From contig JAQTWZ010000002.1 in assembly GCA_028689055.1 (NCBI GenBank), positions 9,503-73,502 of the forward strand: a stretch of 64,000 bases of DNA, read 5' to 3'. The translations under genes and the position numbers were made by a program. Positions 1 to 64,000 of this stretch are shown one piece after another. Positions within the stretch are counted from its first letter, which is position 1. Every line of letters starts with the position of its first letter. Origin of the DNA: Sulfurimonas sp. Lineage in GTDB: Bacteria; Campylobacterota; Campylobacteria; Campylobacterales; Sulfurimonadaceae. A model generated the notes under the pieces. The model searched no databases and was not told the DNA's origin. It was given only the letters and a program-made list of their open reading frames with translations.

Positions 1-1
1 A

Positions 2-1534
2 AATATCATAGGAATCATCTCTACAGGAAACGATATCACCCAAGAGGAGTCACTTACACAACAGCTCATGTTGAGTAGTCTCCAGTATGAGACGACTTTC
101 AAAGCAGCGCAGATTGGTATAGCTCATGTAGCCCTTGATGGTTCATGGATCGATGTCAACGACTATCTGTCTCATCTTATCGGTTACACAAAAGAGGAGT
201 TGCTTTCTCTGACATTTCAAGATATAACCCACCCTGATGATCTTCAAAAAGATATGGCGTATGTCAAACAACTCATAGACGGCAAAAGAGAGACCTATGG
301 TATGGAAAAACGCTATATACACAAAAATGGCAATATCATTTGGATCTATCTTTCAGTCTATTTATTGAGAAAATCAAATGAAGAACCCCTTTATTTTATC
401 TCTACAATCCAAGATATTTCTCAGATAAAAATGCTTATGTTTGAACTTGATGAAAGAAAAACAGAACTGGAAAATATCATCAAATTTGCTCCAAATCCCA
501 TTATCCTTCATGATGAAGATGGTCTTATTTTGATGCTCAACGAGGTATGGAGTGAGATTACGGGTTATTCGCTCAAAGAGACACCTACGCTTCAGATTTG
601 GGCAGAAAAAATAGTAGGAGCAAGTCAAAAATCTCTTCTAAAAAGTATCAATAACCTTCACACACCAGAGGCTCAGATACAAGAAGGAGAATATACCATG
701 CACACTAAAGAGGGAAAAATGGTGACATGGATCATCTCTTCAGCCCCTTTAGGAAAACTTCACAATAATAAACATCTTATGATCGTATCTGCGATGGATG
801 TTACTGAGCTACAGAGTCATGAAAAGCTTATGCTATCACAATCCCGTCAAGCTGCTATGGGAGACATGATAGGAATGATCGCACATCAATGGCGTCAACC
901 CCTTACAGTTATCTCAATGGTTGCCAACAATCTCAAAGCACATTTGGAACTTGAAGAACTCATTCCGACACCTGAACTTGAAAAACTTACTACTGTTTTG
1001 AGCGAACAAACGCAGTATCTTTCACACACAATTGATGATTTTAGAAACTTCTTCAGACCGGATAAAAGGAAAGAAAACGTTTCTCTCTGTGAGATCTATG
1101 ATAAACTTAAAACTATCGTTGATAAAACGCTAGAAAACAATCAGATTACTCTGAGTTTTTCAAAGGATTGTACGATGAAAATTTTGACTTTTCCAAATGA
1201 ATTGGTTCAAGTGCTTATCAATCTCATCAACAACTCCAAAGATGCAATCAAAGAACAAAATATCCAAAATGGCAAAATAAATATCCAAACAGCTCATGAA
1301 GGAACTTCACTCACTATCACTGTGCAAGATAACGGCGGCGGGATAGAAGCTTCTGTTATCGAACAACTAGGAGAACCTTACATCACTACCAAAAAAACAA
1401 ACGGAACAGGACTAGGACTTTATATGTCAAAAATCATTATCGAGAAACATTTAGATGGCAGGTTGCAATGGAAAAATTGTGATGAGGGCAGTTGTTTTTC
1501 AATCATTTTGCCGTATGAAATAGATACAAAATAA
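2..1534 (+). CDS. PAS-domain sensor histidine kinase (5' end outside window)
   Basis: Membrane-associated or cytosolic sensor kinase that should autophosphorylate on His and pass phosphate to a response regulator. The ORF track starts at the ATG at 68, but the frame is open to base 2, and the extra residues (GIISTGNDIT...) look like the end of a PAS domain, so the gene begins upstream of the window. Two PAS domains follow (roughly the first 120 and next 130 codons), then an H-box IAHQWRQPL near track residue 270, typical of Campylobacterota kinases, and a HATPase domain with LINNSKDAI (N box), DNGGGI (G1) and GTGLGLYMSK (G2). All catalytic boxes are intact. The REC/HD-GYP gene starts 10 bp downstream with its own AAGGA site and is the likely partner. 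The ligand is unknown. Confidence 0.9.
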   Translation, partial: NIIGIISTGNDITQEESLTQQLMLSSLQYETTFKAAQIGIAHVALDGSWIDVNDYLSHLIGYTKEELLSLTFQDITHPDDLQKDMAYVKQLIDGKRETYGMEKRYIHKNGNIIWIYLSVYLLRKSNEEPLYFISTIQDISQIKMLMFELDERKTELENIIKFAPNPIILHDEDGLILMLNEVWSEITGYSLKETPTLQIWAEKIVGASQKSLLKSINNLHTPEAQIQEGEYTMHTKEGKMVTWIISSAPLGKLHNNKHLMIVSAMDVTELQSHEKLMLSQSRQAAMGDMIGMIAHQWRQPLTVISMVANNLKAHLELEELIPTPELEKLTTVLSEQTQYLSHTIDDFRNFFRPDKRKENVSLCEIYDKLKTIVDKTLENNQITLSFSKDCTMKILTFPNELVQVLINLINNSKDAIKEQNIQNGKINIQTAHEGTSLTITVQDNGGGIEASVIEQLGEPYITTKKTNGTGLGLYMSKIIIEKHLDGRLQWKNCDEGSCFSIILPYEIDTK

Positions 1535-1544
1535 AGGAATCAAA

Positions 1545-3056
1545 ATGGTATCTCTCAAAGAACTCAAACAACTCAGTTGTGGGCTCAAAATACTCTATGT
1601 CGAAGACGATGCCAAACTCAGAGAGATAGTTGCCGATCATTTAAAAATCATTTTTGACTCGGTTAGTGTTGCACAAGATGGTGGAACAGGCCTCAAAGCT
1701 TTTCATGAAGCATCGTATGATTTGATTATTACCGACATACAAATGCCAAATCTCGGAGGCTTAGAGATGGTGGAAATCATCAAAAAAAGTAAGCCAAATC
1801 AAGAGATTATTATCACAACAGCCTATTCGGAAATATCCTATTTTATGGATGCTATACGACTTGAAGTGAGTGGTTATATTATCAAACCCATTGATTTTGA
1901 ACAGATGAAACAGACTCTTTTTAGAATTGTAGAAAAGATCGTGAAGTATAGAGAAAATACTCAATATAAACTTCATCTTGAAGAAATGGTAAATGAAGAG
2001 ATTGCCAAAAATAGATATCTTGAAGAAGAAAAAATCAAAAATTACGAAGAGACTCTTCTCGCACTGGTGGATATGGTAGAAAGACGCGATACATATACCG
2101 CAGGACACTCACGCCGCGTTGCGAATTATTGTAAAATGATTGCAAAACAGATGAACTACGCAGATAAAGAGTGTGATCTCATCTATCGTGCAGGTATTTT
2201 ACATGACATAGGAAAAATCACAACCCCTGATTCCATCCTCCTCAAACCAAGCAAACTTGAATTTCGTGAGTATGCTCTCATCAAGGAACACGCAAGCATC
2301 GGAGCACAAATGCTTCATAATATTCCTATGTATATTGATTTATCAGGTATAGTTGCAGCACATCATGAGCACTATGACGGTAAGGGTTATCCGCTTGGAC
2401 TCAAAGAAACGCAGATACCGCCGCTTTCTCGTATTATGATTATTGCCGATGCTTTTGATGCAATGACAACAGACCGTATTTATAAGCCTAGAATGGTACA
2501 AGAAGAAGCTTTAGCAGAAATACTAAGACTCTCAGGAGCTCAATTTGATCCAGAAGTTGTCCCTTTTGCATTGCAAGCTTTAGAAAAGGTAACTATTGAT
2601 GAAGATATCACACAAAAACCTAAAAGTGATATCGAAAAGCAAAGATTTGCCTATTTTTACATAGATCAATCCACAGGCATCTACAACCAAAACTATCTTG
2701 ATTTGATACTGCTACAAAATAAAACTGAAAAAACATACACAACACTGACACTTTTGAATGTACATAATTTTACAAAATATAATAATAAATATGGATGGTC
2801 AACAGGGGATTTGTTACTTCAAGCCATCGCAAAATATTTACGTGAGAAATATCCAGATGCCTTACAATTTCGATTTCATGGAGATGATTTTGTGAGTTTA
2901 TTTAGCGGGGCTTTATGTATTGATTTTTTAGAAATGTCAAAATCACTGCCTAAAGAAGGTGAAGGAATCACCTTTACTTTAGAACCTTATGATATTCAAA
3001 GTAAGGATATAACTTCGCTGGCAGCTCTTGAAAAAATTGTTGAAGATAAATTTTAA
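1545..3056 (+). CDS. Response regulator with HD-GYP phosphodiesterase and degenerate GGDEF-like domain
   Basis: Likely cyclic-di-GMP phosphodiesterase output of the upstream kinase. The REC domain covers residues 15-130 with acidic pair at 20-22, phospho-acceptor Asp64 (LIITDIQMP) and Lys115 (YIIKP). A short charged helix leads to an HD-GYP domain at about 165-345: GHSRR, ILHDIGK and the family motif HHEHYDGKGYP are all present, so it should be active. The last 140 residues resemble a GGDEF domain, but the signature is HGDDF (in RFHGDDFVSLF), which predicts loss or change of cyclase activity; it may be a GTP sensor. Start ATG has AAAGGA 8 nt upstream. The gene overlaps the 3' end of the convergent small gene by 4 bp. 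Confidence 0.9.
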   Translation: MVSLKELKQLSCGLKILYVEDDAKLREIVADHLKIIFDSVSVAQDGGTGLKAFHEASYDLIITDIQMPNLGGLEMVEIIKKSKPNQEIIITTAYSEISYFMDAIRLEVSGYIIKPIDFEQMKQTLFRIVEKIVKYRENTQYKLHLEEMVNEEIAKNRYLEEEKIKNYEETLLALVDMVERRDTYTAGHSRRVANYCKMIAKQMNYADKECDLIYRAGILHDIGKITTPDSILLKPSKLEFREYALIKEHASIGAQMLHNIPMYIDLSGIVAAHHEHYDGKGYPLGLKETQIPPLSRIMIIADAFDAMTTDRIYKPRMVQEEALAEILRLSGAQFDPEVVPFALQALEKVTIDEDITQKPKSDIEKQRFAYFYIDQSTGIYNQNYLDLILLQNKTEKTYTTLTLLNVHNFTKYNNKYGWSTGDLLLQAIAKYLREKYPDALQFRFHGDDFVSLFSGALCIDFLEMSKSLPKEGEGITFTLEPYDIQSKDITSLAALEKIVEDKF

Positions 3057-3349
3057 TCGGCAACTCTATAGATGAGTTGTCCTGCAAGTTCCATATAGAC
3101 ACTTTTTTTGAGGTCTTCCATCTTGTCCATATTGGTGATGCAGTAGGATTTGATAGCTCGGTCAAGTTGATCATAATCATAAGTCTCAGCAAGCATCATC
3201 TCCATCGCAGCGATACGCTCAACCAAAAGGTCAAATTCATCTTGTCTCAAATCTACACTTGTTTGATTGTGTATGTCCCAATATCTTGAACGCGGTGTTC
3301 CTCTAAAAATATCATCTTCGTCTTCAAATAATGCATCAAATTTGCCCAT
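3053..3349 (-). CDS. Hypothetical acidic protein, 98 aa
   Basis: I do not recognise this family. The protein is soluble, acidic at the N terminus (LFEDEDD) and predicted mostly helical, with no signal peptide, membrane segment or cysteine motif. It ends within the last 4 bases of the HD-GYP gene on the opposite strand. It has an ATG start after an A-rich leader containing AAAAGGAT. The ordered amino-acid use and start signal argue that it is real; the antisense frame (3077-3289) is a shadow. Confidence 0.6.
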   Translation of the reverse strand: MGKFDALFEDEDDIFRGTPRSRYWDIHNQTSVDLRQDEFDLLVERIAAMEMMLAETYDYDQLDRAIKSYCITNMDKMEDLKKSVYMELAGQLIYRVAD

Positions 3350-3455
3350 ATTTTTATCCTTTTGTTTTTGATATACTATCCAAAATAGAGAGTAATTTCA
3401 TAGTATTATTTTGTTAATTGATTTGCTTTACATTGATAAAAGAAATGAGATAAAG

Positions 3456-3490
3456 CTTCAAACTCTGCCACCTAAGTGTAAAGTTTGAAG
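3456..3490 (-). terminator. Stem-loop after ppaC
   Basis: A perfect 9-bp inverted repeat, CTTCAAACT / AGTTTGAAG, with a 17-nt loop lies 8 bp past the ppaC stop. Read on the minus strand it is followed by a T-rich stretch (TTTATCTCATTTCTTTTATC). Probably a weak intrinsic terminator; the U-tract is interrupted. Confidence 0.45.
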
Positions 3491-3497
3491 AAAAAGA

Positions 3498-4415
3498 TTA
3501 AAACTGTGGCTGGACGAAAGGTATAACTTGTTTTTTACGGCTTAAAACACCTGGAAGCCATGCTTGAGAGTTCTCAAGTTTTGTGTTAAACGCAGCTTCT
3601 ATTTTGCTCGGATCATCACTGATGACGAGAAGTTTTGAACCTTCTATCATGATATCTGTCAGAAGTACCAAGATTGTATGAAGTCCACTCTCCTCTTTTA
3701 GCTTTTGCATATCTTCAAAAAGATCCTCGATACGATCATCAAGCGCCGTGATATCTACCATCTCAAGCTGATTGATACCCACTTTTGTGCCGTTCATGTC
3801 AAACTCTTTGTAGTCTCTCGTATTTAAGTTTCTCGCAGTCGCACCTTTTACGGCAGATTTTGCTATAAACATCTCCATCGCAAGTTCTTTATACTCTTCT
3901 ATACCGCATATTTTTGCAAGTTCTTTGACTGCTTTTGTATCTACTTTTGTACAAGTAGGAGATTTGAATATAACCGTATCGCTAAGAATTGCTAGCATCA
4001 TCATCCCTGCGATATCTTTTGGTATCTCGATGTTGTAGTGGTCATACATCTCTTTTACAACCGTGTTTGAACATCCTATCGGGCGTATCCAACACTCAAG
4101 CGGCGTATCAGTCGTCAAATCTCCTAGTTTGTGGTGATCGACTATTCCAAGGATTGTCGCTTCCATAATATCTTTTGGAGCTTGTGCCTTATCGGAAAAA
4201 TCTATAAGATAGACATTTTCGCCGGCTACTGAAGTTTTGAGTTCAGGTAAGGTACCGCCAAACTTATTGAGGATAAACTCTGTTTCTGCAGATATTTCAC
4301 CCTGACGTGTTGGGATACACTCTTCACCGAGCTGATTTTTGAGATAAGAGAGAGAAATAGCACCTACGATAGAGTCGCTATCAGGGCTTGTGTGTCCAAA
4401 AACATATGTTGCCAT
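3498..4415 (-). CDS. ppaC: Manganese-dependent inorganic pyrophosphatase (family II)
   Basis: Hydrolyses pyrophosphate to phosphate in the cytosol, pulling biosynthetic reactions forward. Length 305 aa is normal for family II enzymes. The N-terminal DHH domain has the metal motif FGHTSPDSDS (His8, Asp12, Asp14) and the DHH signature VDHHKLGD near residue 92; the C-terminal DHHA2 domain ends with the usual SRKKQ substrate-binding stretch (LSRKKQVIPF). No CBS insert, so it is the short, unregulated form. It stands alone, with its own leader and a following stem-loop. Start ATG chosen because it begins directly with the MATYVFGH strand common to the family. Confidence 0.95.
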   Translation of the reverse strand: MATYVFGHTSPDSDSIVGAISLSYLKNQLGEECIPTRQGEISAETEFILNKFGGTLPELKTSVAGENVYLIDFSDKAQAPKDIMEATILGIVDHHKLGDLTTDTPLECWIRPIGCSNTVVKEMYDHYNIEIPKDIAGMMMLAILSDTVIFKSPTCTKVDTKAVKELAKICGIEEYKELAMEMFIAKSAVKGATARNLNTRDYKEFDMNGTKVGINQLEMVDITALDDRIEDLFEDMQKLKEESGLHTILVLLTDIMIEGSKLLVISDDPSKIEAAFNTKLENSQAWLPGVLSRKKQVIPFVQPQF

Positions 4416-4471
4416 TTTAAATAACCTTTGTAATATTTTTTGTAATTATACTGAACTTTTTTTAAACGCCA

Positions 4472-4909
4472 TTAGTCTATGCGATAGACCTGCGCAACTC
4501 TTGAACCATCTTTGATGATTTTGACTCTATCTCCTGCGAAGATCTCTTTGCCTTTAGCGATAACGACGACATGCTCACCATTGTCAAGTTTGACTGTAAG
4601 TTCACTTGCGTTTGCTTTGCCTACTTCGTTGCCTGCATAAGCCCCGACTAAACCGCCACCAAGTGTTGTAAGTGTCTTACCGCTTGCTCTGCCCATAGTA
4701 GAACCTACAACAGCACCGATGAGTGCTCCTAAAAATTTTCCGCTTCCATCATCGCTGATGATGACCGGTCTGCTCTCTAGCACAACACCTATATCGTATC
4801 TTTTGATTTGGTTGTAGCTACTGCCATCATACTCAGGACCTGTATTTGTAGCACATCCACTGAGTAACAGTGCCGAGGTAACTGCAAGAATATAAATATT
4901 TTTTTTCAT
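4472..4909 (-). CDS. Outer-membrane lipoprotein with glycine-zipper domain (SlyB/17 kDa antigen type)
   Basis: Predicted lipoprotein: positively charged start, hydrophobic core and lipobox LLSGC with Cys19 as the lipidation site. The middle has repeated small-residue helices (GALIGAVVGSTMG, GGGLVGAYAGNEVG), the glycine-zipper pattern of the SlyB / Rickettsia 17 kDa surface antigen family, which insert in or lie along the outer membrane. The C terminus is a small beta domain ending VAQVYRID. Role is likely envelope stability. A strong AGGAG lies 6 nt before the ATG. Single-gene unit. Confidence 0.85.
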   Translation of the reverse strand: MKKNIYILAVTSALLLSGCATNTGPEYDGSSYNQIKRYDIGVVLESRPVIISDDGSGKFLGALIGAVVGSTMGRASGKTLTTLGGGLVGAYAGNEVGKANASELTVKLDNGEHVVVIAKGKEIFAGDRVKIIKDGSRVAQVYRID

Positions 4910-4992
4910 TGGAAACTCCTTTATTTTGCTTGATTAATTATACCACCACTTAAAATATTTAAAGATAATCATTTTGATATTGTTTAATATAT

Positions 4993-6057
4993 CTATACTT
5001 TTAAGAGCGGTAATTTATCCAATAAAGCTTCACAGTATTCCCATTGTTCAAGTGTCTCTTTGAGATTTTGCGGTATTGCGTTTACACCCATATAAGCGCC
5101 CAAAACCATCCCGATAGCTATTGCACGAGAGGCATTATCACCGCCTACCATTGCGTTTGCTTGAAGTGCTTTGATGAGTCCGTCTTCTTTGTCTGCATAT
5201 TTGAGTATAAAATAAACAGCACCGGGAAGTGTTCCCTCGGTCGGGCTTGCTTTGCCTACTTTGATAGGTTCGCTTCTACCGACATCCCAAAGCCGTGCCA
5301 TACTCGTAAGCGCCAAATCATCGCTAAATAGCTCATGATGCAGGGCTGCGTTTTCATCTGCTTCTTCTTTATACTTCGCAATTGCTTGTGCTACTTTTTG
5401 TTCAAAAAAGCCGCCCATCTGTATTGCAACCATCTCTATAGCTTCGGATGGTGTTTGTCCGTTTAAAACGCGATGTGTCACACGGGCAAAAAATTCTCCT
5501 CCGCCTAACGCTTGTGCATTTGTATGCGTAAACATCACTTTTCTCGCCACATCAACGAGTTCATCTTCACTCTCATAATATCCATGAGCAGCCACATGAC
5601 GAATAGCCATTGCGTTTGATATACCGCCAAGGCGCTCAAGAGGAAAACCTTGACGTACTTGCGCGTAGGTCTCTTTTGTCATTGTACATATCCATGAACC
5701 CCAGCCATTTTCCAGACGTTTCATCCAGTGAGGAATCATATTGATAACAGAAAAAGGACGAGGCGTATCAGATATGGCTGCTAAATGTTCAAGCACGAGA
5801 ATATTATAATCTCCATAATCCGTAGTCCCGCCCGCACTTTTACCGGGGTGATAGTTTCTCTGTCCCCACCCTATCCCATGCGTCTCTCCGCCCATCATCT
5901 CACCGGGAGACATAAACCTTTCTATCGGTTTTTTTCCGTACGCCTCATAGATTTTTTTTGCATCGTATTCGTAGTGAGAGCCCAGACATAAAGCATCACC
6001 GACGATAGCGCCGAAAAATGCGCCTTTTATCGCTTCTTTTTTTGAGGGAGTATTCAT
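4993..6057 (-). CDS. ADP-ribosylglycohydrolase family protein
   Basis: Member of the DraG/ADP-ribosyl-glycohydrolase family that removes ADP-ribose from proteins or small molecules using two metal ions. The N-terminal motif GAFFGAIVGDALCLGSHYE and C-terminal AMVGGDNASRAIAIGMVLGA (metal-binding GGDxDs-type loop) are present; length 354 aa is normal. No ADP-ribosyltransferase (DraT) or nitrogenase gene lies nearby, so a role in nitrogenase control cannot be claimed; it may act on a different substrate. Stands alone between the lipoprotein gene and the uvrA terminus. Confidence 0.85.
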   Translation of the reverse strand: MNTPSKKEAIKGAFFGAIVGDALCLGSHYEYDAKKIYEAYGKKPIERFMSPGEMMGGETHGIGWGQRNYHPGKSAGGTTDYGDYNILVLEHLAAISDTPRPFSVINMIPHWMKRLENGWGSWICTMTKETYAQVRQGFPLERLGGISNAMAIRHVAAHGYYESEDELVDVARKVMFTHTNAQALGGGEFFARVTHRVLNGQTPSEAIEMVAIQMGGFFEQKVAQAIAKYKEEADENAALHHELFSDDLALTSMARLWDVGRSEPIKVGKASPTEGTLPGAVYFILKYADKEDGLIKALQANAMVGGDNASRAIAIGMVLGAYMGVNAIPQNLKETLEQWEYCEALLDKLPLLKV

Positions 6058-6134
6058 AAGCTACAATCCTAATATTTTTCTTGATTGTAACGCAGGAAGA
6101 TTTATTTTTGCTATTTATTTTTTTCTGGAAGATT

Positions 6135-6168
6135 TTCTAATGTGCGATTAAACTATCGCGCATTAGAA
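6135..6168. other. Strong 14-bp hairpin downstream of uvrA
   Basis: TTCTAATGTGCGAT and ATCGCGCATTAGAA pair over 14 bp (one G:T) around a 6-nt loop, only 7 bp past the uvrA stop. It lacks a run of T directly after the stem on either strand, so it fits an RNA-processing or mRNA 3'-end stabilising structure at least as well as a classic terminator. Confidence 0.6.
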
Positions 6169-6174
6169 GAGGGA

Positions 6175-9006
6175 TTATTTATTATGAAACGCAAGTTCTT
6201 TTTCAAGGTATAGACCTGTATAAGAACCTGTTTTTGTGTGACTTTTTGCCATAGACTCAGGTGTACCCTCATCGATGATAAGTCCACCGCCAGAGCCACC
6301 TTCGGGTCCCATATCGATGATATAGTCTGCGTTTTTGATCATATCAAGATTGTGCTCAATCACCAAAACGCTATTGCCGAGTTCTACGAAATTGTGTAGC
6401 ACACCCGTGAGTCTGTCCACATCTGCAAAATGCAGACCTGTTGTCGGCTCATCAAGGATATAGAGTGTTTGTCCCGTATCTTTACGGCTGAGTTCTTTAG
6501 AGAGTTTTATCCTCTGCGCTTCACCGCCTGAGAGTGTCACTGCGTTTTGTCCAAGCGTGATATATCCAAGCCCAACGTCCACCAAAGTCTGCATCTTCTG
6601 CTCTATCTTCGGTATCGCTTTGAAAAACTCATACGCCTCATCAACGCTCATGTTGAGTACATCAGAAATAGTTTTGCCTTTATAAAATACTTCAAGTGTT
6701 TGTTTGTTGTATCTATGTCCGTTACACGCATCACACTTCACCATGATATCAGGCAAAAAGTGCATCTCTATCTTGATCTGCCCTTCCCCTTGACATTTTT
6801 CACAGCGTCCGCCTTTGACGTTAAAACTAAAACGCGACGAAGTATATCCTCGTATTTGAGACTCTTTTGTCAGGGCAAAAAGATTGCGTATCTCATCCAT
6901 TACACCTGTATAAGTCGCAGGATTTGAACGTGGTGTTCTTCCAATGGGGCTTTGGTCAAGGTAGATAACTTTGTCCACATGTTCAAGTCCGTTTATCTCT
7001 ACGCCTGCTACTTTGTTGACTTTTCTTGCATGATTGAGAAGTTCTCTTGCTGTTGGCAGGAGTGTCTGAAGGATAAGCGAACTCTTTCCGCTGCCGCTGA
7101 CACCCGTGATACAAACAAAATTGTTCAGTGGTATTTTGGCACTGAGCTCATGTATATTGTTGAGACTTACATTTTTTATCTCGATATATTTTTCCTGTGC
7201 TCGTCTGTAAAAATACTCTATCTTTTTTCTGCCGAACATATAATCAGCCGTAAGTGTTTTGGCTTTTTTGAGTTCTGCCAGTGTCCCGCTAAAAACAACT
7301 TCTCCGCCAAATTTTCCGGCACCGCTTCCGATATCTACAATAAAGTCTGCGTTTTCTATCGTCTCTTTGTCATGTTCGACAACGATAACAGAGTTGCCTT
7401 TTTCCTGAAGATTACGCAGGGTTTTGATGAGTTTTTGCGTATCTCGCTCATGTAGACCGATACTCGGTTCATCCAAAACATACATTACGCCTGTCAAGCC
7501 GCTTCCTATCTGAGAAGCGATGCGGATACGCTGTGCTTCACCACCGCTTATCGTCCGTGCATCGCGTCCAAGAGTGATATAACCCAGACCCACATCAAAC
7601 AAAAAGTAAAGACGTTCGCGAAGCTCATTGAAAATAGGAGCTGAAATCTGTAAGCCTTTTGCATCGAGTTTGTTGAAATTTTGATCATCAGCAAACCACT
7701 CATAACTTTTTGCGATAGGCATATCCAAAATATCCGCTAACCCTTTTTGCCCTACTTTTACAGCTAAAGACTCGCGTTTGAGTCTATGAGAATTACAGAT
7801 ATTACATACTTTTTCGCTCATGTAGTCTGCTAACTCTTTTTCATCTTTGAACATATCATAGGCTATACGTACGATTCCCGGCCACATTCGTTTGACTGTA
7901 TGGCTCTTCCATAAAAACGCAACCTCTTCTATGCCGCCGTGAAGTATCGCTTTTTTTTGGTGCTCTTCAAGGTCACAATAGGGGACATTTATAGGAATAT
8001 CATTCGCAGCACAAAAGCCTTTAAGAAATGTAAAATAGTAGCCCTTATTGAAACCATAAACTATCTTTATAGCTCCTTTTTCGACACTCAAATCCTGATC
8101 GATTATTTTGTCATGATCAAGTGCATAACGAAGCCCTAAACCGTCACATTCAGGACAAGCACCTTTGGGTGAGTTAAAAGAAAATGAAAGTGGCTCAAGA
8201 GGATCAAAACTTATCTTACAGTCAAAACAGGCATTGTGTTCTGAATAGTGCATATGGTTTTTAGAGAGTCCAAGTTCTTCATGATTCAATATCTCAACTT
8301 CAAGCTCTCCATAACTCTCTTTAAGCGCTTTTTCGACATCTGCAGCGATACGCTCTTTGTTTTCTTCTTTGACAACAACTCTGTCTATCACAACTTTGAT
8401 AGTATGTTTTTTTGTTTTGCTCAGCTCTATCTCTTCATCCAAACGCACCATCACGCCGTCTATCATGGCGCGTACATAGCCTTTGTGTACCAAAGACTCA
8501 AGCATATCTGCGTATGAGCCTTTTTTTTCATTGACAAGCGGTGCCAAGAGGACAAGTTTTGCGCCTTCAGGAAGCTTCGCCACTTGAGCGATGATGTCAG
8601 AAGCACTCATCTGAGAGATCTCTTTGCCGCATTTATGGCAGTGTTGCACTCCTACGCGCGCATATAAAAGTCTTAGATAATCATAAATCTCAGTGATTGT
8701 TCCTACCGTTGATCGCGGATTTTTAGAGGTTGTTTTTTGATCTATCGCGATAGCAGGAGTGAGCCCTTCTATCTTGTCCACATCTGGTTTGCCGACGCGG
8801 TCTAAGAACTGTCTTGCATACGAAGAGAGAGACTCCATATAACGTCTTTGACCCTCAGCATAAAGGGTGTCAAACGCAAGAGTTGACTTGCCGCTTCCAC
8901 TTAAACCTGTCATAACGACAAGCTTATTTTTTGGAATGGTTAAATTGATATTTTTTAAATTATTTTCTCTTGCACCCGTAATTTTTATCACATCTTTGTT
9001 CTTCAT
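6175..9006 (-). CDS. uvrA: Excinuclease ABC subunit A
   Basis: Damage-recognition ATPase of nucleotide excision repair; dimer loads UvrB at lesions. Length 943 aa is typical. Two ABC modules are visible: Walker A GLSGSGKSTL near residue 35 and GVSGSGKSSL near 640, with signatures ISGGEAQRI and LSGGEAQRI and Walker B strands VLDEPSIGLH and ILDEPTTGLH. Zinc modules CHKCG, CNICNSHR and CEKCQGEG...CDACNGH are intact. A TauE-like gene lies 9 bp upstream on the same strand and may be co-transcribed. No operator of the SOS type was recognised. Confidence 0.98.
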   Translation of the reverse strand: MKNKDVIKITGARENNLKNINLTIPKNKLVVMTGLSGSGKSTLAFDTLYAEGQRRYMESLSSYARQFLDRVGKPDVDKIEGLTPAIAIDQKTTSKNPRSTVGTITEIYDYLRLLYARVGVQHCHKCGKEISQMSASDIIAQVAKLPEGAKLVLLAPLVNEKKGSYADMLESLVHKGYVRAMIDGVMVRLDEEIELSKTKKHTIKVVIDRVVVKEENKERIAADVEKALKESYGELEVEILNHEELGLSKNHMHYSEHNACFDCKISFDPLEPLSFSFNSPKGACPECDGLGLRYALDHDKIIDQDLSVEKGAIKIVYGFNKGYYFTFLKGFCAANDIPINVPYCDLEEHQKKAILHGGIEEVAFLWKSHTVKRMWPGIVRIAYDMFKDEKELADYMSEKVCNICNSHRLKRESLAVKVGQKGLADILDMPIAKSYEWFADDQNFNKLDAKGLQISAPIFNELRERLYFLFDVGLGYITLGRDARTISGGEAQRIRIASQIGSGLTGVMYVLDEPSIGLHERDTQKLIKTLRNLQEKGNSVIVVEHDKETIENADFIVDIGSGAGKFGGEVVFSGTLAELKKAKTLTADYMFGRKKIEYFYRRAQEKYIEIKNVSLNNIHELSAKIPLNNFVCITGVSGSGKSSLILQTLLPTARELLNHARKVNKVAGVEINGLEHVDKVIYLDQSPIGRTPRSNPATYTGVMDEIRNLFALTKESQIRGYTSSRFSFNVKGGRCEKCQGEGQIKIEMHFLPDIMVKCDACNGHRYNKQTLEVFYKGKTISDVLNMSVDEAYEFFKAIPKIEQKMQTLVDVGLGYITLGQNAVTLSGGEAQRIKLSKELSRKDTGQTLYILDEPTTGLHFADVDRLTGVLHNFVELGNSVLVIEHNLDMIKNADYIIDMGPEGGSGGGLIIDEGTPESMAKSHTKTGSYTGLYLEKELAFHNK

Positions 9007-9015
9007 GAAAATCCT

Positions 9016-9747
9016 CTATAAAAATATTCTCTGCCCTAAATAGGAAACGATTATAATATAAAAAAATACCAATAATCTCCTTTGCAGGACGACATTAACT
9101 CTATCTTTTAATAAAATCCCAATATAAACACCCAGCAAAGAAGCAAGTGCTATAGGGAGACCTTTTTCATAATCTATATGCCCGGCAGTCGCATGTGAGA
9201 TGAAACCGGCTAGAGATGAAAAAACAACAAAAAAGAGCCCTGCTGCTATGGCGCTTTTTAATGGAACATAAAAATACCCTACCAACATAGGAACTAAAAT
9301 CACACTTCCGCCAACACCTATTGCGATACTCATTGCACCCAAAAAGAAGCCCAAAACAAAAAGTATCACTTTGTTTACTTCCCGTTGCGTTTGATGCTCT
9401 TTTGTCTTAAAAAAAAGTCGTAGCAATGCAAACGCAGCAAAACCAAAAAATACAATCTCTAAAGTCCTATCTTCAAAACTTGATGTTATCAAGCCGCTAA
9501 GTAGCGCACCAAGAGAGCCGCCGATACCTATCGTCATAACTAGACCCAAGTCAAGTGTTTTGTTTTTATGGTTAAGATAACTTCCATACATAGAGCTAAA
9601 TACCATCTGTAAAACAGATGTGCCCATGGCTATTTTTGTCTCAAATCCAAGAATTAACAACACAGGCACTAAAATGGTACCGCCGCCTATGCCGAAAAAA
9701 CCAGATAAAAATCCGACGAAAATACCAACGAAAATCAATTCAAACAT
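9016..9747 (-). CDS. TauE/SafE-family membrane transporter
   Basis: Integral membrane protein of 243 aa with about eight hydrophobic segments, beginning with the family hallmark GFLSGFFGIGGGTILVPVLL and a second copy of the motif in the middle (GAMSIAIGVGGSVILVPMLV), reflecting the internal duplication of the family. Members export sulfite, sulfoacetate or related anions; a sulfur-compound substrate would suit a sulfur-oxidising host, but the substrate cannot be read from the sequence. Located directly upstream of uvrA and divergent from the cheX-like gene. Confidence 0.85.
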   Translation of the reverse strand: MFELIFVGIFVGFLSGFFGIGGGTILVPVLLILGFETKIAMGTSVLQMVFSSMYGSYLNHKNKTLDLGLVMTIGIGGSLGALLSGLITSSFEDRTLEIVFFGFAAFALLRLFFKTKEHQTQREVNKVILFVLGFFLGAMSIAIGVGGSVILVPMLVGYFYVPLKSAIAAGLFFVVFSSLAGFISHATAGHIDYEKGLPIALASLLGVYIGILLKDRVNVVLQRRLLVFFYIIIVSYLGQRIFL

Positions 9748-9836
9748 AAGCGACCTAATATTTTTTGAAATTTTACAGCAATGCGCCTTTAGTGTAGTTG
9801 TAGAAGCATTTAATTTTATTTTGAGATTGCATAAAG

Positions 9837-9842
9837 TATAAT
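9837..9842 (+). promoter_or_regulatory. -10 box for the cheX-like/fliN operon
   Basis: TATAAT 24 bp before the ATG, preceded by a T-rich region with no clear -35, the usual layout of housekeeping promoters in this phylum. No GG-N10-GC sigma-54 pattern was found here. Confidence 0.45.
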
Positions 9843-9865
9843 CTTTTCAAATTAAAGGCGATAAA

Positions 9866-10294
9866 ATGTTAAAAAATATCCTCCAAGCTTGTGAAAATTT
9901 TTGTATGCATCAAATCCGCCTTCCATACACGATTGATGCTATACAAACAAAAAAGAGAACACTTATTGCTTATTTGGATATAAACACCGCCGAGGGCAGA
10001 GAATATAGAGTTTATATTGCTGCAGAACCAAGTTTTGTTCAAAGAGTTTCAAAAATTTTTTTGGAAGAAGATGAAAGTGATGAGGAGACTTTGATAGATA
10101 TGATTTTAGAAGTCACGAACCTTATCGTAGGCAGCGCAAAAGTTATTGAAACGCAGAGTGCTGCAAACGAATATACTATCGGTACACCACACTTTTTAAA
10201 AACAGATATTTTTGATTTTGAATATGATTTTTCTAAAACTCTCCGAGTAGAAAATGATGCGATTATTATGGCTATCAAGGAATTAAATGGCTAA
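9866..10294 (+). CDS. CheX/CheC-like chemotaxis protein
   Basis: Protein of 142 aa resembling the CheX/CheC phosphatase fold: alternating helices and strands, with ...EETLIDMILEVTNLIVGSAK... matching the conserved E-x3-N helix (EVTNLIVG) in which Glu and Asn act on CheY-phosphate. It overlaps fliN by 8 bp, so translation is probably coupled and the product likely acts at the motor switch. It is less certain whether it is an active phosphatase or a FliN-partner scaffold. Start ATG is preceded by AAAGGCG. Confidence 0.7.
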   Translation: MLKNILQACENFCMHQIRLPYTIDAIQTKKRTLIAYLDINTAEGREYRVYIAAEPSFVQRVSKIFLEEDESDEETLIDMILEVTNLIVGSAKVIETQSAANEYTIGTPHFLKTDIFDFEYDFSKTLRVENDAIIMAIKELNG

Positions 10295-10631
10295 GAATAG
10301 ATATAAGCATAAATATGGTCATGAAGACCCGCTATTTGATGCGCAAAAAGAACTCTCTTGGATGAATTATTCTGGACTTTTAGATATGGAAGTCGAATTT
10401 ATCGCCGATCTTGGAGAGACTGAACTCAGTGTTGCAGAAATACTCAAGCTTGAAAAAGGATCTATCATCGACCTTAAAAAACCAGCCGGAGAAAGTGTGG
10501 AGTCCTACGTAAATGGGCGCATACTCGGAAAAGGCGAGGTCATGGTATATGAAAAAAATCTGGCTATTCGTATCAATGAAGTATTAGACTCTAGCGGCGT
10601 TTTATACCACCTTTCAAAAGAGAGATTATGA
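10287..10631 (+). CDS. fliN: Flagellar motor switch protein FliN
   Basis: C-ring component that sets rotation direction and docks export substrates. Length 114 aa. The SpoA domain at residues 35-105 is plain: MEVEFIADLGETELSVAEIL, LEKGSIIDLKKPAGE, VNGRILGKGEVMVYEKNLAIRI. Overlaps the cheX-like gene upstream (8 bp) and the fliO-like gene downstream (4 bp, ATGA), forming one operon. Confidence 0.93.
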   Translation: MAKNRYKHKYGHEDPLFDAQKELSWMNYSGLLDMEVEFIADLGETELSVAEILKLEKGSIIDLKKPAGESVESYVNGRILGKGEVMVYEKNLAIRINEVLDSSGVLYHLSKERL

Positions 10632-11557
10632 TTAAACTTCTTCTTATTTTTTTATTACCTATCTCAATATATGCATCAAAAATACTCAGCTACAATATAT
10701 ATGACCGAACAGACAGAGCAGATGTCATGATTACATTTGATACGCCATACGAAGGTGTTATCAAACAAAGCGCCAATGATGCAAATATTATCATCAAACT
10801 CTATGGAGCTACAGTAGAGTCTCCTAAAATCAAGAAACTCACATCACAATACCTTTATAAAATCAGCATAACTCAAATGTCTGACTATGTTCAAGTTGTA
10901 GCTTCCATTGCTTCTTCGGTAAAACTTATTGCTTCAAAAACTTCAGATGCATATGGCTTAAGGCTGCGTTTTACTACAACCTTACCAGTTGAGACAAAAG
11001 CAGCTCCAGAAGTTGAAGTTGAAGAAAATCCTTTGGCGATCCTTCCTACAAAAAAAGATGATCCCTTAAGTGATAATTACTATATCGTTATCCTTGTTTT
11101 AGTAGTTGGTATTCTAGTACTATTTTTTATCAAACAAAGAATGTTAACAGCTCCAAAAACAAAAACTCAGAGCTCATGGCTGTTTAATGCAAATAATCAC
11201 GATGATGACACGCCAATGCCTCAGACATCAGTGGCAAGTTCCACGCAGTCCAATATAAAAAATAATGAAATAAATGATGTCTCTATACGTTTTCAAAAAT
11301 CTATAGACAGTAATAATAATGTAGTATTGCTTGAGTTTGCTGAGCAAAGTTATTTGGTTTTGATGGGGAAAAACAATCTTTTATTGGATAAATTTACAGA
11401 TAATAAGCCTGTAAATCAAGATGATTTTGAAAATATTCTCAAAAATAGACACCAAGAACTTGATGATTTTTTACGCGTTCAAAGTCATGAGCAAAAAGAA
11501 CCACTACAGGCATACAAAGAGAGGGCAGCATCTCTGCTCTACTCAAACGAAGCATAA
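10628..11557 (+). CDS. FliO-like flagellar export component with periplasmic AMIN-like domain
   Basis: A 309-aa protein with a signal peptide (ILLIFLL...YASK), a periplasmic domain of about 110 aa that resembles the beta-rich AMIN fold (LSYNIYDRTDRADVMITFD), one membrane segment near residue 150 (IVILVLVVGILVLFFI) and a cytosolic tail of 130 aa. Helicobacter pylori carries a protein of the same layout (HP0583) directly after fliN, assigned as FliO, the regulator of FliP assembly. By position and topology this is the counterpart. Overlap with fliN suggests coupling. Name withheld because the cytosolic FliO signature is weak by eye. Confidence 0.6.
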   Translation: MIKLLLIFLLPISIYASKILSYNIYDRTDRADVMITFDTPYEGVIKQSANDANIIIKLYGATVESPKIKKLTSQYLYKISITQMSDYVQVVASIASSVKLIASKTSDAYGLRLRFTTTLPVETKAAPEVEVEENPLAILPTKKDDPLSDNYYIVILVLVVGILVLFFIKQRMLTAPKTKTQSSWLFNANNHDDDTPMPQTSVASSTQSNIKNNEINDVSIRFQKSIDSNNNVVLLEFAEQSYLVLMGKNNLLLDKFTDNKPVNQDDFENILKNRHQELDDFLRVQSHEQKEPLQAYKERAASLLYSNEA

Positions 11558-11572
11558 GAAATATCTAATTTA

Positions 11573-12715
11573 TTATGCTTGGGTTGCTTCAAATCTCTCT
11601 TTGAGTGATTTTTCAATAAGCTGTATATTATCCATAGTCAGTTGATATGACGGATCCATCATCTTGCTTATGTGATAAACCTCAGTCACCGTGATACCAT
11701 ACGGATCTTTTTTCTCTTTTACGACTTCATTATCATCATTAAAAGAGTAGAGATAGAGAGTTTTTCTTGTTTTTTGAATATAGTAAGTAAGCACTATCTC
11801 ATCGCTGTGTTTTTTTTCTAAAGCCACAACAACCATTTGTTCACCATCACATTCACTCTCACTCAACATGAGCAGCTCTTTCACATCTCGTATATTCATG
11901 TACCCGATGTAAAATTTATTATACAAGTCATGATATCTCTGAATTTTATAATTCATTAAAAAATTGATATCAACCACATATTTTTTGTTTGCTCGTATAG
12001 TTTTTGTAATCCAAGACATTGTATTGTAATAACGAAACGGATGTAACTTCAGTGAACTAGCTTCAATCAGCTTTGGTGACTTTATTCTGTCCTTTGGTGA
12101 GAGTTGTTTTCCGTCAGTGTTGATAATGTAATCTAAAACACTCTGCGCAGAGAACTCTTTTGTTAGCCATACCTTACAGTAAGCTGGGAGTTGTTTTGTC
12201 CCCGTAGCACCATCATTAAGGATAATAAGTGACTTGATCTCATACTGAGGAAAGATAATCTCAAGAAGTGCTTTTTTCTTGCGCAATCTTTTACGTAATT
12301 TTAAAACAGACTTCACAAGTGTCATCTCAACAAAATAGAGTTCTTTCTTTTTTGTGATGATGATGGCATCAAATTCACTTATCTCTCTGCTTTTTGTTCT
12401 GTAAACTATCTGCTGTTTTTCACTTATAGAAAGTGTATTTGCATGTGCTTTTTGCTTATTCTGGTGATAACCCTTCAGAACAAACTTTTCTATATCATCA
12501 TTTTGAGTGACATAACGCAGAAGTTTTTCATAAGTATAATTTTCAAATACCTCTCCCTCAAAAGAACGAAAAGAACTCAAATATGCGGGGTCTTCTTTGT
12601 CTATATTTTTACGGATAAGAGAGAGAAGATGTTTTGTATTGTATTTGTAGTGGTAGAGGTTATCGTAGATATCGCTTTCGTCCAATGATTGGATAGATGT
12701 GCTCATGTCCAACAT
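11573..12715 (-). CDS. Hypothetical protein with PD-(D/E)XK-like core
   Basis: A 380-aa soluble protein I cannot name. Residues about 45-160 resemble the PD-(D/E)XK nuclease/Card1-type core: a leading helix with Glu (EGEVFENYTYEKLL), then EFDAIIITKKKELYFVEMT, i.e. Asp at the start of one strand and E-x-T instead of the usual E-x-K on the next, followed by a very basic helix (KLRKRLRKKK). The altered Lys suggests reduced or absent cleavage, or binding only. The remaining 200 aa show no known motif. Its ATG overlaps the dus stop (TAATG), so it is translated with dus. Confidence 0.6.
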   Translation of the reverse strand: MLDMSTSIQSLDESDIYDNLYHYKYNTKHLLSLIRKNIDKEDPAYLSSFRSFEGEVFENYTYEKLLRYVTQNDDIEKFVLKGYHQNKQKAHANTLSISEKQQIVYRTKSREISEFDAIIITKKKELYFVEMTLVKSVLKLRKRLRKKKALLEIIFPQYEIKSLIILNDGATGTKQLPAYCKVWLTKEFSAQSVLDYIINTDGKQLSPKDRIKSPKLIEASSLKLHPFRYYNTMSWITKTIRANKKYVVDINFLMNYKIQRYHDLYNKFYIGYMNIRDVKELLMLSESECDGEQMVVVALEKKHSDEIVLTYYIQKTRKTLYLYSFNDDNEVVKEKKDPYGITVTEVYHISKMMDPSYQLTMDNIQLIEKSLKERFEATQA

Positions 12716-13668
12716 TAGAAAAGTATCTCACTCGTCTGAAAAAAGTCATCTAAAATTTTGCGAAATTCAACTGGATCTGCTATGCTATTTATATCATTTC
12801 TCAAGAGAGAGGCGCCTCTATAACCTTTGGAATACGTATGTGTATGTTTTCTAAACATTGGGACTCCGTGATTTCCATAAAATTCTATCATCTTATCAAA
12901 ATGTTCCATGATGATTTCATGCTTTAGTTTATTGTCTATATATTTATTACCTGTTCTAAGTTGATGAAATATCCAAGGTGCACCAACTGCCCCTCTTCCT
13001 ATCATCACACCATCAGCACCCGTATGTTCTAAAACCCACTGTGCTTTTTCGTATGAATCAATATCGCCATTTGCAATAACGGGTATAGAGATAGCATTTT
13101 TAATCTCAGCTATAGCATCATAGTCCACAGCGGCTTTGAATTTTCCTGCTCGCGTTCTACCATGAACTGCTAAAAAATCAGCACCGCTATCTTCAACCAT
13201 TTTGGCAATATCAATATGATTCTTTTTCTCAAATCCAAGTCTTATTTTTACGCTGGTTAATTGTTTGTTGGAGGTATTTTTAATAGTTTTGATAATCTCA
13301 CCCATCAAAGGAAGATTCAAAAGAAGGGAACTCCCACTGCCGTGCCCAACAACTTTTGGAACAGGACAACCACAGTTTAGATCTATAATATCTATACCGG
13401 GCTGTTCGTTAAGTATTGCAACAGCACGTCTCACTACATCCACTTCCGCACCGGCAATCTGAACAGAGTAAGGATCTTCTATAGATGATTTTTCAATCAT
13501 ATGAAAAGTTTTTTCAGAGCCATGCGCTAGTGCATTTGAACTGAGCATTTCACTGACAGTCAAATCAGCTCCGAATTTTTTGACGACACTTCTAAAAGGC
13601 AAATCTGTATATCCTGCTAAAGGAGCCAATACATACACAGGCTTTTCAAAAGAAAGTTTTTCAATCAT
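12715..13668 (-). CDS. dusB: tRNA-dihydrouridine synthase (DusB-like)
   Basis: Flavoenzyme reducing specific uridines to dihydrouridine in tRNA. Length 317 aa. Motifs: APLAGYTDLPFR (FMN binding), IDLNCGCPVPKV with the catalytic Cys, VKIRLG, VHGRTR, and VIANGDI...ADGVMIGRGAVGAPW (phosphate binding). The start ATG follows the stop of the upstream membrane-protein gene with no gap (TAGATG). In C. jejuni the same run dus - membrane protein - dksA is seen. Subfamily DusB rather than DusA/C is inferred from overall resemblance. Confidence 0.9.
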   Translation of the reverse strand: MIEKLSFEKPVYVLAPLAGYTDLPFRSVVKKFGADLTVSEMLSSNALAHGSEKTFHMIEKSSIEDPYSVQIAGAEVDVVRRAVAILNEQPGIDIIDLNCGCPVPKVVGHGSGSSLLLNLPLMGEIIKTIKNTSNKQLTSVKIRLGFEKKNHIDIAKMVEDSGADFLAVHGRTRAGKFKAAVDYDAIAEIKNAISIPVIANGDIDSYEKAQWVLEHTGADGVMIGRGAVGAPWIFHQLRTGNKYIDNKLKHEIIMEHFDKMIEFYGNHGVPMFRKHTHTYSKGYRGASLLRNDINSIADPVEFRKILDDFFQTSEILF

Positions 13669-14685
13669 CTAGATAAATAGACTTATATCAAATTTTTGAT
13701 TGCATTTTTTTAATGCACTGTACGCTTTAAATTTTAAGAACTCATCACTTTGAGAATTTTGCAGTATTTCAATAGTCGGCTCTAACATCTCTAGGTCAAA
13801 AAGAGTAAAAAGATATGCTTCCATAACTTTTTCATCTTCTTCTGAGAGAGTTTCAAAGAGTTTAATTCTTTGTTCCGGAGAAAAACCTGTAGAGAGCGCT
13901 TTTGAAATATCGATATACTCTTTTGATGTAAAATCAAGTGACTTAAACATTGAAATAAGTGACTCATTGGAGATTTCCAATCTATTTTCTACGGCATTAA
14001 CACGTACCAAAATCTCAAAAAGAGCTTTTTTGCTTAAGAACTGTTTGTATTTTTCTATAGCATAAAGAGGAGAAACTTTTACAAAATCAGTATAAGCGTC
14101 TCTGCACAACTCTTCATCATACAACTCGGACTTGCTGAGAATCTTTTCAGCACTCAAAAGAGCTTTATTGTACTTATTTCTATTATTTAAAGCGACGAGT
14201 TTATTGTTGGCTTTTAAAGAATATTGCTTGAGTTCAACAACCTCTCCAGATTTAATCTCTTCAATGATTTTTATAACTTTATTCAACTTTTCATTTTCTG
14301 TATCAGGACTCAAATTTGAAGTTGGAAAAAGCATCGAGTTATGAACGATAGATCCCAAAAGCTTATATCTTGGGGTTTTATACAAATAAACTCTATCTTC
14401 TCTTCCCAAATAAGAATCTATAATAGAATCTATGATTTTTTCATAGTCTTTTTCAAATTTTCTCATTTTCAAAGTTCCCATAAAAGAATGGAAAAATATA
14501 TGTAGAAGTGTTAGGAGATAAAATATAGCCAATGGAGCAACAACCCATAATGCCACTGATAAAGAAGGAAGGGTTACCCCGAAAAAATCTAAACCAATAC
14601 TTGCTTGTGTTACATAGGCATAAACATACCATCCTACCAATGTAATAAAAATAAGTGATGCCATTGTATATTTTTTTATTTGCAT
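13669..14685 (-). CDS. Conserved membrane protein of unknown function, 338 aa
   Basis: Two membrane helices at the N terminus (residues 8-28 and 42-68, TLVGWYVYAYV and LWVVAPLAIFYLLTLLHIFF) anchor a 260-aa helical cytosolic domain without recognised motifs. The same position between dksA and dus is filled by an unnamed membrane protein in Campylobacter, which supports a conserved gene. Helical repeats with alternating charged residues suggest a scaffold. Stop codon abuts the dus start; dksA stop lies 10 bp upstream. Confidence 0.75.
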   Translation of the reverse strand: MQIKKYTMASLIFITLVGWYVYAYVTQASIGLDFFGVTLPSLSVALWVVAPLAIFYLLTLLHIFFHSFMGTLKMRKFEKDYEKIIDSIIDSYLGREDRVYLYKTPRYKLLGSIVHNSMLFPTSNLSPDTENEKLNKVIKIIEEIKSGEVVELKQYSLKANNKLVALNNRNKYNKALLSAEKILSKSELYDEELCRDAYTDFVKVSPLYAIEKYKQFLSKKALFEILVRVNAVENRLEISNESLISMFKSLDFTSKEYIDISKALSTGFSPEQRIKLFETLSEEDEKVMEAYLFTLFDLEMLEPTIEILQNSQSDEFLKFKAYSALKKCNQKFDISLFI

Positions 14686-14695
14686 AATAATCCTT

Positions 14696-15046
14696 TTATT
14701 TTGTTTTTTCTACGATCTCTCTACAGTCGATACAGTAAATTGCATGTGGTTTTACTTTTAAACGCTGAAAACCTATATCATCTTCACACATTTCACAAAT
14801 ACCATATTCACGGCTTGCAATTTTACCAAGAGCAAGAGTGATTTCACGTAACTCTTTTTCTTGTTGTTGCACTATTGCGCCTTCCACCATTGAGCTATTG
14901 TTCGCCGAAGCATAATCGCCCTCATCGTTTAACTCTAATGAATTAAGTTGTCTAATCTCTTCATTAACCCCTGAAATGTTCTTAATTATCTGAACTTTAC
15001 GGCTCTCTAAAATCTCTTTAAAGTAGTTTAACTCACTTGCTTGCAA
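14696..15046 (-). CDS. dksA: DksA/TraR-family zinc-finger transcription factor
   Basis: RNA polymerase secondary-channel regulator of the stringent-response type. 116 aa: a coiled-coil pair of helices with an acidic tip region (LNDEGDYASANN, the DxxDxA-like motif) and a C4 zinc finger CEMC...CIDC. Shorter than E. coli DksA (151 aa), as usual in this phylum. The start is TTG, supported by AAGGA 8 nt upstream; no ATG lies near. It begins 9 bp after the rlmH stop. Confidence 0.88.
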   Translation of the reverse strand: MQASELNYFKEILESRKVQIIKNISGVNEEIRQLNSLELNDEGDYASANNSSMVEGAIVQQQEKELREITLALGKIASREYGICEMCEDDIGFQRLKVKPHAIYCIDCREIVEKTK

Positions 15047-15055
15047 TCTCTTTCC

Positions 15056-15514
15056 TTACTTGTGATATGGGTGGTTACTTAAAATGGAAAACCCCCTATA
15101 TATCTGTTCCAATAAAACTGCCTTAGCAATTTTATGACTCATGGTGATATTTCCTAAACTTATAACTGTATCGCTCTTTTTTAAAAAAGCGTCTTCAAAT
15201 CCATAAGCGCCACCTATGAAAAATTTAACTGACATTCTATCATTTAATAGCTTACTAAAATCAAAACTGTCGATTAATTTTCCATCAGGATGCAAAGTGA
15301 TAGAGTAATCACTCCCTAAATAAGGCTCTAAAACCTTCGTATAAGCCTGCTTGGAGGCTTCTGGTGAAATAGTGTGTGATTTTGCTACATCTTTTGGAAA
15401 AAGTTCTATATCTTCTATTTTGGCAAAGCGTGAAATCATTTTCATAAGATCTTTATAAAGAGGATCATAAATACTTTTCTCTTTTTTCGCTATAGATACA
15501 ATATCTATCTTCAT
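15056..15514 (-). CDS. rlmH: 23S rRNA (pseudouridine1915-N3)-methyltransferase
   Basis: SPOUT-class methyltransferase acting on helix 69 of 70S ribosomes. Start set at the ATG at 15514, 1 nt past the thiE-like stop, rather than the TTG at 15535 in the ORF track: this gives 152 aa, near the usual 155, begins with [11 protein letters not shown] and has GGAAGTGGG upstream. The knot region FFIGGAYGF and [23 protein letters not shown] (SAM/rRNA binding) is intact. Gene order accD ... rlmH - dksA matches Campylobacter. Confidence 0.93.
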
Positions 15515-15515
15515 C

Positions 15516-16076
15516 CTATAGTAACCCACTTCCAATGACGTGGTAAGTCACATTTTGAAAAGTATCACTTATTTTCACTCCGCCTATTGCCGCCACATAA
15601 TGTTTTGACTCAGAAGCGATATGATCGAGGCTATCACCGAGAATAGTACTAATATCTTTTTTTGTGTTTGTATCTCTATATGCACCCAAACCAATATAGT
15701 TGAGATCCATCTCGTTGGCTTGTAAAACTTCTTCTATATTGTGTGTAGAAATACCTAATATTTTCTCTTTTCCTATTACGCTTCTAATTATTTTGACAGC
15801 CGTAGTGATATCTTTGTCTATTTTTTGTAAATCTTCCTGACCAAGATGTACGCCATCACAATATTCTATGAGTTCATATTTATCATTTACAATCAAAAAA
15901 CCATCGTACAACTTTCTGATTTTTATGAGCTGCTGTTTTATAAAAACTATATCTGCATGCTTATTTCGATACTGAATAATCTCAGCGGCATTATTTTTTG
16001 CGATAGTAATATATTCTTCTAATGATATGCCTCGGCTCTCAAGCATATCTTGATCACAAAGTGCATACAGTCTCAT
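15516..16076 (-). CDS. ThiE/TenI-like thiamine phosphate synthase family protein
   Basis: TIM-barrel protein of 186 aa: [16 protein letters not shown] (where ThiE has QlR.K), [35 protein letters not shown] and VAAIGGV. The pyrophosphate-binding order matches ThiE, but spacing is short and the end is truncated relative to ThiE (about 210 aa). It could be a TenI-like homologue or a divergent true ThiE; thiL occurs at 56 kb in this window. Sits between accD (1 bp upstream) and rlmH (1 bp downstream), i.e. inserted in a block that is contiguous in Campylobacter. Confidence 0.75.
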
Positions 16077-16077
16077 G

Positions 16078-16920
16078 TTACGCTTTTAAAAATTTTAGAA
16101 GATCTGAAAGTGTTTTTTTAAGATTGTTTCTATTGACAATCATATCAATAGAACCTTTTTCAAGCAAGAATTCTGCTCTTTGAAAGCCATCAGGAAGAGC
16201 TGAGCCTATAGTTTGTTCAATAACTCTTTGTCCAGCAAAGCCGACAAGAGCCCCTGGCTCAGCAATAATGATGTCTCCAAGTGTCGCGAAAGAAGCCGAA
16301 ACACCACCCATAGTGGGATCTGTAAGAACAGAAATATATAAAAGATTATGTTTTGCAAGTTTTGCAAGTGCTGCGGATGTTTTACTCATTTGCAAAAGAG
16401 AAAAAGTGCTCTCTTGCATTCTTGCTCCGCCACTTGCACTTAAGATAATCAAACCTTCTTTATTGGCGATTGCACGATTGACTGCTCTAACAATTTTTTC
16501 CCCTTCTACTGAACCAAGAGAACCACCCATAAAACCAAAGTCAAAAATAACTATTTGCGCACTTATGCCGTTCATGACGATAGATCCACTCACAATAGAA
16601 GATTTTCTTCCTGTCTTGGCAAATCCTTCTTCAACTCTTTTTACATACGCTTTACTATCAACAAATTTAAGTGGATCAATAGGCGCAAGATTTGCATCAT
16701 GCTCGACAAAACTACCCTCATCTGCCAAAAGTTCTATTCTCTCTTTGACACCTATTCTGAGGTGAAAACCACATTTTGGACACACATAGTTTTGATTCTC
16801 TACTTCTTTGTAAAACATTAAAGCATGGCAAGATTTACACTTAATCCAGTGCGCAGGTGCTTCTTTATTAGCTACTTGTACATTATCTTGCTTGCGGGAA
16901 AAAAGGCTTAGTATATTCAA
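16078..16920 (-). CDS. accD: Acetyl-CoA carboxylase carboxyltransferase beta subunit
   Basis: Zinc-containing beta subunit of the carboxyltransferase that makes malonyl-CoA for fatty acid synthesis. 280 aa; zinc ribbon CKSC...CPKC at residues 28-53, crotonase-like core with GFMGGSLGSVEGEKI and SASGGARMQEST. The start is TTG with AAGGAACAAT upstream; no better start exists before the zinc ribbon. First gene of the minus-strand block running to dus. The 139-bp gap upstream carries the gltD terminator. Confidence 0.95.
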   Translation of the reverse strand: MNILSLFSRKQDNVQVANKEAPAHWIKCKSCHALMFYKEVENQNYVCPKCGFHLRIGVKERIELLADEGSFVEHDANLAPIDPLKFVDSKAYVKRVEEGFAKTGRKSSIVSGSIVMNGISAQIVIFDFGFMGGSLGSVEGEKIVRAVNRAIANKEGLIILSASGGARMQESTFSLLQMSKTSAALAKLAKHNLLYISVLTDPTMGGVSASFATLGDIIIAEPGALVGFAGQRVIEQTIGSALPDGFQRAEFLLEKGSIDMIVNRNNLKKTLSDLLKFLKA

Positions 16921-17015
16921 AAATTGTTCCTTATTCTATGTTTGTAACCTCTTTAGAAGGTCTAAATGAACTGGGATTATACCAAATTTATACTGATGAT
17001 GTGGAGTGTTTCGTG

Positions 17016-17047
17016 TAAAAAAGAGTCTCATCCACAAAAAGTGGATG
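17016..17047 (-). terminator. Intrinsic terminator of gltBD
   Basis: On the minus strand the stem CATCCAC / GTGGATG (7 bp, loop of five T) is followed by GAGACTCTTTTTTAC, a stem plus T-run 13 bp after the gltD stop. This is the clearest intrinsic terminator in the window. Confidence 0.75.
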
Positions 17048-17059
17048 ATGTGTGTAGAA

Positions 17060-18445
17060 TTATTTAAGTAATGCGGTAGAAATACTTCTAGCCGCTTCAC
17101 GACCGTCAAGTGCAGCTGTTACAACCAAATCAGCTCCTCTAAAACAATCACCACCTGCATAAATACCGGCTGTAGTAGTTTCATAAGTAGTTTTATTGAT
17201 GATGATACCACCCCATGCATTTGTCTCGATACCGTTTTCCGCTAAAAATGAAGGTACGGCAGGGTCAAAACCAAGTGACATAATGACAACATCTGCTTTC
17301 ACGCGTGTCTCACTTCCTTTAATCTCTTCCATTTTCTGACGACCGCTTGGATCTTTTGCACCGAGAGTCGTTTTTACAATCTCTACAGCAATAGCTTTGC
17401 CATTGTCACCAAGAATAATCTCTTTTGGAGCGGCAAGGAAAGTAAAATCAACACCTTCTTCCATTGCGTTTTTGTACTCTTTCTTGCTGCCTGGCATATT
17501 GTACTCATCACGGCGATAGAGACAAGTTACACTTTTAGCGCCTTCTCGTTTCGCTGTTCTAAGACAATCCATAGCAGTATCACCACCACCGATAACGACA
17601 ACATTTAAATCTTTAAAATCAAATTTTTTATCATATTTTACTTTAAAGTTTTTCTTTTGTATTGCTGTGAGATACTCCATCGCTTCATAAACATTTGCTG
17701 CGTTTTCTCCACTGAGTGAAGCTTTCTTAGCTTTTGTAGCACCCACACCGATAAACATTGCATCATGTTTGTCTGCTATCTCTTCAAAAGTGATATCACG
17801 GCCGACTTCACAGTTAAGGACAAGTTCAAGTCCGCCTTCTTGAAGAAGTTTTATACGTCTCTCTACTATTTTTTTGTCTAATTTAAAATTTGGGATACCG
17901 TATGTTAACAGTCCGCCTGCTTTGTCACTTTTTTCATACATTGTGACTGCGATACCTGAGCGTAATAGATATGTTGCGCAAGAAAGTCCTGCAGGACCAC
18001 TTCCGATAACAGCTACTTTTTTATTTGTTGTTATTCCCGGGAAGCTCGGTTTAAAACCTTGTCTAAAACCCTCTTCTGTAATATGTGTTTCAATAGAGCC
18101 GATTGTGATAGCGCCATGTCCGTCATTAAGCGTACAATCACCCTCACAAAGTCTATCATGTGGACAAACTCTTCCCATAACTTCAGGAAACGGTGATGGC
18201 TCATTAGAGAGTTTAAACGCAAACTCCAAATCTTTTTCAGCTACAGATTTTAGCCACTGCGGTATATAGTTGTGCAGAGGACATTTGTTTAAACAAAACG
18301 GATCTCCGCACTGGATACATCTATCACTTTGACTTGCGGCATCATTGGAGTTAAAAATTTCATAAATTTCGCCAAAATCTTTGGTTCTTTCAACAACCAA
18401 TCTTTTTTCGGCCTCAACTCTTTCAGTATTTAAAAATTCTCTCAT
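17060..18445 (-). CDS. gltD: Glutamate synthase small subunit
   Basis: Supplies electrons from NAD(P)H to GltB in the GOGAT reaction. 461 aa. N-terminal iron-sulfur binding cysteines CIQCGDPFC...KCPLHN and CPHDRLCEGDC, FAD motif VIGSGPAGLSCATYLL, NAD(P)H motif VVIGGGDTAMDC, and the C-terminal FAD motif GIYAGGDCFRGADLVVTA. Starts 1 bp after gltB; transcribed from the gltB promoter and ended by the stem-loop at 17016-17047. Confidence 0.96.
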   Translation of the reverse strand: MREFLNTERVEAEKRLVVERTKDFGEIYEIFNSNDAASQSDRCIQCGDPFCLNKCPLHNYIPQWLKSVAEKDLEFAFKLSNEPSPFPEVMGRVCPHDRLCEGDCTLNDGHGAITIGSIETHITEEGFRQGFKPSFPGITTNKKVAVIGSGPAGLSCATYLLRSGIAVTMYEKSDKAGGLLTYGIPNFKLDKKIVERRIKLLQEGGLELVLNCEVGRDITFEEIADKHDAMFIGVGATKAKKASLSGENAANVYEAMEYLTAIQKKNFKVKYDKKFDFKDLNVVVIGGGDTAMDCLRTAKREGAKSVTCLYRRDEYNMPGSKKEYKNAMEEGVDFTFLAAPKEIILGDNGKAIAVEIVKTTLGAKDPSGRQKMEEIKGSETRVKADVVIMSLGFDPAVPSFLAENGIETNAWGGIIINKTTYETTTAGIYAGGDCFRGADLVVTAALDGREAARSISTALLK

Positions 18446-18446
18446 A

Positions 18447-21400
18447 TTAGTCTCCCTTCTCTAGGTTAAGAGGTAATTTTGTCAAGTTTTTAGGGCGAAC
18501 AAGCCAGAAGTTTCTCACCTCCACCCTAAAGTTTTCAAGCAACTCTTTTCCTTTTTTACTTTGTGTTTCTACAACATAATCTTTTAATAATCTTTTGAGT
18601 AAGTGTCTTGCATCAGCACCCTCGTCGGTATCGATACGAATAGCCTCAACAAGCTCACGGTTAACATTTTCTACAAAACTATGATCTTCATCATATACAA
18701 ATGCAACACCACCTGTCATACCCGCACCAAAGTTGATTCCGGTGCGACCGAGTATAGCCACGATACCACCTGTCATATATTCGCAGGCGTTGTCACCCGT
18801 TCCCTCTACGATAGAAATTGCGCCAGAATTACGCACCGCATATCTCTCGCCCACACAACCTGAGATATAGAGTTTACCACCTGTCGCACCATAGAGACAA
18901 GTATTACCGCCAGCACTAAATCTTTCACCTTCATTTTGAGAAGTTACGATGATTTTACCGCCATGCATCCCTTTTCCAATGTAGTCATTTGCAACACCTT
19001 TGAGATAGATTGAGACACCGTTTATCAAAAATGCACCAAGTGCTTGACCTGCTATACCTTGAAGTTGTATTTTGATAGTATCTGCTTTAAGACCTGTATC
19101 TCCATAATATTGCGCTATTTCACCACTCACAAGAGCACCAAAACTTCTATGAAGATTGGTAATCTCTCTTGAGATACGGATAGGATGCTCAGGATGTTTG
19201 ATTGCATTCATAGCTTCTTTTAATACATCATATTCAAACGCATTGTCATCAAATGGAGGGTTACTTGGCTGTTGGCATGTATTAAAACCCTCTTCCTCAT
19301 GTAAAACTGAAGAAAAGTCAAATTTTTGGGCAAATTTGTCATCAACAACTTTAAGTAAATCAACACGACCGATCATCTCTTCCATTGTTGCATATCCAAG
19401 TTCAGCCATAATAGAACGAACATCTTCAGCTAAAAGTGTAAAGTAGTTAATAACTTGATTCACATGCCCTTTAAAGAACTCTTGGCGCAGTTTTTCATTT
19501 TGCGTTGCAATACCTACAGAACATTTATTTACGTGACAAATACGAAGCATTTTACAACCAACAATCGTTAAAACACCCGTACCAAACGCATACGATTCAG
19601 CTCCTAAAAGTGCTGCTTTGACGACATCCAAACCAGTTTTTAGACCACCGTCTGTTTGTAGTTGTACCAGTCTTCTGAGGTCATTTGCTTTGAGTGCATT
19701 GTGCGCTTCACTGAGTCCAAGTTCCCATGGATTTCCTGCAAACTTGATAGAAGTAAGAGGTGCAGCACCCGTACCGCCATCACCGCCTGAGATGATGATT
19801 TTATCTGCATAAGCTTTTGCAACACCCGCAGCAATCGTACCGACACCGATAGTAGAAACAAGTTTTACAGCTACTTTTGCTTTTGGATTGACTTGCTTCA
19901 TATCAAAAATAAGCTGTGCCAAATCTTCAATAGAGTAGATGTCATGGTGTGGCGGAGGTGATATAAGCGTAACCCCCGGAACTGTATGACGCAATTTACC
20001 TATAAGAGGTGAAACTTTGTGTCCCGGAAGCTGTCCGCCTTCACCCGGTTTTGCACCCTGAGCCACTTTAATCTGGATCTCTTCGGCACTTCTTAGATAC
20101 GCAGGAGTTACACCAAAGCGTCCTGATGCAACTTGTTTGATTTTCGAGTTTCTCTCTGTATCAAAACGTGCTGAATCTTCACCGCCCTCACCCGAATTTG
20201 ATTGAGCGCCTATACGGTTCATCGCTATCGCAAGCGTTTCATGAGCTTCAGGAGAGATAGAACCAAGACTCATTGCAGCTGAAGCAAATCTTTTGAAAAT
20301 CTCCTCTTTAGGTTCTACCTCAGAGATATTGATAGACTTTCTATCTGATTTAAGCTCAAAAAAGTCACGAATAAATTTCAGACCACGCTTATTTACAACG
20401 CTGTTGAGTCTATCATAATCTTCTTTTTTACCACTAGCCGAGAGTGCATGGATAGCATGAATGACAGCAGGTCCAAAATCATGGTGTTCTTGATCATTAT
20501 AAAATTTGTAAAAACCGCCAATATTTAATGGAAATATCTTATTAAATCCATTATCTCTAAAAGCATCTGTATGATTTTTTGAGATTCTTTCATCGATATC
20601 ACTATATGTAAGTCCACTCAAAGCACTTTTTGAAGTCTCAAAACACTCTTCTACAATCTCATGTGAGAGACCTAAAATGTCAAAAAGACCTGCGTTTCTA
20701 TAAGAAGCGATAGTAGCAATACCCATTTTAGACATTATTTTAAGTAAGCCCGCGTTTAAAGCGCTATGGACTGATTTAATAGCTTCATGAGGGCTCATTT
20801 TTAGAGTATTTGATTTTTCGATTTGATCTACAACTGTTGCAAAAAGCAGGTTTGGATAAACAGCACTTGCACCATATCCAATCAAAATAGCCGCACCGTG
20901 CGAGTCTATAATTTCACCCGTAACAGCTATCATAGAAACAAGATGTCGCATCTTTGCTTTTAAAAGAGCAAAGTTGAGACGCCCGACCGCCATAGCCATC
21001 GGGATGATTTTATTTGTTTTGCTAAAGTCTCTATCATCAAGTATAACGATTCTTGTTCCGTTGTCTTTGACGGCATTGAGAACATTTTCAACCAAAATAT
21101 CAAGTGCATTTTTCAACTCTCCACTATATGCAGTAGAGAATGTAGAGTTATGATAATAGGCTTGATAACGAGGTGATTTTTTATCACCAAATGATTTTAA
21201 AACTTCAAGTTTTTCACTTGTCATAATTGGTGAAATCGATTTTAAACGGTGTGCATGTGTTGGCACTTCATCCAAAATATTATGAATTTCGCCAAAACCT
21301 GTATTTAAACTCATAACGACATTTTCACGAATAGGGTCAATTGGCGGATTTGTAACTTGTGCAAATTTTTGTTTGAAAAAGTCCGTAAATGAGCGCTGTT

Positions 21401-22886
21401 TTTGTGAAAACGCAGCTAAAGGTGTGTCATCGCCCATCGAGCCGACAGCTTCTTTTCCTTCTTTATACATCGGTTCTATGACTTGTTCCACGACTTCTTG
21501 TGTAATATTGAAAAATCTTTGTCTTTGTATAAAACTCTCTTTATTAAAATCACAAGTAGTGATGTATTGCTCTTCTATATGTTCTTGAAGATAAATCATG
21601 TGCTCATTGAGCCATTTCATATATGGATTTGAACTTTTGAGATAGTCATCTATCTCATTGTTTTTGAGGATTTTTCCATATTTGAGGTCAAGACCGAGCA
21701 TCTCGCCAGACTGTAAACGTCCTCTTTCTTTTATATTGTCTTCTGGAATATCTACAACACCGTATTCGCTTGCGATGAGAAGATTATCATCTTTTGTGAT
21801 GATATATTTTGAAGGACGCAGACCATTTCTATCAAGAACACAGCCGATATAACGGCCATCTGTTACAGAAAACGCAGCAGGACCGTCCCAAGCTTCAAAA
21901 ACTGTAGAATGGAACTCATAAAATGCACGAAGCTCAGGATCCATATGTGGAGCATTTTGCCATGCTGATGGAATAACTGCACGTACAGCTTTGAAGAAAT
22001 CCACACCGTTAACGATCAAAAACTCTAAAAAGTTATCTGCACTGGCACTGTCTGATGAGTTCAACTGAAGAATAGGAAGTATTCTTTGAATCTCTTCATT
22101 TGTAAAAACTTCACTTTTAATAGACTCAGATTTTATCTCCACATTGATACGATTACCCTCGACAGAGTTTATCTCACCATTGTGTGCTACTGCGCGAAAC
22201 GGCTGGGCAAGTCTCCACTCAGGAAGTGTATTTGTAGAAAATCTTTGGTGAAAAAGTGAAAAAGAAATTTTAAAATTTTCATTTTGTAAATCTTTGTAAA
22301 ACTCTTTGATATGCGTTGGCATAATAAGACCTTTATAAGAAAGAACTTTAGAGCTCATGGAGGCGATATAAAAATCTCTCTCTTTCGTCAATTTATGCTC
22401 AGACTCTTTACGGCTTAAATATAAAAGTGCGTCAAATCTGTTTGTTGCCATAATAGAATTTGGAATAATAAAAAGTTGTACGATATGCGGTAAAGAAGCA
22501 AGCGCTTGTTTTCCAAGAGCATTGGAGTCAACCGGTACATCACGATGCAATACGACTTTGAGATCATTTGCACCACAAATCTCATCAATTATCTTCAAAT
22601 GTGCTCTATTTTTTGTAAAAACCGAAGCCACTGCAAACTGTTTTGGCAGTTCTACACCATGCTTTCCTGCTTCTTGGCGAAGAAAATCTACAGGCATAGA
22701 AAGTAAAAGACCGCTTCCATCCCCTGTTTTTCCATCTGCTGCAACCGCTCCACGGTGCATCATTCTCTCTAGCGCCGTAACAGCATCATCTAGTACCTTG
22801 TAAGACGCTTTATTATTGATATTGGCAACAAGACCAAAACCACAGTTGTCCTTAAAAGATCTCAATAAATCATGATATTCAATCAT
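18447..22886 (-). CDS. gltB: Glutamate synthase large subunit
   Basis: Makes glutamate from 2-oxoglutarate and glutamine ammonia. Start moved from the track's TTG (22898) to the ATG at 22886, which has GGGAG 7 nt upstream and places the nucleophilic cysteine (FKDNCGFGL) at residue 15 after a short propeptide. About 1479 aa, as usual. Order: class II glutamine amidotransferase; central domain; FMN/synthase domain with GEGGEDSARF and SGGDGGTGA; 3Fe-4S cluster CKMLRIC...KCSVG; C-terminal GXGXG beta-helix. A palindrome lies 33 bp before the start. Confidence 0.97.
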   Translation of the reverse strand: MIEYHDLLRSFKDNCGFGLVANINNKASYKVLDDAVTALERMMHRGAVAADGKTGDGSGLLLSMPVDFLRQEAGKHGVELPKQFAVASVFTKNRAHLKIIDEICGANDLKVVLHRDVPVDSNALGKQALASLPHIVQLFIIPNSIMATNRFDALLYLSRKESEHKLTKERDFYIASMSSKVLSYKGLIMPTHIKEFYKDLQNENFKISFSLFHQRFSTNTLPEWRLAQPFRAVAHNGEINSVEGNRINVEIKSESIKSEVFTNEEIQRILPILQLNSSDSASADNFLEFLIVNGVDFFKAVRAVIPSAWQNAPHMDPELRAFYEFHSTVFEAWDGPAAFSVTDGRYIGCVLDRNGLRPSKYIITKDDNLLIASEYGVVDIPEDNIKERGRLQSGEMLGLDLKYGKILKNNEIDDYLKSSNPYMKWLNEHMIYLQEHIEEQYITTCDFNKESFIQRQRFFNITQEVVEQVIEPMYKEGKEAVGSMGDDTPLAAFSQKQRSFTDFFKQKFAQVTNPPIDPIRENVVMSLNTGFGEIHNILDEVPTHAHRLKSISPIMTSEKLEVLKSFGDKKSPRYQAYYHNSTFSTAYSGELKNALDILVENVLNAVKDNGTRIVILDDRDFSKTNKIIPMAMAVGRLNFALLKAKMRHLVSMIAVTGEIIDSHGAAILIGYGASAVYPNLLFATVVDQIEKSNTLKMSPHEAIKSVHSALNAGLLKIMSKMGIATIASYRNAGLFDILGLSHEIVEECFETSKSALSGLTYSDIDERISKNHTDAFRDNGFNKIFPLNIGGFYKFYNDQEHHDFGPAVIHAIHALSASGKKEDYDRLNSVVNKRGLKFIRDFFELKSDRKSINISEVEPKEEIFKRFASAAMSLGSISPEAHETLAIAMNRIGAQSNSGEGGEDSARFDTERNSKIKQVASGRFGVTPAYLRSAEEIQIKVAQGAKPGEGGQLPGHKVSPLIGKLRHTVPGVTLISPPPHHDIYSIEDLAQLIFDMKQVNPKAKVAVKLVSTIGVGTIAAGVAKAYADKIIISGGDGGTGAAPLTSIKFAGNPWELGLSEAHNALKANDLRRLVQLQTDGGLKTGLDVVKAALLGAESYAFGTGVLTIVGCKMLRICHVNKCSVGIATQNEKLRQEFFKGHVNQVINYFTLLAEDVRSIMAELGYATMEEMIGRVDLLKVVDDKFAQKFDFSSVLHEEEGFNTCQQPSNPPFDDNAFEYDVLKEAMNAIKHPEHPIRISREITNLHRSFGALVSGEIAQYYGDTGLKADTIKIQLQGIAGQALGAFLINGVSIYLKGVANDYIGKGMHGGKIIVTSQNEGERFSAGGNTCLYGATGGKLYISGCVGERYAVRNSGAISIVEGTGDNACEYMTGGIVAILGRTGINFGAGMTGGVAFVYDEDHSFVENVNRELVEAIRIDTDEGADARHLLKRLLKDYVVETQSKKGKELLENFRVEVRNFWLVRPKNLTKLPLNLEKGD

Positions 22887-22918
22887 TTCAACTCCCAATT
22901 TCTATGAATGTCTAATAC

Positions 22919-22939
22919 TATCTAAAAATAATTTAGATA
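22919..22939. promoter_or_regulatory. Perfect palindrome upstream of gltB (candidate operator)
   Basis: TATCTAAA-AATAA-TTTAGATA, an 8-bp perfect inverted repeat with 5-bp spacer, lies 33 bp before the gltB ATG, between gltB and recO. Size and place fit a dimeric repressor or activator site for nitrogen control; the regulator is not in the window. An RNA hairpin in the gltB leader is the alternative. Confidence 0.45.
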
Positions 22940-23051
22940 ACAATCCCTTAGCAAAAAATGCAAACTTTTTATAAATTTAATCTCTTTTTAAAGAAACTTA
23001 GTCTATTTAGAGATAAGTGCTTGTATTGTACAGTTTAAAGGTTTAAAAAAG

Positions 23052-23057
23052 TATAAT
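23052..23057 (+). promoter_or_regulatory. -10 box for recO
   Basis: TATAAT 55 bp before the recO ATG, in an AT-rich region without a clear -35 at the right distance. Confidence 0.4.
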
Positions 23058-23111
23058 GGCGTTAGTATTTTTTTAAAAATATTTACAATTTGTGTAGTTA
23101 GGAAGCAGTTT

Positions 23112-23732
23112 ATGGAAGGTTATATCATAAATCTCAACAAAGTCAAAGACGAAGATTTGATAGTCACAATACTATCAAAGGGTAACTTAGAGACTCTTTA
23201 CAGATTCTATGGAGCAAGACATGGAGTCATAAATCTTGGCTTTAAAATAGATTATGAGATAGAACCTTCTGCAAAATCAAATATAGCTAGACTCAAAGAT
23301 GTTATCCATGTTGGCTTTAAATGGATCAATGATTATAAACTGTTGCGGCTTTGGCAAGACTACACTTCTCTTTTTTATAAACATCTCAAAGATGCCGAAG
23401 AACTTGGAGATTTTTATTTTGAACTTGTCAATAATGCCTCAAAAGACTGGAATAAACAAAATCCAAAACGCATCGCCATTGAGAGTTATGTCAAATTGCT
23501 CGAACATGAGGGAAGACTTCATACGGAAAATGTATGTTTTTTATGTTCACAAAAGATAAAAAAGAGTGAATTAACACTCTTAAGAGCCTATCTTCCTGCT
23601 CATGACACTTGTGCAAAAGCTCCCCACATGAGCGCTCATGGAGTTTGGGAACTTTTTACAAACAAATCAACACTTTTTTTGAGTGATGAAGAGGTTGATA
23701 GATTGTGGAATATTTTACTTCAAGGGCTTTAG
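23112..23732 (+). CDS. recO: Recombination mediator RecO
   Basis: Loads RecA with RecR in gap repair. 206 aa, the short form seen in Campylobacterota. The N-terminal OB-fold (MEGYIINLNKVKDEDLIVTILS) is followed by a helical domain and a zinc-finger-like pair CFLCSQ ... HDTCAKAPHMS. ATG start with AGGAAG 9 nt upstream. Single gene; convergent with the methyltransferase. Confidence 0.85.
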   Translation: MEGYIINLNKVKDEDLIVTILSKGNLETLYRFYGARHGVINLGFKIDYEIEPSAKSNIARLKDVIHVGFKWINDYKLLRLWQDYTSLFYKHLKDAEELGDFYFELVNNASKDWNKQNPKRIAIESYVKLLEHEGRLHTENVCFLCSQKIKKSELTLLRAYLPAHDTCAKAPHMSAHGVWELFTNKSTLFLSDEEVDRLWNILLQGL

Positions 23733-23761
23733 AAAAAAGTCCGTTTTACTTGCGTCTAGCC

Positions 23762-24313
23762 CTATTTTTTAGCCACTAAAGAAGCGATTTTCACCTTCTC
23801 ACCGCGAAGATTGACATCATCTCTCTCTTCATAATAGAGAATATCCAAACCGATAAATGCGTGTAAAAGCTCATTTTTTCTTAGTAGATAATCCAGATTC
23901 ATTGTCTCATGTTTATAATCTCCATGAGCAACGATAAAAGTCTCAAACACAATAATCCCGCCTTCTTTAAGCGCATCTTTCATCTGAGAAACAAGACGAC
24001 GGTTGAGATAGTTAATATTGACAATAAGATCATATTTTTTAGGTGTGATATTGTATTTGTCCAAATCAGCTTCTATCTTCTTGATAGTAGAACTATTTTT
24101 CACTTTTGAGAGCGCATAATCCGAAAAGTCCACAGCATCAACAACAAAGCCTTTATCTGCCAAAAAGTGTGCGTTTCTTCCTGTTCCACAAGCGATATCA
24201 AGTGCTTGACCTACAACTGCGTTTACTACATATTTTTCCAAAATATGAGAAGTGCCCTCAGGCATAGGAAATTCCAAATACTTTTTATTCCATTTTTCTT
24301 TATCTTCGAACAT
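23762..24313 (-). CDS. Class I SAM-dependent methyltransferase
   Basis: 183 aa Rossmann methyltransferase with motif I ALDIACGTGRNAHFLA, motif II VDAVDFSDYAL, and post-motif YDLIVNINYLNR. Similar to the TehB/UbiE-like small methyltransferases; the substrate is unknown. Its stop lies 29 bp from recO on the opposite strand. nspC follows downstream in the same direction 35 bp before (upstream in coordinates); no clear operon. Confidence 0.85.
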   Translation of the reverse strand: MFEDKEKWNKKYLEFPMPEGTSHILEKYVVNAVVGQALDIACGTGRNAHFLADKGFVVDAVDFSDYALSKVKNSSTIKKIEADLDKYNITPKKYDLIVNINYLNRRLVSQMKDALKEGGIIVFETFIVAHGDYKHETMNLDYLLRKNELLHAFIGLDILYYEERDDVNLRGEKVKIASLVAKK

Positions 24314-24348
24314 TTCTCATCCTTTTTTAGACTTTTTTAGACTTTTGT

Positions 24349-25485
24349 TTAAGAAAGTCTGTTTTTATAATCTTCATATCCAAAATCCTTGATAACATCA
24401 AGTTTGCCATTTTTTCTATAAATAGCCAACGAGGGTAATTTTATACCATTAAATGTTGTATTTTTAACAAAAGTGTAGTGGATCTGATCTTCAAAGATGA
24501 CTTTGTCACCTACTTGAAGCGGTGCATCAAAAGAGTAGTCGCCCATGATATCTCCTGCTAAACAGGTATTGCCGCCGAACCTATAAGTATAATCCTTTTC
24601 TCCCGCTTCACCTGAGCCGCGAACCATCGCACGGTATGGCATCGCGAGCGTGTCCGGCATATGCGCTTCTGCGGAAGTGTCAAGTATAGCTACATTGATA
24701 CCGTTATGAAATGTATCAAGCACGGTTGCGACAAGCGTTCCTGTCTGCCAGCCTACGGCTTCACCCGGTTCGAGATAGACATCAACATCATATTTTGCTT
24801 TGAAGTTTTGTATCACTTCTATCAGTCTCTCCACGTCATAACCTTCTTTGGTGATATGGTGTCCTCCACCGAAGTTGATATATTTAAGCCCTTTAAAATA
24901 CTTGGAAAACTTTTCTTCAAAAGCATCCAAAACAGCTTCGAGCGCATCTACATTTTGCTCACAAAGTGCATGAAAGTTGAGACCGTCTATGTATTTCAAA
25001 ACGCCTTCATCAAAGTTTGCAAGTGTCGTGCCCAAACGAGAGTAGATACCGCAAGGATTGTAAATATCTTTTGGTGAAGCTGAATACTCAGGATTGATAC
25101 GAAGCGATATTTTGATATTTGGATTGATATCTTTGACTCTCTCTACATATTTGAAAAGCTGATTTGGTGAGTTAAAGACGATGTCATCAGAGATTGTCGC
25201 TATTTCGTCTATCTCTTCATCTTTAAACGCAGGAGAGTATGTATGGACTTCACCCTTAAAATATTGTCTTGCCAAAAGTGCTTCATGAAGGCCGCTTGCC
25301 GTACATCCTTTGAGGTATTTTTCTACCAAAGGAAAAGTACTCCACATAGCAAAACCTTTGAGTGCAAGGATGATTTTTGCCCCGCTTTTGTTTTGTACAT
25401 ACTCAAAAAGCTTGAGATTTTTTTCCAATAGTTCTTCTTCGCAGATATAACATGGCGTTTCTACTGCATCAAAATTGTGCATCAT
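24349..25485 (-). CDS. nspC: Carboxynorspermidine/carboxyspermidine decarboxylase
   Basis: PLP enzyme that decarboxylates carboxy(nor)spermidine to (nor)spermidine, the route used by Campylobacterota, which lack SpeD/SpeE. 378 aa, alanine-racemase/group IV decarboxylase fold: PLP lysine at about residue 43 (ILALKGFAM), INFGGGHHITKEGYD, YLEPGEAVGWQTG and C-terminal TCLAGDIMGDY with the catalytic Cys. The partner dehydrogenase lies 860 bp upstream with an HDOD gene between, spacing 8-14 bp, so the three are likely co-transcribed. Confidence 0.95.
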   Translation of the reverse strand: MMHNFDAVETPCYICEEELLEKNLKLFEYVQNKSGAKIILALKGFAMWSTFPLVEKYLKGCTASGLHEALLARQYFKGEVHTYSPAFKDEEIDEIATISDDIVFNSPNQLFKYVERVKDINPNIKISLRINPEYSASPKDIYNPCGIYSRLGTTLANFDEGVLKYIDGLNFHALCEQNVDALEAVLDAFEEKFSKYFKGLKYINFGGGHHITKEGYDVERLIEVIQNFKAKYDVDVYLEPGEAVGWQTGTLVATVLDTFHNGINVAILDTSAEAHMPDTLAMPYRAMVRGSGEAGEKDYTYRFGGNTCLAGDIMGDYSFDAPLQVGDKVIFEDQIHYTFVKNTTFNGIKLPSLAIYRKNGKLDVIKDFGYEDYKNRLS

Positions 25486-25493
25486 CTTCTTTT

Positions 25494-26333
25494 TTACCTC
25501 TTGTCTGAATTTTGTAAATATGTTTGTTTTATGCGTTTTGCAACACTTTCAAAATAGTGCTCATCAAGCCCCATAAGTGAAACTAAATGGCTTGCTTTTT
25601 GGATAGACTCGACTGAGAGTATCTCTTTTACATTGATAGCCGTACGTATAACATCTAAAATCTCGATATATTCTTGAAGTTTTTCAGAATAATCTCGCTC
25701 ATAATCCAGCCCTTTGAGCATCTGCACATAAAGCGGTTCCATATCCCAATGATCAAAAAGCAAAGCGCTGAGATAGTATGAAGATGTCCCGCATACCGAG
25801 TCTTCGTAAGTCACGATATCGGTACAAAACGCAAGACCTTCTTTGAACTCTTTTATCTTGCCTTCTTGCGTAACAACCTTAGCCAAGATAAGTTTTCCTA
25901 TCTCCATCAAAAGCGCAAGCGGTGCTAGAAATTGCGCCCGTTTTATATCTGTTTTTGAGTACCACTGTGTAAGTAAAGCGCTTTGAAGATGACAAATATC
26001 ATTAAACAAATCATTAGATATATTGTAAGCTCGCAGATTTGCGACGAGTTTTTCATGCATAGCATAACGGATTACAAGCGCATAAATCGTTTGTGTTCCA
26101 AAAAGTGTCACTGCTTGGGAGACGGAAGTGATTTGTCTGTAAAAACCATACGCTGGAGCATTAATCATCTTGAGCACATTTGCGCTCAAAAGGACATCAG
26201 ATTCTATGATTTTTATAAGCCGAACAACATTGACATTATGCGCACCTTCTGCGTAGAGCCTTTGGATCAAAACGGCAGACTCAGACAGAGGCGGCAGAGT
26301 CTCTATAGTGTTTACGAGGCTTTTGAAATCCAT
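25494..26333 (-). CDS. HDOD-domain signalling protein
   Basis: 279 aa HDOD protein: LPPLSESAVLIQRLY, IIESDVLLSANVLKMINAPAYGF, ITSVSQAVTLFGTQTIYALVIRYAM are the typical three blocks (residues 10-90). HDOD proteins lack the metal HD pair and act as signalling scaffolds, often in chemotaxis or biofilm control. Position between the two carboxyspermidine genes (8 and 14 bp gaps) implies shared expression, which is unusual; a functional link to polyamines is only inference. Confidence 0.85.
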   Translation of the reverse strand: MDFKSLVNTIETLPPLSESAVLIQRLYAEGAHNVNVVRLIKIIESDVLLSANVLKMINAPAYGFYRQITSVSQAVTLFGTQTIYALVIRYAMHEKLVANLRAYNISNDLFNDICHLQSALLTQWYSKTDIKRAQFLAPLALLMEIGKLILAKVVTQEGKIKEFKEGLAFCTDIVTYEDSVCGTSSYYLSALLFDHWDMEPLYVQMLKGLDYERDYSEKLQEYIEILDVIRTAINVKEILSVESIQKASHLVSLMGLDEHYFESVAKRIKQTYLQNSDKR

Positions 26334-26347
26334 CTGTTTTTAAAAGA

Positions 26348-27526
26348 TTAGAGCTCTTTTATCTGCCAAGGAAGACCTTGTGTATTCATCTCTTCCATAA
26401 ACGCATCAGGATCCATTTGTTCCATATTAAATACCCCTACTCCGCTCCAAATACCTTTGAGCATAAGTTTCGCGCCTATCATCGCCGGAACACCTGTCGT
26501 ATAGGAAACACCCTGAGAATTTGTCTCTTTGTAGCACTCTTCGTGGTCTTTTACTTGATAGATATAGATTTTTTTCTTCACACCGTCTTTGAGACCCTCA
26601 GCCACGATACCGATGTTTGTTTTGCCTTTGGTACGAGGACCGAGTGATGCAGGATCAGGAAGTAATGTTTTTAAGAACTCCATTGGAACTATTTTCATTC
26701 CTTTGTGTTCTACCTCTTCTATACCCAACATACCGACATTTTCCAAACATTTCATATGCGTCAAATAGCTTTGTCCAAAAGTCATAAAAAATCTGATGCG
26801 TTTGAGACCTTTGATATTTTGTACAAGTGACTCCATCTCTTCATGATAGAGCAAATAGGAGTCTTTTGGACCGACTTCAGGATAATCCCAAACCTGCATA
26901 ATTTCCATAGGTTCTGTCTCTATCCACTTGCCATTTTCCCAGTAACGCCCTTTTGCGGAGACTTCTCTGAGATTTATTTCAGGGTTGAAGTTTGTTGCAA
27001 ACGGATATCCATGATCACCTGCGTTACAGTCAAGAATATCGATAGTATGGATCTCATCAAAATAGTGCTTTTGCGCATAAGCACAAAAAACATTTGTAGC
27101 ACCCGGATCAAATCCAGAACCAAGAAGCCCCATAATACCAGCTTCTTTAAACGCAGCATCTCTCTCCCATTGAAGTTTATACTCAAACTTCGCTTCATCA
27201 GGATGCTCATAATTTGCAGTATCAAGATAAGGTGTTTTTGTAGCGATACACGCGTCCATGATTGTAAGGTCTTGATAAGGCAGTGCCACATTTATGACGA
27301 TACTTGGCTTACAAGACTCTATAAGTTTTATAAGCGCCTCAGTATTATCCGCATCTACGGATACAGTCTCAATCGCTGCGTTTGGCAACTCATCTCTGAT
27401 GGCATCACATTTGCTTTTTGTTCTGCTTGCCAAAACGATTTTTCCAAACACATCTGCGTTTTGTACACATTTATAGACAACCACACGACTTACTCCACCT
27501 GCACCGATAATCAACGTCGTTTTCAT
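26348..27526 (-). CDS. Carboxynorspermidine/carboxyspermidine dehydrogenase (saccharopine dehydrogenase family)
   Basis: Condenses aspartate semialdehyde with diaminopropane or putrescine and reduces the imine with NADPH, feeding NspC. 392 aa; Rossmann motif TLIIGAGGVSRVVVYKC, LASRTKSKC, and the family stretch GLLGSGFDPGATNVFCAYAQ. C-terminal substrate domain has YTTGVPAMIGAKLM. Paired with nspC, this gives the full two-step route to spermidine or norspermidine. Confidence 0.93.
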   Translation of the reverse strand: MKTTLIIGAGGVSRVVVYKCVQNADVFGKIVLASRTKSKCDAIRDELPNAAIETVSVDADNTEALIKLIESCKPSIVINVALPYQDLTIMDACIATKTPYLDTANYEHPDEAKFEYKLQWERDAAFKEAGIMGLLGSGFDPGATNVFCAYAQKHYFDEIHTIDILDCNAGDHGYPFATNFNPEINLREVSAKGRYWENGKWIETEPMEIMQVWDYPEVGPKDSYLLYHEEMESLVQNIKGLKRIRFFMTFGQSYLTHMKCLENVGMLGIEEVEHKGMKIVPMEFLKTLLPDPASLGPRTKGKTNIGIVAEGLKDGVKKKIYIYQVKDHEECYKETNSQGVSYTTGVPAMIGAKLMLKGIWSGVGVFNMEQMDPDAFMEEMNTQGLPWQIKEL

Positions 27527-27640
27527 GAAAACTCTCTCCTAAAATAAATTATAAATATACATTCTTTCGAAATTGTAGCAACTCTAAGATATACACAAGC
27601 TGATAATAGCAAAAAATTGTCACCAAAATATTACTGCGTT

Positions 27641-28012
27641 TTATACTAAATCAAACGCAACCAGCAAAACACTTATCCAGATAAGCGCTGTCACGATAAG
27701 GCTCAAAAGAACCATAGTAGCACCCACATCTTTTGCCTGTTTGGCGAGGATATGATACTCTTTTGTGACAAGGTCAACAACTCTCTCGATAGCAGAATTG
27801 GCAACCTCTGCCAACACTGGAATAAAAAGTGACAAAAATAAAATACTCGAATGGGCAAAAGTTATAGGGAGATTCCATGCGACGACACCCATTACAAAAA
27901 GCATCAAAAGCTGCCATTTGAAGGATGTTTCATTTTTGACTATATCCACAAAACCTTCCACGGCGTACATCCCGTTTCTAAAAAGTGAGTGTTTTGGTTT
28001 ATTGAGTTTCAT
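27641..28012 (-). CDS. dgkA: Diacylglycerol kinase
   Basis: Small integral-membrane kinase recycling diacylglycerol to phosphatidic acid. Start set at the ATG at 28012 (AAGGAAACAAG just before) instead of 28036, which would overlap the upstream gene; this gives 123 aa, close to E. coli DgkA (122). Three membrane helices; catalytic/substrate motif VLAEVANSAIERVVDLV, with family E-x-x-N-x-x-x-E intact. Follows the transporter-acyltransferase gene by 13 bp: both act in phospholipid turnover. Confidence 0.9.
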   Translation of the reverse strand: MKLNKPKHSLFRNGMYAVEGFVDIVKNETSFKWQLLMLFVMGVVAWNLPITFAHSSILFLSLFIPVLAEVANSAIERVVDLVTKEYHILAKQAKDVGATMVLLSLIVTALIWISVLLVAFDLV

Positions 28013-28025
28013 CTTGTTTCCTTGG

Positions 28026-29855
28026 TCATTTTTCATTCTCTTTTTTCATTTTTGCAATTATATCGCGTAGCTCATGTGCTTTAGTCTCTTTTGGCAGCGG
28101 TTCTCCAAAATGCACTGATATTTCTCTTTTTTTGTAAAATCTTTTGTCGGTTTTTTTCTTATATTTTGAAAATAAACTTCCAAAGATTCCATTGATATAA
28201 AAAGGAACGATCACCCCGTCATAATTTTGCGGAATCAGTTCATATCCTCTGTAGAATGTTCCCAATTCTCCATCTTTGCTTATTGCACCTTCTGGAAAAA
28301 CAGCTACCATGTTGTTGTGTTTGAGTCTTTCAAATGCCTCTTTAAAGGCTTCATTTGAGGCTTTTTTAGAAACAGGGATAGTTTCACCTTTTGTAAAAAA
28401 ATGACGAAAAAACTTCCAGTTATGGATACCTTTGTCCATCATAAAATTGATGCGTTTTTCAAAAGGCAACTGAAGAATAACCCAATCCAGCCAACTTACA
28501 TGGTTTCCTAAAAAAAGTATCGCGCCCTCAGTTGGAATATTTTCAAGTCCGCTATAGCTATATCGATGTCGCGTTTTGCCGATAAGCTCCATCACAGCCC
28601 AAAAAGTCATCACAAGATAACGTTTGAAAACCATACGCACAAGAAAAACACCGACAAAACCCATGAGATAAAAAAGAACCTCCGCATTCATACCGAAGTA
28701 GGCGAACAGTGTCGTGAGTATCAAAAACGCAATCATAAAAATGTTTTGTATGAAGTTACCGCCGGCTAAAATAGTTCCCAAATGGACATTTGGAGAGAGA
28801 AACTGTATGTGTGCGTTGAGCGGTACGAGTATAAACGCAGAAAATATCCCAAAGAGCATAAACATCAACGCCATAAGCATTAATGAAGTGTTTAAGGGAA
28901 TCAAAAAAACGATGATTGTAATCCCAAATGCACCGATAGCGACAAGACCTGTATTGATGTAGTATTTTGAAAAAGAAGCAGCTAAAAATGAACCTGCGAC
29001 GATACCAATACCCGCAAGTGCCATGACACCTTGTACATAAATGGTGTTGGTAATACCAAGTTCGCTTTTTGCATATTCTCCGAATATAGCCAGTACGACT
29101 TGTGATATAGACCAAAAAAGACTCAAAGCGATGATGGCTTCAAATATCTCTTTTTTTCTTCTGAGAATTTTCAGATTTTTAAAGAGGTACACACCATTTA
29201 GATATTTTTTAATATCAAATTTTCTTTGGCTTGTTTCAACTATTTTTGTCGGTAATTTTGAAGCCAAAAACCACTCCAAAACAGAGCTCAAGACCAAAAG
29301 CCAACCCAGTGGTGCAATAGCTTGAAGTATCTGCTCTTTTGTCTGTAACTCTTCGCTATAGAGACCCTCAAAAAGTATCGTATAAAAGATAATACCACCA
29401 AGAATAGCCACGGTTGTGACCGCTTGCGCAGCTCCATTGCCAAAACTTATGTATTTTATACCGACGAGTTCTTTGATATAGCCATATTTCGAAGGACCAT
29501 AGATAGCGCTTTGGAGTGCTAATAAAAAAGTCATAGCAAACGCAGCATAAAACATACCGTGATAATAAGAATAAGTGATGCCAAGAGTGATAAAAATAGC
29601 AAAAACAGAAGAGTATTCGAGGATCTTATTTTTGGCAAATCTATCCGCCAAAAAACCTGAGGGAGAGAACATGAGCACAAAAGGCAAGAGAATAAGGGCG
29701 TTGACAAGAGCCGTCAAAATAATCTGCAACTCACCGTCATAGATTTTAAAAACCGTATTTTGGATGATAATCTTATGACCCAAATCTGTAAAGGCATTTA
29801 AAAAAACTACTAAAAGATAGTTGATAACCCCTACAAGTGCAAACATTTGTTTCAT
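28026..29855 (-). CDS. MFS lysophospholipid transporter-acyltransferase fusion
   Basis: 609 aa. Residues 1-410 are an MFS carrier of the LplT type (about 12 helices; FSPSGFLADRFAKNKILEYS); residues 430-609 are a PlsC-type acyltransferase with HX4D (GNHVSWLDWVIL), FPEGAISKDGEL and VPFYINGIF. This matches the LplT plus Aas acyltransferase system that flips and re-acylates lysophospholipids, but the AMP-ligase part of Aas is absent, so acyl donor must come from elsewhere. Starts directly at the stop of the DUF695 gene (TAGATG) and precedes dgkA: a phospholipid repair operon. Confidence 0.88.
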   Translation of the reverse strand: MKQMFALVGVINYLLVVFLNAFTDLGHKIIIQNTVFKIYDGELQIILTALVNALILLPFVLMFSPSGFLADRFAKNKILEYSSVFAIFITLGITYSYYHGMFYAAFAMTFLLALQSAIYGPSKYGYIKELVGIKYISFGNGAAQAVTTVAILGGIIFYTILFEGLYSEELQTKEQILQAIAPLGWLLVLSSVLEWFLASKLPTKIVETSQRKFDIKKYLNGVYLFKNLKILRRKKEIFEAIIALSLFWSISQVVLAIFGEYAKSELGITNTIYVQGVMALAGIGIVAGSFLAASFSKYYINTGLVAIGAFGITIIVFLIPLNTSLMLMALMFMLFGIFSAFILVPLNAHIQFLSPNVHLGTILAGGNFIQNIFMIAFLILTTLFAYFGMNAEVLFYLMGFVGVFLVRMVFKRYLVMTFWAVMELIGKTRHRYSYSGLENIPTEGAILFLGNHVSWLDWVILQLPFEKRINFMMDKGIHNWKFFRHFFTKGETIPVSKKASNEAFKEAFERLKHNNMVAVFPEGAISKDGELGTFYRGYELIPQNYDGVIVPFYINGIFGSLFSKYKKKTDKRFYKKREISVHFGEPLPKETKAHELRDIIAKMKKENEK

Positions 29856-30590
29856 CTATGCTTCGTCTGATCCAACGAATGTTGTACTCCACCCTTCATA
29901 ATATCCGCGTTCAAGTTTCACTTTTTCAAAAAGTTCTTCAACAACTTTTTTTACTTCATCGTATGTCACTGCATGCTCTTTTACTAAAGCTACACCATGC
30001 TCAAACTCTTCGCTGCTGATATCATCTTTGAAAGAAAACCCTTCAATATCGAGTGTATTTAAAAACCTGTTTTTCTGAGTAGGCGTTTCAAAAGAGATAT
30101 AGTGTTCCACTTCGCGTTTTGCAGAGAGATCGTCTCCCTCTTCTTCCAAAAGAAAGATGACTTTTGCACTTTGGATATGTGTGAGCTCGAGTGTATTTGG
30201 ACACAATTGTAAATCATAAAAATTCCATTTCGGATCTTTGACGACATTACTTTCATAGCTATAACCACTCTTTTTGAGTATCGCTGTAACCATAGCGTCG
30301 AGTTCTTTTGAGGTACTCGCGTAAAAGTACAACTCACTCCAACCATCTACGATTCTAGCACCAACATATTTCACTCTTCCTTCATGCTCAAGCGCAATGA
30401 TAAGAGACTCTTTAAACTCCAAAAACTCTTCAAAACCCTCTTTACTCTCATCAAAACTGTCAAATTTGATAAAAACACTAAAGAGCCAGATATTGGACTC
30501 TCTTTGTTCATCTGCTTCTAAATCTACTTCGATGTGAATGAGGCTTCCATCGTCTATTCTGTCAAAAATTTCTCTCATATTTCTCTTCAT
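29856..30590 (-). CDS. DUF695 / RraB-like domain protein
   Basis: Cytosolic acidic protein of about 244 aa. The N-terminal half (WLFSVFIKFDSFDESKEG...ELYFYAS) matches DUF695; the C-terminal half (DLSAKREVEHYISFETPTQKNRFLNTLDIEGF ... GWSTTFVG) resembles the RraB fold, whose best-known member inhibits RNase E. Whether it controls an RNase here is unknown. Start taken at the ATG 30590 (the track's 30599 is TTG); an ATG at 30578 with AAGAGA upstream is also possible. Head of the operon with the acyltransferase fusion and dgkA. Confidence 0.75.
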   Translation of the reverse strand: MKRNMREIFDRIDDGSLIHIEVDLEADEQRESNIWLFSVFIKFDSFDESKEGFEEFLEFKESLIIALEHEGRVKYVGARIVDGWSELYFYASTSKELDAMVTAILKKSGYSYESNVVKDPKWNFYDLQLCPNTLELTHIQSAKVIFLLEEEGDDLSAKREVEHYISFETPTQKNRFLNTLDIEGFSFKDDISSEEFEHGVALVKEHAVTYDEVKKVVEELFEKVKLERGYYEGWSTTFVGSDEA

Positions 30591-30647
30591 TTTTTTCAAA
30601 ATTATATCTAAATTCTTATTTTATATTGAGATTGATTATTAAAACTA

Positions 30648-30676
30648 TTGACATTTAAAAATAAATTGATTACAAT
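30648..30676 (+). promoter_or_regulatory. Strong sigma-70 promoter of the porin/FMN operon
   Basis: TTGACA (30648-30653), 17-bp spacer, TACAAT (30671-30676): one base from full consensus. Predicted start near 30683, just before the Fur-like box. Confidence 0.8.
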
Positions 30677-30694
30677 TCTCAAAATTTAAAACAG

Positions 30695-30715
30695 TTATGA
30701 TAATAAGTATCATAA
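30695..30715. promoter_or_regulatory. Fur-box-like operator
   Basis: TTATGATA-ATAAG-TATCATAA is a perfect inverted repeat. Its core TGATAATAAGTATCA differs from the Fur 7-1-7 consensus TGATAATnATTATCA at one base. It lies about 12 bp past the predicted start and just before the ribosome site, where a bound repressor would block transcription. Confidence 0.75.
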
Positions 30716-30732
30716 TAATAAAGGAAACTAAA

Positions 30733-31950
30733 ATGAAAACTTCGACAACTGCTCTAAGCATTTTCACAGCGTTACTTCTTACTTCATCTGCATTTGCAAG
30801 TGAAGCAACTGAGTTAGAAGCCCTCAAACAAGAGCTAAAAGAGCTTAGAGAGATGACAAACACGCTCGTAGATGAGACAAGTGATCTCAAAACAGGTTTT
30901 TCTTATACAACGGTAGATACGCAAAAGTCACACAGTGGATTGGGAAGCGCTGCTTCAAAAGTCTATTATTCAAAATCTCCTCTTTCTATAGGCGGTTATG
31001 GTGAGATGTATTATGCGCAGACAACTGAAGGTGACGCTAAAGTCGATGTTTATAGATTTGTTCCCTATATTGGTTATAAATTTTCGGACAATATCATCCT
31101 AAATGTGGAACTGGAGTTTGAACACGGTGGGGTAAAAGACGGCGCTGCAGGAGATGGTTATGTTGTTGTTGAGTTTATGTATCTTGACTTTTTATGCAAC
31201 AAAAACGCAAACCTCAGAGTCGGAAATATGCTCATGCCTATGGGACTTATCAACGAAAAACATGAGCCGACACTTTTTACTACGGTACAAAGACCAAATA
31301 CGGAAAAAACTCTTATCCCTTCCACTTGGCATGAGAGCGGTGTGATGGCTTACGGTGAAATTGCTGAAGGTCTCTCTTATAGACTAGGTGGTTTTACGGC
31401 GCTTGATTTATCTATGGGAGCAGGCAAAGGTGACTCATGGCTGAGAGATAGTCGTATCGGTTCATTTGGAGATACACAAAGAGATGATTTAGGTTTAGGT
31501 GTTGTCGCCAGAGTGGATTATACAGGCATAAACGGCTTGCTTGTCGGTGCTTCAGGATATACAGATACACACATCAAAATGTATGATATCCATGCAGACT
31601 ACAAACTAGATGCCATGAGACTCTATGGCGTTTATACGCAAACAACTCGCTCAGATGCTCCAAACGGTGAACCAGAGAGCGCAAAAGGCGGCTATATAAA
31701 CGCAAGCTATGATATGCTTTCATTTACATCATGGAGTGAGAAAATGCCCCTTTTTGTCCAGTATGAAAGTGTTGCGGCGCAAGATGCTATCGCCGGCGGG
31801 ACTTCTGTAGCTCCGAAAAAGACGACGACCGTAGGTATCAACTATTTTCCACATGAGCAGGTAGTCCTCAAAGCAGATTATGCGATGCAAACGCAGGATG
31901 ATAAAACCGATTTGGCTATCGCCAGTGTTTCGATGGGATTTATTTTTTAA
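30733..31950 (+). CDS. Outer-membrane porin-like beta-barrel protein
   Basis: Start moved from 30697 (inside the operator) to the ATG at 30733, which has AAGGA 8 nt upstream and gives a clean signal peptide ending SAFAS. A coiled-coil stretch follows (ELEALKQELKELREM), as in Campylobacterota trimeric porins, then a barrel of about 340 aa with alternating strands and terminal Phe (ASVSMGFIF). 405 aa. Resembles the phosphate-selective O/P or DcaP-like porins; substrate unknown. First gene of a probable iron-repressed operon, so uptake of an iron form or small chelate is a reasonable inference. Confidence 0.85.
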   Translation: MKTSTTALSIFTALLLTSSAFASEATELEALKQELKELREMTNTLVDETSDLKTGFSYTTVDTQKSHSGLGSAASKVYYSKSPLSIGGYGEMYYAQTTEGDAKVDVYRFVPYIGYKFSDNIILNVELEFEHGGVKDGAAGDGYVVVEFMYLDFLCNKNANLRVGNMLMPMGLINEKHEPTLFTTVQRPNTEKTLIPSTWHESGVMAYGEIAEGLSYRLGGFTALDLSMGAGKGDSWLRDSRIGSFGDTQRDDLGLGVVARVDYTGINGLLVGASGYTDTHIKMYDIHADYKLDAMRLYGVYTQTTRSDAPNGEPESAKGGYINASYDMLSFTSWSEKMPLFVQYESVAAQDAIAGGTSVAPKKTTTVGINYFPHEQVVLKADYAMQTQDDKTDLAIASVSMGFIF

Positions 31951-31959
31951 AGGATTTGT

Positions 31960-32481
31960 ATGAAAACTCTCCTACTTGCTTTTTTATTCGCTCTCTCTTT
32001 GAGTGCGGATGTTCTTATCTCTCCTGAAGAAGCGCTCTCTTTGGCCTATAAAGATGCTACAAAGATAGAAAAAAGAAATATTTTACTGACAAATGCGCAG
32101 GCGCAAAAAATACAAGAAGAGAGTAAAGTCAAACTCTCAAGCAAGATATACCGTATCTTCACAGCCCAAAAAGATGAAAAAGTTTTGGGTTACGGTATCC
32201 TCATCAACGAAACAGTTCGTTCCAAAAACGCAGTGATACTCTACTTTATCTCAAGTGATTCGCTCCTCAAAGGTATAGAGATCATTGCATTTAACGAACC
32301 GCCTGAGTATCTTCCATCCAAAATATGGAATGCACAGTTCCAAAATATACAAACGAGTAAAATGCTTCGTCTCTCCAAAGAGATACCGACAATCACAGGA
32401 GCGACCATGAGCGCAAAAAGCGTCACGGATGGCTCAAGAGTTGCGTTTGCTTTGTATAACGAACTTTTGAAAAAGGAGTAA
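31960..32481 (+). CDS. Periplasmic FMN-binding (flavinylated) protein
   Basis: 173 aa with signal peptide (LLLAFLFALSLSAD) and an FMN-binding domain. The C-terminal TITGATMSAKSV fits the (S/T)GAT-type site where ApbE attaches FMN through phosphodiester to Thr (about residue 149). Expected to carry electrons outside the cytoplasm, like the FMN domains of NqrC, RnfG and NosR. Begins 9 bp after the porin stop with AAAGGA, and is followed 2 bp later by a 4-TM protein. An apbE gene lies 1.6 kb downstream on the other strand. Confidence 0.88.
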   Translation: MKTLLLAFLFALSLSADVLISPEEALSLAYKDATKIEKRNILLTNAQAQKIQEESKVKLSSKIYRIFTAQKDEKVLGYGILINETVRSKNAVILYFISSDSLLKGIEIIAFNEPPEYLPSKIWNAQFQNIQTSKMLRLSKEIPTITGATMSAKSVTDGSRVAFALYNELLKKE

Positions 32482-32483
32482 AC

Positions 32484-32966
32484 TTGCGTTTTACACTTAT
32501 AAAAGATATCAAAAAAGACACGGTGATGCGACCCGTTTTGGGCGCGCTTTTGTTTTTTGCCCTTTTATATCTCATCTCGGATATTTTGGTCAAACAAAGC
32601 AGTTTCGGTATCACTCCCGCAGCAGTTTCTGCGACACTTTTTGGAGATGAAGAGCAATTTTTGGAGGCTCTTTCACAAGCCTCTTTTTTAGAGTTTTGGC
32701 ATACGGAGATATTTTTTTCGATGATGCTACTCTTTACCATGAGCGCTGTTTATATCCGTCTATACGAAGCATCCAAAAAAGCGATGTTGCTTGTGCATCT
32801 GCTTTTTATCAGCGCCCTGCTCGCCCTTTTTGCTTTGCCGTTGGCCTATTTTGTAGATCCTGCGTTTGTGAATATTTATAGTTTCTCTTTTATAGTGTGG
32901 CATCTAAGTGCCCTCATCGTCGCTTTTTGTGCGCTTCAAAGGCTCTATTTTGCAAAAAGCGTATAA
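32484..32966 (+). CDS. Four-helix membrane protein, possible haem-binding electron carrier (copy 1)
   Basis: 160 aa, four predicted membrane segments (about 18-36, 70-92, 100-123, 130-153). TTG start with AAGGAG 6 nt upstream. Histidines 73, 105 and 140 lie within segments, as in b-type cytochromes of the ferric-reductase or DUF4405 kind, so it could pass electrons from quinol or NADH to the FMN protein; no known family was recognised with certainty. The periplasmic loop FGITPAAVSATLFGDEEQF is shared with the next gene, marking them as paralogues. Confidence 0.65.
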   Translation: MRFTLIKDIKKDTVMRPVLGALLFFALLYLISDILVKQSSFGITPAAVSATLFGDEEQFLEALSQASFLEFWHTEIFFSMMLLFTMSAVYIRLYEASKKAMLLVHLLFISALLALFALPLAYFVDPAFVNIYSFSFIVWHLSALIVAFCALQRLYFAKSV

Positions 32967-33402
32967 AACTTCTCTTCTGTATTTTCTTGCGTTTTGTCTG
33001 CTTTTACTCCTAAGCGCCGCCTTGCTTTTTTCACACAAGATAGGTTTCACACCAGACGCAGTTATGGCTTATTATCTGGGGTGTGAAGCAGATTTTATAG
33101 CCGCCAAATCCGATACGGGAATACTCAAAATCATCCTGCCGCATATTTTTGCCTACGCTCTGCTTTTGATGGTACTTTTACACTTTTTGAGATTTACACG
33201 CTACAAAAACAAACGCTTCATGAGCACCCTTATCACGACATTTTTTTTCGCTGCGTTTTTTGAGATATTTACCCCGTTTCTGATACTTCATATCTGTGCA
33301 CTTTTTGTTTACGCCAAACTAGCTGCTCTTTTTCTTTTCTTTCTTTTGATGTCAACCGTTTTATACCTGCTTTTTGCTAGTATTGCATTTCTTAAAAAAT
33401 AG
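32950..33402 (+). CDS. Four-helix membrane protein, possible haem-binding electron carrier (copy 2)
   Basis: Start reset to TTG at 32950 (AAAGG 7 nt upstream) rather than GTG at 32908, giving 150 aa and a 17-bp overlap with copy 1. Four membrane segments; histidines 29, 65, 78 and 114. The stretch IGFTPDAVMAYYLGCEADF aligns with copy 1 (G-x-TP-x-AV-x5-G-x-E-x2-F), with His65 opposite His73 of copy 1. Together they look like a divergent tandem duplication forming one heteromeric membrane module. Function inferred from neighbours only. Confidence 0.65.
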   Translation: MQKAYKTSLLYFLAFCLLLLLSAALLFSHKIGFTPDAVMAYYLGCEADFIAAKSDTGILKIILPHIFAYALLLMVLLHFLRFTRYKNKRFMSTLITTFFFAAFFEIFTPFLILHICALFVYAKLAALFLFFLLMSTVLYLLFASIAFLKK

Positions 33403-33415
33403 CTAGGAGTTTTGT

Positions 33416-33970
33416 ATGTTTGAAGTGTTGTTGCTTGCGTTTGCCCTAAGTATGGACGCTTTTGCCGTCGCCATCGGTTTGGGTGTAAAAAAAGGAGCGT
33501 TTGATAAACTTCTTGCTCTCAAAGTTGCGCTGTTTTTCGGGATTTCTCAAGGTTTGATGCCGCTTTTTGGCTACTTGGCAAGTCTCGGTATCGGTGATTT
33601 TATCACATCCGTAGATCACTGGATCGCCTTTGTTCTGCTTGGACTTATCGGCGGAAAAATGCTTTATGAGAGTTTCGGTGAAAACACGGAAGAAGAGATT
33701 GCTATCATCACCAACAAAGTCCTGCTTTTACTCGCAATTGCTACAAGTATCGATGCTATGGCAGCTGGATTTACACTCAATCTCATGAGCCTCAATCCTT
33801 TTCTATCAATGCTGCTTATCGGTGTTGTGACTTACTTTTTTAGTTATTTTGGTGTTTATGTCGGTTCACGCGGCGGCAGTTATCTTGAGAGCAAAGCCGA
33901 ATTTTTGGGTGGTTTGGTACTTGTGGGGATAGGTTTCAAAATCCTACTTGAACATACCGGTTTTCTCTAA
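33416..33970 (+). CDS. mntP: Manganese efflux pump MntP
   Basis: Six-helix Mn(II) exporter, 184 aa. Two repeats start with ALSMDAFAVAIGLG and ATSIDAMAAGFTL, whose Asp residues sit in the transport path. AGGAG lies upstream of the ATG. As last gene of the Fur-box operon it would be induced on iron limitation, when imported or mis-metallated Mn must be balanced; usually MntP is under MntR or a riboswitch, neither seen here. Confidence 0.93.
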   Translation: MFEVLLLAFALSMDAFAVAIGLGVKKGAFDKLLALKVALFFGISQGLMPLFGYLASLGIGDFITSVDHWIAFVLLGLIGGKMLYESFGENTEEEIAIITNKVLLLLAIATSIDAMAAGFTLNLMSLNPFLSMLLIGVVTYFFSYFGVYVGSRGGSYLESKAEFLGGLVLVGIGFKILLEHTGFL

Positions 33971-33987
33971 GTCGTCCGTTTTTTAAC

Positions 33988-34127
33988 TGATGTTACGCAC
34001 GAAAACGAACCCGTCCGTTTTCGTGGCAGGGACAAGCCTCCCTACAACCCCCTAAAGCTACGAAAAACTATGTTTTTCGAGAATTACAAGGTGTTTTAGA
34101 CACTTTTTATAAAAGTGCGTAAGGTCA
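33988..34127 (+). repeat. Repeated intergenic hairpin element, copy A (about 140 bp)
   Basis: Element with imperfect 13-bp terminal inverted repeats (TGATGTTACGCAC / GTGCGTAAGGTCA, 11 of 13 pair). Inside are hairpin 1 (CGAAAACG/CGTTTTCG, 8 bp), hairpin 2 (AGGGA/TCCCT), hairpin 3 (CGAAAAAC/GTTTTTCG) and a GTGTTTTAGACAC stem. A 60-bp block (ACCCCCTAAAGCT...) is shared with copy B at 44 kb with one mismatch. It fills the gap between convergent mntP and apbE and overlaps the apbE stop. Confidence 0.75.
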
Positions 34128-35081
34128 ATTCTTAATATAAAGAGATAGATTTTTACTCTCTACATACTTCCTATCAGTTTCTACGATGATATATGCCAGA
34201 GGCAAAGTATCCAAAAATGCATAAGCTTTTTGCGGCGGCATCACACTTGCCGCAGTCGCATACGCGTCTATATCGCTATTTGGCAAATGCGATATCAGTG
34301 TGATAGACGCAAAAGCTTTTTGTGACCTTTTCATCTTGGGATCGATAAGATGGTTGTTGGATTTGTCTTGTACATAACGATTGTAATTGCCACTTGTTGT
34401 GATAGCCGTATCCGCTTTAAGCGTCTCAAAAGAGAGTAATATCCCATCCGAAAATGGATCTTGTATATCTATCTTGCATCGTTGCAGACAACGGATATCT
34501 CCGCTTGCGGCGATAATAGCATCATCTATCTTTTGCATCTTCAAAAACGCAGCCGCCTTATCCACCGCAAAACCCTTGCCCATACCTCCGAGGTCTATTT
34601 TGACATTTTTTTGCAGCCTCGCTTGCGTTTTATCAAACGAAAGTGCTCCAAAGCCAATCCTTGCGTTTTGCAGTTCACTCTCACTTGCTACGCGCTCATC
34701 TGCGCCAAATCTATATAAATCTTTTGTGATAGAACCGACTGTTATATCAAAATAGCCCTGCGTTTTGTGATAATAGTTTTGACTTAACAGCAGAGCTTCA
34801 TAACTCAAAACATCTAAAACCGCATGTTTTTCTTCATTGAGTTTGGAAATAGGAGAGTTTACGCGGTAAGAAGATAAAGAAGCTTCCACATCTTCTATGA
34901 TGCCAAAAGCTGCCTCAACATCTTTTTTGTAACTTTCATCCGTACTTATACTTACAAAAGTTCCGAGTGCGACTTTGGTTCGCGTGAGCGTCTGAGCAAA
35001 AAGAGAAAACCAAAGAAAAGAAAAAAGAAAGAAAAATCTAAATATCAATGGTTTCTTGAACTTCCAAACCAAAACCGCCAA
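34125..35081 (-). CDS. apbE: FAD:protein FMN transferase (flavinyltransferase)
   Basis: Periplasmic enzyme that attaches FMN from FAD to Thr of FMN-binding proteins; the target is probably the protein at 31960. Motifs: LGTFVSIS, GYFDITVGSI, IDLGGMGKGFAVDKA, ASGDIR, TTSGNYNRY, NHLIDP and DIDAYATAASV (metal site). An N-terminal hydrophobic segment (FFFLFSFLWFSLFAQ) is a signal peptide or anchor. No ATG occurs before the domain; candidate TTG starts are 35081, 35072 and 35048, all inside the ribB end, so translation is coupled to ribB. The last gives the shortest signal peptide. Catalytic residues look intact. Confidence 0.93.
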   Translation of the reverse strand: MAVLVWKFKKPLIFRFFFLFSFLWFSLFAQTLTRTKVALGTFVSISTDESYKKDVEAAFGIIEDVEASLSSYRVNSPISKLNEEKHAVLDVLSYEALLLSQNYYHKTQGYFDITVGSITKDLYRFGADERVASESELQNARIGFGALSFDKTQARLQKNVKIDLGGMGKGFAVDKAAAFLKMQKIDDAIIAASGDIRCLQRCKIDIQDPFSDGILLSFETLKADTAITTSGNYNRYVQDKSNNHLIDPKMKRSQKAFASITLISHLPNSDIDAYATAASVMPPQKAYAFLDTLPLAYIIVETDRKYVESKNLSLYIKN

Positions 35082-36066
35082 GTCCTACAAACTCTGCCTG
35101 TTTCATAGAAGTGATAAGGTTCATTTTTGAAACACCTAATGACTTAAGTATTTGCGCGCCTGTACCTATCTCTTTCATCGCTGCGTTATCTTGATGTGTG
35201 GTTTTGTTGATAAAAACCAACACACCGCTGTTTTGCTTGAGATATTCTATAGAGTGTACAAGATTATTGTATTTTTTTTGATTTAAAAGCAGTTCGATAT
35301 CAGGGACTACATTGTGAACGCGGACATTTGCCACTTCACCCGCTTTATAAAAAACGATAGCAGTATGTTCTATCTTGTCATGGTCGATAAAGGTATGTTT
35401 ACTTACTTTTACTCCAAAAAACTCTATCTCTTCTACATTTGTTTCATTGACAAGTCTCTCGTTTGCAAGTCGGTACTCTACGATATCAGAGATAAAAACA
35501 GTTTTGAGACCATGCTCTTCCCCGAAGATATCCAAATCATCTCGTCTAGCCATCGTCCCATCTTCTTTGATGATCTCACAAATAACTCCGGCTTCACTCA
35601 GCCCTGCCAAACGACAGATATCGACAGAGCCTTCTGTATGCCCTGTTCGTACAAGCGTACCGCCGTCTTTGGCTATAAGAGGGAAAATATGTCCCGGTCT
35701 TACCAACTCATCTGCATGGCTTATAGGATTAGCAAGAATCTTTATCGTGTCATCTCTCTCGCGTGCAGAGATACCGGTAAGTGCATTTTTTGCATCTACA
35801 GAGACAGTAAACGCAGTCTCATAAGAAGAGGTGTTGGAGTTTACCATCGGGTTTAACTGCAGTCTTTGTGCCGTTTTTTTGCTTAGTGCTACGCAGATAA
35901 GACCACGGGCATGTCTCGCCATAAAGTTTACATGTTCAGGTGTAGAAAACGCAGCTGCATAGACCAAATCCCCTTCGTTTTCTCTATCCTCATCATCAAC
36001 CATGATGATCATCTTCCCTTTTTTTATCTCTTCAATCGCTTCTAAAACTCTTTGTATCGGTGTCAT
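35038..36066 (-). CDS. ribB: 3,4-dihydroxy-2-butanone-4-phosphate synthase with degenerate GTP cyclohydrolase II-like domain (RibBX type)
   Basis: 342 aa. Residues 1-205 are a full RibB domain: MIMVDDEDRENEGDLV, RHARGLICVAL, TGHTEGSVDICRLAGL. Residues 210-342 align with RibA in overall order but lack the Cys-rich zinc motif (SxCxTGD...CDC) and are about 60 aa short, so this half should not hydrolyse GTP. This is the RibBX variant known in Proteobacteria. RibB makes the four-carbon unit for riboflavin. apbE overlaps the 3' end by up to 44 bp, tying flavin synthesis to flavin attachment. No FMN riboswitch is seen upstream. Confidence 0.9.
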   Translation of the reverse strand: MTPIQRVLEAIEEIKKGKMIIMVDDEDRENEGDLVYAAAFSTPEHVNFMARHARGLICVALSKKTAQRLQLNPMVNSNTSSYETAFTVSVDAKNALTGISARERDDTIKILANPISHADELVRPGHIFPLIAKDGGTLVRTGHTEGSVDICRLAGLSEAGVICEIIKEDGTMARRDDLDIFGEEHGLKTVFISDIVEYRLANERLVNETNVEEIEFFGVKVSKHTFIDHDKIEHTAIVFYKAGEVANVRVHNVVPDIELLLNQKKYNNLVHSIEYLKQNSGVLVFINKTTHQDNAAMKEIGTGAQILKSLGVSKMNLITSMKQAEFVGLGGFGLEVQETIDI

Positions 36067-36159
36067 ATTTACTCTTTATATTTTATTGGAAAAAATTATA
36101 TTAAAAAGTTAATTAAAAAGAGTTCAAACTAAAGTTTTACAATTTTATCGCTACACACC

Positions 36160-36188
36160 TTGACAAGTAACACTATTTTGCCTATAAT
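36160..36188 (+). promoter_or_regulatory. Consensus sigma-70 promoter of the tRNA cluster
   Basis: TTGACA, 17-bp spacer, TATAAT: an exact consensus match, ending 40 bp before the first tRNA. Strong constitutive expression of the three tRNAs is expected. Confidence 0.85.
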
Positions 36189-36227
36189 TTCGCTCCAACA
36201 AACATGGTAAGCAAGTTTGTTTGATGT

Positions 36228-36304
<77 letters not shown>

Positions 36305-36326
36305 ATTCTTTAATTTTTCAATATTT

Positions 36327-36401
36327 TGGGGTGTCGCCAAGCGGTAAGGCACTGGTTTTTGGTACCAGCATCCGGGGGTTCGAATCCCTCTACCCCATCC
36401 A
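36327..36401 (+). tRNA. tRNA-Gln (UUG)
   Basis: 75 nt with encoded CCA. Acceptor TGGGGTG / TACCCCA, anticodon loop TTTTTGGT with UUG, T-arm GGGGGTTCGAATCCCTC. Lies 22 bp after the first initiator tRNA. Confidence 0.95.
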
Positions 36402-36448
36402 CTCTAAATCTAATCCTTATCAGATTATTTTTGTTGCTCCACACATGT

Positions 36449-36525
<77 letters not shown>

Positions 36526-36599
36526 ATTAAAAATTACTAAAGTACAAATCTAATCCTCTAATTCCAAGCAACACCCCTTTTATACGTTTTTAAAAAATT

Positions 36600-37388
36600 C
36601 TATCTCTTGAGGTTGTTGGTAGTTTGTAACATTTCATCACTTGTTGTGATAACTTTTGAGTTTGAATCGTATGCGCGTTGTCCTGTGATAAGGTCGGTGA
36701 GTTCAACAACTAATTCGACATTGCTTAATTCCACAAAACCTTGTCTCAAAACGCCAAGACCATCAACCCCGGGAGTTCCTTCAACAGGTTGTCCTGAACT
36801 GTCTGTTTCTATATAAAGATTATCTCCCATTGAGTGAAGACCTGCCGGATTGATAAAGTTTGTTGTAGAAATTTGACCGATTTGTGTAGCCTGCGTTTGT
36901 CCTGCTTGCACAACCGATACCGTTCCATCCGTACCGATGCTGACATTTGTAGCGTCAGGCGGGATAACAAGTTCTGGGACCATTTTATAGCCGTCACTGT
37001 TTACCATTGTACCGTTATCATCTATCTTAAACGCGCCGTTTCTTGAGTAAACTTCAGTTCCATCAGGAAGTTCCATCTTAAAAAAACCTTTTCCCGTGAT
37101 AGCGATATCAAGTTCGTTGTCCGTCTGCTTGAGACTTCCCTCTGAAAATATTTTGTTGATAGCCGTTGGACGTACACCAAGACCTACTTCTATGCCGGTT
37201 GGACTTTTGGTTACATCACTTGTAGAAGTTCCTGCGTATTCCATCACGTGATACATAAGATCTGCAAACTCTGCGCGCGATTTTTTAAATCCGATAGTAT
37301 TGACGTTGGCGATATTATTGGCCGTAGTATCTATTTGAGTCTGCATCCCGAGCATTCCGGTTGAAGCAGTATAGAGTGATTGCATCAT
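36600..37388 (-). CDS. flgG: Flagellar basal-body distal rod protein FlgG
   Basis: 262 aa. N-terminal rod motif MQSLYTASTGMLGMQTQIDTTANNIANVNT, core ITGKGFFKMELPDG, FlgG-specific C terminus GFVELSNVELVVELTDLITGQRAYDSNSK. Forms the distal rod after export. 25 bp after flgF, transcribed from the sigma-54 promoter before flgF. Two ATGs in tandem at the start; either works. Confidence 0.95.
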   Translation of the reverse strand: MMQSLYTASTGMLGMQTQIDTTANNIANVNTIGFKKSRAEFADLMYHVMEYAGTSTSDVTKSPTGIEVGLGVRPTAINKIFSEGSLKQTDNELDIAITGKGFFKMELPDGTEVYSRNGAFKIDDNGTMVNSDGYKMVPELVIPPDATNVSIGTDGTVSVVQAGQTQATQIGQISTTNFINPAGLHSMGDNLYIETDSSGQPVEGTPGVDGLGVLRQGFVELSNVELVVELTDLITGQRAYDSNSKVITTSDEMLQTTNNLKR

Positions 37389-37413
37389 AAGTTATCCTTT
37401 GAAAATTTTATTT

Positions 37414-38235
37414 TTATGCGCGTTTAGCGAGTTTTTCAATCGCATCGCGGTTCATATCATTCATCTGTGTATCCATAGCTTTTTGATACATACCCACAAG
37501 ACGGTTTGTCTCTATCATCTGCGTCATCATTTTCACTGCGTTTACGTTACTTTTCTCTACAAAACCTTGCACAACAGCACCGTTTTTTTCAACACTTTGT
37601 GCCTGTTCGATATCATCATAAACATAAAGATTATCCCCTTCTTTTTTTATCATAGAGAGATTGTCCGGCTGTACTACAAAAAGTTTTGAAGCAAGTGCCA
37701 TCGTAGCGGTATTGGGTACATTTTTATACATCTGACCGTCTTTATCAACTTCTATCACGGTATCTTCAACGTTAAACGCAATACTTTCATTGGATTGAAA
37801 ATAGTCACTTGGAAGGACTTCATAGCCCTGCTTTGTAACAAGTTTCCCTTCATCGTTAAGAGAAAAAGAACCATCACGAGTGAGTCTCACTCCGTTTGGA
37901 GTTTTGACTGCAAAAAAGAGACCTTCTTTTGAAAGCGCAAAATCAAGAGGATTACTTGTCTTTTGCATACTGCCGACTGAATAATCAGTAAAACTATCCA
38001 CAACCTGCGGTGCACGCGTCATAGCTCTATTGATATATTTTGCAGCATCTTCGGTGTGATTAGCATTTGGAAGCTCATCACGACTCTCTTTATAAAGGCG
38101 CATAAAGTCACCAATGACAAGATTGTCCTCTTTAAAACCGGCTGTATTGATATTTGCAAGGTTGTTCGAGATAGTGTCAAGACGGTTGAACTGAGTCACC
38201 ATTCCTGCAGCTGAACTGTAATAGCCTGTTTGCAT
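37414..38235 (-). CDS. flgF: Flagellar proximal rod protein FlgF (FlgG2-like)
   Basis: 273 aa rod protein: MQTGYYSSAAGMVTQFNRLDTISNNLANINT, core LSKEGLFFAVKTPNG, C-terminal GFVEKSNVNAVKMMTQMIETNRLVGMYQKAM. Longer middle than flgG. In Campylobacter the same neighbour is called flgG2. First gene after the sigma-54 promoter. Confidence 0.9.
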   Translation of the reverse strand: MQTGYYSSAAGMVTQFNRLDTISNNLANINTAGFKEDNLVIGDFMRLYKESRDELPNANHTEDAAKYINRAMTRAPQVVDSFTDYSVGSMQKTSNPLDFALSKEGLFFAVKTPNGVRLTRDGSFSLNDEGKLVTKQGYEVLPSDYFQSNESIAFNVEDTVIEVDKDGQMYKNVPNTATMALASKLFVVQPDNLSMIKKEGDNLYVYDDIEQAQSVEKNGAVVQGFVEKSNVNAVKMMTQMIETNRLVGMYQKAMDTQMNDMNRDAIEKLAKRA

Positions 38236-38269
38236 ATGTCATCCTTGTTTTGGATATTTTTTGTTAAAC

Positions 38270-38286
38270 AGCAAAGAGTGTTCCAA
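38270..38286 (-). promoter_or_regulatory. Sigma-54 (RpoN) promoter of flgF-flgG
   Basis: On the minus strand TTGGAACACTCTTTGCT has GG and GC exactly 10 bp apart and matches the Campylobacter flagellar consensus TTGGAAC-N5-TTGCT. It lies 35 bp before the flgF ATG. Confidence 0.85.
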
Positions 38287-38352
38287 AAAAACAAGTCCAT
38301 TTTCAAATGATAAAAAAAATTAATAAAAAAGCTTAGTTTAATATCATCTGGG

Positions 38353-38358
38353 TATAAT
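38353..38358 (+). promoter_or_regulatory. -10 box of rpoD
   Basis: TATAAT 26 bp before the rpoD ATG, inside GGGTATAATCC, with an AT-rich upstream region and no clear -35. Confidence 0.5.
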
Positions 38359-38384
38359 CCACTCTTCAAAAATCCTTAAAACCT

Positions 38385-40277
38385 ATGGAGCAACCTACAT
38401 ATATGACTGCAAAAGAACTCAATCAAGCCATAGAAAATTTTTTCACAAGTAAAAAATCGAAAGATTGTTCTACTTATGAATCTCTCATCGAACTTTTCGA
38501 CAAACAACCGACATCCGCTCAGGCCAAAGTAATTCACAAACTTATCGTAAAACATAAAGCATGTTTATATACATCTTCTGAGCACGCAAAACTTCTCAAC
38601 GATAGAGAAGCTGAAGCACAACGTGATGCACAAAGAAAAATGATCGAAGATAATGATTCGGACAGTTTTGACATATTAAAAGAACATGAACTTCTTGAAT
38701 GGTCGCGTTCAGATTCTCCCGTGCGTATGTATCTTCGTGAAATGGGACAAATCCCTCTTCTAACAAAAGAAGAAGAGATCGAAATTTCAAAAACCATAGA
38801 ACGCGGGGAAGGCATTATCATTGATGCCATTTGTTCTGTTCCTTATCTAATAGACTTTATTCTTGATTATAAAGATCCTCTTATCAACCGTGAAAGACGT
38901 GTTAAAGAGCTTTTCAAAAGCTTTGAAGACGACAATGAAAACGACGCTGATGACGAAGGTGATGATGAAAATGATGACGAAGGTGAAGAAAAAGAAGGGG
39001 GTGAAAAAAACCTTTCTGCAAAAGATAAAACAAGAGTAGAAAAAGTCTCTACAAGCTTTAAAGCACTTGAAAAAGCAAAAAAAGACTGGACAAAATCTAC
39101 CGAAAAAGCACCAGAAGACCTTGAAGGTGCAGAGATTACAGAAGAGATAGTAAACTATTTCTTAAATCTTACCTTCAAAAAAAGTATCTTAAAAGAGAAA
39201 CTTCTTGAACTTGGACCAACTTCTAAACTTATAAATGAACTTGTAAAAGCAATGGAAACAGCGCTTAAAAGTGATGATGGTTATGATAAAGAACTCCGAA
39301 GACTTGAATATAAACTTCCTCTTTTTAATGCAACACTCAAAGCAAATCACAAAGTTCTTGTTGCAAAGATTAGTGACTTAACCAAAGAAGATATCGCAAA
39401 TATGGTGCCTGAAGCGACTATGGTCAGTACCTATATGGAAATCAAAAAACTTGTTCAAACCAAAGAAGCTTCAAAAAACAGCTTTGATATGGAGCCTGAA
39501 AAACTTGCAGACATCCTTGAGCAAATCAAACGCGGTAAAAATATCTCTGAGATATCCAAAACAAGAATGGCAAAATCAAACCTCAGACTTGTTGTCTCTA
39601 TCGCAAAACGCTACACAAACAGAGGACTTCCTTTCCTTGACCTTATACAAGAAGGGAACATCGGTCTTATGAAAGCCGTTGATAAGTTTGAATACCAAAA
39701 AGGATACAAGTTCTCTACTTATGCAACATGGTGGATTCGTCAAGCTATCTCTCGCGCTATCGCTGATCAGGCAAGAACGATTCGTATCCCGATACATATG
39801 ATAGAGACGATCAACCGTATCAACAAAATCATGCGTAAACACCTTCAAGAACACGGAAAAGAGCCGGATGTCGAGACAATCGCAGAAGAAGTCGGTCTCT
39901 CAGTTGAGAAAGTCAAAAATGTTATCAAAATCACAAAAGAACCTATCTCTCTTGAAGCTCCTATCGGAAGTGAAGAAGATGGTAGATTTGGTGACTTTAT
40001 CGAAGATAAAACATCTGTTTCACCATCGGATGCTATCCTCAAAGATGATTTACGTGTACAAATCGAACACGTTTTGGAGCAACTCAACGAAAGAGAAAAA
40101 GCGGTAATCAAGCTGCGTTTTGGAATCATGGATGATGAGAGTGATAGAACACTTGAAGAGATAGGAAAAGAGCTTAACGTAACACGTGAGCGCGTACGTC
40201 AAATCGAATCAAGCGCTATCAAAAAACTTAAACATCCTAAAGTCGGACGCAAACTTAAAAATTATATAGAAGAATAA
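38385..40277 (+). CDS. rpoD: RNA polymerase primary sigma factor RpoD
   Basis: 630 aa housekeeping sigma-70. Region 1.2 [16 protein letters not shown]; a non-conserved insert with a run of acidic residues (about 185-210, [14 protein letters not shown]...); regions 2.1-2.4 [29 protein letters not shown]; region 3 [14 protein letters not shown]; region 4.2 [16 protein letters not shown]. The 40-aa acidic stretch is longer than usual. The following small gene starts 1 bp after the stop. Confidence 0.97.
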
Positions 40278-40278
40278 A

Positions 40279-40974
40279 ATGACATTTGAGCAACAGTGGA
40301 TAGAGTATGACTACAACCCTTTTATACTCTTTAACACCAATGGAAAAATAAACTCCCTCAATGCAGAAGCCCAATTTCTTTTGGGTTTTGCTTCTGTACA
40401 TGAGCTCTTTGAGCTTGCGACTTCTTATGCTAGTGTCAATTTTGGTTTTAAAACAAGTTTTATGGACATCGAGTTTGGAAGATACAAGTTTTTTGGTATC
40501 ACCGTAGGTTATGAAGATGAAGAACAGATAGGGCTCAAACTCTATCAAGCACCTGTTTTCAAAATAACAAATCCTAAGACAAACGATGGAGAGCTTACCA
40601 ATATATATACGCTTATAGATTTGTGTATCGCAACAAACTCTATCAATAGCAAGATTAATTTTGTCAAAGATTTTGACCCGACAATACCGAGTGTTTTACT
40701 CAATTCCAATAAAATTATCAAAATTCTCAATAAGATGTATGATTGTTTTAAAGAAAACGAGAAGATTTTTACAAAAGTTTATTACAGAATTGGTGAGCAT
40801 ATAAAGTTTGAAGGAAAGAAATATAGTATATTTTCTATAGAAATTACTTCAAGCATACTCAATAAAAGTAAACTCCAAGAACTCAAACACTTTGTTGAAG
40901 AGAGCGGTTATTATATCGAAGTACAAAACGCAGTCACAATCAATATTCCTATGATCATGAGCAAAGAGATTTAA
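40279..40974 (+). CDS. Hypothetical PAS-like protein, 231 aa
   Basis: Not recognised. The N terminus (YNPFILFNTNGKINSLNAEAQFLLG) has the shape of a PAS domain, as in sensor kinases of this phylum; the rest resembles a degenerate dimerisation/ATPase region without H, N or G boxes. It may be a decayed or specialised kinase-like sensor. Coupled to rpoD (1 bp gap), so expression follows the primary sigma factor. No signal peptide or membrane segment. It converges on the membrane-protein gene with a 4-bp overlap. Confidence 0.65.
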   Translation: MTFEQQWIEYDYNPFILFNTNGKINSLNAEAQFLLGFASVHELFELATSYASVNFGFKTSFMDIEFGRYKFFGITVGYEDEEQIGLKLYQAPVFKITNPKTNDGELTNIYTLIDLCIATNSINSKINFVKDFDPTIPSVLLNSNKIIKILNKMYDCFKENEKIFTKVYYRIGEHIKFEGKKYSIFSIEITSSILNKSKLQELKHFVEESGYYIEVQNAVTINIPMIMSKEI

Positions 40975-41480
40975 CTTAAAATCTCTTTCGCACTCAAATA
41001 TCCTATAATCATCCCCGGTAATAAAGAACCAAGATAGACCGGCACATCTAAAACATTATTATTTTTAAGCGCAATAAATCCAAGTACCAAAAAAACATAA
41101 GGCACAAGCCGAAACGCAGAAACACTGCCTCTGGCTCCATATTTTGCACTGCTTAGTGAAAATGTTTTTATCTTTTTCTTTTCTTCTTTTACTATTTCTC
41201 GCAGGTCAAGTTCTTCATAAGGCGCTTCATTAAGAGGTGTCTCGTCATAGAGCTCATGTGGGTCTTCTATCTCATCTAGCAAATCTCTTTTTTCTTCTAT
41301 CTGATTGTTATCTATCTGCGTTTGGATCATCTTTTTGTATGCGAACATAGAACCAAACATAATAAACGCAGCGCTCATGAAGGCAACTTGCAGATTGATA
41401 TAAAACTCAAAAGATATCAGATTTGTAAGCAGTATCAGGAGTTCGGATATCCCAAGAAAACTAATAGCTTTTTTCACCAT
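40971..41480 (-). CDS. Membrane protein of unknown function
   Basis: Start reset from 41498 to the ATG at 41480 (GAGGA 4 nt upstream), within the end of the atpZ-like gene; 169 aa. Two membrane helices at residues 10-45 (FLGISELLILLTNLISF and an adjacent segment), a charged cytosolic stretch of 70 aa rich in Glu/Asp/Lys, and two helices near the C terminus (VPYVFLVLGFIAL and LGSLLPGMIIGYLSA). Not identified. Overlap with the upstream gene suggests a role linked to AtpZ or hemL expression. Confidence 0.65.
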   Translation of the reverse strand: MVKKAISFLGISELLILLTNLISFEFYINLQVAFMSAAFIMFGSMFAYKKMIQTQIDNNQIEEKRDLLDEIEDPHELYDETPLNEAPYEELDLREIVKEEKKKIKTFSLSSAKYGARGSVSAFRLVPYVFLVLGFIALKNNNVLDVPVYLGSLLPGMIIGYLSAKEILS

Positions 41481-41781
41481 AGTCCTCATCGTCATCATTA
41501 TCTTCGAGCTGTTTTTTCATCGCGTAACGAGGCTCTTTTGCCAACTCTTGCATCGCTTTGTATTGTTTTGAATAGGCTTTGTAAACATTTAAAATGGCAG
41601 CCGCAATACCGATAAAAACACCGACCCATAAAAGCCAGCCTATCCCCGTAAGGTTACGAAGCAAAAAACCTATTCCCACACCCATGAGAACAGCGACAAC
41701 CATAGAAATCCCCAAAGAAAGGCTATCAGCTGCTTCGATGATAGGTTTTATTCTCGGTTTTTTTTCTTCTTGTTCAGCCAT
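41461..41781 (-). CDS. AtpZ/AtpI-family protein
   Basis: Start placed at the ATG at 41781 with AAGGAG 7 nt upstream; 106 aa. Hairpin of two membrane helices with [20 protein letters not shown] and [19 protein letters not shown], the pattern of AtpZ/AtpI, small proteins found with F-type ATP synthase that may help c-ring assembly or Mg transport. Here it is apart from an atp operon, overlapping hemL by 8 bp (ATGGCTGA). Confidence 0.75.
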
Positions 41782-43066
41782 TTGTGATCTCCTTAAATAC
41801 TTTTTCACTCGCTTTGATGGTATCTTCTATCATCGCGTCGGTTGTAGCCGTAGAGATAAAACCTGTCTCATAAAGTGAACAAGCAAAATAAAAACCTTCA
41901 TGAAGCATTTTTGAGTGAAACTTTGCAAAAAGCTCTGCATCGGAATTGCATGCATCAGCGAAGTTTTTGACCGGTTGTTCGTTGAAGAAAAAGCCAAACA
42001 TACTGCCTCGCACATCTATTTGCATCGTAATACCGCAAGCCTTTGCAGCAGCTTGCATCCCTTCTACAAGTCTTCTTCCCCGTGCTTCAAGAACTGCCAT
42101 AACTCTTGCGTTTTCTCTGAGTTTTGTCAGTGCCGCAAGACCTGCCGCCATTGCTACAGGATTGCCGCTGAGTGTCCCTGCTTGATACACTGGACCCTCA
42201 GGTGAGAGCATCGACATAATCTCTTTTCTTGCGCCAAAAGCACCGACAGGCATACCGCCGCCGATAACTTTTCCAAGCGTCACTATATCAGGTTTTGTGC
42301 CTGTAATAGACTCAGCACCGTTTATAGAAGCACGAAAACCGCTCATGACTTCATCAAAAATAAGAAGTGTGCCGTGTGCATCACAAAGTTTTCTAAGCTC
42401 CGCCAAAAACTCTTTATCAGCAGGAACAAGTCCCATATTTCCGGCAATAGGCTCGATAATAACACAGGCAATATCTTTTGAGTCCGCAAAACATTTTTTG
42501 ACACTCTCTATATTGTTATACTCTGCTAGAAGTGTATGTTTTGTAAAATCAGCCGGAACACCCGGAGAACTTGGATTGCCAAATGTTGCGGCACCGCTTC
42601 CTGCTTGCACTAAAAGCGCATCACTGTGTCCGTGGTAACAACCCGTAAACTTCACAATATCATCACGTCCAGTATAGCCACGGGCAAGACGGATAGCGCT
42701 CATGACGGCTTCCGTTCCACTGCTTACAAAACGTACTTTTTCTATAGAATCGAAAAAAGAAATGACCAATTTTGCAAGCTGCGTTTCTGCTTCTGTTGGA
42801 GCTCCGAAACTTAGACCGTGTTTCACTGCGTTTATGACTGCGTTTTCTATACTTTCATCCCTGTGACCAAAGATTAGCGGTCCCCAACTTTGCACAAAAT
42901 CCACATATTTGTTGCCATCAATATCTGTAAGATATGCGCCCTCACCTTCAGCGATAAAAAGAGGCGTGCCTCCTACGCTTTTAAATGCTCTTACAGGAGA
43001 GTTTACTCCGCCTGGAATCAAGCTCTGTGCTTCTTCAAATGCTTTTATTGACGCTTCTGTACTCAT
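41774..43066 (-). CDS. hemL: Glutamate-1-semialdehyde 2,1-aminomutase
   Basis: PLP enzyme making 5-aminolevulinate for haem. 430 aa: [67 protein letters not shown] and PLP-lysine motif [15 protein letters not shown]. Directly before the AtpZ-like gene (8-bp overlap). In C. jejuni hemL lies in the same region as folD and lepB, as here. Confidence 0.97.
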
Positions 43067-43125
43067 GATTAAACCTTCTAAATATTTTTATTATTATAGC
43101 AAAGTAGGATTAATTTTTATTGGCT

Positions 43126-43131
43126 ATAATT
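43126..43131 (+). promoter_or_regulatory. -10 box for the TonB-like gene
   Basis: TATAAT 27 bp before the proposed TTG start, between divergent hemL and the TonB-like gene; no clear -35. Confidence 0.4.
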
Positions 43132-43157
43132 CCGAAAATATATACTTTGGAAAATAC

Positions 43158-44048
43158 TTGAGCAGATCCTCCTTCGCACTTTTTGTTGCACTCCTTATCC
43201 ATCTTGTTTTACTGCTTCTTTTTTGGATTTTGGGAATGACTGCTGTAAACATGAAAAAAGAGCAGCCAAAAGAGGAAGAAAAAAAGATAAAAATCTCTCT
43301 CAAAGAGATGCCAAAGAAGCACACAGAATCAGGGCTTCCAAAGACTCAGCCGATACAAGAGCCGATGCCTATCGCGCCACCAATGCCAAAAGGCTCTCAG
43401 CTCAAAGAAGTCTCGCAACAAACACCTGTAAAATATGAACCAAAACAACAAGCAAAACAGCCAAAACTCAATAAAGAACTAAAACCAAATAAAGAAAAAC
43501 CCGTAGAACAGCCAAAAACAGAACCTCTTCCGCCTGAAAAACCTTATATTCCTCTTGAAGAGATCCAGCCAAAAAAAGAGACACCAAAAAAAGAAAAAAA
43601 GAAAGAAGAGTCTCTCTTTGATATCCTCTCTCAAGATAAATCCGCGCAAGAAGAACCAAAAAAAGAGACAAAAACGGCTTCAGGAGGTAATATATTCCAA
43701 AACATCCAAGAGCTCTACGGAGATGAATTTGGCAAGATGACTCCAGGACAACAGCAATATCTCATAGACAATCAAGAAGTCATGAGACGCATAACGCAAC
43801 AAGTCCTAACCCGTGTAGCACGCGTAAATATCAAAGAAAATTTTAATGTCAACAAAACAAATATCATTGAGTTTTATCTGCATCCAAACGGAGATATGAC
43901 GGATTTCAGATTTATCAAAAAAACAGGTTATTATGTACTTGATGACACAACAAAAGAGACGATAGAATATGCGTACAGCAGATATCCGAGACCTAAAGAG
44001 AAGATTCTTATACGCTACAATGTTTTTTACAACCTCGCGGCTTATTAA
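43158..44048 (+). CDS. TonB/TolA-like energy-transducer protein
   Basis: The track start (42909) lies inside hemL; the TTG at 43158 fits better, giving 297 aa with one N-terminal membrane helix (FALFVALLIHLVLLLLFWIL). A long periplasmic stretch rich in Pro, Lys, Glu and Gln follows (PKQQAKQPKLNKELKPNK), then a TonB-type C-terminal domain ending KTGYYVLDDTTKETIEYAYSRYPRP. It couples inner-membrane energy to outer-membrane receptors or acts in the Tol system; no exbB/exbD or tolQR lies beside it, so the partner motor is elsewhere. Followed immediately by repeat element copy B. Confidence 0.8.
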   Translation: MSRSSFALFVALLIHLVLLLLFWILGMTAVNMKKEQPKEEEKKIKISLKEMPKKHTESGLPKTQPIQEPMPIAPPMPKGSQLKEVSQQTPVKYEPKQQAKQPKLNKELKPNKEKPVEQPKTEPLPPEKPYIPLEEIQPKKETPKKEKKKEESLFDILSQDKSAQEEPKKETKTASGGNIFQNIQELYGDEFGKMTPGQQQYLIDNQEVMRRITQQVLTRVARVNIKENFNVNKTNIIEFYLHPNGDMTDFRFIKKTGYYVLDDTTKETIEYAYSRYPRPKEKILIRYNVFYNLAAY

Positions 44049-44190
44049 CTAATATTACATACCCAAACGAACAAGTCCGTTTGGGCAGGAGGGACTCAAG
44101 TCCCTTCCAACCCCCTAAAGCTTCGAAAAACTATGTTTTTCGAGAATTACAAGGTGTTTTAGACACTTCATGTAAAAATGCGTCAGGTCA
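44047..44190 (+). repeat. Repeated intergenic hairpin element, copy B
   Basis: Shares with copy A the order of hairpins and a 60-bp block with one mismatch. Hairpin 1 here is CCCAAACG/CGTTTGGG: two stem positions differ from copy A, and both sides changed so that pairing is kept. Hairpin 3 is identical. The terminal inverted repeats are eroded (TAATATTACATAC / ATGCGTCAGGTCA). It starts at the stop codon of the TonB-like gene. Confidence 0.75.
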
Positions 44191-44232
44191 GCAACTAATA
44201 ATTTCATACCCAAACGAACAAGTCCGTTTGAG
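44191..44232 (+). repeat. Partial tandem copy of the element (hairpin 1 only)
   Basis: GCAACTAATAATTTCATACC then CCCAAACG...CGTTTGAG repeats the start and first hairpin of copy B with one stem mismatch, then runs into the stop codon region of the citrate-lyase-like gene. Likely a remnant of tandem duplication or misaligned recombination. Confidence 0.65.
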
Positions 44233-44234
44233 TG

Positions 44235-45167
44235 CTAAATCTCTTCCAAAAGCGCCAAGGCGCCTTTGTATATCGGCTCATCAATAAAACCATATTCTTC
44301 ATCCACAAAACCCGTTATACCCATTTCTTGATGCATCTCAAAGAGTTTTATGATGATTTTTGCTCTATTGATCTGCGCCTCTTCATTGACAAAAATCAGA
44401 TTCACCATCTCAACTTGTTTAGGTGATATACACCCTTTGGCATCATATCCCATCCCTTTTTCCAAAGAGACCCATTTACCGAACTCTACTAGATTCGTAA
44501 AGTCTTGATAAACAAATGAAACAGGTTTTACACCCATAGATTTACAGGTAATCAAAAAGTGTGAAAGCATATAAAGCATCGTAGGATTATGGCGTTCGAT
44601 AAGATGATGAGAGAGTTTCATATCTGCAAAAAGATCCAAAATACCAAGATAAAAAGTCGTAACTTGTTTGCTTAAAGCCAAAGAAGAGAGATGATGCCAA
44701 GCTTCAGCTGTTTCTATAGAAAGATGCAGTTGTGTGTCTTCATTTAGGAGTGCCAAGACATTTCTTACTTGTTGCACGCTTCGTATTTTTGGGACTCTGA
44801 TAGCATCAGGCATATACTGATTAAGATACGTAATCTCTTCATAACCGCCTGCATCAAGAGCATTCACACGTACGACAAGTTTTTTGTCTGATTTTTGATG
44901 TAAAGATAAAAATATGGCACACAATACAAGTGCAAAAGGTTTTTCTTCTTTACTGACACCGTCTTCAAGATTGAGCATAATACAATCCGCTTCGAGACTC
45001 TCTATCTTAGAGAGGTGCTTGATATTATTACATGAGAGCATGAGCACCGATGAAAAATTATTTTTGCTATTGATACTTCTTACTCTTGGTATTGCCAACG
45101 CATCAAGAGCCTTTAAATCTCTATTTGCGTAAGCTTCTTCTATTTTTTCAAAAAAATTATTTTGCAT
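44235..45167 (-). CDS. HpcH/HpaI aldolase / citrate lyase beta-like protein
   Basis: 310 aa TIM-barrel of the CitE-like family: SVLMLSCNNIKHLSKI, DCIMLNLEDGVS (Asp/Glu near the metal), LVVRVNALD, IRVPKIRS, LHLSIETAEAW with the metal Glu, and FYLGILDLFADM. CitE-like proteins cleave malyl- or citramalyl-CoA; no CitD/CitF partners are present, so it is the stand-alone type. The substrate is unknown. The ATG lies 11 bp inside the upstream cytochrome gene, so the two are coupled. Confidence 0.8.
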   Translation of the reverse strand: MQNNFFEKIEEAYANRDLKALDALAIPRVRSINSKNNFSSVLMLSCNNIKHLSKIESLEADCIMLNLEDGVSKEEKPFALVLCAIFLSLHQKSDKKLVVRVNALDAGGYEEITYLNQYMPDAIRVPKIRSVQQVRNVLALLNEDTQLHLSIETAEAWHHLSSLALSKQVTTFYLGILDLFADMKLSHHLIERHNPTMLYMLSHFLITCKSMGVKPVSFVYQDFTNLVEFGKWVSLEKGMGYDAKGCISPKQVEMVNLIFVNEEAQINRAKIIIKLFEMHQEMGITGFVDEEYGFIDEPIYKGALALLEEI

Positions 45168-45768
45168 TTTTAGCCTCTGTTGCTTCTTTAAACAATGCGT
45201 TAATATCGATTGTTTCGTCAGGTTTTGTTATTTCTTTTGGTTCTTCTACGACATCTTCTACTTTTTGAGTTTTGTTCTCTTCTTTTGACTTTTCGAGAAC
45301 TTTTTCTACTTTTAAAGGTTCGCTAACTTTTTTTGTTTCTTGAACGTTTTTTGTGTTTTGTGCTCTTTTAATTTCTTCTGCTTTTTGTGCTTCTTTTGCT
45401 TTTTGTGCTTCTTGCGCTTCTTTTAATGCCTGTGCTTTTTTTAGCTTATCTGCATTGAGATAAAAATAGAGCGCACTAATCTCTTTTGGGGTTAAAAAGT
45501 AACGGGGCATACTATCTATTCTGCTGTTGAGTGCCTTATAAAACGCAGCATATTCGAGATTGTTTATCGCAGAACCGGCAAAACTTTTTTCTACCTTTTT
45601 ATGTATATATTTTGCTACGACTCTGCCCTCACCCTTATCCCCATGACAGTGCTGACAGCCTATGCCTCTAGGGTTTTTATAGAGCTGCGCTGCATACTCT
45701 TCTTGCGTTATAAAACTGCTCTGGGCATACAAAAAAAGTGGTAAAAGTAAAAAAAGTATATATTTCAT
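45157..45768 (-). CDS. Periplasmic c-type cytochrome with long charged tail
   Basis: 203 aa with signal peptide (ILFLLLPLFLYAQS). One class I haem site CQHCH at residues about 38-42, and MPRYFLTPKEISALYFYL near 90 giving the Met ligand. The last 90 aa are a Lys/Glu/Ala helix (KEAQKAKEAQKAEEIKRA), an unusual addition that may span the periplasm or dimerise. In Campylobacter a periplasmic protein gene also sits between hemL and folD. Electron partner unknown. Confidence 0.85.
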   Translation of the reverse strand: MKYILFLLLPLFLYAQSSFITQEEYAAQLYKNPRGIGCQHCHGDKGEGRVVAKYIHKKVEKSFAGSAINNLEYAAFYKALNSRIDSMPRYFLTPKEISALYFYLNADKLKKAQALKEAQEAQKAKEAQKAEEIKRAQNTKNVQETKKVSEPLKVEKVLEKSKEENKTQKVEDVVEEPKEITKPDETIDINALFKEATEAKNAK

Positions 45769-45800
45769 CTCAAAGCGACCTTTTATTATTTTGACGGTAT

Positions 45801-45806
45801 TATAAT
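45801..45806 (+). promoter_or_regulatory. -10 box for folD
   Basis: TATAAT 25 bp before the folD ATG in a 62-bp divergent gap; no matching -35. Confidence 0.4.
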
Positions 45807-45830
45807 AGAAATATTATTTATGGGGTTTAA

Positions 45831-46688
45831 ATGACACTTCTTGATGGAAAAGCACTCTCACAAAAGATAGAAACGGGTGTTGGGATTGGCGTAAAAGAAC
45901 TCAAAAGTAGAACAGGATCGGTTCCTGGTTTGGCTGTTGTTTTAGTCGGGCAAGACCCAGCCAGCGCTGCTTATGTCAATATGAAAAAGAAAGCATGTGA
46001 TCGTGTAGGATTTTATTCTGTAACGCATGAGATGCCTGAGGATATCTCTCAAGAAGCGATTGAAAACACTATTGTTATGATGAACAAAAATCCAAACATC
46101 GACGGTATCCTCATCCAACTTCCTCTGCCTAAACAGATAGATACAACAAAGATATTGGAACTTGTTGACCCGAGTAAAGATGTGGATGGTTTTCATCCCT
46201 ACAATGTAGGAAGACTTGCAACCGGACTTGATGGTTTTGTTCCGTGTACGCCGCTTGGTGTAATGGAGCTTTTAGCAGAATACAATATTGATGTAAAAGG
46301 CAAAAACTGCTGCGTAGTAGGTGCTTCAAATATCGTAGGAAAACCTATGGCTGCCCTGCTTCTAAACGCAAACGCAACTGTTGAAATCTGCCATATTTTT
46401 ACGGATGATTTGAAAAAACACACTCTAAACGCAGATATCATTTTAGTTGGTGTTGGCGTTATAAATCTTATCAAAGAAGATATGGTAAAAGAAGGTGCGA
46501 TCATCATCGATATCGGTATCAACCGAGCCGATAACGGCAAACTTGTCGGTGATGTGGACTATGCAAACGTAAATGCGAAATGCTCCTATATCACTCCCGT
46601 TCCCGGCGGTGTAGGTCCTATGACTATTGCTATGCTCCTTAGCAACACACTCAAAGCTGCACAAATAAACTATAAAGAAAAGAACTAA
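45831..46688 (+). CDS. folD: Methylenetetrahydrofolate dehydrogenase/cyclohydrolase
   Basis: Bifunctional enzyme of one-carbon metabolism, 285 aa. Motifs: VVLVGQDPASAAYVNMKKKAC (catalytic Lys and Tyr region), GILIQLPLPKQID, VDGFHPYN, CTPLGVMELL, VVGASNIVGKPMAALL (NADP binding) and PVPGGVGPMTIAMLL. lepB starts at the next base after its stop (TAAATG), so they form one transcript, as in Campylobacter. Confidence 0.97.
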   Translation: MTLLDGKALSQKIETGVGIGVKELKSRTGSVPGLAVVLVGQDPASAAYVNMKKKACDRVGFYSVTHEMPEDISQEAIENTIVMMNKNPNIDGILIQLPLPKQIDTTKILELVDPSKDVDGFHPYNVGRLATGLDGFVPCTPLGVMELLAEYNIDVKGKNCCVVGASNIVGKPMAALLLNANATVEICHIFTDDLKKHTLNADIILVGVGVINLIKEDMVKEGAIIIDIGINRADNGKLVGDVDYANVNAKCSYITPVPGGVGPMTIAMLLSNTLKAAQINYKEKN

Positions 46689-47498
46689 ATGAAAAAAGCC
46701 CTACACAAAGCCTATAAATTTTCAAACTCCTGGACAGGAACGGTTATTATCGTTCTTTTTGTTATATTTTTCATCGCACAAGCTTTTAGAATCCCTTCTG
46801 GCTCAATGAAAGACTCGCTCCTTATAGGAGACCATCTTTTTGCCAAAAAATTTGCTTACGGTATCTCTATGCCACATATTCCTTTTCTTGAACTCTCTAT
46901 CATGCCTTGGAGTGATAAGCTGCGTTTGGTAGATGGAGACAAACCAAAACGCGGCGATATCGTCATCTTTCGCTACCCGCACAACCCAAAACAGCATTTT
47001 GTAAAACGCTGTGTCGCTCTTCCCGGAGATGAACTTTTTGTGGACAACAAAGACCTTTATCTGCACCATAAAGAAGGAAATGAGTGGATTTTGGAAAACT
47101 TTAAAGGGTATGAGACTGTAACTATCGCGGACAAAGTTTGGGTAAAAAATCCTTATATGAAAGAGCACCCGGGTATCCATCATGATGATAAAATCATCAA
47201 CAACGGTATCTATCCTATGCCTCTGTTTTATTTTTCTCCTATCAAGATTCAAGAAGGTGAATATTTTATGATGGGTGACAATCGCGACCACTCCAATGAC
47301 AGCCGTTTTTGGGGTGCAGTTCCTTATGACAACATCGAAGGAACACCTTGGTTTATCTACTTCTCTATCGGGGAAGATTGGGAGATAAGATGGGACAGAA
47401 TAGGGAAAACACCGACAGATCTTGAAATGCCGACGCATTTAGATTTGGCAAGAGAAGAGAGACTCAAAACACAAAAAGATGATCATGGAATCTATTGA
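46689..47498 (+). CDS. lepB: Signal peptidase I
   Basis: Cleaves Sec/Tat signal peptides at the outer face of the inner membrane. 269 aa, one N-terminal membrane helix (VIIVLFVIFFIAQAF), catalytic Ser39 (IPSGSMKDSL), Lys in QHFVKRCVALPGDELF, and MMGDNRDHSNDSRFWGAVP. Overlaps the M50 protease start by 20 bp. Confidence 0.96.
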   Translation: MKKALHKAYKFSNSWTGTVIIVLFVIFFIAQAFRIPSGSMKDSLLIGDHLFAKKFAYGISMPHIPFLELSIMPWSDKLRLVDGDKPKRGDIVIFRYPHNPKQHFVKRCVALPGDELFVDNKDLYLHHKEGNEWILENFKGYETVTIADKVWVKNPYMKEHPGIHHDDKIINNGIYPMPLFYFSPIKIQEGEYFMMGDNRDHSNDSRFWGAVPYDNIEGTPWFIYFSIGEDWEIRWDRIGKTPTDLEMPTHLDLAREERLKTQKDDHGIY

Positions 47499-48162
47499 TA
47501 TACTCAAAATCGTCGTAGCTGTTTTAGCTCTTGCGGTTGCCATTATCGGGCATGAGATTATGCATGGCTGGGTTGCTTATATGTATGGCGACTTTACGGC
47601 AAAAAACGCAGGAAGACTCTCTATCAATCCCCTTATTCATGTGGATTTGGTTGGGACTATCATCGTTCCTGCTACTATGTATTTTTTACCGATGCTTTTG
47701 GGTGCTGAGAGCGGATTTTTATTTGGTTGGGCAAAACCGGTACCTATAAATACCGCAACCGTTATACGAAACGCAGGCTACAATGGTGCGATGCAGGTAG
47801 ATTTGGCAGGGATTGTTTATAACTTTACACTCGCTGTTTTTGCATCTATCTTTTTAGTTGCCATGAGCACGCCGACTGCAGCCGATGGATTGGGATATAT
47901 CTTTTTATATCTTTTTATCTACCAGCTACTTATTATCAACGTCGTATTGGGTGTTTTTAACCTTCTGCCTATTCCGCAGTTTGATGGGGCACATTTTTTG
48001 ATGCACCTTGCGCTCAAACACAAGATAAACGCAGTCGCAGAGTTTTTTTATAGATATGAGCGTTTTGGCATTATCATCGTTCTTATCGTACTGATGACAC
48101 CACTCAAAGATTATCTGTTACTCATGCCTGTGCGCACTATACTGCAACTTTTAACATCATAA
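47479..48162 (+). CDS. Site-2 protease family membrane metalloprotease (M50)
   Basis: 227 aa, six membrane segments. Zinc motif GHEIMHGW (HExxH) at about residue 25-30 and third ligand motif NLLPIPQFDGAH near 160 (NxxPxPxxDG). Short form without PDZ, like the YwhC group, that cut membrane-embedded substrates; the target is unknown. Begins inside lepB; ATGs at 47479 and 47485 both possible. The link with lepB suggests a role in clearing signal-peptide remnants. Confidence 0.88.
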   Translation: MIMESIDILKIVVAVLALAVAIIGHEIMHGWVAYMYGDFTAKNAGRLSINPLIHVDLVGTIIVPATMYFLPMLLGAESGFLFGWAKPVPINTATVIRNAGYNGAMQVDLAGIVYNFTLAVFASIFLVAMSTPTAADGLGYIFLYLFIYQLLIINVVLGVFNLLPIPQFDGAHFLMHLALKHKINAVAEFFYRYERFGIIIVLIVLMTPLKDYLLLMPVRTILQLLTS

Positions 48163-48175
48163 ACAAAGGAACAAA

Positions 48176-48607
48176 ATGAAATTTTATATCGCAACAGACC
48201 ATGCAGGAATCGACTTAAAAGACTATACGGTCGAACTTTTACAACAAAAAGGTCACGAAGTTGTTGATTTGGGACCGTTTACAAAGGATAGAGTTGATTA
48301 TCCTGATTATGCACATAAAGTTGCTATGAGTGTTTTAGAAGATATAGGCACACAAGGCGTACTTATCTGCGGTTCTGGCATCGGCATGAGTATCGCTGCA
48401 AACCGTCATGCAGGTATCCGTGCGGCACTGTGCCATGACGCTTATACAGCGAGTGTTGCACGTGGACACAATGATGCAAATATATTATGTTTCGGTGAGC
48501 GTATTGTCGGTAAAGGTGTTGCAGAATCTATTATTGATGCGTGGCTTAGCGGGAGTTTTGAAGGTGGTCGTCACTGCGGCAGAGTTAAAAAAATAGAAAT
48601 AAACTAA
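48176..48607 (+). CDS. rpiB: Ribose-5-phosphate isomerase B
   Basis: Interconverts ribose- and ribulose-5-phosphate. 143 aa; IATDHAGIDLKDY, VDYPDYAHKVA, catalytic Cys in GVLICGSGIGMSIAANR and GIRAALCHD. AAAGGA before the ATG. Same order rpiB - membrane protein - apt as in C. jejuni. Confidence 0.96.
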   Translation: MKFYIATDHAGIDLKDYTVELLQQKGHEVVDLGPFTKDRVDYPDYAHKVAMSVLEDIGTQGVLICGSGIGMSIAANRHAGIRAALCHDAYTASVARGHNDANILCFGERIVGKGVAESIIDAWLSGSFEGGRHCGRVKKIEIN

Positions 48608-48612
48608 GGAAA

Positions 48613-48951
48613 ATGCCTATGTTTTGGGAATGGTCACTATTAACAATACTTTCGATGTTGTCTGTTTATCTTTTTGTAAAAATGTATTACTTTAAAAGCA
48701 TCACAAATAAAGAGCAAAGAGGCAATGATCTTATGAAACTCACGCTTCAAGAAGCGGAGATACTCATAAGAAAATACCAAATACAACTCCAAAGAGCTCT
48801 GGGAAATGTTGATATCTTGAGTGAAGAACTTGCAAAACTTAGAAATGAACTCAAAGTTCTCAAGCAGAGAAACTCAAAACATAGACAAGAGACAGATCGT
48901 CTCAACGGCAAGATAAAAGCCCTTGAGAGTAGAATAGACGCATTACTCTAA
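48613..48951 (+). CDS. Small membrane-anchored coiled-coil protein
   Basis: 112 aa: one membrane helix ([21 protein letters not shown]) then an 80-aa cytosolic coiled coil ([19 protein letters not shown]). No enzyme motif. A similar small membrane protein lies between rpiB and apt in Campylobacter, so the gene is conserved. Role unknown; scaffold or divisome-like role is only a guess. Confidence 0.75.
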
Positions 48952-48965
48952 GAAGGGAGATACAA

Positions 48966-49514
48966 ATGACATTAAGCAATACAGAGAGAAAAATTATAGA
49001 AAATTCTATCCGTGATATCAACGATTTTCCAAAACCGGGTATTATTTTTAAAGATATCACAACACTTTTGAATGATAAAGAAGCGTATGGTGTGCTCATG
49101 AACCATCTCTATCAAAGATATAAAACATACAATCTTGATTTTATCGCAGGCATAGACGCGAGAGGTTTTATTTTTGGAGCGGCTCTTGCGCAGATGCTTG
49201 GCGTAGGTTTTGTCCCTATCAGAAAAAAAGGGAAACTTCCTTATACAACTATCAGTGAAAAATATACGTTGGAGTATGGTGTCGATGAAGTAGAGATACA
49301 TCTTGATGCGTTTAGAGATATCAAAAACGCAAGAGTGCTTCTCATCGATGACCTCATAGCAACAGGCGGCACGGCAAACGCAGCAGCAACGCTTATCAAC
49401 AAAACGGGCGCGCTGTGTGTTGAAGCGTGTTTTATCATGGCACTCTCTTTTTTAGAGGGACAAAAAAAATTACAAGAGCAGACTGAGGTCTATTCACTTA
49501 TCGAGGTTCACTAA
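48966..49514 (+). CDS. apt: Adenine phosphoribosyltransferase
   Basis: Purine salvage enzyme joining adenine and PRPP. 182 aa; [42 protein letters not shown] and PRPP loop [14 protein letters not shown]. Its stop overlaps the trpB start (TAATG). GGGAGA before the ATG. Confidence 0.96.
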
Positions 49515-50713
49515 TGTATATACCTAGCAAATCAAAATTCGATCCGGATACAAACGGACATTTCGGTATCTTTGGCGGTAGATATGTGCCGGAAACACTT
49601 ATGCCTTCACTTCTCAAACTTGAAGAAGAGTATGAAGCTATTCGTTTTGACAAGAACTTTTGGCAAGAAGTGGACTACTATCTTAAAGATTATGTAGGTC
49701 GTCCTTCTCCTTTATATTTTGCAAGTAATATCTCCAAAGAACTTGGGGCAAAAATCTATCTCAAACGCGAAGATTTGAACCATACAGGTGCACATAAAGT
49801 CAACAATGTTATCGCGCAGGGTCTTATGGCAAAACGTCTTGGATATTCCAAAGTCATTGCTGAAACAGGTGCCGGACAGCATGGTGTAGCAACTGCGACA
49901 ATTGCAGCTTTACTCGGGCTAGAGTGTGAGATATTTATGGGTGCAAAAGATGTGGCTCGTCAGGAGCTCAATGTTTTTCGTATGAAACTCTTAGGTGCAA
50001 AAGTAAACTCTGTTAAAAGCGGAAGCAAAACACTCAAGGATGCTATGAATGATGCCATCCGCCACTGGGTCACAAACGCAAGAGATACTTTTTATATCAT
50101 AGGAACCGTTGCAGGTCCGCATCCTTATCCGATGATGGTACGTGACTTTCAAGCCATTATAGGCTACGAAGCACGTGCACAGATTCTTGAAAAAGAGAAC
50201 CGTTTGCCTGATTATGTTATCGCTTGTATCGGCGGCGGCTCAAACGCTATCGGAACTTTTCAGCACTTTTTAGAAGATAAAGAGGTAGAGTGTATCGGTA
50301 TCGAAGCCGGCGGTCTCGGCATAGATACAAACAAACATGGATGTTCTTTGGAAAAAGGTCGTCCAGGAGTGTTGCATGGACAGATGACGTATCTACTTCA
50401 AGATGAAGACGGACAGATACAAGAGGCGCACTCTATTTCTGCAGGACTCGACTATCCGGGCATCGGTCCTGAACATGCTTTTCATAAAGACAATCTCTCG
50501 GTGACATATGACAACATCACCGATCAAGAAGCACTAGACGCCTTTGTATGGCTCTCACAAAAAGAGGGAATCATCCCTGCGTTTGAAAGTTCTCACGCTG
50601 TTGCATATCTCAAAAAACTGCCAAATATAAAAAATAAACTTATCATCGTAAACCTTTCTGGTCGCGGAGATAAAGATATGATTCAAGCAAAAGATTTGCT
50701 TCACTTTGACTAA
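49514..50713 (+). CDS. trpB: Tryptophan synthase beta subunit
   Basis: PLP enzyme condensing indole and serine. 399 aa; [14 protein letters not shown]-lysine motif [31 protein letters not shown] and SGRGDKDM. TrpB1 type that normally needs TrpA; no trpA is next to it, so the trp genes are split. In C. jejuni a dedA gene occupies this slot between apt and pepA. ATG overlaps the apt stop. Confidence 0.96.
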
Positions 50714-50730
50714 AAAATAAAGAGGAAACT

Positions 50731-52146
50731 ATGAATATCAAACTATCAAAAAAGAGTATAAGCGAACTTGAAACAGATATCTTCCTTGAGTTTGTAAATG
50801 AAAAAGATATCAAGTCACATGAGCAGGGAAAAACTCTCTCACTGGCGGGCTTTAAAGGCGAACAAGATACGCTGTGTTTTTTACATGAGCAAGCTCTTCT
50901 TGTTTGCGGCGTAGAGAGTGATACAAATGATGATCTTAGAAGTGCCGCTACAATCGCCATCAAAGCACTCAAAGCATCCAACTATAAAAGTGTTAAAGTG
51001 CTTTGCGAATCAACTACTCTCATCAGTGGTCTTGTAGAAGGTTTTGTTCTAGGCGGTTACGAATATACAAAATACAAATCCGAACCAAAAAAAGCTCCAC
51101 TCAAAAAGATAAGTATCTCGTGTGGTGAAGCAGATTTTGCCACGATGCAAAAAACATTTGATGAGGCGATTATCATAGCAAACGCAACAAATTTTACGCG
51201 TGATATCGTCAATGAAATTCCCGAAGATCTCAACCCTCCATCTTTTGCAAAACTTGCAAAAGAGCTTGCAAAAACAAATCACCTCGAATGTGAAGTTCTG
51301 GGTGAAAAAGAGCTTGATGCCCAAAATATGCACTCAATGCTCGCTGTCGGACGTGCTTCAAGACATGAGAGCCAGCTTATCCACATGAGCTACAAACCAA
51401 AAAATGCAAAAAAAATCATCTCTCTTGTGGGCAAAGGTCTTACTTACGATAGCGGTGGACTCAGCCTCAAAGCAGCAACTTCTATGGTCACTATGAAGAT
51501 GGACAAAGCGGGAGGATGTGCTGTTCTTGGAATGATGAAGGCGGCAAGTGAACTCAAACTCGATATCGAAATTCATGCCTTTATCGGAGCAGTTGAAAAC
51601 ATGATAGGCGGTGATGCATACAAACCTGATGATGTTTTAGTTGCAAGAAGCGGTACAACCATCGAAGTAAGAAATACCGATGCGGAAGGTCGCCTTGTTT
51701 TAGCTGATGTGCTTGATTATGCGCAAGACAAAGTAAAAGCGGACTATCTTTTTGATTTCGCGACACTTACAGGTGCATGTATGGTTGCACTCGGTCAATA
51801 CACAACAGGTGTCATGGGGCATTCAAACGCTCTCAAACACACAATCTTTGAGGCAGCAAACAATTCAGGAGAACTTGTCGGTTCTCTTCCTTTTAACAAA
51901 CATCTCAAAAAACTTCTCAAAAGCGAGATTGCAGATATTTCCAACACCTCGTCAAAACCTTATGGCGGCGCGATAACTGCAGGGCTTTTTTTGGATAAAT
52001 TTATCAAAGAAGAGAACAAAGAAAAATGGCTGCACTTCGACATCGCAGGTTCTGCTTATACAGAGACTCCTTGGGATTGTAATGTGTATGGCGCGACGGG
52101 TGCGGCAGTGCGTATGATAAGTGACTTTTTGAAAAATATTAAATAA
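50731..52146 (+). CDS. pepA: Cytosol aminopeptidase (leucyl aminopeptidase)
   Basis: M17 metallopeptidase, 471 aa. Two-metal site motifs LVGKGLTYDSGGLSLK, MKMDKAGGC and signature NTDAEGRLVLADVL; C-terminal ATLTGACMVALG and DIAGSAYTE. Also known as a DNA-binding Xer accessory factor in E. coli, not assessable here. AGAGGAAAC before the ATG. Confidence 0.96.
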   Translation: MNIKLSKKSISELETDIFLEFVNEKDIKSHEQGKTLSLAGFKGEQDTLCFLHEQALLVCGVESDTNDDLRSAATIAIKALKASNYKSVKVLCESTTLISGLVEGFVLGGYEYTKYKSEPKKAPLKKISISCGEADFATMQKTFDEAIIIANATNFTRDIVNEIPEDLNPPSFAKLAKELAKTNHLECEVLGEKELDAQNMHSMLAVGRASRHESQLIHMSYKPKNAKKIISLVGKGLTYDSGGLSLKAATSMVTMKMDKAGGCAVLGMMKAASELKLDIEIHAFIGAVENMIGGDAYKPDDVLVARSGTTIEVRNTDAEGRLVLADVLDYAQDKVKADYLFDFATLTGACMVALGQYTTGVMGHSNALKHTIFEAANNSGELVGSLPFNKHLKKLLKSEIADISNTSSKPYGGAITAGLFLDKFIKEENKEKWLHFDIAGSAYTETPWDCNVYGATGAAVRMISDFLKNIK

Positions 52147-52151
52147 TCTTT

Positions 52152-52616
52152 ATGCTCAGTAAAAACAATCGTATCAAACTTCTAGGACTCCTTCTCCTCC
52201 TAGGGTTTGCACTTTTAAACTATCTTACAAGCACTTCTCAGCCTTCTACAACACACCAACCTTCTCAGACTAATGAACGCTTAGCGCAAAGCCCTGTTGC
52301 AGAAGCATATAAACGCAAACAAAGCAATATTCAGGTTGAAGACTCCGGTGAAGTAATACGCATACTCAAAGATGATACACAAGGGCACAAACATCAAAAA
52401 TTTCTCTTGCGTTTAGTTTCAGGAGAGACGATTCTTATCGCTCACAATATCGACCTTGCACCTCGTATAGAAAATCTCTCTATCGGTGACAGTATTGCGT
52501 TTTATGGCGAATATGAATACAATCCAAAAGGCGGTGTTGTCCATTGGACGCATCATGACCCCAAAAAGCGTCACATAGACGGTTGGCTCAAACATCAAAA
52601 TAGACTCTACCAATAA
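52152..52616 (+). CDS. DUF3465-family membrane-anchored protein
   Basis: 154 aa with an N-terminal membrane anchor (LLGLLLLLGFALLNYL), a polar linker, and a DUF3465 domain: HQKFLLRLVSGETILIAHNIDL, IGDSIAFYGEYEYNPKGGVVHWTHHDP. The OB-like domain and His-rich WTHHDP motif are hallmarks; no function is known for the family. Starts 5 bp after pepA; no separate promoter seen. Confidence 0.85.
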   Translation: MLSKNNRIKLLGLLLLLGFALLNYLTSTSQPSTTHQPSQTNERLAQSPVAEAYKRKQSNIQVEDSGEVIRILKDDTQGHKHQKFLLRLVSGETILIAHNIDLAPRIENLSIGDSIAFYGEYEYNPKGGVVHWTHHDPKKRHIDGWLKHQNRLYQ

Positions 52617-52617
52617 G

Positions 52618-52636
52618 TTACGCACACTTATAAAAA
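52618..52636 (-). repeat. End fragment of the repeated element (copy C)
   Basis: TTACGCACACTTATAAAAA matches 17 of 19 bases with the right end of copy A in reverse orientation (TTACGCAC-TT-TTATAAAAA), at the same spacing, directly after a gene stop. Likely a solo end remnant. Confidence 0.5.
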
Positions 52637-52695
52637 CTCCAAGCTACTTTTGGCTATGATTGCATCTAAATTTTGAAGCAATATAAAGGGTAAAT

Positions 52696-53796
52696 ATGGG
52701 TTTAGCAATAGGTCTAGTCGGACTTCCAAACGTAGGTAAATCAACAACTTTCAACGCACTCACAAAAGCACAAAACGCAGAAGCGGCAAACTATCCATTT
52801 TGTACCATAGAACCAAACAAAGCAATCGTTCCGGTTCCGGATAAAAGATTAAACGCACTTGCAAAAATCGTAAATCCAGAGAGAATCCAATACTCTACAC
52901 TTGATTTCGTCGATATCGCAGGTCTTGTAAAGGGTGCAAGTAAAGGCGAAGGTCTTGGCAATAAATTTTTATCCAATATCCGTGAAACAGAAGTTATCCT
53001 TCAAATCGTTCGTTGTTTTGATGATGATAACATTGTACACAACGAAGGAAACATCGATCCGCTTCGTGATGTCGATATTATCGAAGGTGAACTTATCTTA
53101 GCCGACATCGAAGTGCTTGCCAATCGTATAGAGAGACTCAAAAAACAGGCTAAAACAGACAAAACTGCAAAAATTATGCTTGAACTTGGTGAAGAGCTTT
53201 TAGAGTTTTTAGGCGATGGAAATCTTGCAATAAACTTTTCCAACAACCAAAGTGATGAGTTTAAATTGCTCATGCAAGAAACAAGATTACTTACAAACAA
53301 AGAGATCATGTATGGTGCAAATGTTGATGAAGACGGATTGCTAGAAGACAATGCTTATGTTGTAGCACTCAAAGAACATGCGGCAAAAAATAACTGTGAA
53401 ATCATCAAACTTTGTGCAAAAATAGAAGAAGAGCTCATCGGTCTCACAGAAGAAGAGGCAAATGAATTTTTGACAGATTTGGGTGTTGAAGAGTCTGGAC
53501 TTGAGCAGATTATCCACAAAGGTTTTGACAAACTTGGTCTCATGAGCTACTTCACAGCCGGTGTCAAAGAAGTCCGTGCATGGACTATCCGTAAAAACAC
53601 GACCGCTCCACGTGCAGCATCTGTCATACACAATGACTTTGAAAAAGGTTTTATCCGTGCAGAAGTAATCGCTTACAACGATTTCGTAGAACTCGGCGGT
53701 GAAGCAAAAGCAAAAGAAGCAGGCAAAATGAGACTTGAAGGAAAAGAGTATATTGTGCAAGATGGTGATATCATGCACTTTAGATTCAATCTTTAA
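52696..53796 (+). CDS. ychF: Obg-like ATPase YchF
   Basis: Ribosome-associated ATPase of the Obg family, 366 aa. Walker A GLPNVGKSTTFNAL, switch VDIAGLVKGASKGEGLGN, altered G4 motif of ATP-specific YchF, coiled-coil insertion near 130-200, and C-terminal TGS domain (AWTIRKNTTAPRAASVIHNDFEKGFIRAEV). Follows pepA as in Campylobacter. Confidence 0.97.
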   Translation: MGLAIGLVGLPNVGKSTTFNALTKAQNAEAANYPFCTIEPNKAIVPVPDKRLNALAKIVNPERIQYSTLDFVDIAGLVKGASKGEGLGNKFLSNIRETEVILQIVRCFDDDNIVHNEGNIDPLRDVDIIEGELILADIEVLANRIERLKKQAKTDKTAKIMLELGEELLEFLGDGNLAINFSNNQSDEFKLLMQETRLLTNKEIMYGANVDEDGLLEDNAYVVALKEHAAKNNCEIIKLCAKIEEELIGLTEEEANEFLTDLGVEESGLEQIIHKGFDKLGLMSYFTAGVKEVRAWTIRKNTTAPRAASVIHNDFEKGFIRAEVIAYNDFVELGGEAKAKEAGKMRLEGKEYIVQDGDIMHFRFNL

Positions 53797-53826
53797 GAAA
53801 TTTTTGAAGATATCAGAGAGATCAAA

Positions 53827-54426
53827 ATGAAGTTAGCATATGCTGGACCGAAACCTATTATTTCACACACAGGTGTTGCATTTGATAAAAATAAGGAAGA
53901 TAAGTACAGTTATCTGAGTGCCCTCGTTAAACTTTTAAACGCCCTAAACCATGAATATCTTGAAAATAAGACTTATATCTGCGACACTGATGTTCATGAT
54001 TTAAGCGCTGATGAAATTTATAGAGAACTCAAAAAATATTGCGAAACTCTCGATGAAGTCATCCAATCTGAAAATCATTACATTGAAGCCCAAATCGACC
54101 ATGATTTACACAGAGCGGACGAAAACAGAGTGCTCAATGAAGCAGAGAAAGAAGTTTTCCATAATAACATCGCTCTTATGCATGACTATAAGATACAAAG
54201 ATCTATCAACAAAAGCGTCTATTATTGCGCTATTCATGCTTTAGCTCGGATTATTGAAAGAGAAAGAATAGAGCATATTACCGTACCGATGTTGATGAAA
54301 TATACTCATATTTTACACTCTGTTCAGGGCGTACTTCAAACAGAAAAAAGACCACTTGATAGTGATCTTATTATTTTTGAAGAAGATGATAAACTTTTTA
54401 CGAAACTGCAGATACGTTATATCTGA
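53827..54426 (+). CDS. Hypothetical protein, 199 aa
   Basis: Soluble helical protein, not recognised. Begins MKLAYAGPKPIISHTGVAFD, with a middle helix of alternating charged residues and no cysteine or nucleotide-binding motif. 30 bp after ychF with AGAGAGATC before the ATG, so possibly in the same transcript. Ends in a 10-bp convergent overlap with psd. Confidence 0.65.
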   Translation: MKLAYAGPKPIISHTGVAFDKNKEDKYSYLSALVKLLNALNHEYLENKTYICDTDVHDLSADEIYRELKKYCETLDEVIQSENHYIEAQIDHDLHRADENRVLNEAEKEVFHNNIALMHDYKIQRSINKSVYYCAIHALARIIERERIEHITVPMLMKYTHILHSVQGVLQTEKRPLDSDLIIFEEDDKLFTKLQIRYI

Positions 54427-55241
54427 AGTTTTGCTATTACATCTCCAAATCTCACATGTTCTCCTGCGTTTACAGATAGCTCTAGCATATCTTTTTGCGC
54501 CAAAACAACTATCGTAGAACCCATTTCAAAACATCCAAAATCTGTCCCTTTATCAAGATAAAGATTTTCAAATGTATATGCGTTTGGTCTCGTAGCTTCA
54601 GCGTTTGTCTGGATACGTTTCTCAAAATTCACCTGCATCACACCAACATTTAAAGCACTCACGAGTATCATATAAAATCTTTGTTTTGCACTTGTCTCAC
54701 AGAGTAAAACAACACGTTCGTTTTCTATAAAAAGGTTGATTCTTTTTTTGAGTGAAGGAACATTTACCGGATAAAACTTCCCTGGAATATGCACCGCTTT
54801 TAAAACTTTTGTATTTGTAGGTATATGATAACGGTGATAATCTTTTGGAGAGAGATAAAAATTTATAAAAGTTCCATCACTTATGATACTCTTTTCATCT
54901 AAATCAAATTCAGATCCCAAAAGCTCCTCACATTTATAACGCATCCCTTTGATTTGCAGTGCATAATCCTTTTGGATATTGCCACACTCAGAGATAAAAG
55001 AATCACACGGAGAGATAAAATCTTCTGCTGCAAGAGAGTAGATTCGCTCTTCTTTGAGTTTTCTAGTAAAGAGTGCGTTGAGGCTTTTATATGTACTTGG
55101 TGAGTGAAATTCGCTCATGTCAAGTCCCATCAAAGAGACATAAGTCCCATTGACGATTTTTTGAAACCACGTCGGAAATTTTTTAGAAGCAAATTTCCCA
55201 AAAGTTTGTGAAATAGCTGATGTTATATGTCTTTTTTCCAT
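54417..55241 (-). CDS. psd: Phosphatidylserine decarboxylase
   Basis: Makes phosphatidylethanolamine. 274 aa; self-cleavage occurs at FEMGSTIVVL (GST motif: Ser becomes the pyruvoyl group). Other motifs: SPCDSFISECG, LSPKDYHRYHIPTN, PVNVPSL. Proenzyme cleaves to alpha and beta chains on the inner membrane. Ends 10 bp inside the convergent hypothetical gene. Confidence 0.96.
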   Translation of the reverse strand: MEKRHITSAISQTFGKFASKKFPTWFQKIVNGTYVSLMGLDMSEFHSPSTYKSLNALFTRKLKEERIYSLAAEDFISPCDSFISECGNIQKDYALQIKGMRYKCEELLGSEFDLDEKSIISDGTFINFYLSPKDYHRYHIPTNTKVLKAVHIPGKFYPVNVPSLKKRINLFIENERVVLLCETSAKQRFYMILVSALNVGVMQVNFEKRIQTNAEATRPNAYTFENLYLDKGTDFGCFEMGSTIVVLAQKDMLELSVNAGEHVRFGDVIAKLQI

Positions 55242-55257
55242 TTGTATCCTTTGTATG

Positions 55258-56334
55258 TCAATCTGTAATCTTGCGTTTTGCTATCTCTTCAATGAGCACC
55301 GTTGCATAAGAGCCTTTTGGAAGTGTAAAGTTCATCTCATATTGTGCATCCATAGAAAGATATCGTCCCTCTACCTGCGTTGCATAGACCCACGCATATC
55401 TTCTCGCACCGTCTTCATTGATCTCTGAGTTAAAATCTTTTTCTATCTCTCCGGCAATTCCCGTTGAAGTTTTCACTTTTTTACCACAAAGCAAACCTGT
55501 TACGGAGATATCGCGTTTGTCAAATCTCTCCAAATCATGTTCAGTTCCATCATAATCAAAGAGTCTTCCATACGGATAATGTTCCATAATATCCCCAGAT
55601 ATCAGCTTAAATGGGTGTTTTTGTGCTTGCATTTTACTCACTTCATCATTTGGAAAATTCAAAATAGATTCAAGTTCTTTGGCGCTGAAACTACTCACAA
55701 GAGAGTTTATCTCAAGACGACGGCTGAGCCAAAGATTGAAGAGATGACTTTGATAAGCAGAGATGAGAAGTTTTTTTATCTTCGGATTTCTCTCTTTTTT
55801 CTCACCTTTTGCTATCTGCTCACCCAAAATATGGTTATCTCCGTCATTGCCGAAACGTTGGTATCCAAAATAGTTCGGCATACCAAATTCAGATATATTT
55901 TTGAGTGCTTCATCTATTTTTTTTGCAGATGTAGGGTTCACTTTTTTGAGTTTGATATAAAATCTATTTCCTTGAAGATGTCCTATTCGTATTTTATTAT
56001 TATGATACGCTTTGGAGAGTATTTTGATACTTTCATGTTCAAACTTATCTAAGGCTTCTTCATGTTTTCTATGCAAAGAGATATACTGTTTTGTCATCGC
56101 ATGTTTATCTTTGAGACCTGCATACCCTATCTCTTTTTGCTGTATGCCAAGATATTTTGCAAGAGTACTTACAAGTTCTAAAGTCGATAAACTCTTTTTT
56201 CTTACAAAAAGGATGAGATGCTCACCCTCACCTGAGAACTCATAAAGCGGTATCTCTTCAACCACGAAATCTCTTGGAGTTTGTCTAAAATGAAAATCAA
56301 TACTCGCATGAGCGAGAGAATAAAATCTGTCCAT
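55258..56334 (-). CDS. truD: tRNA pseudouridine(13) synthase
   Basis: Converts U13 of tRNA-Glu to pseudouridine. Start reset from 56367 to the ATG at 56334, which has AAAAAGG upstream and clears thiL by 11 bp; 358 aa. Catalytic motif GYAGLKDKHAMTKQ with Asp, FRQTPRDFVVEE (N-terminal RDFxVEE), NRFYIKL and NYFGYQRFG. thiL - truD order matches Campylobacter. Confidence 0.95.
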   Translation of the reverse strand: MDRFYSLAHASIDFHFRQTPRDFVVEEIPLYEFSGEGEHLILFVRKKSLSTLELVSTLAKYLGIQQKEIGYAGLKDKHAMTKQYISLHRKHEEALDKFEHESIKILSKAYHNNKIRIGHLQGNRFYIKLKKVNPTSAKKIDEALKNISEFGMPNYFGYQRFGNDGDNHILGEQIAKGEKKERNPKIKKLLISAYQSHLFNLWLSRRLEINSLVSSFSAKELESILNFPNDEVSKMQAQKHPFKLISGDIMEHYPYGRLFDYDGTEHDLERFDKRDISVTGLLCGKKVKTSTGIAGEIEKDFNSEINEDGARRYAWVYATQVEGRYLSMDAQYEMNFTLPKGSYATVLIEEIAKRKITD

Positions 56335-56345
56335 ATTTTGCCTTT

Positions 56346-57164
56346 TTAAAAATGATGCGATTTGCATCTGTTTGTATATTTTATTCTCGCCGATTTGGCA
56401 AAAATATTGAGCTTCACCCTACTCTGTGCAGCACGCCTAAGAAGTGTTTTTTTTTCTCTTTTATCAAACGCAACCAACATCTCATACTCTTCTCCGCTGC
56501 AACCGAGTGTTTTTTCTATTTTTTTAAAAAATTTAAAGCCAATCTTGTTTACATCGGAGAGTTTTTTCAAGTCACTAAAAAGTCCATCAGAGATATCCAT
56601 ACCCGAACTCAAAAATCTACTTGCGTTTTGTATAAACTTTTGTCTTAGCGTGATATCTACAAATTTTGATTGTTTGTGGATAGTTCCTAAATTTGATAAC
56701 TTTCTCAGATCCTTTATCGAACGACCCAAAATGCCCGTATATGCCAAAAGATAATTTTTTCTAAGAGCGCTTCTAAGCAAAGGTTTTTTAACTTTTGAAA
56801 TTATAGTGATCGTTATATCAAGTTTTGTATTACTAATCGTATCACCACCGATAATCTCTATGCCATAAAGAGCGGCACTCTCTTGAAAACCTCTCGCAAG
56901 AGCACGCATTTGTTCTTTTGTTATACTCTTTGGCATAGCGACACTCAAAAGTGCATACAGCGGTTTCGCATTCATCGCTATTGCATCTGAAATATTCACA
57001 AGCATCGATTTTTTTGCAATCTGATAATGTGTCATCCATTTTGTCTTAAAGTGGACATTTTCAAAAAACGCATCTTTTGAATATACAAAATCCCCAACAA
57101 CCGCGCCGTCATCTCCGATACGATTACTATTAAATTGTGCGATAAAATAATTTTCTAAATTCAT
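56346..57164 (-). CDS. thiL: Thiamine-monophosphate kinase
   Basis: Phosphorylates thiamine monophosphate to the diphosphate cofactor. Start at ATG 57164 (the track uses the TTG before it); 272 aa. RIGDDGAVV metal motif, VNISDAIAMNAKPLYALLSVAMP, GGDTISNTKLDITIT and SSGMDISDGLFSDL. Shorter at the C terminus than E. coli ThiL (325 aa), as common in this phylum. Together with the ThiE-like gene at 15 kb it implies thiamine synthesis or salvage. Confidence 0.93.
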   Translation of the reverse strand: MNLENYFIAQFNSNRIGDDGAVVGDFVYSKDAFFENVHFKTKWMTHYQIAKKSMLVNISDAIAMNAKPLYALLSVAMPKSITKEQMRALARGFQESAALYGIEIIGGDTISNTKLDITITIISKVKKPLLRSALRKNYLLAYTGILGRSIKDLRKLSNLGTIHKQSKFVDITLRQKFIQNASRFLSSGMDISDGLFSDLKKLSDVNKIGFKFFKKIEKTLGCSGEEYEMLVAFDKREKKTLLRRAAQSRVKLNIFAKSARIKYTNRCKSHHF

Positions 57165-57343
57165 CAAATTTCTTAACTTTAATTTTTCTTAATTGATATA
57201 GTAGTAATGGATTATATCATTTATTAAGAAAATATAATAAAACACTCTACCGCAAAAATATTAAACACCTCAATGTTATTTAATCATTTTTTTGTAGAAA
57301 CTTTTATGAGCACAAAACAAGTAGAGAAATAGTCTAAAAAACC

Positions 57344-58423
57344 TTATAACTCTTTTTTGTATTCCAAATCACCTGCTACAGCTTCTTTGTCATTGATAAT
57401 TTTTTCTATCTGCTGTTTGACTTTGTCATAGCGATACTGCTCTTTAAAGCCGATAACTCTGCCTCCGGCTGCGTTTGGATGTCCGCCGCCGTTTGCCCAC
57501 TCTTTGGAGATCTGCGAGACACTTACTTGATTGTTCGCACGAAGACTCATCGCACCTCTGTAGCTTACATCAACAATAAAATCATACTCAGGAAACGCAA
57601 GTAAAAAGCCGTTACCGATGATAGAAGTATTACCGATGCCATAGCTGAGATAACCGCGGTATCCTTTGTAGTAAATAGTGTTTTTGTCTCTTTGCGTGCC
57701 AAGAAGTTCTACGATGTATTTTGTCGCCAAATTATCAAGAGTATCATTTCTATCTACACGAAAAAACTCTTTTTTGAGTGTATGGATTTTATCATCAAGA
57801 AGGATGTGTGCATCTAGCTCATGTATAAGTTCAGAAGCTTTATGCAATAAAGATATTTTGTATGCATTGTCTTCATTAGGGAACATAACACGGTTGAGTT
57901 CGCGTGTTTCTGTCACAAGTCGCATACAAACTTTTCCGTATTCAAAGTTTTCAACTTCTTCTTGTTTCCACAAATCGACTGCGTTTACGACATCCACATA
58001 TTTACTCATCCAGAGAGGTTCGTTCAGTTCCCAGTTTTCTTTGACATAATCATAGGTTATCTTCGTCGCAGAGCGGCTTGTATCGAGGTTGTACCAAGCA
58101 TATTTTTTTGCACTCTCTTCACCGCTTCCATGATGGTCTAGGAGTAGAAGTTTGACATCTTTGTTAGAGTCGTTGAACATATGGACTTTGTTGTGTATCC
58201 ATTTTGATTCATCAGCGCTTAGATTTAGATCTGTTACAAGGATGAGAGCAGGGCTTTTGTCATCTGCAATCGCTTCGACAATCATATCAAGCTTTTGTTT
58301 GACTTCTTCGCCATAATTTGCATTATAGTTTTTGATCTCATAGGGAGTATATTTCATAATCAATTGACAACTATAACCATCTAAATCAATATGAGAAAGA
58401 TGATAGATTTTTCTGTTTTTCAT
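57344..58423 (-). CDS. DHH-family phosphoesterase
   Basis: 359 aa. N-terminal DHH domain: LSHIDLDGYSCQL (metal Asp), ILVTDLNLS, LLLDHHGSG; C-terminal DHHA1 domain with WANGGGHPNAAGGRV. Resembles nanoRNase/pAp phosphatase (NrnA) type and oligoribonuclease-like enzymes; a c-di-nucleotide substrate cannot be excluded. Lies 14 bp before flhA on the same strand. The 176-bp upstream gap contains only an imperfect AT-rich hairpin (near 57191-57230). Confidence 0.85.
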   Translation of the reverse strand: MKNRKIYHLSHIDLDGYSCQLIMKYTPYEIKNYNANYGEEVKQKLDMIVEAIADDKSPALILVTDLNLSADESKWIHNKVHMFNDSNKDVKLLLLDHHGSGEESAKKYAWYNLDTSRSATKITYDYVKENWELNEPLWMSKYVDVVNAVDLWKQEEVENFEYGKVCMRLVTETRELNRVMFPNEDNAYKISLLHKASELIHELDAHILLDDKIHTLKKEFFRVDRNDTLDNLATKYIVELLGTQRDKNTIYYKGYRGYLSYGIGNTSIIGNGFLLAFPEYDFIVDVSYRGAMSLRANNQVSVSQISKEWANGGGHPNAAGGRVIGFKEQYRYDKVKQQIEKIINDKEAVAGDLEYKKEL

Positions 58424-58437
58424 TTTTTTCCTTGTTT

Positions 58438-60606
58438 TTATTTAACTGTTATCGAACCCATAACTTCAAAAGTCGCACTCGAATCTATCTCTGCATGTGA
58501 AAGTGTAACAACATCCAAAGAGAAACGCTCAAAAATCTCTGCCACACCACGTCTAATCTGCGGATCGACAATGATAACGACCGGAGAGACTCCTTTTTGC
58601 AGGAGTTCCGCAGCTTTTGCACTTGTGGCCTGTATGAGGGCATTTATCTCACCTACGTTGAGATTTAAACTGCGTACACCGTCTTGTTCACGAGATTTTT
58701 CAAGCATCATTTGCTCAGAATTTGTGTCAAAAGTGAGCAGTCTGATAACGCCGTCATCGCTTGAGTACATCTGTGTGATGATACGTGAGAGTTTTGAGCG
58801 GACCTGCTCGGTGATAAGCTCCACATTTTTAGTGTATTCGGCGATGTCGGCCGTAGTTTCAAGGATGGTTAGCATATCTTTAAGAGGGATTTTTTCATGT
58901 AAAAGTGCTTTAAATATTCTTTGAATAAGTCCGATTGAAGCCACTTTGAGTACATCATCCACGATAACCGGAAAATCATTTTTGATTTTATTGATAAGGG
59001 ATTGTACTTCTTGGCGTGTGAGAAGATCTTCTGCGTTGCGTTTGACGAGTTCGCTCATGTGCGTTGAGATGACGGTCGCAGGATCTACAACCGTATAGCC
59101 GTTGATGATAGCATCTTCTTTTTGATCCGCCGTTATCCACATAGCATCAAGTCCAAACGCAGGTTCTTTTGTTTTTTCACCCGTAATTTCACCCGTAGCC
59201 ATCCCGCTGTCCATAGCTAAAAATTTATCAGGAACGATTTTGCCCTCGCCTATAGAGATACCTTTGAGAAGTATCTGATACTGTTGTGGTTGGAGGTGCA
59301 GGTTGTCACGGATACGCACTTGTGGCATCAAAAAACCATAATCTGAGGCGATTTTACGTCGCATAGAACGGATGCGCTCAAGTAAGTCACCACCCTGAGA
59401 ACTATCCGCTAAGCGGATAAGCTGATAACCGAGAGTGAGTTCAAGCATCTCAACTTTGAGGATATCTTCAAGTGCCGCTTCTTCTTCTTTGGCAATCTCT
59501 TCGTTGCTTTTTTTCGGGCGTGTTGCAGCGTGTTCTTTTGCTTGTTCTTCTTTTGTTTTTTGGTTTATAATCTTGCCTACATCCAAAATAGTAAGCTCAC
59601 CTCGTTGGTATTTATAAATAGACCAACCCAAAAGAGCAAACATAATACCTACAAATCCCATGGAAGCCGTAGGAAGCCCCGGAACAAGAGCGAACAAAAT
59701 CATAATAAAGCCGACAATCATCATGATTTTTGCATTTCCCATCATTTGATTGATGGTTCCCTCTGCAAAATTGTCTCCATCACTAGAACTTCGGGTGATC
59801 ATGATACCTGTGGCGGTGGAGATGATAAGTGCGGGGATTTGCCCCACAAGACCATCACCAATAGTCAAAAGTGTAAATGTCGATGCACTGTCACTTACGC
59901 TCATGTCATGCTGGAAAACACCGATAAGAAAACCGCCGATGATATTGATAAGCGTAATGATGATACCGGCAACTGCGTCTCCCTTTACAAACTTACTAGA
60001 ACCGTCCATAGCTCCGTAAAAGTTTGCATCTTGAAGGATTTCTGCCCGTCTTGCTTTTGCTTGTGCATCATCGATCAGACCTGCGTTTAGGTCGGCATCG
60101 ACCGCCATTTGTTTTCCCGGCATTGAGTCGAGCACAAAACGCGCCGCAACTTCTGCAACCCTTGTCGAACCTTTGGTGATGACCATAAAGTTGATAAGAA
60201 CAAGGATGGAGAATATGATAATACCGATAACAAAGTTCCCACCCACGACAAAATTACCAAAACTGGTGATGATATCACTCATCGCGGCTTCACCTTCATG
60301 TCCATGACTAAGTATCATTCTTGTTGTTGCGATATTGAGTGCAAGTCTGAAGAGTGTGAGAATGAGTATAAGTGTTGGAAATGTGGTTAAATCCGTAGGT
60401 TTTGGCACATACAGTGAAATAAGCAAAACTAAAACAGCCAAAGCAATAGAGACGGTCAAAAGCACATCAAGAAGTCCTGATGGAAGAGGTACGATGATGA
60501 TGGCAAGAATCGCCATAACAAAAATGACGACACTCAGATCTCTTTGTCCGAGAAGGAAGTTGAGACTTGTCCCTATTTGTTGTTTAAGTGTGAGCTTTTT
60601 TGCCAA
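58438..60606 (-). CDS. flhA: Flagellar biosynthesis protein FlhA
   Basis: Ion-conducting channel and substrate-docking platform of the flagellar export gate. 722 aa: eight membrane helices in the first 330 aa, FHIPEP signature region RVAEVAARFVLDSMPGKQMA...ADLNAGLIDDAQAKARR, and cytosolic domain from about 350 (LELTLGYQLIRLAD). Start is TTG, 3 bp after the rrf2 stop; no ATG lies before the first helix, so the start is accepted though the ribosome site is weak. rrf2-flhA order is conserved in Campylobacter. Confidence 0.96.
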   Translation of the reverse strand: MAKKLTLKQQIGTSLNFLLGQRDLSVVIFVMAILAIIIVPLPSGLLDVLLTVSIALAVLVLLISLYVPKPTDLTTFPTLILILTLFRLALNIATTRMILSHGHEGEAAMSDIITSFGNFVVGGNFVIGIIIFSILVLINFMVITKGSTRVAEVAARFVLDSMPGKQMAVDADLNAGLIDDAQAKARRAEILQDANFYGAMDGSSKFVKGDAVAGIIITLINIIGGFLIGVFQHDMSVSDSASTFTLLTIGDGLVGQIPALIISTATGIMITRSSSDGDNFAEGTINQMMGNAKIMMIVGFIMILFALVPGLPTASMGFVGIMFALLGWSIYKYQRGELTILDVGKIINQKTKEEQAKEHAATRPKKSNEEIAKEEEAALEDILKVEMLELTLGYQLIRLADSSQGGDLLERIRSMRRKIASDYGFLMPQVRIRDNLHLQPQQYQILLKGISIGEGKIVPDKFLAMDSGMATGEITGEKTKEPAFGLDAMWITADQKEDAIINGYTVVDPATVISTHMSELVKRNAEDLLTRQEVQSLINKIKNDFPVIVDDVLKVASIGLIQRIFKALLHEKIPLKDMLTILETTADIAEYTKNVELITEQVRSKLSRIITQMYSSDDGVIRLLTFDTNSEQMMLEKSREQDGVRSLNLNVGEINALIQATSAKAAELLQKGVSPVVIIVDPQIRRGVAEIFERFSLDVVTLSHAEIDSSATFEVMGSITVK

Positions 60607-60609
60607 GTC

Positions 60610-61014
60610 TTAATCTTCTAAAATATCAGCTAAGGTGAGATTAGCTAAAAAAGAATCGATTTTGCGCTGCAGTTTGTTTAGAAAAGGCCAGATAGAGCAG
60701 ATATCTGCTTTCTCAGAAGGACAGTTTTTCGTTGAAGGCGCACAATCAAAAACTGCAGGAGCTTTGCCTTCTACAGCAGACATCACATCGAGCATATTGA
60801 TCTCTTTTGGATCTTTTGCCAGAGTAAAACCGCCATTAACACCTTTGTAAGATTTTAGGATGTCGTTTTTGGCAAGTGCTTGCAATATCTTTGCTAGAAA
60901 ACTTTTGGAGATAGAAAGTTCACGTGATAAGGTATCACTATCCATAGGAGATGAAGCTTTAGCGAGTACTATAAGGGATAAAATTGCATATTCACTGGCT
61001 CTTGTTATTAGCAT
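60610..61014 (-). CDS. Rrf2-family transcriptional regulator
   Basis: 134 aa winged-helix regulator: MLITRASEYAILSLIVLAK, ISKSFLAKILQALAKNDILKSYKGVNGGFTLAK, and three cysteines DCAPSTKNC...DIC in the loop where IscR-like proteins bind an iron-sulfur cluster. Spacing C-x6-C-x7-C differs from IscR (x5, x5), so the cluster type is uncertain. Leads directly into flhA, which it may regulate or simply be co-expressed with. Confidence 0.9.
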   Translation of the reverse strand: MLITRASEYAILSLIVLAKASSPMDSDTLSRELSISKSFLAKILQALAKNDILKSYKGVNGGFTLAKDPKEINMLDVMSAVEGKAPAVFDCAPSTKNCPSEKADICSIWPFLNKLQRKIDSFLANLTLADILED

Positions 61015-61074
61015 AAGTTACTTTTCTGATTTAAATTTGATTCTGATTATATCTAAAGAAGTTAAAAAACTCAT

Positions 61075-61352
61075 CTAAACACAACCAATAGCTGATTCAT
61101 CCAAAAAGGTAACATAGTTTTTTATTGTACCACTCATCATGCGAATAGCTTGGGGGAAATTAATATATTTTTCTCCTCTGAGCATATTTATTGTAACGTT
61201 TGTACTAAAAAAATTCTAGGAGCATTACAAGTACGAATCAAGGATGCAGCTTCACTAAATGTGACATCTTTGACATAGTGCATATTCGCAACACTCCAAT
61301 GAGTCGGATGCCTTTGTATGAATCTCTCTTGAGATAGACACTTGTTATAGCC
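61075..61352 (-). pseudogene. ISAs1-type transposase, C-terminal remnant with frameshift
   Basis: Minus-strand reading gives ...RHPTHWSVANMHYVKDV TFSEAASLIRTCNAPRI, matching the HW-x-(I/V)-E/A-N-x-LHW-x-LDVTF end of ISAs1 transposases. The frame then stops, but the next frame continues FSTNVTINMLRGEKYINF to a stop at 61075; the shift falls in a run of seven T near 61210. Everything upstream of about 61352 is lost, so the insertion sequence is dead. No gene symbol given. The last exact base of the element is not defined. Confidence 0.65.
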
Positions 61353-61444
61353 CTTCCCCCCCTTTTTTTCTCATTCCTATATGCTATAATGCGACTCTAA
61401 AAACCCTTCTGGAGCGTAATTGTCTGGGATATTTCTACCCAAAC
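61353..61444. other. Junction segment between IS remnant and cas9 relic
   Basis: Non-coding stretch with a GGGTAGAAATATCCC foldback, TATAAT and homopolymer runs (seven C, seven T). It probably holds the left end of the ISAs1-like element and deletion junctions. No intact gene is seen. Together with 61015-61074 and 61573-61664 it forms the gap between rrf2 and the GNAT gene. Confidence 0.4.
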
Positions 61445-61572
61445 GCGTCTTGACAACGCCAAAGATTTTCCATCTTTTGGATGTTTTCATCATCAACATT
61501 GACCAGTGTCCAACCGATAGAGGTAATCCCTAAATCTAAACCCAATATTATTTTTGAAATTTCAATTTTTAT
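61445..61572 (-). pseudogene. cas9 N-terminal relic
   Basis: Minus-strand frame from 61572 reads KIEISKIILGLDLGITS IGWTLVNVDDEN, the RuvC-I strand of Cas9 with the catalytic Asp (GLDLGITSIGW). The expected first codon is ATA instead of ATG and a stop lies directly before it. A second frame over the end reads KHPKDGKSLALSRR, matching the start of the Cas9 bridge helix (NPK-x-GxSLALxRR). So the first ~45 codons survive with an internal deletion and frameshift, then the IS remnant begins. No repeat array or other cas genes are in the window. Confidence 0.65.
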
Positions 61573-61664
61573 TTATGAAAAAACTTGTATCACAATATCA
61601 ATAGTTTATCCGAGTGAGAAACGAATGGACTATACTCTTTTCTTTTTTTTCATGACGTAGTTAT

Positions 61665-62072
61665 TTAGATTGAAGCTGAAATTCGTTTGATACAGAGGAC
61701 TGAATTTTCACTATTTGACAATTCTCCTTGTGCAAATTCACATAAAAACAAAATATTTTCACACATACATATTTTTGCGTAATCTTCAATGTATTCAAGC
61801 ATCATCTCAGAATATCCCTTCATCCTTTCTTTTTCATCCACAATAAAATCATATACACAAAGATGGCGTTTATACTGAAGCGTTGTATTTACACTCACTC
61901 CTGCAAATGTAACAATTTTTTCTCTTTCAAAGATACCAAACATTCGATATTTTGTGTGTTTCATGTCATAAATAAGGTCTTCGAACTCTTCATAAGAAAC
62001 TTTATCTCGTAATTGACGGACAACTAAATAAGCTTTATCTAATTCTTTTAAATCTAATTCTCTAATTTGCAT
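61665..62072 (-). pseudogene. GNAT acetyltransferase, probable frameshift near C terminus
   Basis: 135 aa. GNAT core: MFGIFEREKIVTFAGVSVNTTL, DFIVDEKERMKGYSEMMLEYI (acetyl-CoA loop, with RMKGYS in place of R/Q-x-x-G-x-G/A). After CENILFLCEF the usual end (HxxNAxxFYxxxGF) is missing, but the +1 frame reads NLHKENCQIV...SNEFQLQSK, which resembles it. A one-base change in the tail probably altered the gene; it may still produce a protein. Function unknown. Confidence 0.5.
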
Positions 62073-62212
62073 ATTCGTTTGTGATGCTCCTTTTTTTCAA
62101 AACTAATAAATCAATTTTTAAATTTCAGCTTAATTGTTCACACGCATACACTTGACCACTTGAAAAGGTAAAAAATATTCTTGACGCATTGTAACATAGG
62201 TGGCCAAGTAAA

Positions 62213-62354
62213 TTATGCTTTGGCTAGTATTTCTCTCATAGATTGACCTTTGAATTCAATTTTGTAAGCTGTGTACGTACGCATTCCATGCATATAAGAG
62301 ATTTGGTGAAAAATTAAAAGCACTCTCAATTGCTCATAGTATGTGCTGCAAATG
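62213..62354 (-). pseudogene. Unassigned coding fragment
   Basis: The minus strand has a 46-codon open frame without start codon reading ...YYEQLRVLLIFHQISYM and ending TAYKIEFKGQSMREILAKA. The sense of coding-like sequence without start suggests the tail of a lost gene, perhaps mobile-element related, but I cannot assign a family. The rest of 62073-62356 shows nothing recognisable. Confidence 0.35.
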
Positions 62355-62356
62355 TT

Positions 62357-64000
62357 TCAACACTCTAACCTCTCCAACTGCAGATAAGCTATAAACTGTA
62401 CTACATGAGCCGTCGTAAAATAGATATTTTTTGGCTCACCGTTTAGCTTTATCTCAAGTGTGTAGATGTCGTTAAAATCTAAATGTTCTTTAAAAATATC
62501 AGGTAGGTTTTTATCGACTGCTTTATGTATTACTTCTATAATATTAGATATCTTAGCGCTTTCAAAGTTTTCTATATTTTCTATACGCTCCAAAAATATA
62601 GGTTCAAAAGCACCCCATTTTAGATTTGCACTACAGTTTCTGCATAGACATAAACTGTCTGCAGTGCTCACAAAGCTCTTTTTATTTTTTACGATTCTCT
62701 TATCATTCCAACTAAAAAACTCAAAAGAGTTTTGATTATCAGCTACTTTTCTAAATGTAAATCCACATATTTGACAATATCCTTTATATGTATTTTGTAA
62801 AAATCCTTTTATATCATTTTTTAGTTCGTCGTTTCTAGCTTTATTTTTATCAATAACTATAATCTTTTTTATAATCTCTTCTTTGCTTGTTTCTTCAAAA
62901 TTTTTTATATCTTCACTAACTTTTTTTATAAAATCATTTTTATAGTGCTCTTCATCAATGATAATATCAGGCTCAATATCTTCTTGCCATTGCGTAGTTT
63001 GAGATTTATGCTTTTCGATATTTTTTTCCGTGCTTAATGCTTCATTATTTTTATGTTTATTTTTTATTTGCTTATTATTTGAAGCTTTATCTTCTTTTTT
63101 TTGTTGATTATTTATTTTTGAGTTATTAATATTTTTTGATATATACTCAATTTTTTTAGTAGCTTCCTCTTCCGATAACTTATGTATATCTTGCCTTATT
63201 TCAAAGGAATCAATTTTGTTAAAATCAAAGATTTGAAAATAATCTTTATATTCATCTTGCAGTAACAATGGGCTTTTAGTAAAGCCGTAAAATTCAAATT
63301 GTGCTCTAGTAATTGAAATATAAAAATGTGCTAAGTTTAGAGTATTATCTTCAGAAATATAAACTATTATAGGAGCTTCTTCTCCTTGAATTTCATCAAT
63401 TGTGAAAAATATAAAATCATAATTTTCTATCTCAATATTTTTCTTAAAAAACCCGACTTCGTACTCTTTTTTCAATTGTTCATTTAACTGTAAAACGGTT
63501 AATATACTCTCTTTTTCATAGACTATCATGATTGGAAATTTATGTTCATATAAATCTATCTGCTGATTCCTAATATCAATCAATTTACCTAAAATGCTTT
63601 TGTTGGAGTAATATATATGAGGTTTTTGATATCTTTTCTTATTGAATTCTATTTGATCTTTATAATAATCTTTTTCTTTTGGGATTGATAATTCATCATT
63701 TGTTATTAGTTTTCTTACAATCAATGAAGCAGTTGCTAATTGATAAGTTTGTCTAAAATTTCTTGTAAAAATTATTTTTTCTATGTCTGCGTTTTGCGGT
63801 TCATAAATAACCGTTTTTTGTGTTTGTGCATTATCTCCAATAAGTATAACTCTTTGAAAAGCAATTTTAAACAAATCAATAACCTCTATTTGTTTTATTT
63901 GCTGGTATTCATCAATTAAGACAGTTTTTGGTATTTTTTTAAAAAATGAAAATTTAGGTTGAACTGATAAAATTGATTTTGTAAAAAATACTACATGAGC
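62357..64000 (-). CDS. UvrD-like superfamily 1 helicase with C-terminal zinc-binding domain (5' end outside window)
   Basis: The track start at 63874 is a TTG inside a frame open to 64000; the added residues include Walker B VLIDEYQQ, then VILIGDNAQ (motif III), so this is a UvrD-like SF1 helicase cut by the window edge. Motif VI-like region YISITRAQFEFYGFT is present. A basic, low-complexity linker of about 130 aa leads to a cysteine domain CQICGF...CLCRNC resembling an HNH/treble-clef module but without the His pair. Such helicase-zinc proteins often belong to defence loci, consistent with the cas9 and IS relics nearby. Base composition is more AT-rich than the core genes. Confidence 0.75.
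   Translation of the reverse strand, partial: AHVVFFTKSILSVQPKFSFFKKIPKTVLIDEYQQIKQIEVIDLFKIAFQRVILIGDNAQTQKTVIYEPQNADIEKIIFTRNFRQTYQLATASLIVRKLITNDELSIPKEKDYYKDQIEFNKKRYQKPHIYYSNKSILGKLIDIRNQQIDLYEHKFPIMIVYEKESILTVLQLNEQLKKEYEVGFFKKNIEIENYDFIFFTIDEIQGEEAPIIVYISEDNTLNLAHFYISITRAQFEFYGFTKSPLLLQDEYKDYFQIFDFNKIDSFEIRQDIHKLSEEEATKKIEYISKNINNSKINNQQKKEDKASNNKQIKNKHKNNEALSTEKNIEKHKSQTTQWQEDIEPDIIIDEEHYKNDFIKKVSEDIKNFEETSKEEIIKKIIVIDKNKARNDELKNDIKGFLQNTYKGYCQICGFTFRKVADNQNSFEFFSWNDKRIVKNKKSFVSTADSLCLCRNCSANLKWGAFEPIFLERIENIENFESAKISNIIEVIHKAVDKNLPDIFKEHLDFNDIYTLEIKLNGEPKNIYFTTAHVVQFIAYLQLERLEC

What the first reader, a model, noticed from the sequence alone, without database searches (positions are those of the whole stretch)
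61445..61572. Cas9 relic with RuvC-I and bridge-helix fragments
GLDLGITSIGW and GKSLALSRR lie in two frames within 130 bp, in the correct order for Cas9, with the start codon also lost. This points to a former type II CRISPR-Cas locus at this spot, destroyed in this lineage.
Basis: partly seen in the sequence, partly recalled or inferred. Interest (0 to 1): 0.65.

Follow-up and report, generated by a model that had tools for sequence, protein, structure and literature searches.

The report
Collapsed second CRISPR-Cas9 locus in Sulfurimonas
This short stretch is the collapsed remains of a type II-C CRISPR-Cas9 immune locus (one decayed repeat, the first bit of cas9 and the start of its guide-partner RNA), while the same bacterium still keeps an intact, closely related copy elsewhere, so it is a real but ordinary molecular fossil.

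Summary
Both Cas9 motifs are at the stated place on the minus strand, in two frames. DNA across 61465-61634 is 89% identical to the 5' end of an intact 982-aa cas9 in the same Sulfurimonas genome (contig C7). The relic is larger than reported. Collinear with the intact locus, 61344-61653 holds a decayed array-end repeat with its flank, cas9 codons 44-57 and 1-28, the mutated start codon (ATG to ATT), the tracrRNA anti-repeat and the T-run. cas1, cas2, nearly all of cas9, the rest of the array and the tracrRNA tail are gone. A 55-bp deletion between two 11-bp direct repeats explains the two frames exactly. A type II-C locus was destroyed here, but the lineage kept the system. The intact copy lies beside tRNA-Ser(GCT), the position it also holds in relative G110, so the relic looks like an extra copy. 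In the relatives compared, no cas9 lies next to rrf2. The relic sits at a synteny break, against a transposase remnant, at the edge of an accessory block with defence-like genes. It most likely has no function; its anti-repeat could still pair with the live array's repeats, but nothing shows expression. Interest is low.

The parts
61344..61390 (+). Degenerate terminal CRISPR repeat (array end on the cas2 side)
   Evidence: TTTCTCATTCCTATATGCTATAAT against TTTCTCACTCGGATACGCTATAAT of the intact array; about 10 extra bases in the C/T run
61391..61444 (.). Flank between array and cas2
   Evidence: 61367-61443 is 79% identical to C7:564-640; the G110 flank is much more diverged
61445..61486 (-). 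cas9 codons 44-57 (GKSLALSRR, start of the bridge helix), out of frame with the next piece
   Evidence: 40 nt 93% identical to C7:4757-4796; tblastn
61475..61485 (.). Junction of the 55-bp deletion: the single remaining copy of the 11-bp direct repeat TTTTGGATGTT
   Evidence: two copies 55 bp apart in the intact gene, C7:4786 and C7:4841
61475..61560 (-). cas9 codons 1-28 (RuvC-I, GLDLGITSIGW), start codon ATG changed to ATT, A18T
   Evidence: 3 differences in 90 nt from C7
61561..61600 (.). Former divergent promoter region between cas9 and tracrRNA, decayed
   Evidence: 12 of 36 positions differ from C7, whereas C7 and G110 differ at 3 of 36
61601..61634 (+). tracrRNA anti-repeat
   Evidence: 33 of 34 nt as in C7; duplex with the intact repeat -34.9 kcal/mol, shuffled mean -9.7
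61635..61653 (+). T-rich end of the tracrRNA gene; the tail between anti-repeat and T-run is deleted
   Evidence: CTCTTTTCTTTTTTTTCAT against CTCTTTCTTTTTTTCAT in C7
61078..61343 (-). Decayed ISAs1-like transposase 3' end abutting the relic
   Evidence: HWSVANMHYVKDVTFSEAASLIRTCNAP; 45% identical over part of it to an annotated ISAs1 transposase, E = 5e-6; no Pfam match. Homology to relatives' rrf2 flank stops at 61069-61077

Best explanation
A nonfunctional remnant of a second type II-C CRISPR-Cas locus. A copy closely related to the intact locus on contig C7 once lay, or landed, between rrf2 and a GNAT gene. Deletions then removed cas2, cas1, cas9 codons 58-982 and nearly all of the array (about 4 kb), 55 bp inside the cas9 5' end (between direct repeats) and the tracrRNA tail; the start codon was lost. 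The remains and their homology are shown by sequence. The origin (duplication inside the lineage, or transfer from a sister species), the order of events and the absence of function are inferred.
For: Four collinear pieces in the intact locus's order and orientation; 89-93% DNA identity to an intact locus in the same genome; 55-bp direct-repeat deletion and start-codon change; only two Cas9 places in the genome, C7 intact and this one; relic closer to C7 (3/90) than C7 is to G110 (10/90) in the cas9 part; the C7 locus shares its tRNA-Ser(GCT) neighbourhood with G110, so the relic is the extra copy; synteny break on both sides; other broken type II loci in the genus.
Against: No relative shows an intact locus at this place, so arrival as an already truncated fragment is not excluded. 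The promoter part is far more diverged (12/36) than the rest (4/124; Fisher p = 3e-6), which simple even decay does not explain. The genome is a draft of 82 contigs and the join at the relic cannot be checked against reads.
Confidence: 0.88

Rival explanations
1. The fragment never was a working locus here: rearrangement or transposition brought an already truncated piece of the C7 locus, or of a sister species' locus, to this breakpoint.
For: Synteny ends on both sides; a transposase remnant abuts the relic; no relative has cas9 next to rrf2.
Against: Both extreme ends of a locus (array end and tracrRNA) are kept, as expected from internal deletion of a full locus; a random fragment would usually lack one end.
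Confidence: 0.15
2. The relic still works as an RNA element: the anti-repeat is transcribed and pairs with crRNA repeats of the intact array, acting as a decoy or regulator.
For: Anti-repeat 33/34 conserved and predicted to pair with the intact repeat at -34.9 kcal/mol, against -43.2 for the native pair; an intact Cas9 is present. Orphan type II arrays working with a Cas9 in trans are known in Enterococcus faecalis (PMC4894674).
Against: The equally dead cas9 piece is just as conserved (87/90), so no selection is needed; the promoter region is the most decayed part; no promoter or terminator call there; tail deleted and no stable fold (z = -0.8); no Rfam match.
Confidence: 0.04
3. Assembly artefact: contig C57 is misjoined at a CRISPR-derived sequence in a metagenome bin.
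For: Draft genome of 82 contigs; different neighbours in all relatives compared.
Against: The relic differs from C7 by mutations and deletions, so it is not collapsed or duplicated C7 sequence; both flanks have the identity to relatives expected for this genome, 91% and 94% to G020.
Confidence: 0.05
4. Chance similarity, or another RNase-H-fold protein.
For: None beyond the shortness of the protein fragments.
Against: 89% DNA identity over 170 bp that runs on into non-coding tracrRNA; E = 9e-11 at protein level in this window.
Confidence: 0.001

Closest known systems
Intact type II-C CRISPR-Cas locus of the same genome (G000 contig C7:24-5080)
   Same: Order and orientation, cas9 start, anti-repeat, array flank
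   Different: C7 has full cas9 (982 aa), cas1, cas2, nine intact repeats on C7 (three more at the end of contig C32) and a full tracrRNA; the relic has pieces only
Type II-C loci of other Sulfurimonas (e.g. STC_53, JAQTZE010000004.1, Cas9 87% identical)
   Same: Same Cas9 lineage and repeat type
   Different: Intact, and in the best comparison (G110) beside the tRNA-Ser(GCT) position, not next to rrf2
cas-less type II-C locus of G111 (L126:3689-4040)
   Same: Array end and tracrRNA left after loss of the cas genes
   Different: G111 keeps three nearly perfect repeats and a tracrRNA with its tail; found independently at another place
Orphan CRISPR2 of Enterococcus faecalis (PMC4894674)
   Same: cas-less type II CRISPR remnant in a species where some strains have a Cas9 able to use it
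   Different: CRISPR2 keeps full repeats and spacers and was shown to work with CRISPR1 Cas9; here one decayed repeat remains

Membership tests
Type II-C CRISPR-Cas locus (as a relic) | Cas9 homology (RuvC-I and bridge helix) | tested here: met
   89-93% DNA identity to an intact cas9; TIGR01865 match
Type II-C CRISPR-Cas locus (as a relic) | CRISPR repeat in the correct place and orientation | tested here: met
   one degenerate repeat at 61344-61390 with the conserved array flank
Type II-C CRISPR-Cas locus (as a relic) | tracrRNA anti-repeat complementary to the repeat | tested here: met
   61601-61634, duplex -34.9 kcal/mol with the intact repeat
Type II-C CRISPR-Cas locus (as a relic) | Parent system has only cas9, cas1 and cas2 (no csn2, no cas4) | tested here: met
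   C7 locus: cas9, cas1 (TIGR03639), cas2 directly next to the array
Functional type II CRISPR-Cas system | Complete cas9 open reading frame | tested here: not met
   about 42 of 982 codons left, no start codon, frameshift
Functional type II CRISPR-Cas system | cas1 and cas2 | tested here: not met
   absent between the array flank and the cas9 piece
Functional type II CRISPR-Cas system | tracrRNA tail (nexus and terminator hairpins) | tested here: not met
   deleted; no stable fold
Functional type II CRISPR-Cas system | Transcription of crRNA or tracrRNA | not testable with these tools
   no RNA data
RNA anti-CRISPR (Racr, solitary repeat unit) | Solitary repeat, usually behind a predicted promoter, on a virus or other mobile element | tested here: not met
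   repeat degenerate, no promoter call, chromosomal setting (definition PMC10651486)

The most novel reading that the evidence does not exclude
The tail-less anti-repeat left by a collapsed CRISPR copy is transcribed and titrates crRNAs of the cell's own intact array, a self-made RNA brake on type II-C immunity.
Probability: 0.03. Interest if true: 0.55.

Novelty: new member of a known kind. Interest (0 to 1): 0.17.

Why it matters
It records loss of one CRISPR-Cas9 copy beside a retained one and shows how such a locus collapses: both outer ends (array end and tracrRNA) survive while the cas genes go. With G111, G059 and G115 it indicates repeated decay of type II systems in Sulfurimonas. It is also a caution: a relic in a window does not mean the genome lost the system.

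Tried and rejected
Chance or another RNase-H-fold protein: excluded by DNA-level homology running into non-coding sequence. Loss of the whole system in this genome: excluded by the intact C7 locus. Intact cas9 next to rrf2 in relatives: none found among the listed matches; where rrf2 and cas9 share a contig (G115, G013, G019) they lie more than 500 kb apart. Self-targeting: C7 spacers have no match in the window with fewer than 9 mismatches of 30. The relic's deletion junction in other species: no exact match in genome contigs. Rfam: no match. Pfam did not recognise the transposase remnant; an annotated ISAs1 transposase did match. G040 match: 63 bp in an unrelated gene, chance.

Full report
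What is there. On the minus strand of 61445-61560 two pieces of cas9 are present: codons 1-28 with GLDLGITSIGW and codons 44-57 with GKSLALSRR, in different frames. The window is part of contig C57 of a 2.32-Mb Sulfurimonas draft genome (genus taken from named relatives; window = C57:9503-73502). A search of that genome with the relic DNA finds an 89% match on contig C7, which is the 5' end of an intact 982-aa cas9 (TIGR01865, 709 bits) followed by cas1 and cas2 and an array with nine identical 36-bp repeats; three more perfect repeats lie at the end of contig C32, so the array is probably split by contig ends.

Anatomy. Aligned with C7, the window holds four collinear pieces: the array-end repeat, degenerate, with its flank (61344-61443); cas9 codons 44-57 (61445-61486); cas9 codons 1-28 with the region upstream of the gene; and the tracrRNA anti-repeat (61601-61634) with the T-run that ends the tracrRNA gene. 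Missing are cas2, cas1, cas9 codons 58-982, the other repeats and spacers, 55 bp inside the cas9 5' end, and the tracrRNA tail. The start codon is ATT where C7 and G110 have ATG.

Not chance. In the window, tblastn with the intact Cas9 gives E = 9e-11 for the pair of fragments and nothing better than E = 4 elsewhere; the DNA match has E = 2e-57 in the whole genome and continues into non-coding sequence.

Position and history. In the closest relatives (G020, G110, G037) homology on the rrf2 side stops at 61069-61077 and on the GNAT side at 61661 to 61753; the two sides lie on different contigs there. In the genus tables (135 genomes, 44 with a Cas9-like match) no listed rrf2 match lies near a cas9 match. 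The intact C7 locus and the intact G110 locus share a neighbourhood: tRNA-Ser(GCT) and the genes behind it follow the tracrRNA in C7, and in G110 the same genes lie about 11 kb away, with a copy of the tRNA end next to the tracrRNA, as if an island had integrated there. So C7 is probably the inherited locus and the relic an extra copy. In the cas9 part the relic differs from C7 at 3 of 90 positions, C7 from G110 at 10 of 90, which places the split between relic and C7 after that from G110: duplication inside the lineage or transfer from a near sister (inference). The rrf2 side of the relic abuts the decayed 3' end of an ISAs1-like transposase gene; beyond the GNAT gene lies a block with a superfamily 1 helicase-like gene, a RhuM-like gene and an SNF2 helicase similar to DISARM DrmD. 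A CRISPR copy in a defence-rich accessory region that later collapsed fits this setting.

Function. The cas9 pieces cannot make a protein of use. The anti-repeat could still pair with repeats of the C7 array (-34.9 kcal/mol against -43.2 for the native pair; shuffled mean -9.7), but the tail needed for Cas9 is gone, the promoter region is the most decayed part (12 of 36), no promoter was called there, and the dead cas9 piece is as well conserved as the anti-repeat, so no selection has to be assumed. I regard it as nonfunctional.

Recurrent decay. G111, without a cas9 match, has three near-perfect repeats followed directly by a tracrRNA-like sequence with its tail, all cas genes missing between them (its only Cas1-like match is weak and elsewhere). 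G059 has a 104-aa cas9 stub of another lineage. The cas9 of G115 is interrupted. Orphan type II arrays are known elsewhere, e.g. CRISPR2 of E. faecalis, which works only with the Cas9 of CRISPR1 (PMC4894674). In C. jejuni, CRISPR-negative strains mostly have other genes or a transposase at the place of the locus (PMC4607530).

Unexplained. The uneven divergence of the relic (promoter part 12/36, the rest 4/124; p = 3e-6) does not fit even decay. Conversion of the cas9 end by the C7 copy, or a complex mutation in the promoter part, are possibilities not tested.

Verdict. It is an ordinary kind of genome fossil.

Noticed in passing
L126:3689-4040 (G111 contig C18): cas-less type II-C locus: three near-perfect repeats followed directly by an anti-repeat and tracrRNA tail, no cas genes between; a clean independent example of cas loss with the RNA parts kept.
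   Followed up: partly
L127:133-447 (G059 contig C33): 104-aa stub of a different Cas9 lineage (28% identical), with a truncated anti-repeat next to it.
   Followed up: partly
L129:2700-6862 (G115): cas9 interrupted by about 1.2 kb, with aa 227-246 present on both sides and stops in the N-terminal part; cas1, cas2 and array present.
   Followed up: partly
window 62357-64000 and L007:1-7305: Accessory block right of the relic: superfamily 1 helicase-like protein, two unknown proteins, a RhuM-like protein (PADLOC PDC-S05) and a 963-aa SNF2 helicase similar to DISARM DrmD; possibly an undescribed defence cluster.
   Followed up: partly
L073:4500-4540 and L097 (G110 contig C41): A copy of the tRNA-Ser(GCT) end next to the intact tracrRNA, about 11 kb from the tRNA gene, suggesting an island integrated between tRNA and CRISPR locus.
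   Followed up: partly
L005:24-587: The array of the intact locus contains an internal duplication: the spacer CATGCGAGATTC... occurs twice and the TAATCTTTTA... spacers are near-copies.
   Followed up: no
window 61561-61600: Promoter part of the relic is far more diverged than the rest (12/36 against 4/124).
   Followed up: partly
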